Below, one piece after another: positions 1 through 64,000 of a stretch of 64,000 nt of DNA. Positions within the stretch are counted from its first letter, which is position 1, and each line of letters opens with the position of its first letter. Location: assembly GCF_012272835.1 (NCBI RefSeq), contig NZ_JAAWWK010000005.1, positions 208,125 through 272,124 of the forward strand, written 5' to 3'. Below the pieces are notes generated by a model that did not search any database, was not told the DNA's origin, and saw nothing but the letters and a program-made list of their open reading frames with translations. The translations under genes and the position numbers were made by a program. This DNA is from Spongiibacter thalassae (lineage in GTDB: Bacteria; Pseudomonadota; Gammaproteobacteria; Pseudomonadales; Spongiibacteraceae).

Positions 1-1706
1 CGCAACAGCTCGTTGAACTTCGTGGTGCGAAGCGTTGCAATCCTCGACTTAAGGTCACGTATTTGTCGAAGGCTCCTGCTCTTGCTATCCGCCGCCTTGC
101 CTTCGATCTCCTCTTTGCGTTGCTGATAGGATTTCTGAGAATTCACCTCGCTTTGTAATTTGGATACATTGACCGGCTCGTGGTGACGTTGTGCGGTGCG
201 GCTCCACAAGCGAGTCGACTCAATCAGTTGTTCGAAAGACTCGTGGTTAACTACTTGAGAAAGCTGGACCCATCCTCGTTGGTCATTACTGACGCTAACC
301 ACATTCGGTGGAAGCCTTTCAATCAGGGCCATAGAATAAATTTGCCGCAATTCTCTCAGATCCGATGGTGTCTGTCGCTCGGCAACTTCAAGCTGCCTTT
401 CGAGTTCTGTAATCTCGGCTCTATGCGCCTCCTCGGCCTGATGAATTAACTCCCCTTGGCGGTTTAGGATTCTATAGAGATTACCCGAGTCGCGGTGCAA
501 TTGTTCGAAGTCCCTTGGATAGACGTTCTTATAGATCAGGATCGCGAGGAGCTTATTGGCGTCGAGAATGGTTTCTCCATCCGTTTCCAAGTTGGCTACG
601 TAAATGGCATATTCATTGAAGATGTTCTGGATTAATCTAAGATCGTTCAGATACCGTGATACCTCCCTAAGAAACTGCCGATCAAGACGCTCGTCAAGCT
701 CAAGTCTCTTTCCTTGCTCTAGTACCATGTCGATCGAATTAGACGTATTGATGATGGGAATCACAGGAATGATGAATTCGAAGAACTTTGTTCGATCAGT
801 ATTGGTGAACATATCGTCGCGCAAGGCGTAGAGGAATCTGATGGTTCTCCTCACACCTGCATTCTCGTTCACGAGGCTATTAATTTCACGTAGTGTGACG
901 AAGATTTCGGCATTATTAAATCGATCTAGATCCTCAATGATCACAAGGTCGTAGTCAGTGGATTGGAAAAAGTAGATGATTTCATCTAGGTGGCGGTTCA
1001 GTATAGAAGCCTGGTCATCATGTGCTGGCTTGATCTCAACGTCTTTCAACGAGATGCTCTTGAGTGACAGACCAAAGCTCGCGACATAAAAGTGATGCAG
1101 TGTCACCCAGAAAAACGTTGCTGCGAGCGTAATGCTGCCCAGGTTAAACCAGTTGCCGAGGGACAGCGGAACGAAAAATGCGCCGCTGATGATGTCTTCT
1201 CGCTCATGTAATACGTACCAAATCGCAATAATCCCAAGCACTATGTATAGAGATTTGAATACTGCCCCAACACCGGGCGACTGAATTCTTTTAAACCGTG
1301 ATAAAGGAAGCCTGTTTGCGTCAGCACCATACAACATTTGTTGCAGGATACTTCTCTCAATCTCTTGGCGACTGACGCTCTCGCTCCCCAAAGTTGCCTC
1401 GGGAGTGAACGCAGCGAGTGAGATATGAAGCGCAGGCCGCCGATACTTTTTCAGGAATGTTTGGATAATACTGCTCTTTCCTGATCCATAGGGGCCAGTT
1501 AATGCAATATTGGTAACTTTTGTATTGCTCGTTGCATACATGATCGCTTCAGAGTAGATCCCGGTCTCGTCTGCCTCATCGGTCGGTGCAAGGTCCACGA
1601 ACTTCGACTGCGCACCGATGGAGCGCTCCTTACTCTCCAACCATGAAACGGTGGTATTGAGCCTGTTAGAAAGGCGTCTTGCTATGGAGGTGATGGTCTT
1701 TATCAT
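1..1706 (-). CDS. YobI-type P-loop NTPase, 3' end cut by window edge
   Basis: About 568 codons are visible and the gene runs off the left edge. A Walker A motif GPYGSGKSS lies at residues 71-79, preceded by the block LAPTDEADETGIYSEA that is typical of YobI-family P-loop NTPases. Two hydrophobic segments follow (around LYIVLGIIAIWYVL and LAATFFWVTLHHFYVASFGL), then a Walker B-like VIIEDLDRF and a long charged helical region. This resembles KAP/YobI membrane-anchored ATPases, which are often found in defence islands; the exact role is unknown. The ATG at 1704-1706 was chosen because Walker A then sits at the usual distance. The frame is open for about 30 codons further upstream with only TTG starts, and no clear Shine-Dalgarno is seen. 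Confidence 0.75.
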   Translation of the reverse strand, partial: MIKTITSIARRLSNRLNTTVSWLESKERSIGAQSKFVDLAPTDEADETGIYSEAIMYATSNTKVTNIALTGPYGSGKSSIIQTFLKKYRRPALHISLAAFTPEATLGSESVSRQEIERSILQQMLYGADANRLPLSRFKRIQSPGVGAVFKSLYIVLGIIAIWYVLHEREDIISGAFFVPLSLGNWFNLGSITLAATFFWVTLHHFYVASFGLSLKSISLKDVEIKPAHDDQASILNRHLDEIIYFFQSTDYDLVIIEDLDRFNNAEIFVTLREINSLVNENAGVRRTIRFLYALRDDMFTNTDRTKFFEFIIPVIPIINTSNSIDMVLEQGKRLELDERLDRQFLREVSRYLNDLRLIQNIFNEYAIYVANLETDGETILDANKLLAILIYKNVYPRDFEQLHRDSGNLYRILNRQGELIHQAEEAHRAEITELERQLEVAERQTPSDLRELRQIYSMALIERLPPNVVSVSNDQRGWVQLSQVVNHESFEQLIESTRLWSRTAQRHHEPVNVSKLQSEVNSQKSYQQRKEEIEGKAADSKSRSLRQIRDLKSRIATLRTTKFNELL

Positions 1707-2367
1707 GCGATGCTGAATTAGCTTACCCTTAAGAGACGATAATGCATCCAATGCTGCCCTAACTCTGCGCAAGCAAAGCTGTTCATTTAATTTCTATGTT
1801 TGGACTCGGAGGTCAAAGGTTTCATATTGCAGCATTCAGATAGTGGATACCAGTGAGTATCGAATAGCGGTTTCGGGCCGATATGGAGGTCGTGGCTGCA
1901 GTATAGTTGTCTACTCTGAGGCCAAAACGGTCACCCACACAATCGCGGCCAGCTACATATTGGATATGAGCTGAATCAGCGGATGTAACCCCGCCTCAGA
2001 GTAAAAGCACCCAATCCATAGCTGCGCTGGTCTTGGTGCTTGCCCATCAAGAGCCTGCATCCCGCCCAAACCCAGTAAAGATCAAGCCTTCGGCGCGATT
2101 TGCATCGCGATCGTGACAGGCTTTGAGCACAATGCGGTGGGTTAATTATGGGCAATACCACGTTATGTGTTTCGCTTGAAACACCACTGAGCCACTACAG
2201 CCATCGCCAGGCGTTGCTTTTCAATCGAGATCCCGTATTTGTCTGTCTAGCCCTTGAGGCATAGGCGTAGTGACCGACAAATGTGGGATCCAGACGCCGC
2301 GCACCGATGCAGAAAAGATCATCTCATTTCCTCGGCGGCTATCGCAGAGGACTGGGGGACAGAAGGG
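1707..2367. other. 660-bp stretch with no recognisable gene
   Basis: Short open frames here on both strands have no ribosome-binding site and no family resemblance. No IS end, tRNA piece or tandem repeat was recognised. It may hold the promoter of the minus-strand NTPase gene and remnants of an older junction. Confidence 0.5.
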
Positions 2368-2601
2368 TTAGATGTCGGAGGGGCGAAGCAGCTCAAAGGG
2401 CTCGCAGCTCAAGGCGCTGGCCAAAGCCTCGAGCATATCCACAGACGCGGCCTTTTTTCCGGTTTCAATTTCGCTGATGTACACCTGGGAGGTCCCCGCT
2501 TTGGACCCCAGCCCTTCCTGCGACCAACCGCGGGCCATACGCTCCCGTCTCACATTGGATGCGAGGATCTTGCGAACCTTGTAAGTGGGCTTCTGTGGCA
2601 T
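2368..2601 (-). CDS. XRE-family helix-turn-helix regulator (77 aa)
   Basis: A small single-domain Cro/CI-type DNA-binding protein. The helix-turn-helix spans about residues 16-60 (NVRRERMARGWSQEGLGSKA, then TSQVYISEIETGKKAA), followed by a short C-terminal helix ending ALSCEPFELL. Size and layout match small repressors and restriction-modification controller (C) proteins, but no restriction-modification genes are visible nearby. A perfect 18-bp palindrome lies 34 bp upstream of its start and overlaps a rightward promoter. The likely job is therefore control of itself and of the divergent membrane-protein gene. The link to that target is inferred from position. Confidence 0.8.
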   Translation of the reverse strand: MPQKPTYKVRKILASNVRRERMARGWSQEGLGSKAGTSQVYISEIETGKKAASVDMLEALASALSCEPFELLRPSDI

Positions 2602-2624
2602 GGGAGAAGAGTCGCAGTAAGCCC

Positions 2625-2654
2625 TTGGAACATCTATAAACTATAGTTTATAAT
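2625..2654 (+). promoter_or_regulatory. Sigma70-like promoter overlapped by an 18-bp palindromic operator
   Basis: TTGGAA at 2625-2630 and TATAAT at 2649-2654 are separated by 18 bp and point to the gene at 2722. The perfect palindrome TATAAACTATAGTTTATA at 2635-2652 fills the spacer and overlaps the -10 box. Binding there by the divergently encoded XRE protein would block this promoter. The promoter and palindrome are read directly from the sequence; the pairing with the regulator is inference. Confidence 0.6.
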
Positions 2655-2721
2655 TGGGCTCTAAAGGTTCCGTTTTGAGTTCCTAGTTGGGTTCGGTACT
2701 GTAGATCAGGAGGTAATGAGG

Positions 2722-3234
2722 ATGAGAGGGATATATCTGAAAGTGTTAACACCCTGCACTGATAGTGTTGACCTGGTGCTACACCCTGGTCGCGCTGTCG
2801 CTGCTCAACCTGGCCTGGCTGGCAAACTGCTGTCCGTTATGCTGATGCCGCTGTGGTATCCCATGAAAGCACTGATGTGCCTGTTTGCACTGGTCGGCGT
2901 TCTGCTGTCTGCGACCGCTTTCATCTGGTTCATGGCTATCCCGTTTGTCGTTTTTGGTATCGTGCAAGTCATTGTCCTGGCACTGGGTGGCCCAGAATTT
3001 CCAGACAGCGTAATGACCGGCGTTTCTCTTGCTATTTTTGCCGTTTCAGTGGTTTTCATGTTCTTGGGCGGCTATGCAGCGCCGAAGATCATGCACTGGT
3101 CAATGCGGTTAATCGGCGTGGAAACTGATCCAAACGAAAAATTTGAATGGAAAAGTGTCTTTGAGCGCAAAATGGAGATCGGTGGCGACGACTATGCCGC
3201 AGGTTATGTCGCAGGCATGTCCTCTATGCACTAG
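2722..3234 (+). CDS. Small integral membrane protein of unknown function
   Basis: About 170 aa with two or three membrane segments in the middle (LMCLFALVGVLLSATAFIWF, then FVVFGIVQVIVLAL, then GVSLAIFAVSVVFMFLGGYA). The soluble tail is acidic and ends DDYAAGYVAGMSSMH. The strong Shine-Dalgarno AGGAGG at 2708-2713 is 8 nt from the ATG at 2722 but only 2 nt from an in-frame ATG at 2716, so 2722 is preferred. I do not recognise the family. It is divergent from the XRE gene and probably controlled through the operator between them. A hairpin follows the stop codon. Confidence 0.65.
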   Translation: MRGIYLKVLTPCTDSVDLVLHPGRAVAAQPGLAGKLLSVMLMPLWYPMKALMCLFALVGVLLSATAFIWFMAIPFVVFGIVQVIVLALGGPEFPDSVMTGVSLAIFAVSVVFMFLGGYAAPKIMHWSMRLIGVETDPNEKFEWKSVFERKMEIGGDDYAAGYVAGMSSMH

Positions 3235-3243
3235 GTTGAGGAA

Positions 3244-3269
3244 CCCCTCAGGGCTTAAGCCCTGAGGGG
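3244..3269. terminator. Hairpin between convergent genes
   Basis: Perfect inverted repeat with arms CCCCTCAGGGC (3244-3254) and GCCCTGAGGGG (3259-3269) around TTAA. It sits between the stop codons of two convergent genes. There is no long T-run, so intrinsic termination is plausible but not certain. Confidence 0.55.
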
Positions 3270-3276
3270 CAGTCAT

Positions 3277-3663
3277 TTAGCCTTCGTCAGAAGGAGGCAT
3301 TTTTTGCCTGTAGCGTTCGGGAAGTACCATCTCTCGAAGCGCCGGACTAACCTTGTTGCGGTTACGCCGGCTAGCCTTTTCAAGAATGAGCTCTTTTAAC
3401 CGCTCAGGTGAAATATCAGGATTAACAGGAGTATCAAGGTAATCGAGCAGCGCTAAAATCAGAACTTCCTTGATCATTAGCCCTTCCGACAGCGCGCGGT
3501 AGGAAATTGCCAGGTGAAGCTTCTGAGAAATCGAGACAGAAAATGCTTTGTGTGGTTTACCCAGTGCCACTGAGAGTAGCTCCCGCGCATTGGCGTCCGC
3601 GATACATTTGCCGAGCTCGCGCTCGATTTCTTGGATTATTTCGGATTTGATATTTTCTTTCAT
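3277..3663 (-). CDS. Hypothetical protein (128 aa)
   Basis: A soluble, mostly helical, charged protein with a basic C-terminal half (KASRRNRNKVSPALREMV). A clear Shine-Dalgarno (GGAGAAA, 5 nt before ATG) supports the start at 3663. No family recognised. It is convergent with the membrane-protein gene and divergent from the small peptide gene at 3825, with a long palindrome between them. It may belong to the same accessory region as the Qat genes. Confidence 0.6.
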   Translation of the reverse strand: MKENIKSEIIQEIERELGKCIADANARELLSVALGKPHKAFSVSISQKLHLAISYRALSEGLMIKEVLILALLDYLDTPVNPDISPERLKELILEKASRRNRNKVSPALREMVLPERYRQKMPPSDEG

Positions 3664-3744
3664 GGGATTTCTCCGGTTGATGTATTTATGTCAAGGCATG
3701 ATTGCTGTGACATAAACACAGTGGGAGATCGCTCTACATTTTTG

Positions 3745-3771
3745 GTTAAAGCCACACAGTGTGGCTTTAAC
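3745..3771. promoter_or_regulatory. 27-bp perfect palindrome upstream of a small peptide gene
   Basis: Arms GTTAAAGCCACAC (3745-3757) and GTGTGGCTTTAAC (3759-3771) flank a single central A. A second, outer inverted pair GAGATCG (3725-3731) and CGATCTC (3771-3777) surrounds it. It lies 54 bp before the ATG of the 31-aa peptide and within the divergent intergenic space. It could be a repressor site or a structured leader RNA; no T-run follows it. Confidence 0.5.
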
Positions 3772-3824
3772 GATCTCGAAAATAGGCTGGAAATTTTGAC
3801 GGAATGCTTAGAAAGGAGAGCTCT

Positions 3825-3920
3825 ATGGTCGGCGTTTTTTTCTACACCGCATTTAGTATTTTGCTTGGTGCGGTATACCTGACCTTTGCAAGACAGGCAA
3901 AAATGTCAAAAAGGGAATAA
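3825..3920 (+). CDS. 31-aa single-pass membrane peptide
   Basis: ATG with a good Shine-Dalgarno (AAAGGAG, 7 nt upstream) opens a 31-codon frame. Its product is MVGVFFYTAFSILLGAVYLT followed by the basic tail FARQAKMSKRE, i.e. one membrane helix. A related 29-aa peptide is encoded at 31723-31812: 13 of the first 22 positions are identical (pattern MxGxxFYxAFSxxLGxxYLxFA). Conservation between two separate defence-rich loci argues that this is a real gene. Function unknown; a type I toxin-like or accessory membrane peptide are both possible. Confidence 0.6.
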   Translation: MVGVFFYTAFSILLGAVYLTFARQAKMSKRE

Positions 3921-3946
3921 CTTGCTGTAGCTGATTCCATTCAATG

Positions 3947-4696
3947 CTATCGCCCACTTTTGCCTTCGGCAAGAACTTGGGTTAATCGCGAACCATTATC
4001 GCGAAGTAGCAGTACGACTTCTTCGACAGGGATACTCCATATCTCTGACAAGGTACTTGCTACTGACGCAGCTTCCCACGGCATCACAGATGCACCTCGA
4101 ACTTTAGCGAATGGCCCATCACTTTCGGGCACTACACGATCACGAGGCATTAAGCTGGCCAATTTCCGGCCATTAGCAGAAGCCACCATCGCAGGCCCAA
4201 CACTAAACCAACAGCCCATTTCCTTGGCTCGGGAAAGTTGCGACGGTGAATCAGTGAACCAGTGGAGAACGGCAGTTCCATAACCCGGGTGAGATTCAAG
4301 TAAACACAACACGTCTTTTGCAGCCGATCGAGAGTGAATGCTAAGGACTCGCCCCCCGAGATTTACGCTTTTCTGAAGAACTGACTGAAATATGTTCTTC
4401 TGTAGTTCAAAATGCTGCTTGTAGCGGGAAGACCCATCAAGACCGACTTCACCAACCCCAGAGTACTGTTCCATCTGTGAAAGCAGCATCTCCAGCTCGC
4501 CAGATCTTTTACCAGCAACTTCCGGATGAAGGCCTGGAGAAATGAATATTTTTTCCGAGGCCAGAAGTACCTTTGATGTTGCTGCGAATGCTCTGGGGCT
4601 GGTAGTGACCAACCAAACAAACTCAACCCTATCCGATGCTTCCGCATAAACGTTTCGGGCATCAGGATAAAGATCCAAGTGGCAATGAAAATCCAT
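3947..4696 (-). CDS. qatD: QatD, TatD-family metal-dependent nuclease of a Qat defence system
   Basis: 249 aa, TatD/YcfH-like TIM-barrel hydrolase. The N-terminal metal motif is HCH (residues 4-6, FHCHLDLYPD). Further metal ligands appear in GVGEVGLDG, SIHSRSA, VLHWFTDS and PESDGPF, so the active site looks complete. Its start codon overlaps the stop of the QueC-like gene (shared base 4696), indicating translational coupling. In QatABCD systems the TatD-like nuclease is the presumed DNA-cleaving component. The operon order B-C-D identifies it as QatD rather than housekeeping TatD. Confidence 0.88.
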   Translation of the reverse strand: MDFHCHLDLYPDARNVYAEASDRVEFVWLVTTSPRAFAATSKVLLASEKIFISPGLHPEVAGKRSGELEMLLSQMEQYSGVGEVGLDGSSRYKQHFELQKNIFQSVLQKSVNLGGRVLSIHSRSAAKDVLCLLESHPGYGTAVLHWFTDSPSQLSRAKEMGCWFSVGPAMVASANGRKLASLMPRDRVVPESDGPFAKVRGASVMPWEAASVASTLSEIWSIPVEEVVLLLRDNGSRLTQVLAEGKSGR

Positions 4697-5952
4697 CAGA
4701 TTATGCCGTCCCTACGAAGCACGACGCCAAGATCTCTTAATCCCTGCTCAATAACACGGCGAAATTGAGGTCGATCCGCCTGAGAGGCAAACGATAATGT
4801 GGCCCCCAGAAAGGCATCGATACCTTGTTGCTCAGAGGCTAGAACCGCACAAGCCACTGCCATGGGATCATCCGCTTTTGCCTTGCCGGCGGAAGATAAC
4901 GACGGAAATTTGTAATGTGTTGTATCAACTTGCCCCCAATGCTGAATGGCTGCCTTGCGAACCATGCATGGCACACACCGTCCACAGTGCGTGCGATTGT
5001 AGGTACGAAAACGACCACAGCTTGTCGTGTCACAAGCATGTTTCTTCAACATTGACTGATCAGCACATTCTTCCAGCATTTCCCCTTTGGTTTTAAATCG
5101 GTAGGGCATGATAAGACTGGATTTAATATTCAGGCTTATCAACAACTCTTGAAGCATGGACATGAACAACGGGTAGGTAGTTCTGGTGCTAAAACTGGCC
5201 ATCCTTCCCGGCAATAAAGGTGGGTTGATGCTTATGAACCCATTTTCCGCCACAAGGATCTCTGTTTTCTCCATTGGTAGCAGCGAAGTCGCAAGTACCG
5301 CCAGGCCATAGAAGGCCATTGAACGAGCCCTTGTGGATGTCTCTTTCTTACCTTTGAATACAACACGGTGGCTCCACTGCTGATGCCACTCGCCACCACC
5401 AAGCTCATTGGCATATTTAGTTTGTCGGGCTGAATCCTCAAAAGCACGCTGTGACACAAAGATTGGCTTATGGCCGTGTGCTACAGCATCGATCCCACCT
5501 ATCAGGCTATCGAGCCCTCCGGAAAGCAAAGCAACACAGTCACGATCACAAAGTCGGCGCTGTCCTTTGGGCGGGACAGGGCCACCTGCTGAAAACTGCA
5601 ATGTCCAAAAATCGCCTGTCAATACCCGCAACATCTTTTCGACAAGCTGCCGATTTACATCCCATGGAGTCGGGTCATTGAGTGTAATATCCAGCTCAAT
5701 CTGGCGAGTCCATCCATCGGCGCTTTTCTTGCGAAGAACGGCCACGTCGGCAGCGTAGACAGAAAAGCAAAACAGTACAAAATCCCACACTGAAACCGAA
5801 GGGGCATAACCTTCCTTTTCCAATTTTCGGAGCCAACCATTAGCGATGCGACCAATCCCCGGCCGCGATGACGATTTCAGGAATGTAAATGCCAGCGCTC
5901 CTGAAGGTAGAGGATCTGGCAGCGCATCAACACTTGAACAGATAATTTTCAT
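4696..5952 (-). CDS. qatC: QatC, QueC-like PP-loop protein of a Qat defence system
   Basis: 418 aa. The PP-loop ATP-binding motif SGGLDS is at residues 144-149. A C-terminal cysteine cluster (CDTTSCGRF ... HCGRCVPC) resembles the zinc site of QueC 7-cyano-7-deazaguanine synthase. The protein is much longer than housekeeping QueC (about 230 aa), with a distinct N-terminal domain of about 130 residues, as in QatC. No other queuosine genes are nearby. It overlaps qatB by 4 bp and qatD by 1 bp. The substrate in Qat defence is not known; base-modifying chemistry is inferred from the fold. Confidence 0.88.
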   Translation of the reverse strand: MKIICSSVDALPDPLPSGALAFTFLKSSSRPGIGRIANGWLRKLEKEGYAPSVSVWDFVLFCFSVYAADVAVLRKKSADGWTRQIELDITLNDPTPWDVNRQLVEKMLRVLTGDFWTLQFSAGGPVPPKGQRRLCDRDCVALLSGGLDSLIGGIDAVAHGHKPIFVSQRAFEDSARQTKYANELGGGEWHQQWSHRVVFKGKKETSTRARSMAFYGLAVLATSLLPMEKTEILVAENGFISINPPLLPGRMASFSTRTTYPLFMSMLQELLISLNIKSSLIMPYRFKTKGEMLEECADQSMLKKHACDTTSCGRFRTYNRTHCGRCVPCMVRKAAIQHWGQVDTTHYKFPSLSSAGKAKADDPMAVACAVLASEQQGIDAFLGATLSFASQADRPQFRRVIEQGLRDLGVVLRRDGII

Positions 5953-6815
5953 GATTCAGCAAACACCGTCAGTGCATCTTGAAGAGCAGCATTCGCAATC
6001 TCCCTCATCGCTCGTGGTGCACTGCCGGCACGAGCCTTCTGCATAGATCGATTGACCACTACCATTACGTAATCTAGAACCTGCCCCAATCGATTCTGCA
6101 CAAGCTGGGGCGCATATTTCAGTTTTTCAAATACCTGCCCAAGCTCAAGCTGAACCCGGTTATAAACATCAAAAGCCACCGTGTAAGCCATCAAGTTGGC
6201 GATTTGATCGTCCGTCAAATTAAAGATATCGGCGTTCGGTTCCACTTCGTAGAGATGTGCAATAGCATGATCCATGGAGTGTCTGGCTGAATCCTCGTCA
6301 ACACTCCCTCCCGTTGGAATCAATTTCTGCACGACTTCGAGTGCGGTTTCCTTGGCAGAAAGTCCGCGCTGCTTTATTGAATCGACCCAAGTATTAATGC
6401 TTGGATCAGAACCGTCGCGAGCGGTGGCAAGAAATCCACCCAAAGACGATGCGGCAATTGCGCTAGTCCGCATTCGACTCGCGGCTCTGGACGATCCTCC
6501 CATGCCCTTCTTCACAAAGCTTGAAACACCTCGGCGCAGGTCGGAGCTGCTACCAGACCGTACAAACCCGGTCAATGCACCACGAGCTTGTTGATACCGT
6601 CCTGGCGGAGCTTTGGCAGGGCCGGCAGGTGGTGTCGTCGGATTCTGATTATCCTCCCCATCCTCTGTGCTGCTGCCGTCATCTGAGGGGGTTGCGCCCG
6701 GGCTTAGGGGAACTTCCGCGTAGTCGCTATCAATACCGGCGCCAGCATCATCCAGCCATGGAGGATCAAAGGGCGCGCCTGTACCCGCACCCGAGCTCGA
6801 TGCTGACGTACCCAT
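5949..6815 (-). CDS. qatB: QatB, accessory protein of a Qat defence system
   Basis: 288 aa. The N-terminus begins MGTSASSSGAGTGAP and continues as a low-complexity Gly/Ser/Pro/Asp-rich stretch to about residue 75. A helical domain follows (about 80-288) with GALTGFVRSG and a C-terminal MREIANAALQDALTVF. The MGTS-Ser/Gly start and the position between the ATPase and the QueC-like gene are characteristic of QatB, whose biochemical role is unknown. It overlaps qatA by one base and qatC by four, so the genes form one tight operon. Confidence 0.85.
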   Translation of the reverse strand: MGTSASSSGAGTGAPFDPPWLDDAGAGIDSDYAEVPLSPGATPSDDGSSTEDGEDNQNPTTPPAGPAKAPPGRYQQARGALTGFVRSGSSSDLRRGVSSFVKKGMGGSSRAASRMRTSAIAASSLGGFLATARDGSDPSINTWVDSIKQRGLSAKETALEVVQKLIPTGGSVDEDSARHSMDHAIAHLYEVEPNADIFNLTDDQIANLMAYTVAFDVYNRVQLELGQVFEKLKYAPQLVQNRLGQVLDYVMVVVNRSMQKARAGSAPRAMREIANAALQDALTVFAES

Positions 6816-7684
6816 TACTTCTTCCTCGCATTAGTGATTGCCCGCTTCACAGACTCCTGCGCATCCGCATCGCTTACCCACTTGTCCAGAATGTCTTTTG
6901 CCCAATCACAGTCCGCCAAAGCAGAAACAAATCCGGGAGCAAGCTGAGCAATAGGCGCTTGACTAATGAATGCCGCCGCACGCGGCCCCGCACTTGGGTG
7001 AATGCGGCAAACCTCAGTCAACATCAAAATTTCGTCATGCTTCTGCCAGGTTCTACCGGACCGCCTTGCATCCCACGCCCTCGCCATAGCAAGGCCAGAT
7101 TGAATATCCCCGGCCTCTCGAATCTGCTGTTTTAATGCATCATTTGATGTTCGAGCGGAAACCAGCGAATCACGCAGCGCCTTGCCAGCGGCATTTAGCT
7201 CATCCGCGCCAAAATCCCTGATCGTGCTGTCGCGGCTTAGATGCAATATTGGCCTCAAGTCCATGTCGCCAAGAGGCGGTTCGAGCCTGAGCCACTCACG
7301 CGCAAACTCTTTGTCGCCAAAGAGCGTGGGAAGCTTTTGATCCTCCTCTTTTGCAACTTCCTCTGCCTCGCGAAGAATTTCAACTTTGCCTTCGTTCTCA
7401 GCAGAAACCCTTTCTGCAAGCGCATTCGCGATTGATTCATCGCACCGCTCAAGAAGGTGCCACTTCGCTAAAACCTGGACATCCACGTCGATATTTTGAG
7501 GTTTAGCCAGGGTCTTGCGCAGGAATACAGTGTTGAGAAAACGTTTGACCAACCTCGGATTAGCTTGAACCGTACTTGCACTGAATAGCAGCGGAGCCAA
7601 CCGCTCAGCCAACCCCATCAAACCCAGAAGCTCAGAACTCCCTTGCGGGGCGAGACTTTCCAAAAACTGCGTATTTTTGCCCAC
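6815..7684 (-). pseudogene. qatA: QatA C-terminal remnant (KAP-type ATPase), 5' half lost at IS21
   Basis: 289 codons remain. The block NPRLVKRFLNTVFLRKTL matches the conserved post-ATPase segment of KAP NTPases, and a long helical C-terminal domain follows. No Walker A or Walker B motif is left. The frame starts exactly where the IS21 terminal repeat begins: base 7685 is the first base of TGTGAACAG. The GTG at 7682-7684 lies at the junction. With the ATP-binding half gone, the Qat system is probably inactive unless a second qatA exists elsewhere. The missing 5' part is not found in this window. Confidence 0.85.
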
Positions 7685-7793
7685 TGTGAACAGTGATTTT
7701 TCCCTAGCGTGAACACCCGATTTTCTCCACTGTGAACACTGAATTTTCTCTAAGCGTGAACACTTTTTCCGCCAGGCAAAATTCGGTGTTCAC
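7685..7793 (+). repeat. IS21 multiple terminal repeats
   Basis: The 9-mer YGTGAACAS recurs at 7685, 7708, 7731 and 7755, spaced 23-24 bp. An inverted GTGTTCAC follows at 7786-7793. Regularly spaced terminal repeats are typical transposase-binding sites of IS21 ends. Confidence 0.75.
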
Positions 7794-7907
7794 GGTACGC
7801 AAAATTTAGCGCACGCAGCCCAATCCCCCCCGTATTCCTCTTGCAGGTACTGGCTACGGCCGTAACCTGCGTTCCCTTTGCCTGTTCATCAGCTATCGGG
7901 AGCGTGA

Positions 7908-9461
7908 ATGACTACCAAGAGGGTCACCATGAGTAAGTTAAAAGAAATCCTGCGCCTCAAGTACGACGCGCAGTTGTCGCAGCGGCAAATTGCCCGGTGC
8001 CTGAACCTGTCCATCGGCGTCATCTCCAAGTATCTGCAGCGCGCGGAGGCAGCGGGACTCAGCTGGCCACTGCCAGATGGCGTGTCAGAGGCCGAACTGG
8101 AAGCTCAGCTGCAGCCAGGGCGTTGCCGTTCGACCTCCGCCGACCTGGCCGAGCCAGACTTCCCGGCGATTGAGCAGGAGCTCAAGCGCAAGGGGATGAC
8201 CCGGCAGTTGCTGTGGGAGGAATATGCCGAGGCACACCCCGGCAATCACTACTGCTACTCCCGATTTACCGTCCTGTTCCGGCGCTGGCGTCAAGCTCAG
8301 CAGCTGTCGATGCGCCAGACCCACCAGGCGGGCGAGAAGCTGTTTGTGGATTACTGCGGGCCGACGCTGGCGGTAGTCAACCCCGATACTGGCGAGATCC
8401 GCAGCGCCCAGGTGTTTGTCGCTGTCCTCGGCGCCAGTTCCTATACCTTTGCCGAGGCCACCTGGACACAGGGGTTGCCAGATTGGATCGGCTCCCACGT
8501 CCGGGCGCTTGAATTCTATGGTGGCGTGCCCGACGTGGTGGTGCCGGATAATTTAAAGAGTGCCGTCAGCAAAGCCTGCCGCTACGACCCCGAGCTGAAC
8601 CCCAGCTACCAGCAATGGGCCGAGCACTATGGTGTTGCCGTTGTGCCGGCACGCCCTTACAAACCCAAGGATAAGTCCAAGGCTGAGGTCGGGGTTCAGA
8701 TCGTAGAGCGTTGGATCATGATGCGTTTGCGACATCACACCTTCCATACCCTGGCCGCCGTCAACCAGGCGATTCGTTCGCTGCTGGATGAGCTGAATCG
8801 CCGCCCCTTCAAAAAGCGGCCTGGCTCTCGGGTGACGCAGTTCGAACAGCTCGACAAGCCGGCCCTGGCACCCCTGCCCGAGACCCCTTACCAGTATCGC
8901 CACATCAAAAAGGCCCGGGTTCACCTCGACTACCACGTCGAGTACGAGGGCCATTATTACTCTGTCCCTTACCAGCTGGTGAAGGAAGAGGTCATGGTCC
9001 ATGCCGGCGAGACGACACTGGCCGTCTTCCATCAGGGGCGCCAGGTCGCCCTTCACCCACGCGCCCATCATGCCGGCGGCCATACCACCGACAGCCAGCA
9101 TATGGCCAAGGCCCATCGCAAGCATCAGGAATGGTCACCACAACGCTTCCTCAATTGGGCGGGGAGCATCGGGCCGCACACCCACACTGTCATCCAGTAT
9201 CAGCTGGAAAGTCGTCGGCATCCCGAACACGGTTATCGCGCCTGCCTGGGGTTGCTCCATCTCAGCAAAAAATACGGCAAGACGCGGCTGGAAGCCGCCT
9301 GTCACCGCGCCACCCAGATCGGCGGTATGCACTATAAAAATATCGCCGCCATCCTCAGTAACAGCATGGACAAGGTACCGCTGGACAACCCCAGCACCCC
9401 GCGACAAACCCCGCTACCGCTGGCACACGACAATGTCCGCGGCAGCGAGTATTACCACTAG
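7908..9461 (+). CDS. istA: IstA, IS21-family transposase
   Basis: 517 aa, full length for the family. An N-terminal helix-turn-helix ([20 protein letters not shown]) is followed by an rve-type DDE core with acidic residues in [19 protein letters not shown] and KSKAEVGVQ. The C-terminal region contains [10 protein letters not shown]. It pairs with IstB, the ATPase helper, whose start lies 36 bp downstream. An in-frame ATG at 7929 is an alternative start. The gene looks intact, but the element has lost one end and istB. Confidence 0.92.
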
Positions 9462-9497
9462 CCCTCACGTCCTCAATCACTCACAAGGAGACATCCA

Positions 9498-9987
9498 ATG
9501 CCTCAACACACCTTGCAACAACTGCACCGCCTGCGATTAACCGGCATGGCCGACGCCCTCTCGCGACAACTGGATCAGCCTGGAACCTATGAGGAACTCG
9601 GCTTCCTGGAGCGTCTTAAACTGCTAATCAATAGCGAAGCCACCTGTCGCGATAACCGTAAAATCACCCGGTTGCTGAAACAGGCAAAATTGCGCCTGAA
9701 TGCGCAGGCGGCGGACATCGATTACCGAGCCCGTCGTGGCCTTCACAAAGACACCCTCGCGCAACTGCTGCAGCTGGACTGGATCCGGCATCACCGTAAT
9801 CTGCTGATAGAAGGGCCTACCGGTACGGGAAAAACCTTCCTGGCCTGTGCCCTGGGCCAAAGCGCCTGTGAGCATGGGATCTCGGTACGTTACTTCCGCG
9901 CCAGTCGCCTGTTTGAAATGCTGACCATCGCCCACGGTGACGGCAGCTTTGGCAAGCTGCTCGCCCAACTGGCCAAGACGGAGCTAG
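9498..9987 (+). pseudogene. istB: IstB, IS21 helper ATPase, cut at IS5 copy 1
   Basis: Good Shine-Dalgarno AAGGAG. Walker A GPTGTGKT is at about residues 111-118, in the DnaC/IstB-type AAA+ fold. Translation matches the remnant at 45.7-46.3 kb up to [10 protein letters not shown]. There that copy continues [11 protein letters not shown] (Walker B), while this one runs into the IS5 end after base 9987. Only about 163 of roughly 250 residues remain, so the Walker B and C-terminus are missing. Confidence 0.88.
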
Positions 9988-10054
9988 GGAAGCTCTGCAT
10001 AACCCCCGTAATTTGAGATAATTTTGCGATCACCTATTTCAACCGGACTACTGC

Positions 10055-11002
10055 ATGAGCCAGCTGACCTTCGCCGAAGCCGAGTACCGGAACAAAAAGC
10101 GTAAAACGCGGCGGGAGCTGTTCCTGGAAAAAATGGATGGCTTGATTCCCTGGGCCAAGCTGGAGAAGAAGCTCCGCAAGTACTACCCCAAGGGTGAGAA
10201 TGGAAACCCGCCGTATCCGCTCCCCATTATGCTTCGGGTGCACTGCCTGCAATTATTTTACAACCTCAGCGACCCGGCGATGGAAGATGCGTTGTACGAG
10301 ATTGAGTCCATGCGCCGCTTTGCAGGGCTACGCTTGTCTGATCGGCTACCAGATGAAAGTACTATCCTCCGCTTCCGTCATTTTTTAGAGCGCCACAAAT
10401 TGGGCGAAGTGATCTTCGATACCGTGAGCGCCCAGTTGCGTCAGCAGGGTTTGATGATGCGTGAAGGCACCATTGTTGATGCCACGATTATCGCCGCACC
10501 CAGCTCAACCAAGAATCAGGATGGCGAGCGAGACCCGGAAATGCACCAGACCAAGAAAGGCAATGAGTGGCACTTTGGCATGAAGATGCATATTGGCGTG
10601 GATGACCAGGACGGCTTGATTCACAGCATCGAGACCACAGCTGCGAATGTGCATGATCTCACTGCGGCAGATCAGCTTCTTCATGGAGAAGAGCAGCGGG
10701 TCTGGGGTGACGCGGGTTATACCGGCATCCATAAGCGAGACGCATTTAAAGATCGGGATGTCGATTGGCGTATCGCGCTACGCCCCGGCACCCGGAGCAA
10801 GCTGGCTGATCAGCTGCAGGAAATGCTGGAGGGGATAAAGGCCAGCGTTCGCGCCAAGGTTGAGCATCCGTTCCGGACGATCAAGCAACAGTTTGGCTAT
10901 ACGAAGGTTCGCTACCATGGGCTGGCGAAAAACACCAACCGCCTGTATGTGTTATCAGCGTTTACCAACCTGCTGAGAGCGGAGAAATACCTGCCCTCAT
11001 AG
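10055..11002 (+). CDS. IS5-family transposase, copy 1
   Basis: 315 aa. Starts MSQLTFAEAEYRNKKRKTRR, the conserved start of IS5-subgroup transposases. DDE residues appear in VDATIIAAPSS, WGDAGYTG and VEHPFRTIK. It differs from copy 2 at about ten residues (for example LGEVIF versus LGKVIF and FGYTKVRYHG versus FGYGKVRYRG). The copies are therefore close but not a fresh duplication. It appears intact. Confidence 0.93.
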   Translation: MSQLTFAEAEYRNKKRKTRRELFLEKMDGLIPWAKLEKKLRKYYPKGENGNPPYPLPIMLRVHCLQLFYNLSDPAMEDALYEIESMRRFAGLRLSDRLPDESTILRFRHFLERHKLGEVIFDTVSAQLRQQGLMMREGTIVDATIIAAPSSTKNQDGERDPEMHQTKKGNEWHFGMKMHIGVDDQDGLIHSIETTAANVHDLTAADQLLHGEEQRVWGDAGYTGIHKRDAFKDRDVDWRIALRPGTRSKLADQLQEMLEGIKASVRAKVEHPFRTIKQQFGYTKVRYHGLAKNTNRLYVLSAFTNLLRAEKYLPS

Positions 11003-11011
11003 GGTAGGTAC

Positions 11012-11043
11012 GCCTGTAGTCAGCCAAATGGCTGCCTACAGGC
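11012..11043 (+). terminator. Hairpin after IS5 copy 1 transposase
   Basis: Arms GCCTGTAGTCAGCC (11012-11025) and GGCTGCCTACAGGC (11030-11043) with an AAAT loop and one mismatch. The same hairpin with compensating changes is in copy 2, so it is a conserved part of the element. No T-run. Confidence 0.5.
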
Positions 11044-11119
11044 TGAGATGAACTGAGGATTGCTGCGTTTTACGCCGTTGACGCGGAAATTTGGCGATAT
11101 TTTATAAAAGGGAGAGGTT

Positions 11120-11302
11120 GTGCAGACCTTCCTTAGTATTTGGCAGCTTCTTATCATACTGACTATTGTAGCCATGCTATTTGGTACAAAAAGACTGAGA
11201 AACATTGGCTCTGATCTTGGTGGCGCAATAGCGGGCTTCAAAAACAGCCTAAGCAACAAAAACGATGAAACACAAACTCTATCACCGCATGACAAAGAAT
11301 AA
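11120..11302 (+). CDS. TatA/E-like translocase subunit with IS-derived start
   Basis: 60 aa. From residue 6 it reads [20 protein letters not shown], then [19 protein letters not shown]. This gives the TatA membrane helix, the conserved FG hinge and the amphipathic helix. The usual N-terminus (MG-x-x-SIWQLL) has been replaced: codons 1-4 (GTG CAG ACC TTC) lie in the last bases of IS5 copy 1. The IS end also supplies a purine-rich GGGAGAGG before the GTG. Only about four residues differ from a normal TatA start, so the protein could still function. Whether it is translated is unknown. The partner genes tatB and tatC are not adjacent. Confidence 0.7.
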
Positions 11303-11507
11303 TCCACGCGCACCAAACCCTTGCCCAAATACCGAAATATATCCAACCGCGCATAGATAAAATTCCATGGCGAAACAACAAATATTCGCAATCCTGACAT
11401 TACCTTCGCAAAACTGATAGCCCCCTTTCCTTCTCATTAATATCATTTACCAGTAACGGCTTAACGGCCGACTCGAAACCCAAGTTACCAATAAAAAGGT
11501 GGTATAA

Positions 11508-12677
11508 ATGAGTGAAGTAATGAATCGCCAAAAAACACGAAATTTGGCTACCCGAGACAAAAAACGATACTTTTGGTGGCTTCCGCTTTTTATTGCGATC
11601 TCCCCCATTGTTGGAATCGAATTTTATAAAACCACCGGAAACGCCATCTATGCCTGGTTTACACCGATTCTATGGTATTTATTTGTCCCTCTAGGTGACT
11701 TTTTGTTTGGTAGAGACGACAAAAACTATAGTGCACAGCGTGCCGACGAGCTAGAGAATGACAACTACTACAAATGGTTGGTTTTCCTGTCGGTCCCCCT
11801 GTTTTTTGTAACTTGGATGTATGGTGCTTGGTGGGTGTCAACCCAAGCTGTCTCCGTATCCGACTACCTTGGTATGACGATCGGTGTTGCCTTGACCAAT
11901 GGACTGGCACTGGTAGTTGGACATGAGTTGGGACACAAGAACAATCGCCTGGAAAAGAACCTAGCCAAATGGGTTCTGGCAGTACCCGCTTACGGGCATT
12001 TCTCTGCTGAACACAATCGCGGCCACCACAAAGATGTCGCTACCCCTGATGATCCCGCATCTGCAAGGATGGGAGAGTCATTGTACCGCTTTGTTCTTCG
12101 AGAAATTCCTGGTGCTTTTGTCAGAGCCTTTCATGATGAAAAGGTACGACTCGAGCGAAAGGGTAAATCCGTAATCAGTGCCGAAAACCAGATCCTACAG
12201 TCATTCGCGATTACCTTTGTTCTCTATGGAGCTGCACTGACACTATGGGGCACTGTTGTTATTCCTTTTATGGTCATATCAACTTTGTGGGGCTGGCAGT
12301 TTCTATCCACGTCCAACTATATCGAACACTACGGTCTACTGCGCCAGAAACAAGAAGACGGTCGCTTTGAGCGCACACGCCCTGAGCACTCATGGAACGC
12401 TGATTTTCGAGTTTCCAACCTCGTAACCTATCACCTCCAGCGCCACTCAGACCACCACTCCCGACCAACCCGCCGTTACCAGGTATTGCGCAGCGACGAC
12501 GCCCCCGAACTTCCCACTGGTTACGCTGGCTGTTTCACCATGGCTTACTTCACACCGATCTGGCGCAAAGTCATGGATCCAAAAGTACTCGAGGTCTATG
12601 GCGGAGACATTCTCAAAGCTAACCTCGACCCCAAACACCGCGATGCACTCATTGCGAAATATGGGAGAGCATCCTAA
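11508..12677 (+). CDS. alkB: Alkane 1-monooxygenase AlkB
   Basis: 389 aa integral-membrane non-haem di-iron hydroxylase that oxidises terminal methyl groups of alkyl chains to alcohols with O2 and electrons from rubredoxin. The histidine boxes are all present: HELGH (139-143), EHNRGHH (168-174), the AlkB signature NYIEHYGL (270-277) and LQRHSDHH (310-317). Membrane helices lie between them, for example YFWWLPLFIAISPIVGIEF. Shine-Dalgarno AAGGTGG is 6 nt from the ATG. The stop codon overlaps the start of the first rubredoxin gene, making a tight alkB-rub-rub-alcohol dehydrogenase operon. No rubredoxin reductase is in the window. The 205 bp upstream presumably hold its promoter. Confidence 0.95.
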   Translation: MSEVMNRQKTRNLATRDKKRYFWWLPLFIAISPIVGIEFYKTTGNAIYAWFTPILWYLFVPLGDFLFGRDDKNYSAQRADELENDNYYKWLVFLSVPLFFVTWMYGAWWVSTQAVSVSDYLGMTIGVALTNGLALVVGHELGHKNNRLEKNLAKWVLAVPAYGHFSAEHNRGHHKDVATPDDPASARMGESLYRFVLREIPGAFVRAFHDEKVRLERKGKSVISAENQILQSFAITFVLYGAALTLWGTVVIPFMVISTLWGWQFLSTSNYIEHYGLLRQKQEDGRFERTRPEHSWNADFRVSNLVTYHLQRHSDHHSRPTRRYQVLRSDDAPELPTGYAGCFTMAYFTPIWRKVMDPKVLEVYGGDILKANLDPKHRDALIAKYGRAS

Positions 12678-12847
12678 TGGCTAGTTATCGCTGCCCCGGT
12701 TGTGGCTATACATATGACGAAGATAAAGGCGATGAATTCGAAGGCTTTCCTGCGGGTACTCAATGGCAAGTGGTTCCCGACGACTGGTCCTGCCCCGACT
12801 GCTCTGTTAGAGACAAAATAGATTTCGAAAAAGTCGAGGACCAATGA
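12677..12847 (+). CDS. Rubredoxin 1
   Basis: 56 aa. Iron-binding motifs CPGCG (residues 6-10) and CPDCS (39-43) with the rubredoxin core VVPDDWSCP. Its ATG shares the final A of the alkB stop codon, so translation is coupled. After the second Cys pair it has one extra residue including an Arg (SVRDKIDF) compared with rubredoxin 2. This is the hallmark described for AlkG1-type rubredoxins, which do not themselves support alkane hydroxylation. Electron carrier in the cytoplasm. Confidence 0.93.
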   Translation: MASYRCPGCGYTYDEDKGDEFEGFPAGTQWQVVPDDWSCPDCSVRDKIDFEKVEDQ

Positions 12848-12850
12848 AGA

Positions 12851-13012
12851 ATGGCCAAATACGAATGCATCGTGTGTGGGTTTATTTATGACGAAGCACT
12901 TGGTCTTCCTGAGGACGGAATCCCCCCAGGCACAAAATGGGAGGACATACCGGACGACTGGACATGCTTTGAATGCAGCTGCCCCAAAACCGACTTTGAA
13001 CTACTTAAATGA
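12851..13012 (+). CDS. Rubredoxin 2
   Basis: 53 aa, beginning MAKYECIVCGFIYDEALGLP. Iron ligands are in CIVCG and CFECS; the second motif is unusual in having F-E rather than P-x between the cysteines. No Arg insertion follows, so it fits the AlkG2 type that passes electrons to AlkB. It starts 3 bp after rubredoxin 1 ends. The likely direct electron donor to the adjacent hydroxylase; this is family knowledge plus position. Confidence 0.93.
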   Translation: MAKYECIVCGFIYDEALGLPEDGIPPGTKWEDIPDDWTCFECSCPKTDFELLK

Positions 13013-13024
13013 AAGATCATTACA

Positions 13025-15166
13025 ATGAAAAACAATAAACTTGGAATATCACTTTTTCCACTCCTAACCGCTGCGGCGGTTTTAACCCTGAGTGCCTGCT
13101 CGAACGGGTTCAACAAATATATTAGCAATGGCATAGACGCCACACCGCAGAAGAGCACAGCGAATACCGACTGGCCGATGCACGGGAACAACCGCTACGA
13201 ACAACGCTTTTCTGAACTTACCGATATCAACGCTAAAAATATCTCTGAACTTGGGCTTGCCTGGTATATCGACCTTCCTGAAAATCGCGGCCAGGAAGCA
13301 ACGCCTCTGATTATCAATGGAGTGATGTATACGACCTCAGCATGGAACCATGTTCATGCATTGAATGCCAAAACCGGTGAAATACTCTGGCAGTACGACC
13401 CGAAGGTTCCGAAAAAACAAGGAATTAAAGGCTGCTGCGATTCAGTCACCCGCGGCCTGGCCTACGACAAAGGCCGCGTTATTCAGGCTACCCTCGATGG
13501 CCGCCTGATCGCCCTGGATGCCAAATCTGGTATTCCATTATGGGAAACCCGCACCTTCAAAAACACACTCAACTACACAATCACTGGTGCTCCTCGCGTG
13601 GCCAGGGGAAAAGTTTATATCGGTAATGGCGGAGCAGAATACGGGGTTCGAGGCTATATCTCAGCCTATGATATAAATAGCGGTAAACTTGTGTGGCGCT
13701 TTTATACCGTCCCCAGCTCCAAAAACTTAGATTCTGGCGTTGAGCCAGAGGCGTTGATGGCCAAAACCTGGTCGGCACAGGGCAGCGATCTGGAGAAAGG
13801 TGGTACAGTCTGGGACAGCATCGTTTACGACCCTGACACCAACAGTATTATCTTCGGTGTCGGCAATGGGTCTCCCTGGAATCCGAATATTCGCTCACCT
13901 GGCGGCGGCGATAATCTATTCCTTTCCTCTATCGTGTCGGTGAACGCCGACACCGGCAACTACAATTGGCACTATCAGACTACACCAGGGGAAGCTTGGG
14001 ACTACACCGCAACGCAACCGATCGTCCTTGCTGATATGGAATTCGATGGCACGATGCGTAAAGTCGCCATCCAGGCTCCAAAGAACGGCTTTCTTTACAT
14101 CCTCGACCGCATTAACGGCAAGTTGCTATCAGCTAAACCCTTTGTAGACGTCACCTGGGCCTCGCATGTCGATATGACAACCGGCCGACCGGTAGTAAAT
14201 CCGGAAGCCGAATATTGGAAGACTGGGAAGCCGGCTCTGGTCATGCCGTCATGGATGGGAGGACACAATTGGCACCCGATGGCCTTTAACCCCAACAACA
14301 ATGTCATCTATATCCCCACCCAAACATCAGCATTTCCCTACCTTGCTGAAGATGAACAAACACCGTCAAAACTGGCAGTAAACCTCGGTGTCGACACAAA
14401 GGCTGCGAACCTGCCCGATGACCCAAAAGTTATCCAGGCAGTTAAAGATGCAACCAGCGGGGCACTACTCGCAAGAGACCTAAGAACTGGAAAGGATTTA
14501 TGGAAGGTCGGATATCCCGGCGTCTGGAACGGCGGTGTGCTAGCCACTGCGGGTGAAATCATTTTTCAGGGATCGGCGACTGGTTACGTAAACGCCTACC
14601 GCGCCGACAATGGTGAAAGGTTGTGGCGTTTCAATGCGCAAACCGGCGTCGTGGCACCACCGGTGACATACAAAATTGATGGCGAACAATATATTGCGGT
14701 CAATGCTGGCTGGGGTGGTATTATGCCATTGATGACTGGTGAGCTGACAAAGGATGCCGCTCAGCAATATCCACGTAACATCAGTCGACTACTTGTCTTC
14801 AAACTCGGTGCTAGTGCAAAGTTACCTGTCGATGATCGCGTGGCCCTACAGATGGCTCCAGTCACAACACAGATCGACAAAGATGCCGCACACAAGGGTT
14901 TTGAGACATACGACCGCTACTGCGTCGTCTGCCACGGAGGTGGTGGTGTAGGTGGTGGAGTTGTGCCGGACCTTCGCTTTTCAGGCATTACCCAATCGGA
15001 AGAAGCCTGGGCTTCGGTAGTTCTAGGCGGCATACTCGAAAGCCGCGGCATGGTGTCATTCAAATCTGAACTGGATGCCGGGGATGCGGAAAATATTCGC
15101 CAGTTTATTCTTGATCGAATTCGCTATGCACACGAGGTTGGCGATACCAGCCGGCCGTATCGTTAA
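13025..15166 (+). CDS. PQQ-dependent quinohaemoprotein alcohol dehydrogenase (lipoprotein)
   Basis: 713 aa. A lipoprotein signal peptide ends LTLSAC with the lipidated Cys at 25. An eight-bladed PQQ propeller follows, with the vicinal disulfide pair Cys137-Cys138 (GIKGCCDSV) and tryptophan-docking repeats such as GEILWQYDP and GERLWRFNAQ. A C-terminal cytochrome c domain has its haem site at CVVCH (633-637). It oxidises primary alcohols to aldehydes outside the cytoplasmic membrane and passes electrons via haem to the respiratory chain. It starts 12 bp after rubredoxin 2, so it is the natural next step after AlkB. PQQ biosynthesis genes are not in the window. Confidence 0.93.
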   Translation: MKNNKLGISLFPLLTAAAVLTLSACSNGFNKYISNGIDATPQKSTANTDWPMHGNNRYEQRFSELTDINAKNISELGLAWYIDLPENRGQEATPLIINGVMYTTSAWNHVHALNAKTGEILWQYDPKVPKKQGIKGCCDSVTRGLAYDKGRVIQATLDGRLIALDAKSGIPLWETRTFKNTLNYTITGAPRVARGKVYIGNGGAEYGVRGYISAYDINSGKLVWRFYTVPSSKNLDSGVEPEALMAKTWSAQGSDLEKGGTVWDSIVYDPDTNSIIFGVGNGSPWNPNIRSPGGGDNLFLSSIVSVNADTGNYNWHYQTTPGEAWDYTATQPIVLADMEFDGTMRKVAIQAPKNGFLYILDRINGKLLSAKPFVDVTWASHVDMTTGRPVVNPEAEYWKTGKPALVMPSWMGGHNWHPMAFNPNNNVIYIPTQTSAFPYLAEDEQTPSKLAVNLGVDTKAANLPDDPKVIQAVKDATSGALLARDLRTGKDLWKVGYPGVWNGGVLATAGEIIFQGSATGYVNAYRADNGERLWRFNAQTGVVAPPVTYKIDGEQYIAVNAGWGGIMPLMTGELTKDAAQQYPRNISRLLVFKLGASAKLPVDDRVALQMAPVTTQIDKDAAHKGFETYDRYCVVCHGGGGVGGGVVPDLRFSGITQSEEAWASVVLGGILESRGMVSFKSELDAGDAENIRQFILDRIRYAHEVGDTSRPYR

Positions 15167-15225
15167 TCCAATAGTGAACGTTGTCCCTCGTCAGTAAATA
15201 ATAACAGCGTTTCCCGAGGTTCCAG

Positions 15226-15852
15226 ATGAGTTTTTACGATAATAAAATCCTTCCTCATATTCTAGATACCCTCTGTAGCCACGGGGCAGTGATGAGCCAA
15301 CGTGAACGTGTTGTACCACGTGCACGCGGAGTGGTTCTCGAAGTCGGTATGGGTAGTGGCATCAATTTGCCGCTTTACAACCCTGATATCGTTGATTTCG
15401 TCTGGGGACTTGAACCAGCAGAGGGAATGCGCAAAAAAGCCCTGCCCAACTTGGCCAAGTCACCAGTCGAAGTAAAATGGCTGGATCTGCCAGGGGAGAA
15501 AATTCCACTCGACGACGAGAGCGTCGATACAGTATTGCTGACCTATACCCTTTGCACTATATCCGACTGGCAAAGCGCCCTTGAACAAATGCATCGTGTG
15601 CTTAAACACGAAGGGAAACTGCTGTTTTGTGAACATGGCCATTCGTGTCATGAACCGGTCTCAAAATGGCAACACAGGATTACACCAATGTGGAAGAAAC
15701 TAGCCGGCGGCTGTCATCTGAACCGATCGATCAGCGAAATGATTTCGTCAAGTGGATTCACCATTACCGAGCTCGATAACTGCTATATGGAGAGCTTTCC
15801 GAAAATCACCGGTTATATGTATATCGGTGAAGCAGAAAAACAGATCGATTGA
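15226..15852 (+). CDS. Class I SAM-dependent methyltransferase
   Basis: 208 aa. Motif I VLEVGMGSGINL is at about residues 37-48, the acidic-loop region is GLEPAEGMRKKA, and the post-motif is LLTYTLCTISDWQSALEQMHRVLK. It resembles UbiE/PmtA-type small-molecule methyltransferases. Its start is 60 bp after the alcohol dehydrogenase on the same strand, so it may be the last gene of the alk operon. Substrate unknown. Confidence 0.85.
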   Translation: MSFYDNKILPHILDTLCSHGAVMSQRERVVPRARGVVLEVGMGSGINLPLYNPDIVDFVWGLEPAEGMRKKALPNLAKSPVEVKWLDLPGEKIPLDDESVDTVLLTYTLCTISDWQSALEQMHRVLKHEGKLLFCEHGHSCHEPVSKWQHRITPMWKKLAGGCHLNRSISEMISSSGFTITELDNCYMESFPKITGYMYIGEAEKQID

Positions 15853-15928
15853 TACATACGCCCGCCGTTTCTAGACAATAACTTGCGGCGGGGTGTAGTA
15901 TCAGGATTCTGGTAGCGACGTATGCAAG

Positions 15929-16924
15929 TTGACTATGATGAATAATAATATTGACGAGGTTTTACAATCGGTCTTCGAAAACAGCTCCGATCCTGACGAT
16001 GCTTGTGAGCGAGTCAGCGCGTTGTACCAGCCCCATGATCTGAAGCTATGCCACCCCAGAGACCAACTACGCGCACAGATGAAACACCGCGACGTTCGCG
16101 ACACTTCCCTGAGCCGCCTACTCTACAATGCTGAAATCCAAATAGACTCCGAGCCGTTTAAAGATTTTTATCTGGTCATGCTGCCAAGTAGTGGCCATTT
16201 CAATGTAAAACAAAACTTCATCGAAGGAGTTGCCTCCCCAAGCAAACCGATCATCCTCGATGCCGACAAACACATCGATATGCGTTGGTCTGAGGACTGT
16301 AGTAACCTGATATACAAAGTTAACCGACGACTGCTCGATGAAACACTTTATCAGAGTTATGGCATAGAAGCTAAAAACGCGGTTGAATTCAACTCATCAA
16401 CAACCGGACTCGCCTCACTGTCTGAATTTTCGGAAGCACTGGGAAATTTTCTGATTAACAACCCCTACGCAAATGACATGGCGAAAAATCCCGAACTGTT
16501 CGAAAAAATTGAACAAGTGCTTGCGTTATCTCTACTCTCACAAGGAAACAGTTATAGCGAAGCAATCCTCAACGCTAAGTACGGGGTTAGACCTCGGGTG
16601 GTCATCAGGGCCAAAGAATTTATTGAAGAAAATTACACCCGCAAGCTGACAGTGTTGGATATCGCTAACGCAGTTGGTGTAAGTGCAAGAAGTCTACAGA
16701 AAGGCTTCGAACAGTACGAGCACACCACCCCTATGCTGTACCTACGTAAATGGCGTTTGCGTCGGGCGCGGGAACTGCTGGTTTTTTCTAGAAACCAGAA
16801 TATTCGGGTCAAAGTTTCAGATATCGCCATGAGTTGCGGCTTTTTTCATTTCGGCAATTTCAGCAAACTCTACTGTGAATCATTTGGGGAAACTCCGTCC
16901 AAAACCCTGTCTGGAAGGCTTTGA
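15929..16924 (+). CDS. AraC/XylS-family transcriptional regulator
   Basis: 331 aa. An N-terminal AraC_binding_2-type sensor domain (about 20-210) is followed by a C-terminal double helix-turn-helix (about 228-331). The latter includes LTVLDIANAVGVSARSLQKG and VSDIAMSCGFFHFGNFSKLY. The layout is that of XylS/FeaR-type activators that respond to an aromatic or aliphatic effector. It lies next to the alk operon on the same strand and is the best candidate activator of alkB. No operator site was identified. The start is one of two close ATGs (15929 or 15935). Confidence 0.88.
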   Translation: MTMMNNNIDEVLQSVFENSSDPDDACERVSALYQPHDLKLCHPRDQLRAQMKHRDVRDTSLSRLLYNAEIQIDSEPFKDFYLVMLPSSGHFNVKQNFIEGVASPSKPIILDADKHIDMRWSEDCSNLIYKVNRRLLDETLYQSYGIEAKNAVEFNSSTTGLASLSEFSEALGNFLINNPYANDMAKNPELFEKIEQVLALSLLSQGNSYSEAILNAKYGVRPRVVIRAKEFIEENYTRKLTVLDIANAVGVSARSLQKGFEQYEHTTPMLYLRKWRLRRARELLVFSRNQNIRVKVSDIAMSCGFFHFGNFSKLYCESFGETPSKTLSGRL

Positions 16925-16946
16925 GCCTACCCTTTATAGAAGACTT

Positions 16947-17384
16947 TCAGGACAGCAACGCCGTCCCAAGCTGATAAGACTTACCTCGCATCACTGCGAT
17001 AATCAGTCCCTCTTGATTTTCCACGCAGACATCATAGACCCCGGTTCGACGGCCACGGGAGACTTCACAGCAACTTGCCCTCAAGGTATCGCCAAGCTTA
17101 CCGGGTTTAACATATTCGATACTACATCCCTGCGCTACAGTCACTTTATTGTATGTGTTGCATGCAAAGGCAAATGCGGTATCCGCAAGCGAAAAAATGT
17201 ATCCACCGTGACAACTGCCATGTCCCTGGATCATGTAATCCTGCACTGACATCGTGATTGTAGCGGTGCCGGGCGACACCGATTCGACATTCATCTGCAG
17301 GTGGCGGCTGGCGTCATCTCTTTGCATCAAGACCTCCGCACAGCGCTCCGCGAGCTCCTGAGCAGTGAGGCTTTCTACTGCCAT
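16947..17384 (-). CDS. paaI: PaaI, hydroxyphenylacetyl-CoA thioesterase
   Basis: About 145 aa hot-dog-fold thioesterase. The signature GSCHGGYIFSLADTAFAFAC contains the catalytic Asp of the family. PaaI hydrolyses dead-end or excess CoA thioesters of the phenylacetate pathway and rescues CoA. ATG at 17384 is preferred over the GTG at 17399 because GGGAGAA lies 6 nt upstream of it. It ends the minus-strand paa operon, 39 bp after paaE. Confidence 0.9.
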   Translation of the reverse strand: MAVESLTAQELAERCAEVLMQRDDASRHLQMNVESVSPGTATITMSVQDYMIQGHGSCHGGYIFSLADTAFAFACNTYNKVTVAQGCSIEYVKPGKLGDTLRASCCEVSRGRRTGVYDVCVENQEGLIIAVMRGKSYQLGTALLS

Positions 17385-17423
17385 GAATAGTTCTCCCACC
17401 TAGCCGCTATTTTGGTGATCGAC

Positions 17424-18515
17424 TTACTTCTCATCAAAGTTGACGACGACCTTCTCGGAAATCGGGTGCGCCTGACAAGTCAGTATATAGCCACGTTTAA
17501 GATCACTTTCTTCGAGGCCATGAGTAATATCCTGATCCACCTCGCCTTCAACCAACAGAGCCTTGCAGGTAGAGCAAACGCCGCCTTTACAGCTATACGG
17601 TAGATCCATACCGTGACTCATGCCGGCATCTAGGATATTTTCGCCATCGGCGGCGAGATCGAAGGAACTTCCACGACCATCAAAAATAACCGTGACCTCG
17701 CTGGTCTTTCCAGCGTAAGCGTTAGCGCGAGCATGGTGTTTCTCAATTACGGCACTGGCATCGTCGGCAGAGGCCCCAAATAGCTCATAGCGTATACTGT
17801 TCTCTTCAATACCCAGTCCACGCAGGCCCCTTGATACCTCAGAGATCATCGACTCAGGGCCACAAATGTAATACTCATCATAGGATTTCAAGTCGATTAA
17901 CTGTGTACCGAGAGCGCGCCCTTTGGCGTTATCGATACGTCCGTTGAGAAGATCGACGCCCTGGTCTTCACGGCTGAGAATATTGATCCACTGAAAACGC
18001 GTCAGATACTGGTTTTTAAGAAAGCTGAGTGCGTCGCGAAACATGATCGACGTCGTGCGCTTGTTGCCGTAGATCAGTGTTAACCGGCTATTGCTCTCAA
18101 CATCTAGGATCGACTTGATATTGGATAGAATCGGAGTAATACCACTACCGGACGCAATAAACAGATAGTTCTTCCTATTCCCCTGACTGATATCAGCGCA
18201 GAAGTTGCCCTGTGGCGGCATAACCTCAATCTGTGCTCCTGCGACTAGAGCGTCATTCGCAAAATTAGAGAACTTACCACCCTCGACACGTTTTACCGCG
18301 ATCGTCATGGCAGCATCGTTGATACCAGAGCAGATCGAATAGGAACGTTGTACCGACTCACCGTCGATATTGGCCCGCAGGGTGAGGTACTGGCCCGGCC
18401 GATATTTGTACAGTTCAGCTTGTTGCGCTTCGACATTAAAGCCAATCACAACAGCCGAATCCGTTTCTTTCTGCACACTGGAAATGGTCAGCGGCTGGAA
18501 TCCTCTCGTACTCAT
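17424..18515 (-). CDS. paaE: PaaE, reductase component of phenylacetyl-CoA epoxidase
   Basis: 363 aa. A ferredoxin-NADP reductase-type module has the FAD motif QRSYSICSG (about 54-62) and the nucleotide motif ASGSGITPILSN (about 120-131). A C-terminal plant-type 2Fe-2S domain has ligands in SCKGGVCSTCKALL and a distal Cys in ILTCQAHP. It passes electrons from NADPH to the PaaABC di-iron oxygenase. Full length. It follows paaD by 27 bp. Confidence 0.96.
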   Translation of the reverse strand: MSTRGFQPLTISSVQKETDSAVVIGFNVEAQQAELYKYRPGQYLTLRANIDGESVQRSYSICSGINDAAMTIAVKRVEGGKFSNFANDALVAGAQIEVMPPQGNFCADISQGNRKNYLFIASGSGITPILSNIKSILDVESNSRLTLIYGNKRTTSIMFRDALSFLKNQYLTRFQWINILSREDQGVDLLNGRIDNAKGRALGTQLIDLKSYDEYYICGPESMISEVSRGLRGLGIEENSIRYELFGASADDASAVIEKHHARANAYAGKTSEVTVIFDGRGSSFDLAADGENILDAGMSHGMDLPYSCKGGVCSTCKALLVEGEVDQDITHGLEESDLKRGYILTCQAHPISEKVVVNFDEK

Positions 18516-18542
18516 TATCCCGATTCTCTCTTATCTTAATCG

Positions 18543-19064
18543 TTACAGATTCTTAAAATAGTCAAACGGCTCACTACAGCTTCGGCACTGATAGAGTGCC
18601 TTACAGGCGGTGGAGCCAAAGTGGCTTACCAGTTTGATATCGAAGGAACCACAGTGCGGACAAGCAATACCTTCATCATCTTTTTGCGACGGCGCTATAC
18701 CGTAATCCGCCAGCTTTCGCTTTGCCTCAACAGACATCCAGCTGGTAGACCAGGCCGGGTGAAGTTGACGCAAGACCTCAACCCGTTCATAGCCTGCATT
18801 TTTCAGGCAGAGCTCAATATCCTCCGCCATAGCGTTAATGGCAGGGCATCCGGAATACGTCGGCGTGATGGATACGGTTACCGCTCCGTCCGTTACCAGC
18901 ACATCCTGAAGCACGCCCAGCTCCCAGATACTGATTACCGGCACCTCGGGATCCTTGACACTGTCGAGCAGGTTCCATATCTCCGGCACTACTGAAGAAC
19001 GTCGACGCTCACGGCGCTCAAACTCTTCCTGCGGCAGAATCGGGATAAGGTTGTTTTCACTCAC
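18543..19064 (-). CDS. paaD: PaaD, iron-sulfur maturation factor for the epoxidase
   Basis: 173 aa. A MIP18/DUF59 domain comes first (LLDSVKDPEVPVISIWELGV, PTYSGCPAINAM). A C-terminal zinc-ribbon-like tail follows, with cysteines in CPHCG, TACKALYQC and SC. PaaD is required for assembly of active epoxidase, probably in cluster insertion into PaaE. Its position between paaC and paaE is the standard order. Confidence 0.95.
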   Translation of the reverse strand: MSENNLIPILPQEEFERRERRRSSVVPEIWNLLDSVKDPEVPVISIWELGVLQDVLVTDGAVTVSITPTYSGCPAINAMAEDIELCLKNAGYERVEVLRQLHPAWSTSWMSVEAKRKLADYGIAPSQKDDEGIACPHCGSFDIKLVSHFGSTACKALYQCRSCSEPFDYFKNL

Positions 19065-19082
19065 AAACCGGATCCTCGTCAG

Positions 19083-19859
19083 TTACCACGTACAACCCGG
19101 GTACGCACGCTGAACAAACTGCATTTCCGACAAGAGGTGTCCCAAGTGCTCCGTGTGAAAACCTGTACGCCCGCCTTTTACGCGCCAGGCCACATCCGGT
19201 AAGGTCACGCCGGCCTCGGCAAAGGTGGCATCACAGGCTGAACGCCAACCCTGTTCAAGACTCGCTCTGTCTACAGCAACACCCTTCTCAGCCAGCTCCT
19301 TTTCCAGCGCGTCCATTTCAAACAGTTCGGGCGTGTAGCCAATCAACTGTTCCAGCGCAGTTTGCAGCCGCGCCCTGCTCTCCTCAGTTCCATTCCCCAG
19401 GCGCAACATCCATTCTTTGCTACGACGCAGGTGGTAGAGAGTTTCTTTCAGTGACTTTTCGGCAATTGCCGCTAGCGTTTCATCAGCGGACTGCGTCAGT
19501 GCCGTCAGGAACAGCAGTTCGAATTCATCCAGCAAATACTGTCTTGCGGTGGTGAAGGCGAAGTCGCCTCGCGGTAATTCATAGATCAGCAGGTTGGTGT
19601 AGTCCAGACAGTCTCGGTCGTAAGCCAGTGTGTCTTCAGTAACACCTTCACCCGTCAATTCTGCCGCGTAGGTCAGGAAGTTACGTGCGCGACCGATATA
19701 GTCCAGAGCCACATTGGTCATAGCCAGATCTTCCTCGAGGAAAGGGCCGTTACTGCACCACTCGCTCAGACGATGGCCGTGAATAACGGAGTCATCGCCA
19801 AGCCGGATGGCATAAGCCGCAAGATCTTGTTGGTTATCAGTAGTCATACGCGGGCTCAC
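19083..19859 (-). CDS. paaC: PaaC, structural subunit of phenylacetyl-CoA epoxidase
   Basis: 258 aa, helical ferritin-like subunit that scaffolds catalytic PaaA. Conserved stretches include LAMTNVALDYIGRARNFLTY, LLIYELPRGDFAFTTARQY and HTEHLGHLLSEMQF. The reading frame opens with a GTG inside the last codons of paaB (4-bp overlap, GTGA). An ATG four codons later (MTTDNQQ) is an alternative start. Encoded in the standard A-B-C-D-E order. Confidence 0.95.
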   Translation of the reverse strand: MSPRMTTDNQQDLAAYAIRLGDDSVIHGHRLSEWCSNGPFLEEDLAMTNVALDYIGRARNFLTYAAELTGEGVTEDTLAYDRDCLDYTNLLIYELPRGDFAFTTARQYLLDEFELLFLTALTQSADETLAAIAEKSLKETLYHLRRSKEWMLRLGNGTEESRARLQTALEQLIGYTPELFEMDALEKELAEKGVAVDRASLEQGWRSACDATFAEAGVTLPDVAWRVKGGRTGFHTEHLGHLLSEMQFVQRAYPGCTW

Positions 19860-20143
19860 ATATTGTTAACTTTATCGGGAAGCTGGTAATGCGTCGCATG
19901 GCGATATGGCTTGTCATCCAGCGGGTCATAAAAGCTATCGCAGTCGCTTTCCTGAGAAGCACAAATGTCCGACGAATTAACCACCCAGATGCTGATACCT
20001 TCCCCGCGACGGGTATAGACATCACGCGCGTATTCCAAGGCCTGCTCGGCATCTTCAGCGTGCAGACTACCGACATGCTTGTGATCGAGACCGCGACGGC
20101 CGCGAACGAACACTTCATACAACTTCATATTGGATTGAGACAT
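19856..20143 (-). CDS. paaB: PaaB, subunit of phenylacetyl-CoA epoxidase
   Basis: 95 aa, the normal size. Conserved segments are YEVFVRGRRGLDHKHVGSLH and ALEYARDVYTRRGEG, followed by IWVVNSSDI. A small subunit of the PaaABC(E) multicomponent oxygenase that bridges complexes. It starts 12 bp after paaA and overlaps paaC. Confidence 0.95.
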   Translation of the reverse strand: MSQSNMKLYEVFVRGRRGLDHKHVGSLHAEDAEQALEYARDVYTRRGEGISIWVVNSSDICASQESDCDSFYDPLDDKPYRHATHYQLPDKVNNM

Positions 20144-20155
20144 GATTTCTATTCC

Positions 20156-21127
20156 TCAAGCAGTGCGGGCTGCAGATCTTTTACTTTCGTAGGCATCGAG
20201 CGCTTCGCGAACCCAGGCGCCCTCGTCATGGGCGCGGCGATGATGCGCAACACGGTCGCGGTTACAGTGTCCGTTTCCGGCGATGACTGAATAAAACTCC
20301 TCCCAGTCGATTTCGCCGAAATCGTAATGCCCACGATCCTCATTCCAGCGCAGATCCGGGTCTGGCAGCGTCAAGCCAATCGCTTCTGCTTGCTCTACAC
20401 TTTGATCTACAAACTTCTGACGCAACTCGTCGTTGGACTGCCGTTTAATTTTCCAAGTCATAGACTGACCAGAGTGCTGGGAATCCGAATCGTGGGGGCC
20501 GAACATCATCAGCGATGGCCACCAGAATCGATTCACCGAATCCTGAGCCATTTTGCGCTGACGCTCGTCGCCCTCCATCAGGGTCATCAGAATGTGGTAG
20601 CCCTGACGCTGATGGAAACTTTCCTCTTTACAGATACGCACCATGCCTCGGGCGTAGGGACCATAGGAGGTCCGTTGCAGCGAAACCTGGTTTACGATGG
20701 CAGCACCATCAACCAGCCAGCCAATTGCGCCCATATCTGCCCAAGATAACGACGGGTAGTTAAAAATAGAGGCATACTTGGCAGCCCCGGTATGCAGTGC
20801 ATCAATCAGCTCTTCCCTTGAAATACCCAAGGTTTCAGCAGCGCTATACAGATACAGGCCATGACCGGCTTCATCCTGAACCTTGGCCAGCAATACCGCT
20901 TTCCGATGCAAACTTGGCGCACGGGTAATCCAGTTACCCTCGGGCTGCATGCCAATCACTTCAGAGTGTGCGTGCTGTGAGATCTGGCGAATCAGATTTT
21001 TGCGGTATGCCTGCGGCATCCAGTCTTTAGGCTCGATTTTTTCTTCGTTATCTATGCGGCGTTGAAATTCGGCTTCCAGCGTCTTTTCATCGGCAGAACG
21101 ATTCATTTCATTCGTTGATAAACTCAT
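20156..21127 (-). CDS. paaA: PaaA, catalytic di-iron subunit of phenylacetyl-CoA epoxidase
   Basis: 323 aa. The ferritin-like di-iron core is visible with carboxylate/His motifs in [18 protein letters not shown] and [16 protein letters not shown]. It converts phenylacetyl-CoA to the 1,2-epoxide using O2. Full length. Preceded by paaJ with 12 bp between the genes; the order J-A-B-C-D-E is compact and on one strand. Confidence 0.96.
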
Positions 21128-21139
21128 GGCTCATTCCTC

Positions 21140-22357
21140 TTAGTCAGAAACACGTTCAATAACCAGCGCAATGCCCTGGCCTACCCCGATACACATAGTG
21201 CACAGCGCATAACGCTGCTTTTTTTCAATCAATTCATACATGGCGGTAGTCACCAACCGTGCGCCGCTCATCCCGAGAGGATGGCCGAGCGCGATGGCTC
21301 CGCCATTGGGATTAATACGCGGATCGTCGTCCTTCAACCCGAGGGCCCGGATAACCGCAAGCCCCTGGGACGCAAAAGCCTCATTCAACTCGATCACGTC
21401 CATATCATTGATACTCAGGCCCACCAGCTCCAGTACCTTCTTCGAAGCTTCATAAGGGCCAAACCCCATTATCGCGGGTTCAAGACCACTGGAAGCCATA
21501 CCCAAGATCTTGGCTTTTGGCTGCAGACCATGCTGCTTTACTCCATCAGTGGAGGCGATCAACAGCGCGCAAGCGCCATCGTTAACACCAGACGCATTAC
21601 CAGCGGTCACACTGCCACTCTCCCGAAACGGGGTCGGCAATTCTGATAATTTCTCGTAGGTTGTCCCGGGGCGGATATGCTCATCCTTGTCAAAAACCAC
21701 CGGATCACTCTTACGCTTTGGAATAGTGACTGGCGTCACTTCAATGTCGAAACGACCCGAGGTTTGCGCTGCATGGGCTTTGGCGTGGGAGCGTACTGCA
21801 AATGCGTCCTGGTCCTCTCGACTGATATTAAACGTGGCGGCCACGTTTTCTGCGGTCTCAGGCATGGAGTCTATGCCGTACTGCGCTTTAATGGACTTGT
21901 TAACAAAACGCCAACCAATGGTGGTGTCGTAGACTTCCGCTCGACGATCAAATGCCGATCCGGCTTTCGGCATAACAAATGGCGCGCGGGACATGGATTC
22001 AACTCCCCCGGCAATCGCCAGATTAATTTCACCGGCACGAATAGCGCGCGCTGCCGTTCCAACGGCATCAAGCCCCGATCCACAAAGCCGGTTTATCGTC
22101 ATACCCGGCACACTCGCAGGTAGTCCCGCCAGCAGGGCACTCATTCGCGCAACGTTGCGATTGTCCTCACCAGCCTGGTTTGCGCAGCCGTAAAATACAT
22201 CGTCGACTTTTTCCCAGTCGACAGAGGGATTTCGTTCCATAAGTGCCTTCATAGGCACGGCGCCCAAATCATCGGCGCGAACCTCGGCAAGCGTACCGGC
22301 ATATCGACCGATCGCCGTGCGCTGAGCATCGCAGATATAAGCGACTAGCGGCTCCAT
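21140..22357 (-). CDS. paaJ: PaaJ, 3-oxoadipyl-CoA / 3-oxo-5,6-dehydrosuberyl-CoA thiolase
   Basis: 405 aa thiolase. The nucleophile Cys92 lies in INRLCGSGLDAV. The His motif is NGGAIALGHPLGMSGARL and the second Cys is in CTMCIGVGQG. In the paa pathway it carries out the two CoA-dependent cleavages that give acetyl-CoA and finally succinyl-CoA. A pcaF assignment is excluded by context: it sits between paaG and paaA, and no protocatechuate genes are present. Confidence 0.93.
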   Translation of the reverse strand: MEPLVAYICDAQRTAIGRYAGTLAEVRADDLGAVPMKALMERNPSVDWEKVDDVFYGCANQAGEDNRNVARMSALLAGLPASVPGMTINRLCGSGLDAVGTAARAIRAGEINLAIAGGVESMSRAPFVMPKAGSAFDRRAEVYDTTIGWRFVNKSIKAQYGIDSMPETAENVAATFNISREDQDAFAVRSHAKAHAAQTSGRFDIEVTPVTIPKRKSDPVVFDKDEHIRPGTTYEKLSELPTPFRESGSVTAGNASGVNDGACALLIASTDGVKQHGLQPKAKILGMASSGLEPAIMGFGPYEASKKVLELVGLSINDMDVIELNEAFASQGLAVIRALGLKDDDPRINPNGGAIALGHPLGMSGARLVTTAMYELIEKKQRYALCTMCIGVGQGIALVIERVSD

Positions 22358-22421
22358 TGATTATCTCCGTTCATCTTCTTGTCTTATTGACGCAGCGCGA
22401 GCAAAACTCGCATTCTAAAAA

Positions 22422-23213
22422 CTAGCGACCGACAAATTCAGGGGTGCGCTTATTCATAAACGCATCGACCCCTGCCTTGTAGTCTTGTGTTTGTCCCGCT
22501 GCGCGCATCAACTCTTTTTCCAACTCGAGCTGCTCATCCAGTGTATTTGTGGCCGACGCATACAAGGCTTGCTTAGTAAAGGCAAAGCCCTTCGTCGGCT
22601 GTGTAGCAAGAGTGGTCGCCATCTCACGAGACTGCTCAACGAGTTGGTCGTCATCAATAACGTCCCAAATCATGCCCCATTCTTTTGCCTGCTCTGCCGA
22701 AATTTTTGGGCCGAGCATCGCCACCGCTTTGGCGCGCGCCATACCTAGAAGACGTGGTAAATGCCAGGTACCACCGGAATCCGGGATCAAACCCAGCTTG
22801 CAGAACGACTCGATGAAGCTAGCAGATCGCGCGGCAATCACGATGTCGCAGGCCAACGCGATATTGGCACCCGCACCCGCAGCAACACCATTCACTGCAC
22901 AGATCACAGGTTTTTCCATACTGGTAATCATCCTGACAACGGGGTTGTAGTACTTCGCTACCGAATCCCCTAGGTCGGGAGAAGCCTCACCCGGCGCGAC
23001 CGCTCGGTCGTTCAAATCCTGTCCTGCACAAAAACCGCGGCCTTCGCCGGTCAGCAACACACAGCGTATCGATTGGTCATCGGCGCAACGCGTCAACGCA
23101 TCCCTAAACTCCAAATGCATTTCCACAGTAAAACTGTTCAGTGCCTCAGGACGATTTAGCGTAATGAAGGCAGTACCGGCCTCAACCACGAATCGAATAT
23201 TTTTATAGTCCAT
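22422..23213 (-). CDS. paaG: PaaG, ring-1,2-epoxyphenylacetyl-CoA isomerase
   Basis: 263 aa crotonase-fold isomerase that turns the epoxide into the oxepin. The oxyanion-hole region is GVAAGAGANIALACDI, and an acidic active-site segment is GLIPDSGGTWHLPRLLG. ATG at 23213 (MDYKNIRFVVEAG) is preferred because an AGGGGGGAAG ribosome-binding site precedes it; the frame is open 14 codons further. Between paaZ (22 bp upstream) and paaJ (64 bp downstream). Confidence 0.94.
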   Translation of the reverse strand: MDYKNIRFVVEAGTAFITLNRPEALNSFTVEMHLEFRDALTRCADDQSIRCVLLTGEGRGFCAGQDLNDRAVAPGEASPDLGDSVAKYYNPVVRMITSMEKPVICAVNGVAAGAGANIALACDIVIAARSASFIESFCKLGLIPDSGGTWHLPRLLGMARAKAVAMLGPKISAEQAKEWGMIWDVIDDDQLVEQSREMATTLATQPTKGFAFTKQALYASATNTLDEQLELEKELMRAAGQTQDYKAGVDAFMNKRTPEFVGR

Positions 23214-23235
23214 CGTCTTCCCCCCTATCTGCGAA

Positions 23236-25278
23236 TCAATCGTCGCGACGCTCAACCAGCGTCATGATGTCGTACACAGCAACGGGTTCGTTATGTTGAT
23301 TAACAACTTCGATAGCCCACTGCACAACACCGTTGGCTTTTTCGTCACCACGTTTTGCTTTTTTGATCTTCTTTTTCACTGTCAGTTTGGCTTGGATCGT
23401 GTCGCCGATTCCCACCGGCTCAATAAAGCGCAGACTCTCCAGGCCATAGTTGGCAATAACCGGCCCCTTGCCGGGATCAACGAACATGCCTGCTGCGGCG
23501 GAAAGCACAAAGTATCCGTGAGCGACGCGCTTACCAAAGAACGAGTCTTGGGCAGCAATCTCGTCGAAGTGGGCATAGAAATGATCACCGCTGACACAAC
23601 CGAAGTTAACAATATCGGCTTCCGTCACCGTACGGCGATGTGTTACCAGCGTTTCGCCAATAACGAGATCTTCAAAATATTTTCGGAACGGATGTACCCC
23701 ATCAGATTCCACCAAGGCGCCGCGATGGTACTCAGACGTGACCGCCATTAGTGAGCCAGGTGAGCCCTGAATTGCTGTACGCTGCATATAGTGCTTAACA
23801 GCCCGCAAGCCGCCCAGCTCTTCACCACCACCCGCGCGTCCCGGACCGCCATGGACCAACGGCATCAATGGCGAGCCATGACCTGTAGATTCTTTCGCGC
23901 AATCGCGATTCAGGATAAGCATACGGCCGTGCCATGCGGCCGCCGAGGTAATCAGCTTCTTGGTTTCGACGTTGTCGTAGCTGTAAACAGATGCGACCAG
24001 ACTACCCTTGCCAAGCTTGGTAATATCAATGGCGTCGTCCAACTCGTCGTAAGGCATAACGGTAGTGACCGGACCGAAGGCTTCAACTTCGTGCACCAGT
24101 GTCTTTTCAAACGGACGGTCGCAATACAAGACGGTTTTTGGATAGAACGCGCCTTTGTTCTTGTCTGCACCGATGACCTCAAAGTCATCGCTGCCGCCGT
24201 GTACTATTTCGCACTCTTGAGTCAGGCGGGCGACCTGTTCCGCCACATCACGTACCTGATCGCGACTGATCAACGCCCCCATGCGAACACCTTCGTGGGA
24301 GGCATCGCCCATCGCGATTTTATCCAGCTTTGTCGACAAACCATCAATGACTGCTTTAACCTTTTCACGCGGCACAATCACACGGCGAATAGCCGTACAT
24401 TTCTGACCGGCCTTGATGGTCATTTCCTTGCTGATTTCCCGTAAGAACAAGTCGAACTCAGGGTCGTCTTCCGACACCGATTTACCCAGGATGGCGGCAT
24501 TGAGAGAATCCGCTTCCATAGTAAATGGAATGGAGTTTTCAATAATGTTGGGATGCGTGCGCAGCTTTCGCCCGGTACTGGCCGAACCAGTAAACGTCAC
24601 CACATCCTGCTCATTCAGGTGTTCGAGCAAATCCCCAACCGAGCCACAAATAATCTGGATTGCACCTGCAGGAAAATAGCCACCATCAACGATATCTCTG
24701 ACCATCGCCTCTGAAAGATAAGCGCTGGGCGTTGCGGGCTTAACAATCACAGGAACCCCGGCAATCAAACTGGGAGCAATTTTTTCCAGCATCCCCCAAA
24801 TCGGAAAATTAAACGCATTGATATGTACCGAGACGCCCGGCTTAGACGTGAGAATGTGTCTCCCCAGAAAACTACCGTTTTTAGATAGCGTTTCCGTCTC
24901 CCCCTCAACCAGCACGGTATCGTTTGGCAGCTCGCGGGTAGCAAGGCTTGCATAAGAAAAAACTGTACCCAAACCACCTTCTATATCGACCCATCCATCA
25001 GCACGGGTTGCCCCAGTCTGTGCGGAGATTTCGTAGAACTTCTCCTTGTCAGCCATCAACGCCTTAGCCATGTTCTTCAGAGCCAGCGCGCGATCATGGA
25101 AGGTCATTTCACGAAGGGCTTTGCCACCGACTTCGCGACCGAAGCGAACCACATCCGCGAAATTGATGCCTTCACTACTGACGTGACAAACGGCTTCACC
25201 AGTGACGGCATTAAATGTTTCTACCCCTTGGCTGGTGCCCTCGTACCACTTTCCACATACGTAGCTGCTGAGCTTCAT
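23236..25278 (-). CDS. paaZ: PaaZ, oxepin-CoA hydrolase / semialdehyde dehydrogenase
   Basis: 680 aa bifunctional protein. The N-terminal aldehyde dehydrogenase (about 1-515) has catalytic Cys294 in GQKCTAIRR and Glu255 in [10 protein letters not shown], matching the positions known in E. coli PaaZ. The C-terminal MaoC-type hydratase (about 530-680) has the motif [20 protein letters not shown] and [11 protein letters not shown]. It opens the oxepin ring and oxidises the resulting aldehyde. Both domains are intact. It is the first gene of the minus-strand paa operon, divergent from the fusion gene at 25466. Confidence 0.96.
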
Positions 25279-25465
25279 AGAACTGACTCCAATGCGCGAA
25301 TTTTCCAGTCTTTATTAGCGGCACCCGTCGAACAGTGCCGAATTATTCAGGCGATCGATGAATCGGCCTTTTTCATTATGATACATAATTTTTACCTTTG
25401 GACAAGTTTTCTGTAACATATGAATCATCAAGAAGACGCTACATCACCGCAACAGGGGCACAGAT
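25279..25465. promoter_or_regulatory. Divergent paaZ / paaF-paaH-type promoter region
   Basis: A plausible leftward promoter is TTGTCC (25405-25400) and TATCAT (25383-25378), 16 bp apart on the minus strand. The sequences GATGAATCGG (about 25357-25366) and ATGAATCATC (25420-25429) both contain GAATC, part of the TGATTC/GAATCA core reported for E. coli PaaX sites. PaaX (encoded at 27715) would repress both directions until phenylacetyl-CoA binds it. The sites were picked by eye and are tentative. Confidence 0.4.
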
Positions 25466-27574
25466 ATGTCTGCAGCAAACCCGTCAATATCTTTAGAATC
25501 AGCCAGTTACCAGATCATCGACGGGATTGCCGTCACCGCAATCAACAATCCACCCATCAACGCCATTTCAGCGGCCGTGCGACGCTCCCTGCTCGCCGCA
25601 CTAAAAAAAGCAGAAGAAGATGGCGCGTCATTGCTGATGATTTACTGTGAGGGGAATACCTACATTGCCGGTGCAGACATCTCCGAATTCGGTAAACCAC
25701 AGGACTTCCCACAGCTCCCAGATGTTGTTGCAGCGATTGAGAACGCGACTATTCCAGTCATGGTCGCCATGCACGGCAATGCTCTGGGCGGTGGGCTTGA
25801 GATAGCGATGGCCGGACACTACCGAAGCGCCCTAAGCGGCACCAAACTGGGCCTTCCAGAAGTTAAGCTGGGAATACTGCCGGGATCGGGAGGCACCCAG
25901 CGATTACCTCGATTGGTCGGCGCCGAGAAAGCGCTCGCAATGATATTGGAGGGTAAATCCATTAGCGGGGAGGAAGCACTTCAGGCTGGCCTGATCGACC
26001 GCACCCTCGACGGCGATCTCCGCGAATCAGCACTTAGCTATGCCAGAGAACTGGTACAAGCCAACGCATCGACCAGGCGTACCGGCCAGCTGTCAGTGGA
26101 AAACCCGGCACCCGAGTTGTTTGCTGCAGCGCGTGCAAAACAGGAGAAAAGTCGCAGCCAACTGCTTGCCCCTAACTACATTATCGACCTTATCGAAGCG
26201 GCAACATGCAGCTCTATAGAACTAGGTCAAAAGCTGGAGCGCGAACGGTTTGTAGAGTGCCGCGCCTCGTCGGGCTCCCAGTCACTTCGTCACCTATTCT
26301 TCGCGGAGCGCACTGCCGCCAAGCCCAAGGGGATTGGCAACGATATCCCGCCGCGCAGCATTGACCGGGTTGCCGTTATTGGCGCGGGTACCATGGGGGG
26401 CGGTATCGCCATGTGTTTTGCCACCGCAGGTTACGCGGTGACATTGGTCGAGTTGAGCAGCGACAACCTGCAGCGGGGGCTTGGCGTTATACAGGGCAAT
26501 TACCAAAAAGCGGTCGATCGCGGCATTACGCAAAAAACGATTGCTGAAGAGGCCTTCAGGCGTATTACAGGCACCACGGACATTGGAAATATCAGCGACG
26601 CAGACTTAGTCGTTGAGGCAACATTCGAAAGCATGGATGTCAAAAGCGATGTATTTGCCAAGCTCGATGCCATTTGTAAACCAGGCGCCATCCTCGCTAC
26701 AAACACCTCGTATCTCGATATCAATGAGATCGCAAGCATGACATCACGCCCACAGGACGTAGTAGGCGCTCACTTCTTCAGTCCAGCCCACATTATGAAA
26801 CTATTGGAGGTCGTCCGCAGCGATAAAACCGCACCCGATGTCATCAAAACCCTGATGCAGGTCGCTAAGCGGATCGGCAAAATCCCCGTCACAGTTGGCG
26901 TGTGCTATGGGTTTGTCGGTAACCGGATGCTTCAGAAATATGCGCGCCAAGCTCAGCTTCTCCTCATTGAAGGCGCCACACCCGCGCAGGTCGACAATGC
27001 AATCAAAAGCTGGGGAATGGCGATGGGACCGTTGTCTGTCGCGGATCTTGCCGGATTGGATATCGGTTACTTCTCCCGTCGTAATCAGGGTATCGAGGTG
27101 GGTAGTCAGCCAGAATGCTCCGTACCCGACGAGCTAGTCGACGAAAAAAGGCTCGGAAGAAAGACACTGGCTGGATTCTACGGATACGACGCCGTTAGCG
27201 GGACACAGTTTGAAGATGACTACGTCGTCGAAAAGATAAAATCCCACTCAAATAGATGGGGAATTACCCGCCGGGCGATCTCTGATGAAGAAATTGTTGA
27301 TCGTCTTATCCTGGCACTGGTCATAGAAGGCATCAAAATTCTGGAGGAAGGCGTTGCCGATAGATCCAGCGATATCGATGTCGTCTACGTTAACGGCTAT
27401 GGCTTCCCCCGTTGGCGAGGCGGCCCAATGTTCTATGCGGAGACGATTGGACTGGAGACTGCTCTTCAGCGCATCAGACAATTCCAGCAACAGACCTTGG
27501 ATGATTTTTGGGAACCACCCACACTCCTGATCAAAGCAGCTGAGCAAGGGTCTGCAACGCTGGCTATACGCTAA
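25466..27574 (+). CDS. Enoyl-CoA hydratase / 3-hydroxyacyl-CoA dehydrogenase fusion (PaaF-PaaH role)
   Basis: 702 aa FadJ-like. The N-terminal crotonase domain (about 1-190) contains [19 protein letters not shown] and [18 protein letters not shown]. The Rossmann NAD-binding motif is [20 protein letters not shown] (about 307-326), followed by 3HCDH domains with [14 protein letters not shown] and [14 protein letters not shown]. It would hydrate 2,3-dehydroadipyl-CoA and oxidise the product to 3-oxoadipyl-CoA, replacing separate PaaF and PaaH, which are absent. It is divergent from paaZ and followed by paaX. A close paralogue lies at 62210-64000, also next to a paaX. Confidence 0.88.
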
Positions 27575-27714
27575 GGAGAGCCTGGGCTGGCCCGACAATC
27601 GACTTCAGCTTGCAAGTTGCCTAAACTGCCGCCTAGGCGTTGGAGGTAACAGGGCCATAACAGGCTCCAGGGTCGCTCTGTTCGCCGGTATAGAGACAAG
27701 GAAAAGAATCAGTA

Positions 27715-28647
27715 ATGCCGAAGATTACTCGAAGTCCATCACTCGTCAGCTGGATAGAACGCTATATTGCAACGGAGCAACCACGCTCAAAATCTCTGAT
27801 CATTACCGTATTTGGCGATGCTATCTCGCCCTTTTCCGAGGGCATTTGGCTGGGTGAGCTTATAAAGCTCATGGAAGCTTTTTCAGTGAACGAACGCTTG
27901 GTCCGTACCAGCGCATTTCGTCTGGCGGACGAGGGCTGGCTATCGTCAAGAAAAGAGGGCAGACGTAGCTTTTACTCACTGACCGACGCAGGAACACGGC
28001 GCTTTGAGTCGGCGTATAAGCATATTTACCAAGAGTACAGTATTGATTGGGATGGAAAATGGACCCTGGTGGTTCTGCAAAAGAACATCGAAGCCACGAC
28101 AGAGCGATCTGAGCTACGGAAAGAACTTGAGTGGAATGGTTTCAGCCTTCTCTCGAACGGTATTTTCCTCCATCCCCTCGCCACCCTTGATACCGCTAGG
28201 CAAATCATTGAGCGGAATGGCTATCAAGACCTAGCTATCCTATTCAGAGCTGAGTCCGCTGGAGATAGCAATGGTTTGAACAGCCTCACGAAGATTAGGG
28301 AGAGCTGGAATCTTGAGGAGGTTGAGCACCTCTACCGGAAATTCATCAATGACTTCACGCCCGTTCTGGACCTGGTACATGAGGATAAACTATCACCATT
28401 AGTCGCCTTTCAATTACAAACACTCATGATCCACTCATTCCGGCGAGCAAACTTGCATGACCCACTCCTGCCCACCGAACTGCTTCCGGAAAACTGGCCC
28501 CACACTCAAGCCTACGAGATATGCAAGGATATCTATAAGGTAACGTGTGAACAGGCACACGCCTTTCTCTCCATGCATGCAGATGTTCCGGCTGACTTGC
28601 GCAAGGGAAACAGACTGAACATTTCCGTTGTCGATCGATTCAAATAG
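27715..28647 (+). CDS. paaX: PaaX, phenylacetyl-CoA-responsive repressor
   Basis: 310 aa. The N-terminal winged helix is of PaaX type (PRSKSLIITVFGDAISPFSE, then NERLVRTSAFRLADEGWLSS and GRRSFYSLT). The PaaX central and C-terminal domains end SFRRANLHDPLLPTELLP. The family represses paa promoters and is released by phenylacetyl-CoA. It lies 140 bp after the fusion gene. A second PaaX at 61114-62052 is about three-quarters identical by eye. Confidence 0.95.
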   Translation: MPKITRSPSLVSWIERYIATEQPRSKSLIITVFGDAISPFSEGIWLGELIKLMEAFSVNERLVRTSAFRLADEGWLSSRKEGRRSFYSLTDAGTRRFESAYKHIYQEYSIDWDGKWTLVVLQKNIEATTERSELRKELEWNGFSLLSNGIFLHPLATLDTARQIIERNGYQDLAILFRAESAGDSNGLNSLTKIRESWNLEEVEHLYRKFINDFTPVLDLVHEDKLSPLVAFQLQTLMIHSFRRANLHDPLLPTELLPENWPHTQAYEICKDIYKVTCEQAHAFLSMHADVPADLRKGNRLNISVVDRFK

Positions 28648-28804
28648 ATTACCGCTCAATTCCTCATGCATATCGATAGAGCGAAGCGACATTTTGCCTG
28701 AAGGAAGATTACCCAAGCGAACAACGCAAACGTCCCCCGAGAAGCCACCGGCCTAGATAGCCGCCTATCAGGCCAATATCGGTGACCTACAATTCCCCCA
28801 GCGA

Positions 28805-29469
28805 CTACCAGTTTATTTGCGCGCCGCCGTGAATCGGTGGCAGGTCAAGGGGAGACAAAATACCCGCCTTGCCATCACAGACAGCAGGTATGGCATTCAC
28901 AATGCGGTTCGCCGCCGAGGCGTTACCACCGCCTGCCGGGCCGGGTTCGATGCGGTCGTGGCCGTGATAGCTCACAACCAGATCCGGCGTGCCGGTGATC
29001 ATCAATTGATGGCAACCCTGCCCCTCCGGCGGGTAGGGCCAGTCAGGGGCGCAGTCATCGTCAATGCGGGTCACATGCTCAACAACAATTCGCGCCCTGC
29101 CGTTCACCATGCCGCGCACTTCAAACCGGAAGGCGCCCTGGGTACCGGCTTCAAACTCGCCCATGCCGTCAACCTGAATGCTTCGCTCCAGCGCGACGCG
29201 CTCCACATGCGTCTCGATGCTATCGAGTGTCACATCCAGCACCTCGGCGACAATCGCCACCATCGGCGCCCAGACGATTTTCAGCGCTTCTTCCTCCAGC
29301 ATACGCGGCAGCGTATCCATACTGAGGCCAAAGCCAATGACATTGCGCACAACGTCTGGCGCATCATAGAGGCCGTAATTGAAGATCTCCTGCATACGAA
29401 TTTCTTCGATGCCCGACGCTACACCGCTGACCAGTATCGGCATAATATCCATTGATTCGGGAGAGCTAA
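28805..29469 (-). pseudogene. Dihydrodipicolinate-reductase-like protein, N-terminal half lost at IS5 copy 2
   Basis: About 221 native codons remain (LSSPESMDIMPILVSG ... IHGGAQINW). The segments NVIGFGLSMDTLPRM, GMVNGRARIVVEHV and SAANRIVNAIPAVC match the C-terminal domain of NAD(P)H-dependent dehydrogenases annotated as dihydrodipicolinate reductase family. These occur in steroid- and lipid-catabolising bacteria. The NAD-binding Rossmann half is missing; the frame runs eight codons into the IS before a start. The missing 5' part is not on the other side of the IS. Probably non-functional. Confidence 0.75.
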
Positions 29470-29558
29470 GGAAGCTCTGCACAACTTCCCGCATTCATAA
29501 AATATGGTCGTTTTTCCGCGCCATATGCGCAAAACAACGCCATTCGCTGCTTCGCCTT

Positions 29559-29590
29559 GTCTGTAGTCAGCCATTTGGCTGGCTACAGAC
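29559..29590 (-). terminator. Hairpin after IS5 copy 2 transposase
   Basis: Arms GTCTGTAGTCAGCC (29559-29572) and GGCTGGCTACAGAC (29577-29590) around ATTT, with one mismatch. Equivalent to the hairpin in copy 1. Confidence 0.5.
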
Positions 29591-29599
29591 GCACCTTCC

Positions 29600-30547
29600 C
29601 TACGAAGGCAAGTATTTCTCCGCTCTCAGCAGGTTAGTAAATGCCGATAGGACATACAGGCGATTGGTATTTTTCGCCAGTCCGCGGTAGCGCACCTTCC
29701 CATAACCAAACTGCTGCTTGATCGTTCGGAACGGATGCTCAACCTTCGCACGAACGCTGGCCTTTATCCCTTCAAGCATTTCCTGAAGCTTGTCAGCCAG
29801 CTTGCTCCGGGTGCCGGGCCGTAGCGCGATGCGCCAATCGACATCCCAATCTTTAAATTCATCTCGCTTATGGATGCCGGTATAACCCGCGTCACCCCAG
29901 ACCCGCTGCTCTTCTCCATGAAGAAGCTGATCTGCCGCATTGAGGTCATGCACATTCGCGGCTGTGGTTTCGATGCTGTGAATCAAGCCGTCCCGGTCAT
30001 CCACGCCAATATGCATTTTCATGCCGAAGTGCCATTCATTGCCTTTCCTGGTCTGGTGCATCTCCGGGTCTCGCTCGCCATCCTGATTCTTGGTTGAGCT
30101 GGGCGCGGCGATAATCGTGGCATCAACAATGGTGCCTTCACGCATCATCAGGCCCTGCTGCCGCAACTGGGCGCTCACGGTATCGAAGATCACCTTGCCC
30201 AATTTGTGACGCTCTAAAAAATGACGGAAGCGGAGAATGGTGCTTTCATCTGGCAGCCGGTCAGACAGGCGCAGCCCGGCAAAGCGGCGCATGGACTCAA
30301 TCTCGTACAACGCATCTTCCATCGCCGGGTCGCTGAGGTTGTAAAATAATTGCAGGCAATGCACCCGAAGCATAATGGGGAGCGGGTAAGGTGGGTTTCC
30401 ATTCTCACCCTTGGGGTAGTACTTGCGGAGCTTCTTCTCCAGCTTGGCCCAGGGAATCAAGCCATCCATTTTTTCCAGGAACAGCTCCCGCCGCGTTTTA
30501 CGCTTTTTGTTCCGGTACTCGGCTTCGGCGAAGGTCAGCTGGCTCAT
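29600..30547 (-). CDS. IS5-family transposase, copy 2
   Basis: 315 aa, same length and start as copy 1. DDE residues appear in VDATIIAAPSS, WGDAGYTG and VEHPFRTIK. About ten residue differences from copy 1 (for example KRDEFKDWDVDW versus KRDAFKDRDVDW). It appears intact. Confidence 0.93.
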   Translation of the reverse strand: MSQLTFAEAEYRNKKRKTRRELFLEKMDGLIPWAKLEKKLRKYYPKGENGNPPYPLPIMLRVHCLQLFYNLSDPAMEDALYEIESMRRFAGLRLSDRLPDESTILRFRHFLERHKLGKVIFDTVSAQLRQQGLMMREGTIVDATIIAAPSSTKNQDGERDPEMHQTRKGNEWHFGMKMHIGVDDRDGLIHSIETTAANVHDLNAADQLLHGEEQRVWGDAGYTGIHKRDEFKDWDVDWRIALRPGTRSKLADKLQEMLEGIKASVRAKVEHPFRTIKQQFGYGKVRYRGLAKNTNRLYVLSAFTNLLRAEKYLPS

Positions 30548-30614
30548 GCAGTAGTCCGGTTGAAATAGGTGATCGCAAAATTATCTCAAATTACGGGGGT
30601 TATGCAGAGCTTCC

Positions 30615-31708
30615 TTAGGTCGGCGTTGAACGATAACGCCGCTGTTATCGTGCTCGCCCTTAGTGGTGACGCTATGGAGTGGGAGCTAGGAAGCCCAATT
30701 TTTCGACGCCTCGTCATGGGCTGGAAGGTGATGCATCAAAAGCAGGTTGCAATTCTGGTTGAAAAAGCGGCAATAGCTTCTGATGAAATCAAGCAAGACT
30801 TAGCCTTGCTAGCTAGCTTGGGGGTGTTGATCGCAGAATACGATGGCAAAGCACCTTATCCGGGTGTTTGTGCGCCAGTGCAAGTCGGATACAGGGACGG
30901 TTCAAGCAAAACCCTTCTTGGGGATAATTTAATTGCCGCTTGCCCTGGAAGCCACTTTCTTGCAAGTGATGAGCAGTCGATGTGGGTAACAACTGATCAG
31001 TTTTCAGGATATCGATTCCAGAAAATTGATGCTGCGCAATGGCAAGCGCAGCGAAATGGCGCTGAAGTGGTAGAAGTTCATACTGAACTGAATGGCGCAG
31101 CTCGAAAAATGTCGTCGCGTTTTATCAGTTTGCTCGAGCAAAAGGCGCCTTCATTTTTCAAAGCTGTACGGGATGAAAAAGTCAGTCGGCTTGTTTACGA
31201 GGACCGATACCTAAAGTCTCCTTCATCGGTCATCATTCTGGCAGGCATGCTTCGAGGTTTCTCTTTGGACGAAAACTGCGCTGTCGAAATCCTAACCGCG
31301 AGAGCGACCAGCGACCGAATAGGGCGTTTTAACTGGCACGATTGGCTGGACGAGGAAGACCAACGGGTTGTCACCCAGGCGTTTTTGAAACTGAGTTTAA
31401 AAGATGCAGAAGAGAGCGGCCCAAAAATCCAGGTCAGCGTTGCTGATTCGGTTAAGGAGCTCACTCACAGGCGGGTGTTAACTCTCGAGTTAACGTCCGG
31501 TGAAAAATATACTCTGGCCTTCGATCAGGGCGTAGGGTACTGGACAACTAAGTCTGAATATCGGTACAGGGAGTTCGATTTCACTGATGACCCAAAGGCC
31601 CAGATTACTAGAATGCTGGAAATTGGAGCCGCCTGTGATGTTGTAAACTCGGGAGACTGGTCGACGGATATCACGATTTATCGCAGCGAAGATCGAAAAA
31701 TATCGTAA
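30615..31708 (+). pseudogene. Unknown protein, 5' end removed at IS5 copy 2
   Basis: About 364 native codons from LRSALNDNAAVIVLALSGD onward, joined in frame to the IS end (an open frame starts with GTG at 30569 inside the IS). Soluble, mixed alpha/beta. Noticeable segments are RFISLLEQKAPSFFKAVRDE, RLVYEDRYLKSPSSVIILAG and GRFNWHDWLDEEDQRVV. The general look recalls C-terminal parts of large defence helicase-type proteins, but I cannot name a family. A 29-aa membrane peptide gene follows after 14 bp. Native length unknown. Confidence 0.6.
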
Positions 31709-31722
31709 CTCGGAGAAGAATT

Positions 31723-31812
31723 ATGACAGGCATCCTGTTTTATGCCGCATTCAGCACAGTGCTTGGTATCGCTTACCTGCTTTTTGCAAAGACACGAGAC
31801 AAGGCGCTCTGA
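31723..31812 (+). CDS. 29-aa single-pass membrane peptide, paralogue of the one at 3825
   Basis: ATG preceded by GGAGAAG. The product is MTGILFYAAFSTVLGIAYLL followed by FAKTRDKAL. It has one membrane helix and a basic tail, and 13 of 22 aligned positions are identical to the 31-aa peptide near the Qat operon. It lies 14 bp downstream of the 5'-cut unknown gene and on the same strand, so probably in the same operon. Function unknown. Confidence 0.6.
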   Translation: MTGILFYAAFSTVLGIAYLLFAKTRDKAL

Positions 31813-32175
31813 AATTCGACAAGTGTCATCACTTTTTTAGCATTCTGATCATAATTTGATCATTTCTGCTGCGTATCATAGCGGAAGGTTTACATGGTAT
31901 CGTCTTTTTCGCTGAAGTTTGTAAATCTGCCTGCTGATTGAAAGATGCATGCCGATAATCTCTGCCAGATTTGATGACACTTGCCGAAAACTGATGACAC
32001 CAATCACGGCATTCTCCGCAAGGCTTCCTTCTCATCAACGGCGTATTGCTAGTCCGGCTTACGTGGGAGATTTGTGGGGACCACATGTCCTCTACTATGC
32101 CAAACTATACCCAAAACAACGGACGCCTCGGATATTTTTCATTTAAAAACAGTAGCTTAGGAATTGGTTGGATTT
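31813..32175. other. Non-coding stretch left of the tRNA fragment
   Basis: No convincing gene. It contains an operator-like palindrome (31846-31862) and leads into the tRNA 3' fragment. Probably the terminal part of an integrated element. Confidence 0.4.
31846..31862. promoter_or_regulatory. Operator-like site TGATC-N7-GATCA
   Basis: TGATCATAATTTGATCA. It has the same half-sites and spacing as the two sites beside the XRE gene at 42.4 kb (42365-42381, with one mismatch, and 42416-42432). Ten fixed bases make a chance match in 64 kb unlikely but possible. No gene start lies immediately next to it. Confidence 0.4.
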
Positions 32176-32220
32176 CTCATAACCCGAAGGTCGTAGGTTC
32201 GAATCCTGCCCCCGCTACCA
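32176..32220 (+). other. 3' fragment of initiator (formyl-Met) tRNA gene, attachment-site scar
   Basis: 45 bases from CTCATAACCCGAAGG through the T-arm (GGTTCGAATCC) to CCCCCGCTACCA match the 3' half of bacterial tRNA-fMet. This includes the CAT anticodon loop and the encoded CCA. Upstream sequence does not form the acceptor 5' strand, D-arm or 5' anticodon stem, so it is not a functional tRNA. Such fragments mark the far end of an element integrated at the 3' end of a tRNA gene. Confidence 0.8.
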
Positions 32221-32288
32221 CATTAAAGAACGGCAAATCAGTTACTTACTGGCTTGCTGTTTTTTTTCGCCTGTTGGTTTTTATAGCC

Positions 32289-32317
32289 TGTGACGCTTTG
32301 TGACGGTTTCTGTGACG
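32289..32317 (+). repeat. Three direct repeats TGTGACG
   Basis: TGTGACG at 32289, 32299 and 32311, each followed by a short pyrimidine-rich stretch, 70-100 bp from the tRNA fragment. Spacing of 10-12 bp puts them on one face of the helix. They could be recombinase or accessory-protein arm sites. Confidence 0.4.
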
Positions 32318-32452
32318 GTTTTGAAAATCGAGAGACCGGAGGTGGGCTCATAAACGACCTTCGGGCATCCCGAGTTCGAAATGTCGCGCGCTTAAAATCC
32401 AAAGAATTATCTGGCAGTCGCAGCGTATACGCCTCGATGGCAATGAATATTG

Positions 32453-33109
32453 CTATTCAATAATGGACCGTACTTGTGCGTTGCTGTTTATGTGGTTTAT
32501 TAGCTCAGCCGTTCGGCGAAGGCTAGATATACTGCCAGGCACCAGCATCGTGCTGCCATGGGAGAGATTATTGCGCAGCCCAGAAACAATTCCGATATAG
32601 TAGTGAACACCTAGGTTTCGAGTTAAACCATCTTGCAGGTCGTCAACGGTAATGTGGCGACTTGGATCTTCCGGTACTTGACCTGCAGCTCGCAATTTAT
32701 CTGCAGAGCGCTTTCGCTCTTCTCGAATACCTGCTTTGGTAAGATCGTCCAACCGATCTCCGAAGTAAGCCGTATCCAGTAACCCTGCATCAAAAGCCCA
32801 GCGCAGTAGACGACCCAAACCAATTGGCGTCTTCCCGGGTGCAAGCTTCGCATGGATTCTCTTCAATGCAAGCTCAAGCGTACTAAATCCGACACTTTCT
32901 GCCACTTGGTGAAAGCGATAAACAAAGCGTGAATATAAAGCAACGTTCTTGGCAGTTTCAAAAAGCTGGCGAACGTCCACATCTATACTGGTATCTAGAG
33001 TGACCAAGGACAACTCAGCGTGAAAATCTTCAATCTCGCCGGCTAGGAACGGTCGATCATACTCAAAAATGGTCGATAATGATTTAAGGGGGTCTTTGAC
33101 GTTTTCCAT
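32453..33109 (-). CDS. HEPN-like protein (218 aa)
   Basis: Helical protein. The segment SGLRNNLSHGS (about residues 177-187) fits the HEPN Rx4-6H motif (Arg-Asn ... His), the RNase active site of many toxin and abortive-infection proteins. The rest includes LGRLLRWAFDAGLLDTAYFG and an Arg/Lys-rich helix EERKRSADKLRAAG. It is last in the minus-strand run after the STAND gene and its partner (171-bp gap), close to the tRNA scar. The HEPN assignment rests on the motif and helical context only. Possible RNA-cleaving effector or toxin. Confidence 0.6.
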   Translation of the reverse strand: MENVKDPLKSLSTIFEYDRPFLAGEIEDFHAELSLVTLDTSIDVDVRQLFETAKNVALYSRFVYRFHQVAESVGFSTLELALKRIHAKLAPGKTPIGLGRLLRWAFDAGLLDTAYFGDRLDDLTKAGIREERKRSADKLRAAGQVPEDPSRHITVDDLQDGLTRNLGVHYYIGIVSGLRNNLSHGSTMLVPGSISSLRRTAELINHINSNAQVRSIIE

Positions 33110-33280
33110 GGAAAGTACTCAGAGAACCGCGCACGACAGCTGACTAAAACATATTGCTGTATTCATGATTAGCCACCTATGGATATTTATCTTTACTGAA
33201 TAACACATACCGAAGGGCATTTTTCAGTAAAGTCTTAAAAACTCATAAGGCCGGACTCGCCAGAAGCGGACATTGCCATT

Positions 33281-33994
33281 TTACTCACCTTTATCCGATA
33301 ATTCATTTTTTAGCTCGTTTAGCTTTCCACATAACTTATCAATAAAGTCGCACACACTGTCGACCGCATTTTCAACCTCTGATTTACCCGAAGAAACTCT
33401 TTCAGATGTGCGAAAATCCAGTTCCTCTTCAGCCCAAGAAGTCAAAAAATCATATATCTTCTGCTCTTCGCCTGAGAAGACAGAGGGAGGCACTTGACGA
33501 TTCCCTATAGACTCTAATGAAACAAATTCAATAAAATGCAATGTCCTGTATAAGTCAACAAGCATTGAGAAGCTGTCTGCTGCAAGTGATTCATATTTAC
33601 CTAGCCTATTTCTCTCCCATACATTTGCTTCGGGAGAAAGTATGCTCAATGAGTCGATAATCCCTTTGAATCGAGCTAATGGATAAGCATCTGCTTTTAA
33701 AGAGGCCCTGTGTTTCCATACTTTCAGTATTAATTCGACAGCTTGCTTCTGGTACTCTTCTTTCTTTTCAGGGTTACTCTCCCGTTCAGCTCGATCCATC
33801 ACTTCTGCCAAGTGGTGGGACATCCATTTTCCGAGAGTGTCACAGCTATCTGAAAAACCCAGCTCAGCCGCCAGATGGTGACCAAGTACCAACACATCCT
33901 TCAGTGGTAAAGATTTCTCCAGTTCTTCTGAAAAGATAGAGTCTTGCGTACCGCGCTTCTTTTTCGGAGTCTTCGTTATATTTTGTAATTCCAT
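33281..33994 (-). CDS. Helical partner protein overlapping the STAND gene (237 aa)
   Basis: Charged helical protein with a conserved-looking core VLGHHLAAELGFSDSCDTLG then KWMSHHLAEVMDRAERES, and a long C-terminal helix (VENAVDSVCDFIDKLCGKLN). Its 5' end overlaps the 3' end of the STAND gene by 131 bp in another frame. The core lies partly within the overlap, so the long version is probably real; an internal ATG near 33823 is the alternative. Translational coupling suggests the two proteins act together. I do not recognise a named family. Confidence 0.65.
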   Translation of the reverse strand: MELQNITKTPKKKRGTQDSIFSEELEKSLPLKDVLVLGHHLAAELGFSDSCDTLGKWMSHHLAEVMDRAERESNPEKKEEYQKQAVELILKVWKHRASLKADAYPLARFKGIIDSLSILSPEANVWERNRLGKYESLAADSFSMLVDLYRTLHFIEFVSLESIGNRQVPPSVFSGEEQKIYDFLTSWAEEELDFRTSERVSSGKSEVENAVDSVCDFIDKLCGKLNELKNELSDKGE

Positions 33995-36900
33995 CTTTAC
34001 TTGCTCTTCGTGTTATTTCGACTTCAATAATCAAATCTAATTCAACTTCATTTAGGTATTTCTTAAGGTAATATGATGATATTTTCAGGCGATGCCCATC
34101 GGAAATAACATCTTCTTCATATATGTATTCCCTTTGTCTGGAATCGTCTCTAACGTCACCCCATGCTTCATAAGCAAACGCATTCTCTCCATTGGAATCA
34201 ACCCAGCTAACCGGATAACTATTGGTGCGGTGCAATCCTAGTATCTTAACGACCTCTTCAGAGGGCATACTTTCAATCATACGAACACCATGATTAAACG
34301 TATCTTTCTCATCCAATCGTGAATCACCAGAATGTTCACTGATCCAGCCACGCAATAGATAGGGGTCATCGTCTATCTCAAACTTATTACCCGCGGGTGG
34401 CAGGCGATAATCATGCGAGTCATCAGATGTTTGAAGAGCCCGAACCAAGGACAGGCCTGTATCAGGGTTAACTAGAGAAGATGATATTCTCACGGTAGAA
34501 CGGTGCTTACTGGTTCGTATACTGTGATACGAATCAACAGTTAGACTTTTATCACCAGAGGATAAGCCGATCTCCAACTCAAAATCATAAGCGTTGATTT
34601 CAGCTATCCAGCTCTCTACCTCAACAGAAGGAGGTTTGTGAAAGCGGCTTTCCAGCGGAGTCGGGCATCGAAGATCACTCGACCAGTGTGGCGGCTGAGT
34701 TAACCCCTCTTGCCTTAAAAAACCATCTAACGTTCCGTAATCGTCATCATCATATTCAGCTTCAGCCAGCGAATTTTCAACCATTAGAGAGCCAATGCTA
34801 CACCACATAGCATGCCACTCCAGATAATACCGATGCCGTTCAATCGTCGGCATAGAACCGTGACTATGACTGTAAAGATTATAGTTAGCCCGTTCGAATT
34901 TATATTTCCTTGGTTCGTTTTCCCATGCTGACAAATCTGAACCGCTTTTCCATCGATCAATGATCCAAGCTTCAGCCTCGTCAAGAAACATCTCTTGGTC
35001 TACATCAGAGAAACACCTTATCGCCCCTGGATATACATAACTTAGAGTATCTAGCGAATCAAAACGAAACCGTCTCTCTTTATCCTCCTCATGAAACCCT
35101 CCACGGGAAACTCTACGCTTAGGTTTTTCGGTAACTAAGTCTGAGGTATTAATACTGCGTACCGCAGCAATTTCATATTCATCGAAATCCAAGAAACCGC
35201 CTGAAATCAGCTTGATCAAACAAGATTTAGCAAAATGGCGCATTAATACGTGCGGAAACTCTTGATCAGTAGCAATACTCAACAGCCAACGCGCCAAAGA
35301 TACAATCGCCTCTGGCTCCTCGGATGCAATTCGATCAAATGTAACGATGAGCCAAAGACGTGCTGACAACCAATAAAAAGGCACGTTATCTTCACGATAG
35401 CCTGGCATAGATTTACGGTCATATAGAACGGTCAACGCGACTATTGTATTAAAATCACCCATTCTGGCAGATGCTCTAATACTATGCGCCGCTCTCCATC
35501 TCACCCTAGTATCTACATCACCTAGAAATGAATAGAGTTGACATGCTAACGCTGACTCAGCTGAGCGTTCAGAATCAATTACTTTTGTTGGGATTTTTAA
35601 GCGTGTGCTCAACCGATGAATATACCGAGTAGTGACATCTGCAATTTGTTCATCGCTGCAATAATCAGCCAGCAGTCTGATCACCGAATATAGCTTGGTT
35701 AATGGCAAAAATTCGGCATTTCGTTCCAGACCATCTAGCAGCAAACTAACCGTCTCTTCTTTATTCAAATGAAGGCTATGAATTACGCCTTTTAGCATCC
35801 CCTTGTCGTAGCCATAACTTTCATTGTAAGAAAATTCGCCCAAGTGATTAGCAATCAAAATTGGTAGGTTTTCCTCCCTCCAGGAAGATATAGCATGGGA
35901 TGATCCTACCCAGAGGTTAATACAGTCAGTTAATGTTTTAGCCCATGTATAGCCAACATCATCAATTACTCGATCATCAGCTAGAAGATTCAGAAAATTA
36001 ATACGATCTTTTGATTCCAAACGACTGCTGGCTGACATCAAGAAGTCATCGGTCCCAATATAAAGCTTCTTACCTCTAGCCTCCTTCTTTTTAGCTTTTA
36101 TCAAATCTACAAAATCAGTAGGTGATTCAAAGGAGATTTCCGCAAGATTTACACGGTCAAGAAACTCCTTTTCTGTTATCTCCCTAGCTTTAGAGTCGAG
36201 CTTATCGCTATCAACATCAACCTTAATAGTTTCTCTGTTTTGTACCTTAAACTGAATTAGTTGATTTAGTGCCGAATGCCAATATCCACTATCATCGTCA
36301 TACGGGATTAGCTCATTTAGCGTTTGACATACTTTGGAGCTACCATTCTTGCTGAACCGTAACAGCTCGGCTCTAGCGACTTCTTCTATTAGCTGCCTGG
36401 AATTTTGAGAGTTTACAGCCGATACCAGCTTGGTAAGAAACTCACCACTCAGATCATCACAAAAATTAAGTAGAGATGCTGCCTGTGCAGAGCTTATAGT
36501 TCCCTCTGATAAACCCGTTGACATCAATGCTGGTAGGGTTTCATTGGCTGAAACCAAATCGAAATCTTCCCAATACCCGATCAGACTGATGGCTTTAGCC
36601 ATATCCAATATAGCAACAGCAGAAATCGCATCCCCCCAAGGGAAATGATCATATCCCTCAAGAAGAGTACCGTATTCCGTTATTATCGCCGCCATCTGAT
36701 TAGCTGTTTGTTGCGAAACTCCTGTCGAAAAGTGCTTTTTGGCGTTTTTGGATAACGTTGAAAATAGAGTTACATCACGCATAGCATCGACATCAACGTC
36801 ATTAGCGATATTAACTGCAATTTTGAATACCTCCCTAGCTTCATCCTTGTCCACAAAGAGCAATATTCTGGACAAATCCAGAAGAATACTGATTTTTTCA

Positions 36901-39900
36901 CTAGCTGCTGCTTTTAGAGCCTTTACTTCAACTGATCGGTCGTAAATGTCTTTAGCAACCAATAATCTTAACTCAGGTATTTTTATTAGATTTGAAATAA
37001 CTTTGCGTTGGCCGGAAGAATATACAGATGGCCACTCTTTAAAACATGCCTTAGACAAGGTTAATATTGTATTCATATCAACATCTGGCATTACTGATAG
37101 ACTTGCTACAGATAAGGAAAGCCGACTACATATAGATTCAAAATAATGCTCTCTAGGCATTCTCCAAGAATTTGCAAATAAAGACCTTAGTGCAGAATTA
37201 ACTTTATCCCCAGCATCTTTAGGCAATATATTGGATAGCAATATGTCTGCACGGACAGCATAGACTGTCATTAAATTAGACAGGCTTTCTTTTATTTCCT
37301 TGTGTTTTTCCGATAATTTTTGCTTCTTCCTGTTTTTTTCAGCCTCTTCAAGATTTTCATGTATAGCTGAATCAATCCAATATAATTCTATTGTGACGTC
37401 GAGACCACGATGACGCATCAACAAAGAGTAAGCTCTAAAAGCAATATCGTTTTTAAGAATGTCATGTATGTAGATGTTATTAACTAAACGCCATTTATCT
37501 GGGCATAGATATTCAAGGATTGGCTCAACAGTGGACAAATCCACTCCGTTGGCTGCCAGAATTTCACAGCCACTAAGTAGCATTTCTGGGTAGTTGAACT
37601 CGCCTGCGTCTCCTGAAGTGTGCCGTTCCAACTCCTTCAGATCGCAGTACTTCAGTATCCTCTTGTTACACAGTGACTTCTCAAGAGCGGCACAGTTAAT
37701 ATCATTACCGGCAAGTGCTAAATGTATGCCGAATAATGATGACCAAGGCTCGGGGATACAGCCACTACTTAAAAATTCTTGAATAGTAGCTGCCTTCCCT
37801 GATGACAATAGACGACCCACGAGTAAGAGTGCGATCTTGTAATGAATACTTCTCGGCTTCCAACTACAAATAAAGTCATATGCAGCCTTATAACCCTCCA
37901 TATCCAAGACTGAATGAGCAATAGCAGCAATATCATCAAGCTCTATTGGCCAAGGCTCAGTATGTTGATGCCAATGCTCGCTTTTCTCAGATTTTTTCCG
38001 CTCAATGTCCTCACTTCGTCGATTCATCCATTCGCGAAGAATACGTTTCTTTTCGCGAGCAGCAATAAAGTCTTTGTCGGCGGCATCACGAGCAACTATA
38101 TGAGACAAGAATCTGCCATGACTTTCATACGTCTTTGACGAATAAAGTATGTTTCGACCTACGGTATCGGATGCAAAATGAATAGATAAGTCTGGATTCT
38201 CAGCAATAATCTTGTCCACGGCATCATCCGTTTTTATGGCTTCTGCACCAACCAACAAGGTAAATATCGCATCTGCTGGCTCACCTGCCGCACGGCATAC
38301 TTTCATTGCAAGTTGTAACCGTTGACGCTGGACTTCTCGACGAATTATTTGATCTTTTATGGCTAGTGGTGCTTCACTTTCCTGAATGATTTCTATGATT
38401 TTCTGGCCTTGTCCTGCTGAAAATAGTGCTGAAGCCAAATGCATTGCCGAATATTCATCGTTCTCGTGATGAGCGCAGAAATGGGCTGCTGAACGCTGAT
38501 AAGCCTCTAGCAGCTTCGGTTCAGCCTTTTTTCGGACAAAGAATTCAACATCCTCATCAAGAAACCCAACTTTGTCTTCAAGAACACGCATTCCCGGAAG
38601 GTCAGAGACAATATCATTAATCCTCTCTATTGATATTCCTACAACACTAGCCAAATGTTGCTTTGGAACTGGTGCAGGCAATGCAATTAATGACGAACAG
38701 ACAAGAGACAATGCATCAAAATCACCTTCTTTCAAAATTGCCTCTTCAAAGCGGGCTTCAAAGATTTGATCTAACCCCTTGCCATTTGGTCTTAAAAAAT
38801 CGATGGCTTTCCCCGGATCAGAACCTGCATATTCAAATGCGTAACTTTGCACCCGTGGATTTTGGTTAGATAAATTGTGGAAATCCTCTATCCACGCCTC
38901 CGTTGCATTGGGGTATTGGCGAGACACATTGAGCGCAGTCTCTTCAAGTGAGAAATTAGAAATTTCTACCGATTTGTATTTATCAGGAATAGATAAAGAT
39001 TCTAAGCGTCCAGTTCTTGCAGAGATCATCAGCCTAACATTACTCGGCAGATTACCAATCTTAATCAGCTCATGAACAAAACTAGTTTCTTCTGGTTTAC
39101 ACTGTTTTGCCCCCGTTACAGTATTATCCGCTGCATCAATAACAACGACCAACAATGCATCGCCCGCTTGAGCCTTTAAAACCTCACTTGCACTGTCAAC
39201 TCGTAAAGAAAAGGCTTTGAGAAAATCAATGGAAGAATCCGGACTAATCAGCAGCGGCAATCTTAACTGCGCCGAGGTTTCATTGATTATTTGCAAGTAG
39301 GCATCTTTGTCTCTATGTCGATAGGCTTCACTGTCCATATAAGTACCCGCGCCATAACAGTCATAGGTGATCATAACTGAGCCATCGGGCAATAGGCTTT
39401 CAACCTGTTTTAGTACGGTCGTCTTACCACTACCACCTTCTCCATGTAGGCAGATAAACTGGTCGCCCTTAATCATGGCAGTTTGTAACGCAGTAGCAGC
39501 GCTTCTACTAACCGAGTTTTCTACTAGCTTGAGTCTTGGAGGACATGGGAACAGAGCAAGAGGGTCTGACACATTCATCCATGTCAGCACTGTTTCTCTC
39601 GTGATATAACTTCCCGTAGCCTCCGGCAGCATCAACTTGTGAATTTGGTCTTTCAAATCCAGCACAAAGCCTCGATCAGCACTATGTGTTAGATTTAGAA
39701 TTTCATTGATCGCATTCTCTTCTTGCTCAAAGCGAGACCCCGTACCACACTCAGAAAAGTCGAAGAGTGAAATAAATTTTTTGAAGTTTCTTTTATTGAG
39801 GCCACTAGCGACCCTCAGCGTTTCATGTTTATTGTTGCATGCATCGGAAAGTGATCTCTGAAGGTCCGCACCAATGGGGCGATTACTGACTAGCCTGATT

Positions 39901-40304
39901 GTTAGCGCACTAGTGCTGATCAAATCCGGCCTAGTTTTCAATATGGCATTAAATGAATCAGCAAGCCCTCTGATGATGCTATTATTTGAAGACTTCGACT
40001 TGGAGTTTGTTAACTCTGAAACTGTCCAATTCTTTTCAGGCGTTGACGAGGAATACTTTAATTGTTCAATGACAATTTTTTCAGCTCGCTCTACCGTATG
40101 GCCACCATAGAATAATGCGCAATCAACGGAATCCCACTCTGATAATTCTTGCGAATTTTCATCATCAAGGTTTACACCTTCAACTGTTACAGCAGCTAAA
40201 GATGTATTTTGATCCAGCAATTGTAATGCCAAACGAAGAGCCCACCACTCATGAAAATCATCACCTGAATTAGAGCCTCTGGCACCGAGATATTCTGCTT
40301 TCAT
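33864..40304 (-). CDS. Giant STAND NTPase with N-terminal PD-(D/E)xK-type nuclease (Avs-like)
   Basis: 2146 aa. The N-terminal domain (about 1-230) has GDDFHEWWALRLALQLL, an acidic VDCALF (Asp61) and IEQLKYS (Gln81-x-Lys83). This is the D...QxK pattern of Mrr/DUF4297-type DNA endonucleases. A P-loop STAND/NACHT-like NTPase follows, with Walker A GEGGSGKTT (288-296, Lys294) and Walker B VVVIDAAD (386-393). The remaining 1,600 residues are helical-repeat-like and would form the sensor. The architecture is that of Avs anti-phage proteins, which recognise phage proteins and then degrade DNA, but it is longer than typical Avs4. Its DNA is visibly more AT-rich than the catabolic regions, consistent with transfer. 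Confidence 0.82.
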   Translation of the reverse strand: MKAEYLGARGSNSGDDFHEWWALRLALQLLDQNTSLAAVTVEGVNLDDENSQELSEWDSVDCALFYGGHTVERAEKIVIEQLKYSSSTPEKNWTVSELTNSKSKSSNNSIIRGLADSFNAILKTRPDLISTSALTIRLVSNRPIGADLQRSLSDACNNKHETLRVASGLNKRNFKKFISLFDFSECGTGSRFEQEENAINEILNLTHSADRGFVLDLKDQIHKLMLPEATGSYITRETVLTWMNVSDPLALFPCPPRLKLVENSVSRSAATALQTAMIKGDQFICLHGEGGSGKTTVLKQVESLLPDGSVMITYDCYGAGTYMDSEAYRHRDKDAYLQIINETSAQLRLPLLISPDSSIDFLKAFSLRVDSASEVLKAQAGDALLVVVIDAADNTVTGAKQCKPEETSFVHELIKIGNLPSNVRLMISARTGRLESLSIPDKYKSVEISNFSLEETALNVSRQYPNATEAWIEDFHNLSNQNPRVQSYAFEYAGSDPGKAIDFLRPNGKGLDQIFEARFEEAILKEGDFDALSLVCSSLIALPAPVPKQHLASVVGISIERINDIVSDLPGMRVLEDKVGFLDEDVEFFVRKKAEPKLLEAYQRSAAHFCAHHENDEYSAMHLASALFSAGQGQKIIEIIQESEAPLAIKDQIIRREVQRQRLQLAMKVCRAAGEPADAIFTLLVGAEAIKTDDAVDKIIAENPDLSIHFASDTVGRNILYSSKTYESHGRFLSHIVARDAADKDFIAAREKKRILREWMNRRSEDIERKKSEKSEHWHQHTEPWPIELDDIAAIAHSVLDMEGYKAAYDFICSWKPRSIHYKIALLLVGRLLSSGKAATIQEFLSSGCIPEPWSSLFGIHLALAGNDINCAALEKSLCNKRILKYCDLKELERHTSGDAGEFNYPEMLLSGCEILAANGVDLSTVEPILEYLCPDKWRLVNNIYIHDILKNDIAFRAYSLLMRHRGLDVTIELYWIDSAIHENLEEAEKNRKKQKLSEKHKEIKESLSNLMTVYAVRADILLSNILPKDAGDKVNSALRSLFANSWRMPREHYFESICSRLSLSVASLSVMPDVDMNTILTLSKACFKEWPSVYSSGQRKVISNLIKIPELRLLVAKDIYDRSVEVKALKAAASEKISILLDLSRILLFVDKDEAREVFKIAVNIANDVDVDAMRDVTLFSTLSKNAKKHFSTGVSQQTANQMAAIITEYGTLLEGYDHFPWGDAISAVAILDMAKAISLIGYWEDFDLVSANETLPALMSTGLSEGTISSAQAASLLNFCDDLSGEFLTKLVSAVNSQNSRQLIEEVARAELLRFSKNGSSKVCQTLNELIPYDDDSGYWHSALNQLIQFKVQNRETIKVDVDSDKLDSKAREITEKEFLDRVNLAEISFESPTDFVDLIKAKKKEARGKKLYIGTDDFLMSASSRLESKDRINFLNLLADDRVIDDVGYTWAKTLTDCINLWVGSSHAISSWREENLPILIANHLGEFSYNESYGYDKGMLKGVIHSLHLNKEETVSLLLDGLERNAEFLPLTKLYSVIRLLADYCSDEQIADVTTRYIHRLSTRLKIPTKVIDSERSAESALACQLYSFLGDVDTRVRWRAAHSIRASARMGDFNTIVALTVLYDRKSMPGYREDNVPFYWLSARLWLIVTFDRIASEEPEAIVSLARWLLSIATDQEFPHVLMRHFAKSCLIKLISGGFLDFDEYEIAAVRSINTSDLVTEKPKRRVSRGGFHEEDKERRFRFDSLDTLSYVYPGAIRCFSDVDQEMFLDEAEAWIIDRWKSGSDLSAWENEPRKYKFERANYNLYSHSHGSMPTIERHRYYLEWHAMWCSIGSLMVENSLAEAEYDDDDYGTLDGFLRQEGLTQPPHWSSDLRCPTPLESRFHKPPSVEVESWIAEINAYDFELEIGLSSGDKSLTVDSYHSIRTSKHRSTVRISSSLVNPDTGLSLVRALQTSDDSHDYRLPPAGNKFEIDDDPYLLRGWISEHSGDSRLDEKDTFNHGVRMIESMPSEEVVKILGLHRTNSYPVSWVDSNGENAFAYEAWGDVRDDSRQREYIYEEDVISDGHRLKISSYYLKKYLNEVELDLIIEVEITRRASKDGITKYNEDSEKEARYARLYLFRRTGEIFTTEGCVGTWSPSGG

Positions 40305-40398
40305 GTCTTAATAATCGATTTAAGGTTAATATTTAATGACTCATTTCGGTCGATTTCTGCCCTGTACTTAAGACTTGTAATGCTCATGCCCGTCACTC

Positions 40399-41940
40399 TC
40401 AGGCAGTCTTCTTCGCCTCTTGCGCGTTCTGAATACTGAGCGTTTCACGGTATTCCTCGGCTTCTGCCCGCATGGTCCAATGAACATCAGAACCGACTTC
40501 TCGCTCAACGATTTGTCGAATCTCGGCGAGAGTGGTCTTGAAGAATTCTTTGCGGTAGTTCACCCTATTTACTCGTGCGTGATCAAACTGCCTGTGAAGT
40601 TCAGCTTCGAGGGCGGGCGCATCTTCGGCACTGATGATGGCATGTACATCAAATGAGAATGGTACAGATGCATCACCGAGTTCTTTTACCCTATCGAGCG
40701 GCTCAAGCCTTCTAGTCATGCCGACTTTATATGTGTGCTCACCGAAACTACCGATATTGCTGATAACGTAAACATGCCCTCGGCGGGTTTGCTGGGCCAT
40801 CGACATGGCTCGCTGTTCCTTTTCTTCGGCCGCTTTTAGCTTGCCTTCCAAGTCGATAATTTGTGCCTCAAATTGAGCTCGTTGATCTTCGCCGGCTTGC
40901 GCCAACTCAACTCTAGCCTTCTGCATTGCATCTTGAAGTGAACGCTCTTCCTTCTGAGCTTCTTTCATCGCCTTTTCAATCTCTTTCCGGACACGCTCCT
41001 CTTCTCGCATTTGCTCACGAATTTCGCGTTGTTCTTCTTTTTCCTTTAGCTGAAGCTCTCGGACAGTAACGGCCCATTTCAGCTCTTCGAGGCGAGTGTC
41101 TAAATATGCTTGCTCGATACGCGCACTTCTGAATGGTTGGCCATGGAAATTGACTTGCGCAAAAGCATCAATGATTTCTTGCCTTAGCTTTCCGTAGTTA
41201 TTGTATTTTACTTTGGCTAAAACTGAATCTGCCTTACCGTTAAAGGCATCAATCACAAAATGGATGGCGGTCTCCCTTCGGTTCGCTTCTTTATAGTCAC
41301 AGTCAGCTGCGCGCCCATCTTTTACTAATTTGCGAATGCGTTCCCGCACAGTTTTCAACTGTTGGCCTGCATCCTTGTGGCTATACTCTGCTGCCAATTC
41401 ATCCAGAACAGAGTGATTGGGAATAATATAATCGTCGCGATATCCCTCAATCGCGTTTCTCATCGCGGTTACTACAGCAGAGAATTTGTCCGCGTTCTGC
41501 TTAGCGTCCAGCGCGTCCCCAGCAATTTTCTTAGCCTGCTCTCGCGCATAAGCAAGCAGGCTGTCGTGCTCGATTTGAGCCGCTTGCTCAATTTCAGAGG
41601 CCTGCTTTCTCGCAGCATCCAAAAGTTCGCGCTTTTCTTTGCTCGCATGTGTTGCGATGGTAGACGCTGCATGCTCAGCTTTCTCACGAATAGCTAGCGT
41701 AGTCTGTTCAATTTCCTCAGCTTCTGTTCTAACTTTGGCCACATAATTGTCAATGGATATAATAGGCGCATATTTCTGTTCCAAAGCCGAATACTTGAGC
41801 TGTAGCTCAGCTACAGAGCGCCTTTCATCCTCAATGGCACTTTTTAGCCTCTTTGTCTTTTTGTAAAATACAATTGCGAGAGCTATAGGTGCTATAACGA
41901 GCAAGAGTATTAGCAGCGGTGATATTGTCCCTGTATCCAT
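40399..41940 (-). CDS. SNIPE-like membrane nuclease: TM helix, coiled coil, DUF4041, GIY-YIG (Mug113)
   Basis: 513 aa. One N-terminal membrane helix (SPLLILLLVIAPIALAIVFY) is followed by a long coiled coil (about 28-170). The DUF4041 core is about 190-290 (KYNNYGKLRQEIIDAFAQVN, QPFRSARIEQAYLDTRLEEL), then a second coiled coil. The C-terminal GIY-YIG domain of Mug113/T5orf172 type is about 386-470, with GHVYVISN, YKVGMTRR and the catalytic Glu in EAELHRQF. This is the architecture of the SNIPE defence protein, which sits at the inner membrane and cuts phage DNA during entry. It is the first gene of the run that continues with the STAND gene 94 bp downstream. Confidence 0.85.
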   Translation of the reverse strand: MDTGTISPLLILLLVIAPIALAIVFYKKTKRLKSAIEDERRSVAELQLKYSALEQKYAPIISIDNYVAKVRTEAEEIEQTTLAIREKAEHAASTIATHASKEKRELLDAARKQASEIEQAAQIEHDSLLAYAREQAKKIAGDALDAKQNADKFSAVVTAMRNAIEGYRDDYIIPNHSVLDELAAEYSHKDAGQQLKTVRERIRKLVKDGRAADCDYKEANRRETAIHFVIDAFNGKADSVLAKVKYNNYGKLRQEIIDAFAQVNFHGQPFRSARIEQAYLDTRLEELKWAVTVRELQLKEKEEQREIREQMREEERVRKEIEKAMKEAQKEERSLQDAMQKARVELAQAGEDQRAQFEAQIIDLEGKLKAAEEKEQRAMSMAQQTRRGHVYVISNIGSFGEHTYKVGMTRRLEPLDRVKELGDASVPFSFDVHAIISAEDAPALEAELHRQFDHARVNRVNYRKEFFKTTLAEIRQIVEREVGSDVHWTMRAEAEEYRETLSIQNAQEAKKTA

Positions 41941-42132
41941 GGGTAACTTCCTTGTATTAGATGGCGGCTTTAAATCGTTATTATGTGCCTGCTCAGCATG
42001 GCCTAATGCATCGGATCATTAGGTCAATTTTCCCCACTTTACTCCACGAGCGCTCATATCGCTAACGTTGTCTGCAGCCCCAAGCTTTGTAAATCTCGTT
42101 ATGCCTCTTAGCTTGCCTACACATAAACCAAA

Positions 42133-42354
42133 TTAATAACTGTCGTCTTCGAGCGTCAGCATTTCGCCGATCTCACAATCCAGATAACGGCACAATTTTT
42201 CCAGGGCTTCAAAATCAACACGCACTGCTGTTTCATGGTAAAGACGCGTAATAGTCCCCCTATTTATTTCTGTATCTCGCGCGACGTCGGCAATCTTCAG
42301 CCTCTTCTCTCCAAGTATTCTCGAAAGGTGGCACTTGATCACAATACTCTCCAA
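42133..42354 (-). CDS. XRE/Cro-type repressor of the integrative element
   Basis: 73 aa helix-turn-helix protein: LSRILGEKRLKIADVARDTE, then INRGTITRLYHETA, and a C-terminal helix LEKLCRYLDCEIGEML, as in small YozG/Cro-like regulators. It is divergent from the excisionase and integrase genes. Two copies of TGATC-N7-G(A/G)TCA lie between the divergent starts, one 11 bp from its own ATG. It probably represses both itself and the recombination genes. Confidence 0.85.
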   Translation of the reverse strand: MESIVIKCHLSRILGEKRLKIADVARDTEINRGTITRLYHETAVRVDFEALEKLCRYLDCEIGEMLTLEDDSY

Positions 42355-42364
42355 AAATAAAAAA

Positions 42365-42432
42365 TGATCCCCAAGAGGTCAAAAAATGTTGCAATAGGTC
42401 ATTTTAGTGCTATTATGATCTTTAGGAGATCA
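42365..42432 (+). promoter_or_regulatory. Rightward promoter with two XRE operator sites
   Basis: Sites TGATCCCCAAGAGGTCA (42365-42381) and TGATCTTTAGGAGATCA (42416-42432), centres 51 bp apart. Between them are TTGCAA (42389-42394) and TATTAT (42411-42416), 16 bp apart, forming a promoter towards the excisionase gene. The second site abuts the -10 box. The first site lies just upstream of the repressor gene, so it may mediate autoregulation. Confidence 0.6.
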
Positions 42433-42478
42433 AAAATACCGCATTAAAGATCGGCATGACTTACTGGAGAACGCAATT

Positions 42479-42715
42479 ATGGCACACACCTATTTAACGA
42501 CAGAAGAACTTTCTGAGCGCATCAAATATGACGTGCGCACCATTCGCCAACAACTCAACGACAGCGTGTTGCTCGAGGGCAAGCATTACATCAAGCCTTT
42601 CGGTCGACGCAAAATCCTATACCTGTGGGAAGCAGTTGAAGAAGAGATGCTTAGCGGACGCCAGACAGGTGAAATGGATATCCCTATGGCTAACGGAGCA
42701 GTGTGTCATGGGTAA
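42479..42715 (+). CDS. Excisionase-like helix-turn-helix protein
   Basis: 78 aa. MAHTYLTTEELSERIKYDVR followed by EGKHYIKPFGRRKILYLWEA resembles small winged-helix excisionase/AlpA-like proteins. Its stop codon overlaps the integrase ATG (8 bp), so the two are co-translated. The likely role is directing recombination or activating integrase expression. Confidence 0.75.
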   Translation: MAHTYLTTEELSERIKYDVRTIRQQLNDSVLLEGKHYIKPFGRRKILYLWEAVEEEMLSGRQTGEMDIPMANGAVCHG

Positions 42716-43958
42716 TATTAGGGCTCGAAAGGAAAACGGGAAATTACTGCTGGACTTCCACTTTCACGGAGTTCGTTTCAGAGAACAAACCGCACTTCCC
42801 GACAACCAGCAAAACCGCAAGAAGGTGCAAGCACTTCTCGACAAAGTAGAAGCCCGAATAAAGCTTGGGGAGTTCAACTATGCTGAGTTTTTCCCTGGTA
42901 GCAAAAACATTCAGAAATTCCTGGAGGTAAATCCTAACCACGCCAATACAAGTCAAACACAGCTTGTACGTGTACAAAACAGCAACATCCCCGCGAGGAT
43001 CTCAACAAGGGCACCGCTATTTGAAATCTTCGCACGCCAATGGCAAACCGAAAAGAAAATAGAATGGCGTGCATCCCATGCCCGCAACATTGAATCGGTG
43101 CTTTCAAATTCACTGATCAAGTTTTTCGGCAAACGCGTGTTATCCGATATCACCAAAGCCGAGATTCTCGAATTCCGTTCTAAACTGGCATCGAAGCCAG
43201 GTCGTGGCGGTAAAGAGCAGATTGCAGCCAAGACCATCAATACTCATATGGCGCTATTGAAGGCCATTTTGGAAGAGGCCTCAGATCGCTATTCCTTTGA
43301 GAACCCCTATAAGAACATCAAGCCACTCAAACTCCAGCGCAGTCACGTTGAGCCGTTTTCCTTAATCGAGGTTAACCGCATCATCGAATCGGTACGCGAA
43401 GATTACCGCAATTATTATGCAGTGCGCTTTTACTCGGGCATGCGTACCGGCGAAATCGATGGGCTTCGCTGGGAGTTCGTCGATTTTAAGCGCGGACTAA
43501 TCGCTATCAGAGAAACATTAGTTCAAGGCAAGACCGAATACACCAAAACTGACGGCAGCCAGCGGGATATTCCCATGCTAGGGCCAGTTAAAGCTGCACT
43601 AGAGGCTCAATATCAAGCAACCGGCAAGCTCAGTCCTTATGTATTCTGCAACACCGAAGGCAAGCCCCTGGACCACAACAATATTACTAAGCGTGTCTGG
43701 TACCCCCTACTCCGCCATCTAGGCCTGAAGATGCGACGGCCTTATCAAACCCGCCATACCGCAGCAACGCTATTACTGGCTTCCGGTGAAAATCCGGAGT
43801 GGGTAGCAAGGTTTCTCGGCCACGCCAGCACCGAAATGCTCTTCAAGGTGTACTCACGGTATATACCCAACCTGACCAGACAAGATGGTTCCGCATTTGA
43901 GCAAATGCTTGGCGTACAGGATGAACGGCACGCCGCCCAACAACACAGCACGGAATAA
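42708..43958 (+). CDS. Tyrosine recombinase (integrase)
   Basis: 416 aa from ATG 42708 (MGNIRARKENGKLLLDFHFH), with GGAG 9 nt upstream; the frame is open further upstream but only as an overlap with the excisionase gene. An N-terminal arm-binding DUF3596-like part and a SAM-like core-binding domain come first. The catalytic domain has Arg in SGMRTGEIDGLRW, the box II block YQTRHTAATLLLASGENPEW, LGHAS, and the tyrosine in VYSRY. Box II has the TRHT form seen in DUF3596-type integrases. Intact. It likely mobilises the surrounding defence element; its attachment site may be the tRNA-fMet 3' end. Confidence 0.92.
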   Translation: MGNIRARKENGKLLLDFHFHGVRFREQTALPDNQQNRKKVQALLDKVEARIKLGEFNYAEFFPGSKNIQKFLEVNPNHANTSQTQLVRVQNSNIPARISTRAPLFEIFARQWQTEKKIEWRASHARNIESVLSNSLIKFFGKRVLSDITKAEILEFRSKLASKPGRGGKEQIAAKTINTHMALLKAILEEASDRYSFENPYKNIKPLKLQRSHVEPFSLIEVNRIIESVREDYRNYYAVRFYSGMRTGEIDGLRWEFVDFKRGLIAIRETLVQGKTEYTKTDGSQRDIPMLGPVKAALEAQYQATGKLSPYVFCNTEGKPLDHNNITKRVWYPLLRHLGLKMRRPYQTRHTAATLLLASGENPEWVARFLGHASTEMLFKVYSRYIPNLTRQDGSAFEQMLGVQDERHAAQQHSTE

Positions 43959-43970
43959 GGGGAAATATTC

Positions 43971-44381
43971 ATGACCAATGAAACAAACGATACCAATTTT
44001 ATCGCTTTGCTCACCCTAGGCGATATGCGCTTACTCAACATCAAGGTACCGGAACATCTTGCAGATAATCCCGATGACGCTGTACTAGGGCTACTACGCA
44101 GTGCCGCACTTATCCTCGCGGAACGCATACTGAACATATGGGAAGTGCCTCAGGAAGACATAGAAGCATTTCTGGTTAATATCGCTGATGAAGCATTAAG
44201 TAGCCTCCTCGTTATCCATCAGCTACTGCTGGTGCTATTCCCCAGGAACGAGCCAAGTAAGTATATACACACAAACAATAAGAACTACGACGGCCGAACA
44301 ACGTGGCAAGCAATTCAGGACGGCGAATCGCTGAAGGTCCGCAAATACCTAGAACACAAATCGCTTGGGGGCGGCTGGTAA
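43971..44381 (+). CDS. Hypothetical protein (136 aa), element cargo
   Basis: It starts 12 bp after the integrase on the same strand. Helical, with a hydrophobic middle (ADEALSSLLVIHQLLLVLF). Its C-terminus GRTTWQAIQDGESLKVRKYL then EHKSLGGGW resembles the C-terminal piece of MbcA/ParS/Xre antitoxin-like proteins (DUF2384). The resemblance is limited to about 35 residues, and no RES-type toxin gene is adjacent. Function unknown. Confidence 0.6.
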   Translation: MTNETNDTNFIALLTLGDMRLLNIKVPEHLADNPDDAVLGLLRSAALILAERILNIWEVPQEDIEAFLVNIADEALSSLLVIHQLLLVLFPRNEPSKYIHTNNKNYDGRTTWQAIQDGESLKVRKYLEHKSLGGGW

Positions 44382-44482
44382 ACCAGATTGGCAATGCCCT
44401 GCTCCAAATTGAATATCGATTAACGACAACACCAATTTATACGGAACAAAGATGATGGCGCTATATGCCAACAGGAGACACT

Positions 44483-45022
44483 ATGAACACATTAACCAAA
44501 GAGACTGCCCGCTCACTAGCAAAAGTAATCAACAGCCGTCTTTCGACCTGTTACAACGATGATTTAGTTGCAATTCTTGGTACTGGCCGCGAATCAAATA
44601 ATGAACAAGCCGTACAATCATGGCTAATGTCTCGCTTCGCCCACGTCGAAGTCGGGCGCAGGGACATGCTAATGGAATACGCGTCCGAGGTACTGACTCA
44701 ACATCTCGATGACATACGACTAGAAGTGGCCATTGGCGTAATAACCGAACTACCACTACAGCCAAGCTTTATGCCAGCAAAAGCACTTACTGACCGTGAG
44801 ATACGCTGTATTGCTCGCGGGATCTACCTTCTGGTTTTGGGGCAAGGATCGAGAGACTATTTAGACGCGCTGGTCGATTTGCCACTGGATGGCCAAGGCA
44901 ATGCAATTGAAAGGATTGCAGCATGGACCTCCATACAAACACAGATCTACACGTACTTCCCTAGCGAACTTACACTGCCATTAGCACAGCGCCTGATGCA
45001 AAAGTTCAAGGACGCCAGTTGA
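44483..45022 (+). CDS. Hypothetical protein (179 aa), element cargo
   Basis: ATG 44483 (MNTLTKETARSLAKVI) follows AGGAGA by 5-6 nt; an in-frame ATG at 44465 lacks a ribosome-binding site. Soluble, acidic, helical; no motif recognised. Same strand as the integrase and the gene at 43971, and last before the IS481 remnant. Confidence 0.6.
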   Translation: MNTLTKETARSLAKVINSRLSTCYNDDLVAILGTGRESNNEQAVQSWLMSRFAHVEVGRRDMLMEYASEVLTQHLDDIRLEVAIGVITELPLQPSFMPAKALTDREIRCIARGIYLLVLGQGSRDYLDALVDLPLDGQGNAIERIAAWTSIQTQIYTYFPSELTLPLAQRLMQKFKDAS

Positions 45023-45086
45023 CATTATTAGAAATCAAAATGAGTAACAATAATTCATGTGTGTAGAAATTTTACGAGCCTGTAAA

Positions 45087-45590
45087 TGTAGTAGCTCAGA
45101 CTTGATCTGACAGTTACCCGTTTTTTACCGGTGTCTGCCAGTTTAGATCTGAGCTAAATTCTTCTCAGCCCAGATCGTTTTACCATCAAGTAAAGTTGCC
45201 ATTGGCGTTCTGCCGCAACACATCTTGCCCTGATGAGTTCGCTCATTGTTGTAATATTTAATCCATTCGTCCAGATCTTTTTGTAGCTCGTTAATATCGG
45301 CATACAGTTTCTTGCGGAAGGTGATCTGGTAGAACTCTTGCAGAATGGTTTTGTGGAAGCGCTCGCAAATCCCATTGGTTTGTGGTTGCATGGCTTTCGT
45401 CTTCGTATGATCAATGTCGTTGATCGCCAAATACAGCTGATAATCATGCTGATCGACGCGACCACAATACTCCGTTCCGCGATCCGTCAATATCCGTAGC
45501 ATCGGCAGCTCTTGCTGCTCGAAGAACGGTAGCACTCGGTCGTTGAGGGCGTCGGCAGCCGTTATCGGTGTCTTCTGCGTATTTTTCTAA
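45087..45590 (-). mobile_element. IS481-family remnant
   Basis: An end beginning TGTAGTAGCTCAGACTTGAT at 45087 and a transposase C-terminal part. The 5' part is cut where an IS21 right end begins (about 45591). So IS21 either inserted into, or recombined with, this IS481. Confidence 0.7.
45143..45588 (-). pseudogene. IS481-type transposase, C-terminal fragment
   Basis: The native frame can be read from KTPITAADALNDRVLPFFEQ to the stop. The rve core is recognisable: LTDRGTEYCGRVDQHDYQLY, the Glu in QTNGICERFHKTIL, and the tail YYNNERTHQGKMCCGRTPM typical of IS481. The N-terminal helix-turn-helix and first catalytic Asp are missing. Confidence 0.85.
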
Positions 45591-46259
45591 CTATGAACAT
45601 CGAATTTTGCGAAGCGTGAACACTTTTCCACGGCCCTCCTGCAGGCGTGGTCATTTAACCTAAAGTGTTCACGGCAGGTCAACCTCAGCCTGTTTTTTAC
45701 GCATGGATTCGCCCTGTATCTGCAGCTTGTGGGCATTGTGTAGCAATCGGTCAAGAATCGCGTCAGCCAGAGTCGGATCGCCAATGGCTTCGTGCCAGTG
45801 GGGGGTAGGCAGCTGACTGGTGATCAATGTCGCGCCACGACCGTGGCGATCCTCCATGATTTCCAGCATGTCATTGCGCTGTTGCTGGGTGAGCACGTCC
45901 AGCCCCCAGTCATCGATAATTAATAACTCTGTCTTGGCCAGCTGCGCGAGCAGCTTTCCAAAGCTGCCGTCACCATGAGCGATGGTCAGCATTTCAAACA
46001 GGCGGCTGGCACGGAAGTAGCGTACCGAGATCCCCTGCTCGCAGGCGCTTTGACCCAGAGCGCAAGCCAGGAAGGTTTTGCCCGTGCCGGTGGCACCTTC
46101 TATCAACAGGTTACGATGATGCCGGATCCAGTCCAGCTGCAGGAGTTGCGCCAGGGTATCTTTATGCAGGCCGCGACGGGCGCGGTAGTCGATGTCCGCC
46201 GCCTGAGCGTTCAGACGCAATTTTGCCTGTTTCAGCAACCCCCACCGAGCGCTATTCAC
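45591..46259 (-). mobile_element. IS21-family remnant (right end and istB 3' part)
   Basis: It shows the IS21 end repeats ATGAACATC (about 45592), CGTGAACAC (about 45615) and inverted GTGTTCAC (45665-45672), and the last two-thirds of istB. Closely related to the IS21 at 7685. The other boundary at 46259 is abrupt. Confidence 0.8.
45669..46259 (-). pseudogene. istB: IstB fragment (IS21 helper ATPase), 5' end missing
   Basis: The frame from [20 protein letters not shown] to the stop includes Walker A GATGTGKT and Walker [12 protein letters not shown], and ends in the terminal repeat of the IS. The first residues of the frame (MNSARWG) are not IstB and come from the junction. The native protein lacks about its first 55 residues. 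Confidence 0.85.
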
Positions 46260-46598
46260 TCAGGTTGCCTGCGCACTCAATACCTCCTGAATACCCTTGA
46301 ATGCTGTCCCCGGCATGCTGACAAACAATGGGGGTAAGGGGGAGCTATGTCCTCAAGACGCAAAATAGATCATAAAACAACCAAATCAGAGGGGTGCTGC
46401 TATGTAGTATCGTTATATTCCAGCGCCTGAACCCCAAGCTGGGTGTTCATGAAATATCCGGGCTAGCCCTTCGCGTCGGGATGCGCTTCGCTAGCCCGAC
46501 CTACTCCGATAACACGGTTGTGCGCTATGTATATCCTGCGGCCGCATAGATGTATATGTATGTTTCGACAATAATCCGTCAAACACAAATTCACCCCG
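46260..46598. other. Non-coding stretch with a REP-like stem-loop
   Basis: No gene. An inverted repeat CGGGCTAGC (46460-46468) / GCTAGCCCG (46491-46499) encloses a segment rich in GCGCTTCG. The following GACCTAC recalls REP-type intergenic palindromes of Gammaproteobacteria. No other copy was noticed in the window. Confidence 0.4.
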
Positions 46599-46666
46599 AC
46601 CGATCAATCGTTCGTTGACAAAGTGAGTAGAATGCCGGATAGTTACCCCAACCGATCAATCGTTCG
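46599..46666 (+). promoter_or_regulatory. Two TetR operator copies
   Basis: The 16-mer ACCGATCAATCGTTCG occurs exactly at 46599-46614 and 46651-46666. With flanking bases it approximates a palindrome CCGAWCRATYGWTCGG of TetR/AcrR type. The second copy overlaps the ribosome-binding site (GGAGA) of the tetR gene, so binding would also block the start region. This indicates autoregulation and probably control of the operon downstream. Confidence 0.7.
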
Positions 46667-46677
46667 GAGATAACAAA

Positions 46678-47334
46678 GTGATCGATACACCTCAGTCGGC
46701 CAGCAATGTGGTCGAATTGCGACTGGCCAGTAATCCGATTCAGCTGCCTGATGATGTGCAGCTGGAGGGGTCGAAGCGGGCCATTCTCGAGGCCGCTCTC
46801 GGCCTGTTTGCGCAGAATAACTACGCCGCTACCTCGATTCGCGATATTGCCAGTGCCGCCGGGCTCAAACCCGCGACCCTGTATGCGCATTACAAATCCA
46901 AAGAGGAGATGCTGGTCACGCTGGTCCATATTGGTTACCGGGAGCACCACCGCCTGGTGAGGGATGCTGTGCGTGGTGGGGCGACTACCCGCGATAAGGT
47001 CGTTGAATGGGTGAAAGCCCACGCGTTGTTTCACGCGACGTATCCGATGCTGGCGGCCACCATCAGTCTCGATTTGCACTCATTGCCTACGTCCAAGATC
47101 ACCGAAGTACTGGTATTGCGAGATCAGAGTATTGAGCTGATGACCGGGAACCTGCACCGGGGCGTCGCGGAGGGTATCTTTTCCATTGGCCATGAGGTCA
47201 TGCTTGCCGCGGCGGCAATTGGTGCGATGGGTTTGCGCCTGCCGCATTGGTATAGCAAGGAGCAACCCTATTCTATCGAGGATGTTCAGAATGCCTACGC
47301 AGACTTTGCGTTGCGAATACTTGGCGCTGACTAG
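46678..47334 (+). CDS. TetR/AcrR-family regulator
   Basis: 218 aa with a GTG start, 7 nt after GGAGA. The N-terminal helix-turn-helix includes AILEAALGLFAQNNYAATSI and RDIASAAGLKPATLYAHYKS. The ligand-binding domain is helical and resembles regulators of acyl-CoA catabolism genes. Two exact operator repeats lie in its promoter. It precedes and probably controls the catabolic operon 47.5-58.2 kb; the inducer is likely a CoA thioester intermediate (inference). Confidence 0.9.
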   Translation: MIDTPQSASNVVELRLASNPIQLPDDVQLEGSKRAILEAALGLFAQNNYAATSIRDIASAAGLKPATLYAHYKSKEEMLVTLVHIGYREHHRLVRDAVRGGATTRDKVVEWVKAHALFHATYPMLAATISLDLHSLPTSKITEVLVLRDQSIELMTGNLHRGVAEGIFSIGHEVMLAAAAIGAMGLRLPHWYSKEQPYSIEDVQNAYADFALRILGAD

Positions 47335-47461
47335 CTTCAACTGATTTGCCATAGCACTGACGAGTGACCCGTCACGGCGAGACGTATCGCCACGGGCATA
47401 CGGGTTCGCTCGTCCTGAAAAACGCCTAAATGATCATAATGATAATACGCAGGAACTAGCC

Positions 47462-49834
47462 ATGACGAAAAAATGTATACAACTTGTGGGCCTGGGAATT
47501 GCCATTGCGGCGAGTCCGTTTGTCGGGGCGCAGGAAAAAACGCGCAGTCGTGTAATAGAAGAAGTCATTGTATCTGCGCAAAAACGCGATGAAGCCATCC
47601 AGGATGTACCGATTTCCATGTCGGTGATGGATGCGAATTTCATGAAAGAACAGGGTATCACCGACCTTCGCGAAGCCTTGTTGTTTGTACCCAATGTAAA
47701 AGTCGAACAGGCGGGCTTCTTTGCGGCGCCCAGGGCTCGTGGATTTACCTTCAACAACAATAACAAGGCCTTTGAGCCGCCGCTGGGGCTGGCGATTGAT
47801 GGCGTGCCCTATACCCGCATTCCCTACTTTATGGCGGCCACCTACGACCTGAAACGGATTGAGGTCTTGCGTGGGCCACAGGGGACCACGTTTGGCAAAA
47901 ATACAACGGCCGGTGTGGTGCATATGCTGACGGCGGATGCGCAGAATGAATGGGGTTTTGGCTTTTCCACCCAGCAGGGCAACTATCAGCGAGAGCGCTA
48001 TGAGGCGCACATCACCGGGCCACTATTGAAGGACAAACTGCTGTTCAGAATGGCGGCCTTTGATGATGTGCGCGACGGCTTTACTAAAAATACCACGGCG
48101 CCAATTGACCCTGAATCGGAGCGGGTATTTCGCGGACACGATCGCAGTGGCTATCGCATCAAGCTCGAAGCGCCTGATGCATTGGGCGCGGGGAGCTATG
48201 CCAAAATCACTCATGAGCGGGTCGAGCTCAGTGATTACGGCACAGGTGCTGAATTGACCGGCGCAAACGACGACACCAAAGCATTTTTGCGCACCTACGA
48301 CCCGAATACAGACTTTGTACAAGGCAACTATGTCGCGTCGATGGATGCACCGGATGGCCGTGATGTGGAAATCGAAACCACCAGTTTTCAGGTGGATTAC
48401 GATGTGCGTGACTGGGGACTGGTACTGGTCGGTGGTCACTCCGAGTTGCGTCAGTACCTGACGCTGGATACAGACTTTACGCCCGCGCCAGCGATTCTGG
48501 GTGAAGGCGGAGACACCTCGCCAACCACGAGCGCCGAATTTCGTGTGGTCTCGCCGCCGATCAATGGACTGCTCGGGATCGATTCGTTGTTTGGTCGCTC
48601 GCTGGGGAGCAGCGATTTTATCCTCGGGGCGTTTTGGCAAAAACGGGAAATCAATGACAGCTTTTTCCGATTTGCCTTTGATATGCCTGCGTATTTAGGG
48701 CTGGTGGCGGCAACGTCGGGGGGAGAGGAAAGCACGCCCTACGCCGATCTCTACTCGCTAATTCCAGTCACTCCGGAGGGGGCTTACACCGAAGACGTGA
48801 CCCAGACCTTCAACCAGAGTGCTGAAACACTGGCGTTCTTTGGTGAGTTGCGCTGGGAATTTATGCCCGGATTGTCATTGCAAATCGGTGCGAGAAACGG
48901 CGCTGAAACCAAGGAGGCGAACTGGCACCAGTTCTACAATCAGTCTCAGCCCGCCATCATTTTACCTGAAGCGGGACTGGTGCCTTTCGAGGCGCAGCGC
49001 AGTATGGAAGACAACCAGTTCCAGCACAAAATCTCGCTGAACTGGGAGCCATCGGATTCAGTGAGTGTATTTTTACACCGAGCGGAGGCCGTGAAAGGCG
49101 GGGGCTTTAATGCCTTTGCCTTCCGTGGTGTCGATGATGAGCTGCAGTTCAAGCCCGAGTACACCACGGAGTGGAGTTTAAACGCGAAAACCACCTGGCT
49201 GGACAACACCCTGCGCGCCAATATCTCCCTGTTTCATATGAACGTGGAAGACTTTCAGGTACTGACTCGCGACCCGGAGCGCACCAATATTGGCATAGGC
49301 GTGACCTTGGTCAAGAATGCCGCCGAAGCGGTATCACAGGGGGTCGAAGCGGATGTGACCTGGCTGGCGAATAACTGGCTCACGTTGGTGACTACGATTG
49401 GCTTCAATGATACCGAGTACAAAAAATTCTTCGATAACGAGTGTGCCCCGGACGATACCCGCGAAGACTGCTCCAACGCATCGGGCAAGTCATTCCCCTT
49501 TGCGCCCAAATGGAATAATACGTTCACCGCCCTGATCAACAAGCCATTGTTTGACTCTGCGTATGAGTTTACCGCCTCGGCGACGGTAGAGGTGTACTCG
49601 GAACAAAACCTCGATGTCGATCTGGACCCCCGCAAGTTGCAGGATGGTTTCGAGCGTTACAAGGCAAGTATTGGCATTGGCAATCGAGAGGCAGGATGGT
49701 CCTTTCGCATTATTGGCGACAATCTGACCGACAAGCAGACCGGCATTCGCCAAGGGGATCTGTTTCCCGGCTTGATCATTGAGCTGACGGAAACCCCGAG
49801 GATGATTTACGGCCAGTTTGACTGGACGTTCTGA
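47462..49834 (+). CDS. TonB-dependent outer-membrane receptor
   Basis: 790 aa. Signal peptide MTKKCIQLVGLGIAIAASPF-VGAQ, a TonB box region IEEVIVSAQKR, and a plug with DLKRIEVLRGPQGTTFGKNT. The large beta-barrel ends in an aromatic residue (YGQFDWTF), as outer-membrane proteins do. It belongs to the group of receptors found beside catabolic genes in sphingomonads and marine Gammaproteobacteria. It would import the operon's hydrophobic or large substrate. The esterase gene starts 1 bp after it. Confidence 0.93.
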   Translation: MTKKCIQLVGLGIAIAASPFVGAQEKTRSRVIEEVIVSAQKRDEAIQDVPISMSVMDANFMKEQGITDLREALLFVPNVKVEQAGFFAAPRARGFTFNNNNKAFEPPLGLAIDGVPYTRIPYFMAATYDLKRIEVLRGPQGTTFGKNTTAGVVHMLTADAQNEWGFGFSTQQGNYQRERYEAHITGPLLKDKLLFRMAAFDDVRDGFTKNTTAPIDPESERVFRGHDRSGYRIKLEAPDALGAGSYAKITHERVELSDYGTGAELTGANDDTKAFLRTYDPNTDFVQGNYVASMDAPDGRDVEIETTSFQVDYDVRDWGLVLVGGHSELRQYLTLDTDFTPAPAILGEGGDTSPTTSAEFRVVSPPINGLLGIDSLFGRSLGSSDFILGAFWQKREINDSFFRFAFDMPAYLGLVAATSGGEESTPYADLYSLIPVTPEGAYTEDVTQTFNQSAETLAFFGELRWEFMPGLSLQIGARNGAETKEANWHQFYNQSQPAIILPEAGLVPFEAQRSMEDNQFQHKISLNWEPSDSVSVFLHRAEAVKGGGFNAFAFRGVDDELQFKPEYTTEWSLNAKTTWLDNTLRANISLFHMNVEDFQVLTRDPERTNIGIGVTLVKNAAEAVSQGVEADVTWLANNWLTLVTTIGFNDTEYKKFFDNECAPDDTREDCSNASGKSFPFAPKWNNTFTALINKPLFDSAYEFTASATVEVYSEQNLDVDLDPRKLQDGFERYKASIGIGNREAGWSFRIIGDNLTDKQTGIRQGDLFPGLIIELTETPRMIYGQFDWTF

Positions 49835-49835
49835 C

Positions 49836-50948
49836 ATGGCCCGTATTCCGCTCGTCCTGCTCATTTTGCTGACCTCGGCGTGTAATGGCAGCAATCGCGG
49901 TGATGTTGTTGTGCCAGCGGCTGACCTGCAGTCCTATCGCCTGGACGAGGACGGTGTCGCGAGTCGGGATTATCTGGTGTACACGCCTTCATCGCTGCCA
50001 GAGGGCGCGCCGTTGCTGATCTATTTGCACGGTTGCGATCAGAGTGCTGAAGACGTTGCCATTGGTACGCGCTGGCCTGAACTCGCCGACGAGCTGGGTT
50101 TTGCTGTGGTCTTTCCCGACCAGCGCGACCCCAATAGTGAGTCGGCCCCTCCGGCGCGGGAGGATGTCGCGGTCGATGGCAATGCAGGCAAGTGCTGGAA
50201 CTGGTTTCTGCCCGATGAAGTGGTGCGTGGGCAGGGCGAAGTAGGTGCCATCGCGGCAATCACCGAGAGTGTTCGCGAGGAACTCGCCAGCGACCCCGAC
50301 CGCGTGTTTGTCATGGGCTTGTCTGCCGGTGCCATTATGACCAGCGCCATGCTCGCGAACTATCCCGAGCTCTACGCCGCGGGTGGCATTGTTGCTGGCT
50401 GTGGCTACCCCTACTGCAGCGACTCCACCGGGCAACCCGCCTATGAGGCAATGGGAGACCTTGCCCGACGCATGCCCGTCATCGTGTTTCAGGGCAGCGC
50501 CGACGTGGTTCAGCCCGTTGCCACCAGTCGTGAAGCGTTGCAACAGTGGTTGGGCACTAACGATTACATTGATGATGGCGAAGCCAATCAGACAGTATCG
50601 CAGCTGCCCGCGCATCAGATGCATTACGGCTTCGATCAGGCGGCGCTGCCGGGTGAATACAACCCTTGTGTGAGCAGCGGCAGTTATCCCTGTACGGTGG
50701 GCACCCTGTTTTCCAGCGGCGACTACCCCTTCAGCATTGAGCTGTTTATCGATGCCCGGCAGTGCCTGCTGGCCGAGTATTGGACCATACACGGTTTGGG
50801 ACACAACTACCCCAAAGGCAATACGCAGGGCACTTACACCGACCCCTTTGGCCCCGATATCAATCGAGCGGCGTGGAATTTCTTTATCTCCCAGTCCCGC
50901 GGTGGCCCCTATGATCAGCCTGGGCGCACGTGCGCGCCGATTTTCTAA
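49836..50948 (+). CDS. Secreted PHB-depolymerase-like esterase (lipoprotein)
   Basis: 370 aa from ATG 49836 (MARIPLVLLILLTSAC), a lipoprotein signal with lipobox LTSAC. Alpha/beta-hydrolase of the polyhydroxybutyrate depolymerase/LpqC type. LIYLHGCDQSAED is the oxyanion region, and the nucleophile Ser is in VFVMGLSAGAIMTS. The acid is probably Asp in FQGSADVVQPV, and the His is in IHGLGHNYPKG. Several cysteine pairs suggest disulfides outside the cytoplasm. It probably releases an acid or alcohol from an ester before or after TonB uptake. Confidence 0.88.
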   Translation: MARIPLVLLILLTSACNGSNRGDVVVPAADLQSYRLDEDGVASRDYLVYTPSSLPEGAPLLIYLHGCDQSAEDVAIGTRWPELADELGFAVVFPDQRDPNSESAPPAREDVAVDGNAGKCWNWFLPDEVVRGQGEVGAIAAITESVREELASDPDRVFVMGLSAGAIMTSAMLANYPELYAAGGIVAGCGYPYCSDSTGQPAYEAMGDLARRMPVIVFQGSADVVQPVATSREALQQWLGTNDYIDDGEANQTVSQLPAHQMHYGFDQAALPGEYNPCVSSGSYPCTVGTLFSSGDYPFSIELFIDARQCLLAEYWTIHGLGHNYPKGNTQGTYTDPFGPDINRAAWNFFISQSRGGPYDQPGRTCAPIF

Positions 50949-50964
50949 TACACGGAACCTTTGT

Positions 50965-51918
50965 ATGAACCATTCTTCTGCGTCCCCTGCGCCAGCCTTA
51001 CCCATTCGACGGGCGGTAAAGGCCAATGGCATCGTGCTTCAAACCGAGATCTTTGGCAGTTCAGAACACCCTGCGGTGTTGCTGATTATGGGATTGGGCA
51101 AACAGCTGATTGCCTGGCCCGATAGCCTTTGTTACCGCCTCGCGTCGTCGGGCTTCCGAGTGATTCGCTTTGACAACCGGGATATCGGCTTGTCAACCAA
51201 AGCCCGGAACGCACCCCGTGTGTGGCAGTGGTTGTGGGCGTCTCTGAGAGGCACGTATCCGCCAGCCCCGTATTCACTGGAGGACATGGCCGCAGATAGC
51301 CTTGGGCTGTTAGACGCACTGGCGATCGATCAGGCTCATATTGTCGGGGTGTCTATGGGCGGAATGATCGCGCAAATACTCTGCGCCACCCAACCGGGCC
51401 GAGTGCTCAGTTTAACGTCGATGATGTCGAACACCGGTGCCGCGGAGGAACCCGTCGCCTCGAAGCCTCTTGCCCGTCAGGTTGGGCGCCAACGTGGCAA
51501 GTCCGGCGAGGCCTATTTACGCGAAGCGATCAAGACCCAGCGAATGATTCAGAGTCCGGCTTTTCCGCTAAGCGATAGTGATCTGGAAGCCAAACTCCGC
51601 GCAGAGATGGCGCGTTCCTTTCATCCGGCGGGCAGCCTTCACCAGTTTCTGGCGGTCCAGCAAACCGGTTGTCGTCTGCATTATCTCGAGCGGATCACCG
51701 CGCGGACGCTGGTGATTCACGGTACCGACGATCCACTGGTACCACCCCAATGTGGGAAGCGCACGGCTCAGGCCATACCACTGGCGAAGCTGCATATGAT
51801 TGACGGATTGGGACACGACTTACCGGAAGCGATCGTGCCCGAACTCTGTGATGAACTCATCGGGCATTTTACTCGCTGTGCACAAGGGCATAGCGCACAT
51901 CGGAAAGAGGATGTTTAA
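50965..51918 (+). CDS. Alpha/beta hydrolase
   Basis: 317 aa from ATG 50965 (MNHSSASPAPALPIRRAVKA). Cytoplasmic hydrolase with the nucleophile elbow GVSMGG (HIVGVSMGGMIAQILCATQP), acid in HGTDDPLVPP and His in DGLGHDLPEA; the triad looks complete. It resembles carboxylesterases and lactonases. A longer open frame upstream overlaps the esterase gene and is not needed. It sits 16 bp after the esterase and 2 bp before the DUF35 gene. Confidence 0.88.
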   Translation: MNHSSASPAPALPIRRAVKANGIVLQTEIFGSSEHPAVLLIMGLGKQLIAWPDSLCYRLASSGFRVIRFDNRDIGLSTKARNAPRVWQWLWASLRGTYPPAPYSLEDMAADSLGLLDALAIDQAHIVGVSMGGMIAQILCATQPGRVLSLTSMMSNTGAAEEPVASKPLARQVGRQRGKSGEAYLREAIKTQRMIQSPAFPLSDSDLEAKLRAEMARSFHPAGSLHQFLAVQQTGCRLHYLERITARTLVIHGTDDPLVPPQCGKRTAQAIPLAKLHMIDGLGHDLPEAIVPELCDELIGHFTRCAQGHSAHRKEDV

Positions 51919-51920
51919 CT

Positions 51921-52334
51921 GTGACGATTTGCATTGATGATTCAATTCTGGACATCACAAATAGTGGGCCGGTGTTGCGCGCCAGTCGTTGCCGCGCCTG
52001 TGGCCACGACAGCTTTCCGGTGAGTGAGCGCTGTCAGCGCTGTATGGCCGAAGAGATAGAGCCTCTGGCCATTGTCGGTCGCGCGCAATTGTGGACCTGG
52101 ACCAGTCAGGATTTTTGTCCGAAGTCGCCTTATCTGGAATGTGATAAGAAGCCATTTGAGTCTTATTACGTCGGCTATCTCAATCCCTTGAATACCTCTG
52201 TGCTGATTGAATCGAGACTGCTTCAGCCGGGACAACCGGTGATAGGCGATCTCTATGAACTGACGACTCTGAATTTGTTACCTGAGAACGGCGCTGTTGT
52301 AACCACCTTTGCTTACCGGAGTATTGCGATATGA
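51921..52334 (+). CDS. DUF35 OB-fold protein with zinc ribbon (ChsH2/aldolase-partner type)
   Basis: 137 aa with a GTG start. A rubredoxin-like zinc ribbon (RCRACGHDSFPVSERCQRC) is followed by an OB-fold (IVGRAQLWTWTSQDF ... YYVGYLNPL). Proteins of this kind form obligate complexes with Ltp2-type thiolase-like aldolases in steroid side-chain degradation. Here the partner follows with a 4-bp overlap. Contributes to the acyl-CoA-binding site of the complex (family knowledge). Confidence 0.9.
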   Translation: MTICIDDSILDITNSGPVLRASRCRACGHDSFPVSERCQRCMAEEIEPLAIVGRAQLWTWTSQDFCPKSPYLECDKKPFESYYVGYLNPLNTSVLIESRLLQPGQPVIGDLYELTTLNLLPENGAVVTTFAYRSIAI

Positions 52335-53479
52335 GCGGCGTTGCGATTGTGGGCGTGGGCCTGTCACCCTTCGGGCGCAGCTCAATGAGTGGATTACAAC
52401 AGGGCGCGGTAGCCGTGCGAGCAGCGCTCGAGGATGCCGGATTGCAATGGACAGACATTCAGTGTGCCTACGGCGGTAGCCAGGATGCGGGTAATGCTGA
52501 CGCGCTGGCCAATCTGTTGGGACACACCGGGATTCATTTCACCAATATCTGGAATGGTTGCGCGACCGGAGGCAGTGCCATTAGTGCAGCAGCCAATGCC
52601 ATTCGCGCGGGTGAGGCCGATATCGCTCTGGCGGTCGGGTTCGATAAACATCCCCGCGGCGCCTTTGCGGCTAAGCCCTCGGATTGGGGCATTGGTGACT
52701 GGTATGGCGAAAGTGGACTCATGCTGACAACCCAGTTCTTCGGCATGAAAATCAATCGCTACCTGCATGACCATGCTTTGGACCCATCCATTCTGGCTCA
52801 GGTCAGTCGTAAAGCCTACGCCAATGGCGCGATAACGCCTCATGCCTGGCGCCAACAGACTTTTACCGAGGCGGATATCAATCAGTCTGACATGCTCAGC
52901 TATCCCTTGCGCAAGCTGATGTTCTGCAGCCCCGCTGAAGGGGGGGCAGCAATTATTCTGTGCCGCTCGTCATTGGCGAAAGACTTTCACTCGACGCCGA
53001 TAACGCTGCGCGCCTCGGTAGTCAGGGGCCGCGAGTTCGGCTCATTCGAAGTGTTTAGTCCGAGCCTGCCCACTGCACGAGGTCGCTCTGCAACAGAAAT
53101 CGCATCGGTTGCCGCGTTTGAGCAGGCAGGGGTGGGACCGGGCGATATTGATGTTGCCCAGTTGCAGGACACAGAAGCTGGCGCTGAGATTATCCATCTT
53201 GCAGAAAACGGCTTTTGCGAACACGGCGAACAGGGTGAGTGGCTGAAACAGGGCCATACCGAGATTGGCGGGAAATTGCCGGTTAACACCGATGGCGGCT
53301 GTATCGCCAATGGCGAGCCCGTGGGGGCCAGCGGACTGCGGCAGGTGATCGAGGTGTGCTGGCAATTGCGCGGACAGGGGGGAAGGCGACAGGTGCCTTG
53401 CCAACCACGCCTCGGTTATACCCAGGTATACGGGGCGCCGGGAATCAGCGGTGTCAATATTCTGGAGCGAGCGCGATGA
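52331..53479 (+). CDS. Thiolase-like lipid-transfer protein (Ltp2-type retro-aldolase candidate)
   Basis: 382 aa. Thiolase fold of the SCP-x/Ltp2 group: GGSQDAGNADALANLLGHTG, WNGCATGGSAISAAANAIRA, and the Gly-rich C-terminal motif NTDGGCIANGEPVGASGLRQ. True thiolase active-site Cys-His-Cys motifs are not complete. With the DUF35 partner, Ltp2-type enzymes cleave 3-hydroxyacyl-CoA with a branched beta-carbon by retro-aldol reaction, giving propionyl-CoA or acetyl-CoA. Overlaps the next gene by 4 bp. Confidence 0.88.
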   Translation: MSGVAIVGVGLSPFGRSSMSGLQQGAVAVRAALEDAGLQWTDIQCAYGGSQDAGNADALANLLGHTGIHFTNIWNGCATGGSAISAAANAIRAGEADIALAVGFDKHPRGAFAAKPSDWGIGDWYGESGLMLTTQFFGMKINRYLHDHALDPSILAQVSRKAYANGAITPHAWRQQTFTEADINQSDMLSYPLRKLMFCSPAEGGAAIILCRSSLAKDFHSTPITLRASVVRGREFGSFEVFSPSLPTARGRSATEIASVAAFEQAGVGPGDIDVAQLQDTEAGAEIIHLAENGFCEHGEQGEWLKQGHTEIGGKLPVNTDGGCIANGEPVGASGLRQVIEVCWQLRGQGGRRQVPCQPRLGYTQVYGAPGISGVNILERAR

Positions 53480-54636
53480 CTAACAGAAACTCCCTTGTTC
53501 AATTTCGCAGCGAAGTGAGAACCTTTCTGGCGAATAATTTGAGCGAGAACATGCGGCGGTCGTGTTTGCAGCAGGCCAGTATTTTTAGTGACTTTGATGC
53601 GGCGTCACAGTGGCAAAAGATATTGGCCGACAGAGGGTGGGGGGCGCCAGCCTGGCCGGTCGAGTACGGCGGCACGGGATGGAGTGCAGAGCAGTATATT
53701 GTGTTTCAGCAGGAGTGCGCGCGCGCCGATACCCCCCAGCCTTTTCCCCTTGGTTTGCAAATGCTGGGGCCGATACTGATGCGTTTTGGCAGCCCTGAAC
53801 AGAAGGCACGATTTCTGCCGAGTATTGTGTCAGGCGAGGACGTGTGGTGTCAGGGATTCTCGGAACCCAACGCGGGCTCTGACCTTGCTGCGCTGTCGAC
53901 CAAAGCGCACAAAGAGGGAGGCGACTACGTCATCAATGGCACCAAAATATGGACAAGCTTCGCGCATCGCGCCAATCGTATGTTCCTGCTGGCCAGAACG
54001 TCGAGTGAGTCGGCGCGACAGACGGGGATCAGCTTCTTTCTTGTCGATGATCTCCGCGCGAACGGTATCACTATCACGCCCATCGTCAGTCTTGATGGCG
54101 AGGTTGAGCAATGTCAGGTGTTCTTTGACAACCTGCGACTTCCGGCTTCTGCCCTTGTGGGCAAGGAGGGGGATGGGTGGGAGATCACCAAAGCGCTGCT
54201 GAAGGAGGAGCGCGGCGGCTACCTCTATTACCTAGCGGCCTATCGCCAGCTCAAGCGATTGCGAGCACTGGTAGATGCAACGCCAGACTGCGTTGCCGAC
54301 CACCACTACCGCCAGTGTTTTTCCCGCCTGACGGCAAGAGCACTTTCACTGAAATCCCTCGAACTGCGCGTTGTGGCGCAGGATGATTCGGCACCTGAAT
54401 CGTCGGCGTCGCTGTGCAAACTCGAAGGCACTCGGCTGAGTCAGGATATTGATGAACTGGCGCGTTACTGCTGCGGATTGCAATTTGGGCAGACCTCGCA
54501 AGCGGAATATTCCGGGCTTGAACGCGACGCGCTGGAAGGGATCTCGCGACACTATTTGAACAATCGCGCTGCCACCCTCTACGGCGGTAGCTCCCAGATT
54601 CAAAAGACCTTGATTGCGCGGTCACTGCAACGCTAG
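53476..54636 (+). CDS. Acyl-CoA dehydrogenase, subunit 1
   Basis: 386 aa from ATG 53476, overlapping the previous stop (ATGA). Landmarks are WPVEYGGTGWSAEQYIVFQQ, the FAD-binding CQGFSEPNAGSDLAA, KIWTSFAHRANRMFLL, and the C-terminal LYGGSSQIQKTLIARSL. It resembles FadE26/FadE28-like members that form heterotetramers with a shorter partner, here encoded 60 bp downstream. It would introduce the double bond into the substrate's acyl-CoA side chain. Confidence 0.92.
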   Translation: MTNRNSLVQFRSEVRTFLANNLSENMRRSCLQQASIFSDFDAASQWQKILADRGWGAPAWPVEYGGTGWSAEQYIVFQQECARADTPQPFPLGLQMLGPILMRFGSPEQKARFLPSIVSGEDVWCQGFSEPNAGSDLAALSTKAHKEGGDYVINGTKIWTSFAHRANRMFLLARTSSESARQTGISFFLVDDLRANGITITPIVSLDGEVEQCQVFFDNLRLPASALVGKEGDGWEITKALLKEERGGYLYYLAAYRQLKRLRALVDATPDCVADHHYRQCFSRLTARALSLKSLELRVVAQDDSAPESSASLCKLEGTRLSQDIDELARYCCGLQFGQTSQAEYSGLERDALEGISRHYLNNRAATLYGGSSQIQKTLIARSLQR

Positions 54637-54696
54637 TGGCAGGCGCTTGCAGAGCACAAGGGAAACAGGTCAGACCAGTATCACGACGAGGTAAGC

Positions 54697-55707
54697 ATGT
54701 ACTTGAACATTACTGAGCAGGCGCGGGCGATAAAGCACAGTCTTGCCGCACTGTTTTCACGGGAAATTGACACACATCAGCGTCGTCAACGACTCATTGA
54801 TGAAGGCTTTCATCTGCTATTTGTGCCGGAACACGCCGGAGGCTTTGGCGCGGGTGGTAGCGAGCTCGCTGCAGTGGCGGCGGTGTACGGCCATCATCGG
54901 GTGGGTGCCGAATTGTTACATGAAATGATCTGCCTTCCTCTGTTGGCGGAGGATCATTCGCCTTTGGTGACCCAACCGCAAACGCCACGTGCTGTGGCCT
55001 GGCCGATTGATAATGGACTGCGCAATGAAGAAAGTTATCACGCCAAATTAAAATACGTTGTCGCCGGTGACAGTGCACAGGAAGTGCTTATTCCGCTTCC
55101 GGTGAGACAGGCGGTGCGCCCACTTCTGTTAGCATCGAGCAAATTCAATCGGTCTGAGATCCATCGCTGGTACAACACCACCTCTCATTGCGACCTGAGC
55201 ATAGAGCTCCACGATCTTGGCGCTGATACTAGCGCAGCGATGGATAGCCGCCGTTGGGGAGCGATTCTGCTCATCGCACACGCCTGCTGCGGTGTCGGTA
55301 TGGCGCAGGCTGTTCTGGATTTATCGGTTCGCTACAGCGCTGAGCGACGCCAATTCGGCCAGACGATCAACGCGTTCCAGGCTGTCCAGCATCTGTTGGC
55401 AGAGCTCGCCGCCGATGTCGAGTTTGCACGCTCATCGGCGCACTATGCTGTTCTCTTGATGGAAAATGACACATTAACATTTGCCGCCATCAAAGCCCTT
55501 TGCCTGCAAGCGATCAACAGAGTGCTTTCTGCCTGCAAATTGGCCATTCAGATTCACGGCGCCATTGCCACCACAGAGGAATACATTGTGGGGCATTACC
55601 TAAAAGATGCCGCGATGACACTGAGCTGGGCTGAACACATCTGCCGATGTTTGCCCGATGACGCCCTGACGCTCGACGAGATCTTGGCGGAGGTGGCCAG
55701 TGTTTAG
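54697..55707 (+). CDS. Acyl-CoA dehydrogenase, subunit 2 (short)
   Basis: 336 aa, shorter than usual and with a weak FAD/substrate middle domain. Recognisable segments are LFVPEHAGGFGAGGSELAAV, RYSAERRQFGQTINAFQAVQ and IHGAIATTEEYIVGHYLKDA. The pairing of a full-length and a short dehydrogenase is typical of the alpha2-beta2 enzymes of steroid side-chain oxidation. Its last codons overlap the ligase gene by 8 bp. Confidence 0.88.
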   Translation: MYLNITEQARAIKHSLAALFSREIDTHQRRQRLIDEGFHLLFVPEHAGGFGAGGSELAAVAAVYGHHRVGAELLHEMICLPLLAEDHSPLVTQPQTPRAVAWPIDNGLRNEESYHAKLKYVVAGDSAQEVLIPLPVRQAVRPLLLASSKFNRSEIHRWYNTTSHCDLSIELHDLGADTSAAMDSRRWGAILLIAHACCGVGMAQAVLDLSVRYSAERRQFGQTINAFQAVQHLLAELAADVEFARSSAHYAVLLMENDTLTFAAIKALCLQAINRVLSACKLAIQIHGAIATTEEYIVGHYLKDAAMTLSWAEHICRCLPDDALTLDEILAEVASV

Positions 55708-57235
55708 TGCAGAGCCATTGCACATTGCGGCGAAAAAAAAGGCGGAATCATGCCCGGAGATGGTCGCCTGGTACTTTGACTCGGGCGCATCGCTCACCTT
55801 TGGCGATGCCTACCGACAGTCTTGTGCGCTGGCGGCCGGGTTGCAGGAATTAGGCTTGTCAGCCGGTGATGTGTTGAGTTTCCAGCTCCCCAATTCGCCG
55901 GAGGCGGTGGTACTGAGTATTGCCACCAGTTTGTTGGGCGTCGTTGTCAATCCCGTTATTCCGATCTATCGATCCCACGAGTTGACGTCCATTCTAAAAC
56001 GATGTGGTTCAACAGCGATGGTAGTGCCGGAGATCTATCGCAATACTCACCACGCCCAGCTGATGGTCGATATTCGATCCGAGCTTCCAGCGTTGAAGCA
56101 CATTATTACGGTGGGGGAGAGTGCGCCATCGGGCACCTCAAGCTACAACGATTTGTTCAATAGCACCTCTTTCATTCCACCTGCTGACAATGACCTCGAT
56201 AGTGACCACCTGTATCTGTTTACTTCAGGCTCGACCGGCTTGCCCAAGGGCGTGGTACACACCCAGCGCAGCTTGTATGTAGCGCTGCACAATACGTGCA
56301 CGGCCTGGTCAGTACATTCAGGCGATGTCATGTTTATGCCTTCGCCTTGCACGCATATCACCGGATATGTCAACGGCATCGAATTGCCACTTTTTACAGG
56401 CGCTAAAACGGTTTTTATGGATCGCTGGGAGGCGAACCGAGCACGCGCTGCCATCGCGCAACACCGCGCCACGCTCTGTGTTTCGGCAACCCCCTTTCTG
56501 GAAGAACTGTTGAATTGCGATGCCAAAGGGCTGGAAGCGCTTCGTAGCCTGCGACTATTTGCCTGCGGTGGCGCGGCGGTGTCTGCCGACTTGATGGACA
56601 GGGCGAATACTCTGCTACCCGCTTGTGACACCTTCCGCGTGTATGGCAGTACAGAAGCACCACTGATCACCGCCGGTTTCCCCTCAGGCGCAAAGCGCGT
56701 CGAGAACTTCAATGCCGATGGCTTGCCCTGCAATTGGGACGTGAAAATCGGCGATGACAGCCACAGCCATCCGGGTGAAATTCTGGTGCGCGGCAGGGCC
56801 ATGATGGACCGTTATCTGGACGAGGAACATACCGCAAGCGCGTTTACCGCAGACGGTTATTTTAAAACCGGCGATATCGGCGAGCTGCGAAAAGACGGCG
56901 CCCTGTTGGTCACCGACCGGCTCAAGGACATCATCATCCGCGGCGGCGAAAATATCAGTGCGCGCGAGGTCGAGGACGCGCTGGCCGATTTCGACTTGAT
57001 TGATGCGTGTGCGGTGGTATCGGCCCCTCATCATCGTTTGGGTGAATGTGTCGCACTGTGCGCGATCTCACGCGATCCCGCGAGGGTGTCGCTGGACCGT
57101 ATTGCGCAGCATTTGCTGGCCAAGGGGCTGGCTCGCCAAAAATGCCCTGAAAAGCTGGTGCTGGTGGAGACATTTCCGATGACCCCGACTGGAAAAATAA
57201 AAAAGGAGGTACTGCGTAAATACTTTGACGATTGA
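55700..57235 (+). CDS. Acyl-CoA synthetase (AMP-forming)
   Basis: 511 aa with a GTG start. Motifs: P-loop LFTSGSTGLPKGVVHTQRSL, YGSTEAP, the hinge GDIGELRKDGALLVTDRLKD, and the C-terminal Lys in MTPTGKIKKEVLR. ANL superfamily, close to FadD3/FadD17-like or cyclohexanecarboxylate-CoA ligases. It is not the distinct PaaK type. It would activate the acid taken up or released by the esterases and so start the pathway. Confidence 0.92.
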   Translation: MFSAEPLHIAAKKKAESCPEMVAWYFDSGASLTFGDAYRQSCALAAGLQELGLSAGDVLSFQLPNSPEAVVLSIATSLLGVVVNPVIPIYRSHELTSILKRCGSTAMVVPEIYRNTHHAQLMVDIRSELPALKHIITVGESAPSGTSSYNDLFNSTSFIPPADNDLDSDHLYLFTSGSTGLPKGVVHTQRSLYVALHNTCTAWSVHSGDVMFMPSPCTHITGYVNGIELPLFTGAKTVFMDRWEANRARAAIAQHRATLCVSATPFLEELLNCDAKGLEALRSLRLFACGGAAVSADLMDRANTLLPACDTFRVYGSTEAPLITAGFPSGAKRVENFNADGLPCNWDVKIGDDSHSHPGEILVRGRAMMDRYLDEEHTASAFTADGYFKTGDIGELRKDGALLVTDRLKDIIIRGGENISAREVEDALADFDLIDACAVVSAPHHRLGECVALCAISRDPARVSLDRIAQHLLAKGLARQKCPEKLVLVETFPMTPTGKIKKEVLRKYFDD

Positions 57236-57258
57236 TCACTAACGAGAGGAAATACACC

Positions 57259-58176
57259 ATGAAAAAGATAATAAAGACGATGAAGTGTCATTCCATTAAA
57301 GGGACTTTTCTGACTGTACTGCTGGTCTATCTGTTTGCGCCTGGCATCGCAGTAGCTGACCGTTGTGCCGACAACGGGCAGGGTGATTGGGCCTGCAGTC
57401 ACAATAGCAAAGTGCATTACTACTGGTGTAACGGGTATCTGGTGGGACGGGCGGTACGCTGGCAGATTCCCGAGGGGACGCCACCGCCGGGTGGATGGCC
57501 GGTCGCCTTTTACTACGCCGGTACGCAATATAACACCAGCTCTCACGCGTTTGCCCGCGATGCCGATGAAGTACTGGGGCTGGTGTATGAAACCCGCATG
57601 ATTCACGAGCTGCTGGACGATCCGATGGCGAGCGGCAAGCAATACGCGGTGTTTGTTCCCGATCCACCAGCCACCTCGGGCTATATGCAGTATTGGCATA
57701 CCAACGTGGTGTATCCCTACAGCGCGAGTTGCGACTACGATTTCTTCAACGATTTTTTTGATGACATCGAAAATAATCAATATGGCAGTAGCTCCCTGTA
57801 CAACATGGATCAGCGCTACGCTTACGGGCTCTCCAGTGGCGGCTACAATACCAGCCGTATGGCGGTGACCTTCAACAGTGGTTCGATGGCAGATGTCTGG
57901 CAGTCACTCGCGGTCATTGCGGCGTCCTACGCAACGTGCGCGGGGTGGCAGTGCACGGTGCCCAATGCCTTGCCCGCCAATCACCCGCCGACCAAGTTCT
58001 GGCATGGCAGTCAGGATTCCGTCGTTCCCATATCGACGATGCGGGAATACTATGACGAGCTGGTAGAAGATGGTTTCACGACGGAAAAGCTGGAGGGTGT
58101 TTACGATCATGAACTGACCTCAGATGTAATAGGCAGTTTTGGCGTGAAGGCCTGGTTTGATCAGTTCTGGCCCTAG
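57259..58176 (+). CDS. Secreted alpha/beta hydrolase, PHB-depolymerase-like
   Basis: 305 aa from ATG 57259 (MKKIIKTMKCHSIKGTFLTV), after GAGAGGA; signal peptide ending near GIAVADRC. The nucleophile Ser lies in YAYGLSSGGYNTSR, the acid probably in HGSQDSVVPIS, and the His in VYDHELTSD. Cysteine-rich N-terminus (DRCADNGQGDWACSHN). Second secreted esterase of the operon. It may act on a polymeric or ester-linked substrate. Last gene of the TetR-linked run. Confidence 0.82.
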   Translation: MKKIIKTMKCHSIKGTFLTVLLVYLFAPGIAVADRCADNGQGDWACSHNSKVHYYWCNGYLVGRAVRWQIPEGTPPPGGWPVAFYYAGTQYNTSSHAFARDADEVLGLVYETRMIHELLDDPMASGKQYAVFVPDPPATSGYMQYWHTNVVYPYSASCDYDFFNDFFDDIENNQYGSSSLYNMDQRYAYGLSSGGYNTSRMAVTFNSGSMADVWQSLAVIAASYATCAGWQCTVPNALPANHPPTKFWHGSQDSVVPISTMREYYDELVEDGFTTEKLEGVYDHELTSDVIGSFGVKAWFDQFWP

Positions 58177-58225
58177 GAGCTAGTTCTCTCGCCGCCTGGC
58201 GAGCCGGGGCGCGTTCCCGAGTTAA

Positions 58226-59650
58226 ATGGAGCGCGCCTCTCTATCATTGACAATCCCCCCCATAAACAGTCCACTAGCCACTGAAAATAACGCAGAATCG
58301 GCGTGGAACCATGAAAAAGACAATATCCTGCTCAGCCTTGAGCCGCAGTTTTACACCGTGATCGACAAACTGGTGCAGGGCCAGCTCTACAGCGAGCTGG
58401 GCGCCATTGTCTCGGTCTATTTCGTGGCCTGGCTGCTGGCGGGTCGGGTGCGCAAAATGCTGCCCCTGTTTCGCGTCGAGCCGCTGCCGCCGGAGCAGCA
58501 TCCACTGAAACACCTGTGCTATCGCTGCGGCAAGCTGTTGTTCCCGGTGTTTGCCATCATGATGTTGCGCATGTTGGTGGAGTTTAGTGCCTGGTTTAGC
58601 GACGACGCCTGGGTGATGAAGGGCGCGCTGATTATCGCCATCCTGCTGGTGTTCCACTCCTTTGTGAATATCGCCATCCGCAATCGGCTGGTGGCCACCT
58701 GGTTCCGCTGGATCGCCACGCCGGTGCTGATGTTGCACTTGGTGGGCGTGCTCGATGATGTTGTGACAGTGCTGGATTCCATCGCCGTCGAGGTGGGTAA
58801 TATCCGCATTTCCAGCTACGGCGTGGTGCGGCTGATCATCTTCGGCTCGCTGCTGTTTTGGCTGGGGCGGGTGTCGTCAAATACCGGCCAAACCATTATT
58901 CGCCGCCAGGAGTCGCTGGATATTCGCACCCGAGAGGTGCTGGCCAAGCTGTTTGAAATCGGCTTGAGCATTGTCATCATTCTGCTGCTGTTGCAGGTGA
59001 TGGGCATTAACCTCACCGCGCTGGCGGTGTTCGGTGGTGCGGTCGGTGTCGGTTTGGGTTTTGGTTTGCAGGCGATCGCCTCCAATTTTATCTCCGGTAT
59101 TATCATATTGCTGGATCGCTCGGTCACGGTCGGCGATTACGTGGAGCTGGAGGACGGTCGCACCGGTATCGTGACCCAGCTGAATATGCGTTCGACCACG
59201 CTGGAAACCTACGATGGCAAAGACATTGTGGTGCCCAATGAGAAATTTATTACCTCCAGCTTTACCATCTGGACCCACAAGAACAACAAGCAGCGCTATC
59301 GCGTCGACTTCTCCGTGGCCTACAAGACCGATGTACGGGCGATGGTTGAGCTGGTCAAGGCGGCGGTGGCAGAGCACCCCCAGGTGCTGAGCGGTGACCG
59401 ACTTCCGATAGAGGAGCGCCCCGATTGCGAAATCGACAGCTTCGGCGACAACGGCATTAATATGTTTGTCGAGTTCTGGATGGAGGGTATCGACGACGGC
59501 CGCAACCGCGTGGGCGGCGACCTGTTGTTGACCATTCTGGAAACCCTGCAGCAAAACGGTATTGAGATTCCCTTCCCGCAGCGGGAGGTAAAAATCCTCA
59601 ACCTGGATGCGCCGTCATCGGCTATGGCTGAACGCGGTGGATTTCAGTGA
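58226..59650 (+). CDS. MscS-family mechanosensitive channel
   Basis: 474 aa. Five or so membrane segments are followed by the pore helix [20 protein letters not shown] and the MscS beta domain ([33 protein letters not shown]). The C-terminal alpha/beta domain is present. Releases solutes on osmotic downshock at the inner membrane. Its stop overlaps the DUF2200 gene. Appears to be a backbone gene rather than part of the catabolic operon. Confidence 0.93.
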
Positions 59651-59997
59651 GCGAGCACAAGATATTTAGCATGCCCTTTGCGAAAGTCTACGGCTGCTAT
59701 ATTGACAAAGCCCAGCGCAAGGGGCGGTCGGCGGAGGAGGTTGATACCATTATTGGCTGGTTAACCGGTTATGATGCAAGCGGACTGCAGCAACAGGTAG
59801 AAGGCGGTTGCGATATCAAAACGTTTTTTGCCGACGCGCCCGCGATGCAGCCGAAACGCGAACTGATTAAAGGCGTCGTCTGCGGGGTGCGTGTCGAGAC
59901 GGTGGAAGATCCATTGATGCGGGAGATTCGCTATCTCGATAAACTTGTTGATGAGTTGGCCAAAGGCAAGGCGATGGCGAAAATACTGCGCCAGTAG
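59647..59997 (+). CDS. DUF2200 family protein
   Basis: 116 aa with a GTG start overlapping the previous stop by 4 bp. [20 protein letters not shown], then [20 protein letters not shown], and a C-terminal [20 protein letters not shown], as in DUF2200 proteins of usual length. Function unknown; cytoplasmic. Confidence 0.9.
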
Positions 59998-60061
59998 CAG
60001 CTGAGCGTTGGGGCAACGCGATGTGTGTGAAACTGATAATAATGATGATGTTGATGTTGCC

Positions 60062-60370
60062 ATGGTACCTATAAAAACCCTGTTAATGATGCTGACCTTG
60101 TCCGTGGTCAGCGGCTGCTATGTGAGTGCGTCGAGTCATACGCGTATATCTGACACGGTGCCGCGCAGTGACAAAGCCTTTCAGAACAATCCCGATCATT
60201 TTCAGTTTGTGGTAGTGGGGGATCGCACCGGTGGTCACCGCCCTGGGGTATTCAGTCGCGCGCTGGACAAAATCAATGCACTGCAGCCTGAGTTTGTGGT
60301 CAGCGTGGGCGATTTGATTGAGGGTTACAGTGATGGCGAGGGTCTGATTCGCCAGCAATGGCAGGCGTTA
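60062..60370 (+). pseudogene. Metallophosphoesterase lipoprotein, 3' part lost
   Basis: Lipoprotein signal MVPIKTLLMMLTLSVVSGCY, then a calcineurin-like N-terminus: FVVVGDRTGGHRPGVFSRAL (first metal motif) and FVVSVGDLIEGYSDG (second metal motif GD). After RQQWQAL the frame runs into IS-derived sequence and stops at 60478. The histidine-containing C-terminal motifs are missing, so the protein is not functional. Confidence 0.75.
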
Positions 60371-60500
60371 AAATCGCGCTCAGCGTCCGTCAATTCCCGG
60401 TGGCGGCTGCCTTTCATCTGGGTCAAATCCAAAGCACTGGGTGCCGCTTCGCGGATAACGCAGCCTTTGCCGCTGTAGGCAGAATCACCGAAGACAAGCT
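60371..60500 (-). pseudogene. IS5-like transposase fragment
   Basis: Minus-strand reading VFGDSAYSGKGCVIREAAPS then KGSRHRELTDAERDFN resembles the second catalytic Asp region (GDSAYSG) of an IS5/IS1182-type transposase, different from copies 1 and 2. Only about 45 codons. It abuts the cut metallophosphoesterase. Confidence 0.5.
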
Positions 60501-60640
60501 CCTTTTTAAGCACGTGCTGATAAAAGAACCGGAGCCCGTTGCGATACACATTCACCGTCGACTAGGAATGGGGCTCCACCAGTGATGAGAAATAGGCTTC
60601 GAGTTGCTCCTGGGTGAACTGGTCGGGGCAGATATCCCAG
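60490..60640 (-). pseudogene. Tyrosine recombinase N-terminal fragment
   Basis: Minus-strand reading PDQFTQEQLEAYFSSLVEPH, an in-frame stop, then STVNVYRNGLRFFYQHVLKK. This matches the SAM-like core-binding domain of transposon-associated tyrosine recombinases. Roughly 45 codons, with a stop inside. It joins the IS5-like fragment on one side and the IS66 fragment on the other. Confidence 0.5.
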
Positions 60641-60961
60641 AATTCGGTGACACCGTTAATGGCACTTTGACGAAGTCGCCTCGGGCTTTGGCAGACACTG
60701 GCTCTGCTGCTCGTCGCCATTTGTGGATCAGGTTCGCGTTGATGTTAAATTGCTGGGGGACAGCTGCAACAGACGCCCCCGGCAGACGACAGGCTGCAAG
60801 CACTTGCTCCTTGAGCTCACTGGAGTGACGGCGACGGCGTTGCTTAACCGGTGGCGGGAGTAATCCTTGTGTATCCATATTAGGTGTCCACTTAAAAATA
60901 GGTGGACACCATCATTATGCTGATCGTGACGTTTTTACAGGTGTGTTTGCCGGACGCTTAC
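60641..60961 (-). mobile_element. IS66-family end with cut tnpA
   Basis: The terminal sequence, read inward from 60961, is GTAAGCGTCCGGCAAACACA, an IS66-type end starting GTAA. The tnpA start codon at 60878 leads to RRRRHSSELKEQVLAACRLP and INANLIHKWRR, an IS66 OrfA helix-turn-helix. The frame loses homology near 60640. A 9-bp inverted repeat GGTGTCCAC (60883-60891) / GTGGACACC (60902-60910) lies just upstream of the gene. Confidence 0.7.
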
Positions 60962-61113
60962 GATGCAAAACCACTAATGACTATTCCTGGAGGCTGTTAG
61001 TCATCTGTTTTACTATAGAAGTCAGTGAGAGCGTGAAATTGACTATGAATTAGTATCCGTAGATTTATACAGGGGAGGCTAGGTATGCCTCTCTCTGTTC
61101 CAGAGTTTTGCAC

Positions 61114-62052
61114 TCACGGCTGGTTAAAGCGGTCTTTTACTGCAATATTCAACCTGTTGCCGGAGTTGGATTGGGTGTCGATGTGTGTCAACTCGGCAAT
61201 AAACGCGTGGGCCCGTTGACAGGTGATATTGTAAATTGTCTTGCAAAGATTGAATGCGTCCGCATGTGGCCAGTCTGCGGGTAGCAACTGATTGGGAAGC
61301 TGAGGATCGTGAAGATTCGCTCGCCGGAAGGAGTGAATCATTAAAGTCTGCAATTGAAATGCGCTCAGTGCCGACAGGTCATTGCTGTTAAGCAGAGCGA
61401 GCGCCGGTTTGAAATCTGCGACAAACTTTTGGTAGCGCTGATTCACCTCGTCCAGATTCCAGCTTGCCCTGATTTTTGGCATATTGCTGAATCCGTCACT
61501 GTCTTCGATCGAACTGGCGCGGAATATCAAAGCCAACTCCTGATAACCATTGCGCTCGACGATCTGTCGCGCGGTGTCCAAACTGGCTAGCGGATGCAAA
61601 AATACACCGTTGGATAACAGGGTAAAACCGTTCCACTCCAGTTCTTTTCTAAGCTCAGTGCGCTCGGTAGTAGCTTCGAGATTTTTTTGCAGTACAACCA
61701 GTGTCCACTGGCCGTCCCAGTCGATGTGATAGGACTGGTAGATGTGCTTGTAGGCAGACTCAAAGCGGCGGGTACCTGCTGGCGTTAGGGAGTAAAAACT
61801 CCGACGGCCCTCTTTTCTGGAGGTGAGCCAGCCTTCGTCTGAGAGCCTGAAGGCACTGGTGCGCACCAAACGCTCGTTGATTCCGAATACAGACATCAGC
61901 TGTATCAGCTCACTCAGCCAAATTCCCTCTGAATACGGGGATATAGCATCGCCGAACACGGAAATTATGAGCGATTTTGAACGCGGTTCTTCCGTTTTAA
62001 TATAGTGGTTGATCCACTTTTCCAGTGTGTTTGTCATGATTTTTTGAGGCAT
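61114..62052 (-). CDS. paaX: PaaX-family repressor, second copy
   Basis: 312 aa. Same domain layout as the copy at 27715: PRSKSLIISVFGDAISPYSE, NERLVRTSAFRLSDEGWLTS, GRRSFYSLTPAGTRRFESAY, ending LHDPQLPNQLLPADWP. About three-quarters identical to the first copy by eye. It lies 157 bp downstream of the second fusion gene on the same strand, the same order as copy 1. Both may bind the same effector and operators. Confidence 0.93.
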   Translation of the reverse strand: MPQKIMTNTLEKWINHYIKTEEPRSKSLIISVFGDAISPYSEGIWLSELIQLMSVFGINERLVRTSAFRLSDEGWLTSRKEGRRSFYSLTPAGTRRFESAYKHIYQSYHIDWDGQWTLVVLQKNLEATTERTELRKELEWNGFTLLSNGVFLHPLASLDTARQIVERNGYQELALIFRASSIEDSDGFSNMPKIRASWNLDEVNQRYQKFVADFKPALALLNSNDLSALSAFQLQTLMIHSFRRANLHDPQLPNQLLPADWPHADAFNLCKTIYNITCQRAHAFIAELTHIDTQSNSGNRLNIAVKDRFNQP

Positions 62053-62209
62053 TGCCTGCTCGTTTTTCTATCTAATAGCTTAGAAAAGTAACGGTGAACT
62101 TTCCGCAGGTATGATGTGCCGCTACCCATGATGAGTTCACAGTGATGGCGAAGCCACGCCCATCGGCGAATTTTAGGAGAATCGCCGTATAAAGTCGACC
62201 GCAATGAGA

Positions 62210-64000
62210 TCAGTCACATTGAGCGATATTATCAAGTCGTTCACACGAGGCCTCGGCGGCTTTACCCAGAATTGAGGCTGGCTGCCAGAAGTCGTCGCCG
62301 GTTTGCTGCTGAAACTGCGTCATACGATTCACGGCATTCGCCAGGCCATAGGTTTCTGCATAGAACATTGGTCCGCCGCGCCAGCGGGGAAAACCGTAAC
62401 CGTTCACATAAACCACATCGATATCACTGGCTCGTTCGGCAATGCCCTCTTCCAGAAGCTTCGCGCCTTCGTTTATTAAAGCCAGAATCAGTCGGTCTGT
62501 GATTTCGTCGGCACTGATGTCGCGCCGGGAAATTCCCCATTTCTTTGAATGTTCCTCTATTAGGGCGGTCACCGAAGGATCTTCCTGTTGCACGCCTGTG
62601 TCCGGGTCGTATTGATAGAATCCCGAGCCCGTTTTTCGGCCGAGTCGCTGTCGGTCGACGAGTTCATCCGGGACCGAACACTCCGGCAGGCTTCCGGGGG
62701 CAATGCCTTGGTTACGCCGCGAAAAATAACTGATATCCAGTCCGGCAAGATCGGCAACGGAAAGGGGACCCATGGCCATTCCCCAATCTTTGATGGCGGC
62801 GTCAATTTGCGCGGGGGTAGCACCTTCGATCAGCAGTAATTGTGCCTGCCGGGCATACTTTTGTAGCATACGATTGCCGACAAAGCCGTAGCACACGCCG
62901 ACAGTAACCGGTATTTTCCCGAGCCGTTTGGCAACCTGCATCAAGGTTTTTACCACGTCTGGCGCTGTGTGTTGCGCGCGTACCACTTCAAGCAGTTTCA
63001 TGATGTGGGCAGGGCTAAAAAAATGCGCCCCAACCACATCCTGGGGTCGCGATGTCATTTGCGCAATCTCGTTAATATCCAGATAAGAGGTATTCGTCGC
63101 CATGATTGCCCCGGGCTTGCAAGTGGCATCGAGTTTCTGGAATACATTGGACTTGACTTCCATGCTCTCGAACGTCGCCTCGATCACGAGGTCGGCCTTT
63201 GCGATGTCCGTCATCTGTGTCGTGCCGTGTACCCGATTGAAGGCCGCATCAGCGTCGGCGCGTGAGTAGATTCCTCTCTTCACGCCCTTGTCGTAGTTGC
63301 CGCTGATGATGTTGAGGCCGCGCTTTAAGTTGTCTTCGCTAACTTCCACCAAAGTGACCTGATAGCCCGCTGTGGCAAAGCACATGGCAATGCCGCCTCC
63401 CATAGTGCCCGCGCCGATAACGGCAACATGGTTAATGTCACGGGCAGTGACTTCGGGGCTGATGGTTTTGGGTTTTGCGACACTGCGCTCGGCAAAAAAC
63501 AGGTGCCGCAAAGATTGTGAGCCGCGAGACGCGCGGCACTCGAGGAAGCGCTCGCGCTCAAGTCTCTGGCCTTCCTCTACATCGAAGTGAGTAGCGATTT
63601 CGATCAGGTCAATGATGTAGTTTGGCGCAAGCAGGTGCTTGCGGTGTTGTCGGTGCTTGGCGCGAGCCTCGTCGAACATTGCAGTTGCAGCGGTCGGGCG
63701 AGGGCGGTCACGGGTCCGTTTAATCGGTGCACGCGCGGACACCAGTTCGCGTGCATACTCCAGGGCAGCGTCTGGCAGTGCTCCATCAATGAGGGCATCG
63801 AGCAGTCCGTAGTCGAGGGCGATGGTAGCTGACAGGGGTTTGCCGCCAAGGATCATATCCAGTGCCTTCTCTGCGCCGACCAGTCGCGGAAGGCGTTGCG
63901 TTCCGCCAGAGCCGGGTAGAAGTCCCAGATTCACTTCTGGCAGTCCCAGGTTGGTATCGGGGACGGCGCAGCGGTAGTGGGCGGCCATAGCGAGCTCAAG
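62210..64000 (-). CDS. Enoyl-CoA hydratase / 3-hydroxyacyl-CoA dehydrogenase fusion, second copy, cut by window edge
   Basis: About 596 codons visible; the 5' end lies beyond the right edge (the frame is open to base 64000, reading LELAMAAHYRCAV, internal to the crotonase domain). The NAD motif [20 protein letters not shown] and [14 protein letters not shown] are shared with the copy at 25466. Sequence is strongly similar throughout, but its 3' end is distinct (AEASCERLDNIAQCD). Same role predicted. Its partner paaX follows. Confidence 0.88.
   Translation of the reverse strand, partial: LELAMAAHYRCAVPDTNLGLPEVNLGLLPGSGGTQRLPRLVGAEKALDMILGGKPLSATIALDYGLLDALIDGALPDAALEYARELVSARAPIKRTRDRPRPTAATAMFDEARAKHRQHRKHLLAPNYIIDLIEIATHFDVEEGQRLERERFLECRASRGSQSLRHLFFAERSVAKPKTISPEVTARDINHVAVIGAGTMGGGIAMCFATAGYQVTLVEVSEDNLKRGLNIISGNYDKGVKRGIYSRADADAAFNRVHGTTQMTDIAKADLVIEATFESMEVKSNVFQKLDATCKPGAIMATNTSYLDINEIAQMTSRPQDVVGAHFFSPAHIMKLLEVVRAQHTAPDVVKTLMQVAKRLGKIPVTVGVCYGFVGNRMLQKYARQAQLLLIEGATPAQIDAAIKDWGMAMGPLSVADLAGLDISYFSRRNQGIAPGSLPECSVPDELVDRQRLGRKTGSGFYQYDPDTGVQQEDPSVTALIEEHSKKWGISRRDISADEITDRLILALINEGAKLLEEGIAERASDIDVVYVNGYGFPRWRGGPMFYAETYGLANAVNRMTQFQQQTGDDFWQPASILGKAAEASCERLDNIAQCD

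What the first reader, a model, noticed from the sequence alone, without database searches (positions are those of the whole stretch)
33281..40304. STAND nuclease and its partner overlap by 131 bp
The last 43 codons of the 2146-aa protein are in a different frame from the first 43 codons of the partner gene, and both frames look protein-like. Long overlaps are rare; this implies strict coupling and stoichiometry. A partner with KWMSHHLAEVMDRAE may be a required subunit, which would make this an Avs-like type with a second component.
Basis: partly seen in the sequence, partly recalled or inferred. Interest (0 to 1): 0.65.

Follow-up and report, generated by a model that had tools for sequence, protein, structure and literature searches.

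The report
Truly overlapping Avs3a–Avs3b defence genes
Two neighbouring bacterial genes of a known anti-phage defence system really do share 131 bases read in two frames, and the overlap recurs in relatives from many bacterial phyla, which is unusual for genes that run in the same direction.

Summary
The overlap is real. ORFs 33864-40304(-) and 33281-33994(-) share 131 bp in different frames. They are a divergent Avs3a/Avs3b pair (AVAST type III), so the "second component" is already known, not a new Avs type. In nine sequences (window plus eight relatives) the ATG at 33994 is in 9 of 9. Avs3a third-position divergence falls from 0.339 before the overlap to 0.119 in it, and the twelve lowest of 2104 windows reach into the overlap. 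Both frames are constrained; the partner starts at 33994, not at the internal Met.

Of 83 full-length Avs3a genes 79 have Avs3b downstream, all 79 in one phase, 78 with overlapping frames (77 of 81 without duplicates). Two trios without Avs3b show no such constraint. Onset of constraint follows the clade's own start codon in 4 of 5 clades.

"Strict coupling and stoichiometry" is not supported: the start lies about 128 nt inside avs3a and its region is not unusually structured. Avs3b is modelled as helical with a low-confidence overprinted tail, no fold match; function unproven. A 2008 survey found no real same-direction overlap over 60 bp.

The parts
33864..40304 (-). avs3a: 2146-aa STAND nuclease (N-terminal PD-(D/E)xK-type nuclease by homology to SeAvs3, NACHT ATPase, long repeat sensor)
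   Evidence: PADLOC Avs3a E=1.7e-215 over residues 8-2132; SeAvs3 8dgc E=6e-137; C-terminal model matches 8dgc Z=24.2
33281..33994 (-). avs3b: 237-aa helical partner
   Evidence: PADLOC Avs3b E=7.6e-21, residues 32-124; AF2 model
33864..33994 (-). 131-bp dual-coding overlap; avs3b in frame +1 relative to avs3a
   Evidence: both frames constrained
33995..34019 (-). avs3b initiation region inside avs3a; its first 16 nt are identical in 8 of 9 sequences (one change in the ninth); weak Shine-Dalgarno match
39420..39443 (-). Walker A / P-loop GEGGSGKT of the NACHT ATPase (avs3a residues 288-295)
   Evidence: NACHT above Pfam cut-off; G291, G293, K294 invariant in 10 rows; letters checked; motif name recalled
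33930..33959 (-). avs3a residues 2116-2125: predicted C-terminal beta-strand, encoded in the first half of the overlap, where avs3b has no predicted structure
   Evidence: (model residues 817-826)
33866..33904 (-). avs3b residues 31-43 (start of helix 31-44), encoded in the last third of the overlap opposite the poorly predicted avs3a tail

Best explanation
This is a divergent AVAST type III (Avs3) anti-phage pair whose two genes truly overlap. Avs3a is a STAND nuclease that, by homology, is held off until its repeat sensor binds a conserved phage protein (for SeAvs3 the large terminase), then tetramerises and cuts DNA. Avs3b is a small helical accessory protein, made from its own start codon at 33994 inside avs3a on the same mRNA. 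The shared 131 bases work by a trade: in the first half Avs3a's last confident beta-strand is encoded opposite Avs3b's disordered tail; towards the end Avs3a's loose tail is encoded opposite Avs3b's first conserved helix. SHOWN: both reading frames, both under purifying selection; start at 33994; conservation in one phase across the sampled family; partner found only in genomes with Avs3a in two samples. INFERRED: one mRNA; Avs3b acts with Avs3a (probably by contact, tuning or supporting sensing); independent initiation; the phage trigger.
For: PADLOC Avs3a/Avs3b matches. 79 of 83 full-length Avs3a with Avs3b, 79 of 79 in the same phase, 78 with overlapping frames (77 of 81 after removing two duplicate records). 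In 12 further loci, 7 have Avs3b and 7 of 7 are in that phase. Third-position suppression in the overlap, with the twelve lowest of 2104 windows there, and Avs3b third positions 0.17 in the overlap against 0.42 just outside, so both frames are held. Onset 13-34 nt upstream of the clade's own start codon in 4 of 5 clades: -156 for start -131, -90 for -74, -78 for -44, -165 for -152. Negative control: two trios of Avs3a without Avs3b show no suppression (1244 and 1556 of 1790 windows as low or lower). Avs3b in 6 of 390 and 4 of 398 genomes, each time in a genome that also has Avs3a (against 22, 41). Disorder/structure trade in the models. SeAvs3-like C-terminal fold.
Against: No experiment or complex model here; contact between the two proteins is not shown. 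Shine-Dalgarno match in the window's clade is weak (mean -2.66 against -1.61 background, 33% of background as good) and absent in the Bacteroidota clade (mean +2.06). The enteric clade's changepoint (-369) does not sit at its starts, the L083/L106/L122 trio is only mildly suppressed (266 of 1790), and three near-identical Psychrobacter sequences show none. Avs3a occurs without Avs3b in a separate clade and in two rows on the window's side of the tree. In one of the nine closest sequences (L054, a metagenome bin) the Avs3b match stops after about 133 residues although the contig goes on.
Confidence: 0.62

Rival explanations
1. The long overlap is only an over-extended start: the true avs3b start is GTG 33895 / TTG 33892 or the internal ATG at 33823.
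For: In a 2008 survey 409 of 715 long co-directional overlaps were 5' extensions of the downstream gene and none was judged real (abstract of PMC2478687). GTG -32 is present in 8 of 9 and TTG -29 in 7 of 9 sequences. One E. coli record annotates a later start (59-bp overlap).
Against: ATG -131 in 9 of 9; suppression of avs3a third-position change starts at about -156, not at -32; conserved avs3b block (residues 37-57) precedes the internal Met.
Confidence: 0.05
2. A programmed +1 frameshift makes an Avs3a-Avs3b fusion protein in addition to, or instead of, separate Avs3b.
For: Same relative frame (+1) in 79 of 79 pairs, as a frameshift would need.
Against: Constraint on the avs3b frame begins near clade-specific start codons rather than at a common slip site; an in-frame ATG before the avs3a stop is present in 74 of 79 pairs, and the four others with overlapping frames have other start codons there. 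Phase would also stay fixed once conserved codons overlap, and this phase is the commoner one for long overlaps anyway (PMC10666635 passages; PMC2542354 abstract). No slip site was searched for systematically.
Confidence: 0.06
3. The overlap is there to couple translation and fix the stoichiometry of a required Avs3a-Avs3b complex.
For: Close and overlapping same-direction pairs are enriched in subunits of complexes (PMC10666635 passages); Avs3b was found only with Avs3a in two genome samples.
Against: That enrichment concerns -8 to +10 nt; the start here is ~128 nt upstream of the stop; overlap length varies widely among clades; no unusual structure hides the start; predicted start strength varies from strong to none between clades.
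Confidence: 0.17
4. Avs3b is a brake (regulator or immunity-like protein) on the suicidal nuclease rather than a co-sensor, so avs3b cannot be lost while avs3a is intact.
For: Complete avs3b retained beside a 136-aa avs3a remnant on a Qipengyuania plasmid (L008); in two genome samples Avs3b never occurs without Avs3a.
Against: A full-length Avs3a without Avs3b lies on the window's side of the tree (L052; no remnant found by tblastn, 1280 bp held downstream); a whole clade lives without it. No direct evidence.
Confidence: 0.15

Closest known systems
AVAST type III (Avs3a + Avs3b), PADLOC PDLC02167/PDLC02168, NCBIfam NF041816/NF041817
   Same: Same two-gene order, whole-length Avs3a match, Avs3b N-terminal core match, overlap in the same phase (107 bp in a Klebsiella and an E. 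coli record)
   Different: Scores far below NCBIfam equivalog cut-offs (813.5 vs 2800; 76.5 vs 200 bits); 20-24% identical to the six canonical-type rows of the alignment; on the other side of the tree from canonical Avs3
SeAvs3, PDB 8dgc (Avs3 bound to phage PhiV-1 terminase)
   Same: Sequence E=6e-137; C-terminal model Z=24.2 over 714 residues, rmsd 8.7
   Different: No Avs3b-like sequence found in the PDB (best of two unrelated hits E=0.15); about 21-23% identity in the sensor region
holD-rimI overlap of Enterobacteria (longest real co-directional overlap named in PMC2478687)
   Same: Conserved same-direction overlap
   Different: 32-56 bp within Enterobacteria against 131 bp here, with overlapping frames in loci of nine named phyla

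Membership tests
AVAST type III (Avs3, broad sense) | Avs3a-type STAND protein matching the family profile end to end | tested here: met
   PADLOC Avs3a, residues 8-2132 of 2146, E=1.7e-215
AVAST type III (Avs3, broad sense) | Avs3b gene next to avs3a | tested here: met
   PADLOC Avs3b E=7.6e-21, but only residues 32-124 of 237 match
AVAST type III (Avs3, broad sense) | NACHT/STAND ATPase with P-loop | tested here: met
   NACHT 27.5 bits, cut-off 26.7; K294 invariant in 10 rows
AVAST type III (Avs3, broad sense) | N-terminal PD-(D/E)xK (Cap4-like) nuclease | tested here: inconclusive
   D61, Q81 and K83 conserved in >=90% of 10 rows and residues 6-837 align with SeAvs3; no Pfam nuclease hit; catalytic role recalled, not tested
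AVAST type III (Avs3, broad sense) | SeAvs3-like C-terminal sensor fold | tested here: met
   Foldseek E=8.6e-32; Z=24.2
AVAST type III (Avs3, broad sense) | Triggered by phage large terminase; anti-phage activity | not testable with these tools
   needs expression and phage challenge
NCBIfam equivalogs Avs3a / Avs3b (narrow sense) | Score above the curated cut-off | tested here: not met
   813.5 < 2800 and 76.5 < 200; so it is not filed as an NCBIfam equivalog

The most novel reading that the evidence does not exclude
The overlap is an evolutionary lock: avs3b (a brake or obligatory co-sensor of a suicidal nuclease) is written into the last structured codons of avs3a so that one gene cannot be lost or exchanged without damaging the other. 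This would make it a case of long same-direction dual coding kept across phyla for a selectable reason, contrary to the view that such overlaps over 60 bp are annotation errors.
Probability: 0.15. Interest if true: 0.72.

Novelty: new member of a known kind. Interest (0 to 1): 0.46.

Why it matters
A survey of 338 genomes found no real co-directional overlap of 60 bp or more and proposed a rule to flag such predictions (PMC2478687, abstract and section 8). The Avs3a-Avs3b overlap is a counter-example, with suppressed synonymous change in several clades and a built-in negative control. In practice, constructs or annotations that trim avs3b, or cut the end of avs3a, change both proteins, which bears on any test of whether Avs3b is needed. 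The absence of Avs3b from one Avs3a clade gives a natural comparison for its function.

Tried and rejected
Internal-start reading: rejected by constraint onset and start conservation. Frameshift fusion: disfavoured, not excluded. Start hidden in RNA structure: 91 nt folded, z=0.36 (one sequence only). Promoter-like sites in 32400-42600 are at the shuffled rate (21 vs mean 20.6). Fold search of the Avs3b model: 117 matches with E<=10, none at E<=0.001; the model is mediocre (pTM 0.45), so this says little. Conserved operon with the upstream PD-Lambda-1 gene: a homologue within 6 kb on the same strand in 1 of 91 loci, the window itself (several loci hold under 2 kb upstream). Viral contigs: one locus for each query, the same contig. 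Phage records: a Klebsiella Avs3a query finds none. Psychrobacter clade: three near-identical sequences, uninformative. Literature: 'Avs3b' 0 papers, and 'AVAST', 'Avs3', 'terminase', 'STAND' together 0 papers; other searches. The founding AVAST papers (10.1126/science.abm4096, 10.1126/science.aba0372) are not held, so whether they report on Avs3b or the overlap was not checked; what is said of sensing rests on passages of PMC12931631 and PMC11291478 and the 8dgc title. Of PMC3887535 only passages were seen.

Counting limits: the genome-contig scan was seeded by an alignment of ten pairs that all have Avs3b and returned the best 80 of 207, so 79 of 83 is biased upward. Of 94 loci counted, 11 were broken, cut or remnant Avs3a and are outside the 83; L030 and L111 were dropped before the count as duplicates; L025/L091 and L026/L093 proved to be the same DNA afterwards. 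In less biased samples the partner was found in 6 of 9 and 4 of 8 genomes with an Avs3a match, some of those matches being fragments; the window's own genome is in both. Of 18 plasmid records with an Avs3a match, 14 were fetched. The tree is FastTree with long-branch warnings. In the Avs3b structure alignment 69 rows were used; Avs3b under 200 aa or cut by a contig end were left out.

Full report
OBSERVATION. On the minus strand, ORF 33864-40304 (2146 aa) and ORF 33281-33994 (237 aa) overlap by 131 bp, 33864-33994. The partner's frame is +1 relative to the upstream gene.

IDENTITY. PADLOC names the pair Avs3a (E=1.7e-215, residues 8-2132) and Avs3b (E=7.6e-21, residues 32-124). NCBIfam gives the same names but at scores far below its equivalog cut-offs (813.5 of 2800; 76.5 of 200). 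Pfam adds a NACHT domain in Avs3a and nothing in the partner. SeAvs3 (8dgc) is the only PDB sequence match to Avs3a at E<=0.01; a model of Avs3a residues 1300-2146 matches it with Z=24.2 over 714 residues, rmsd 8.7. So the 'Avs-like type with a second component' is a divergent branch of AVAST type III. Public records annotate the canonical pair with a 107-bp overlap in a Klebsiella plasmid and an E. coli chromosome, so the overlap is visible there already.

IS THE LONG OVERLAP REAL? This needed testing, because a survey of 338 genomes classified all 715 co-directional overlaps over 60 bp as errors and named a 56-bp overlap as the longest real one (PMC2478687: abstract and section 8 read). In nine sequences (window, L009, L031-L035, L044, L054) the ATG at 33994 is present 9 of 9; the alternatives GTG -32 and TTG -29 are in 8 and 7 of 9. 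Mean pairwise divergence at Avs3a third positions is 0.339 over the gene before the overlap and 0.119 in the overlap; the twelve lowest of 2104 sliding 42-codon windows start at codons 2093-2104 and so reach into the overlap, codons 2105-2146. Site counts: 15 of 42 third positions vary in the overlap against 1608 of 2102 elsewhere (p=3e-8), while first positions, which are the partner's third positions, do not drop (19 of 42 against 835 of 2102, p=0.53). In the other direction, the partner's third positions diverge 0.17 inside the overlap and 0.42 just outside it, so Avs3a's frame is held as well. Suppression begins about 25 nt before the ATG (-156), and the first 16 nt of that stretch are identical in 8 of 9 sequences with one change in L054. 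Both frames are therefore real, and the start is 33994.

FAMILY-WIDE. Among 94 loci, 83 hold a full-length Avs3a; 79 of these have Avs3b downstream, 79 of 79 in the same phase and 78 with overlapping frames (in L057 it lies 832 bp away). 74 of the 79 have an in-frame ATG before the Avs3a stop, and four more have only other start codons there. L025/L091 and L026/L093 are the same DNA, so the distinct count is 77 of 81. Of 12 further loci from plasmids and E. coli, 7 have Avs3b, all 7 in the same phase (in L123 Avs3a itself is in two frames). Nine phyla are named for loci with overlapping frames. The onset of constraint follows the clade's own conserved start in four clades: -156 for start -131 (9 of 9 sequences), -90 for -74 (ATG in 13 of 17), -78 for -44 (14 of 14), -165 for GTG -152 (5 of 5); the enteric clade gives -369, which fits no start, although its last 40 codons are still below every other window. 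Negative control: two trios of Avs3a without Avs3b (L029/L126/L131; L027/L028/L128) show no suppression at their ends (1244 and 1556 of 1790 windows as low or lower), whereas the window, enteric and Mesorhizobium sets have 0 of 1790; L083/L106/L122, with a short overlap, have 266 of 1790. Three near-identical Psychrobacter sequences with an 11-bp overlap show no suppression.

WHO LACKS IT. In the order sample Avs3a-like matches occur in 9 of 390 genomes and Avs3b in 6 of 390, six of those nine; in the phylum sample 8 of 398 and 4 of 398, all four with Avs3a. A FastTree tree of 91 rows puts canonical Avs3 (59 rows, all with Avs3b), a clade of six without Avs3b, and the window's side (26 rows, 24 with Avs3b; L052 and L124 without) apart. 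If that tree is right, the overlap may be older than the split between canonical Avs3 and the window's branch, with loss in between; the root is not inferred and long branches are flagged.

ANATOMY OF THE SHARED STRETCH. The Avs3b model (mean pLDDT 74, pTM 0.45) is under pLDDT 50 at residues 1-9 and 14-28 and helical from residue 31; it has no PDB fold match at E<=0.001. In the Avs3a model the strand at residues 2116-2125 is confident and the last seven residues are not. So the first half of the overlap encodes Avs3a's last confident strand opposite Avs3b's disordered tail, and its last third encodes Avs3a's loose end opposite Avs3b's first helix. Rates agree: the last 45 nt show more change at Avs3a first positions (0.239) than the rest (0.138).

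MECHANISM. By homology, Avs3a is a nuclease switched on when its sensor binds a phage protein (SeAvs3 passages in PMC11291478; Avs1-4 passages in PMC12931631). Avs3b's role is unknown; the best guess, from its linkage to Avs3a, is that it works with Avs3a. Translation: the region around the start is not more structured than shuffles (z=0.36), the Shine-Dalgarno match is weak in this clade, and the start is far outside the short overlaps for which reinitiation coupling is described (PMC10666635 passages). I therefore favour independent initiation inside avs3a over strict coupling. The same phase everywhere needs no special mechanism: once conserved codons overlap, phase cannot drift, and this phase is the commoner one for long overlaps (PMC10666635 passages; PMC2542354 abstract).

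VERDICT. Observation confirmed; the partner is a known protein; the dual coding, its spread and its negative control are what is new here relative to what I could search (literature searches; the founding AVAST papers were not available).

Noticed in passing
window 32176-32220: An exact 45-nt copy of the 3' part of tRNA-Met; the other copy is in an intact tRNA-Met at C9:199731-199775 of the same genome. The two flank about 40.6 kb that may be an integrated island; the avs3 genes lie just beyond its right end.
   Followed up: partly
window 40399-41940 (-): PD-Lambda-1-like protein (DUF4041 + T5orf172; E=3e-121) directly upstream of avs3a; no homologue found within 6 kb upstream, as far as sequence is held, in the other 90 loci examined.
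   Followed up: partly
window 42528-43958 (+): Tyrosine recombinase (phage integrase family) next to the defence genes.
   Followed up: no
L008 8656-9690: Qipengyuania plasmid: a 136-aa C-terminal remnant of Avs3a followed by a complete overlapping Avs3b, beside an integrase gene.
   Followed up: partly
L130 2218-8413: Aliarcobacter plasmid: Avs3a-like protein split over three frames, the first annotated with a TIR domain and matching the profile only from position 226 on; no Avs3b found.
   Followed up: no
L027, L028, L126, L128, L131 (and L029, whose contig ends 292 bp after the gene): Clade of full-length Avs3a-like proteins (about 2150-2215 aa) with no Avs3b; possibly a separate Avs type.
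   Followed up: partly
L124 9189-11180: Tistrella Avs3a-like gene is followed, with a 4-bp overlap, by a histidine-kinase-like protein and a sigma-54 regulator instead of Avs3b.
   Followed up: no
window 32453-33109 (-) and 30569-31708 (+): Two ORFs next to the pair: no Pfam match above cut-off and no PADLOC or NCBIfam match for the first, no Pfam match for the second.
   Followed up: no
L054 12371-12784: In this metagenome bin of the window's own clade the Avs3b frame ends after 138 codons although the contig continues; decay or an assembly error.
   Followed up: no
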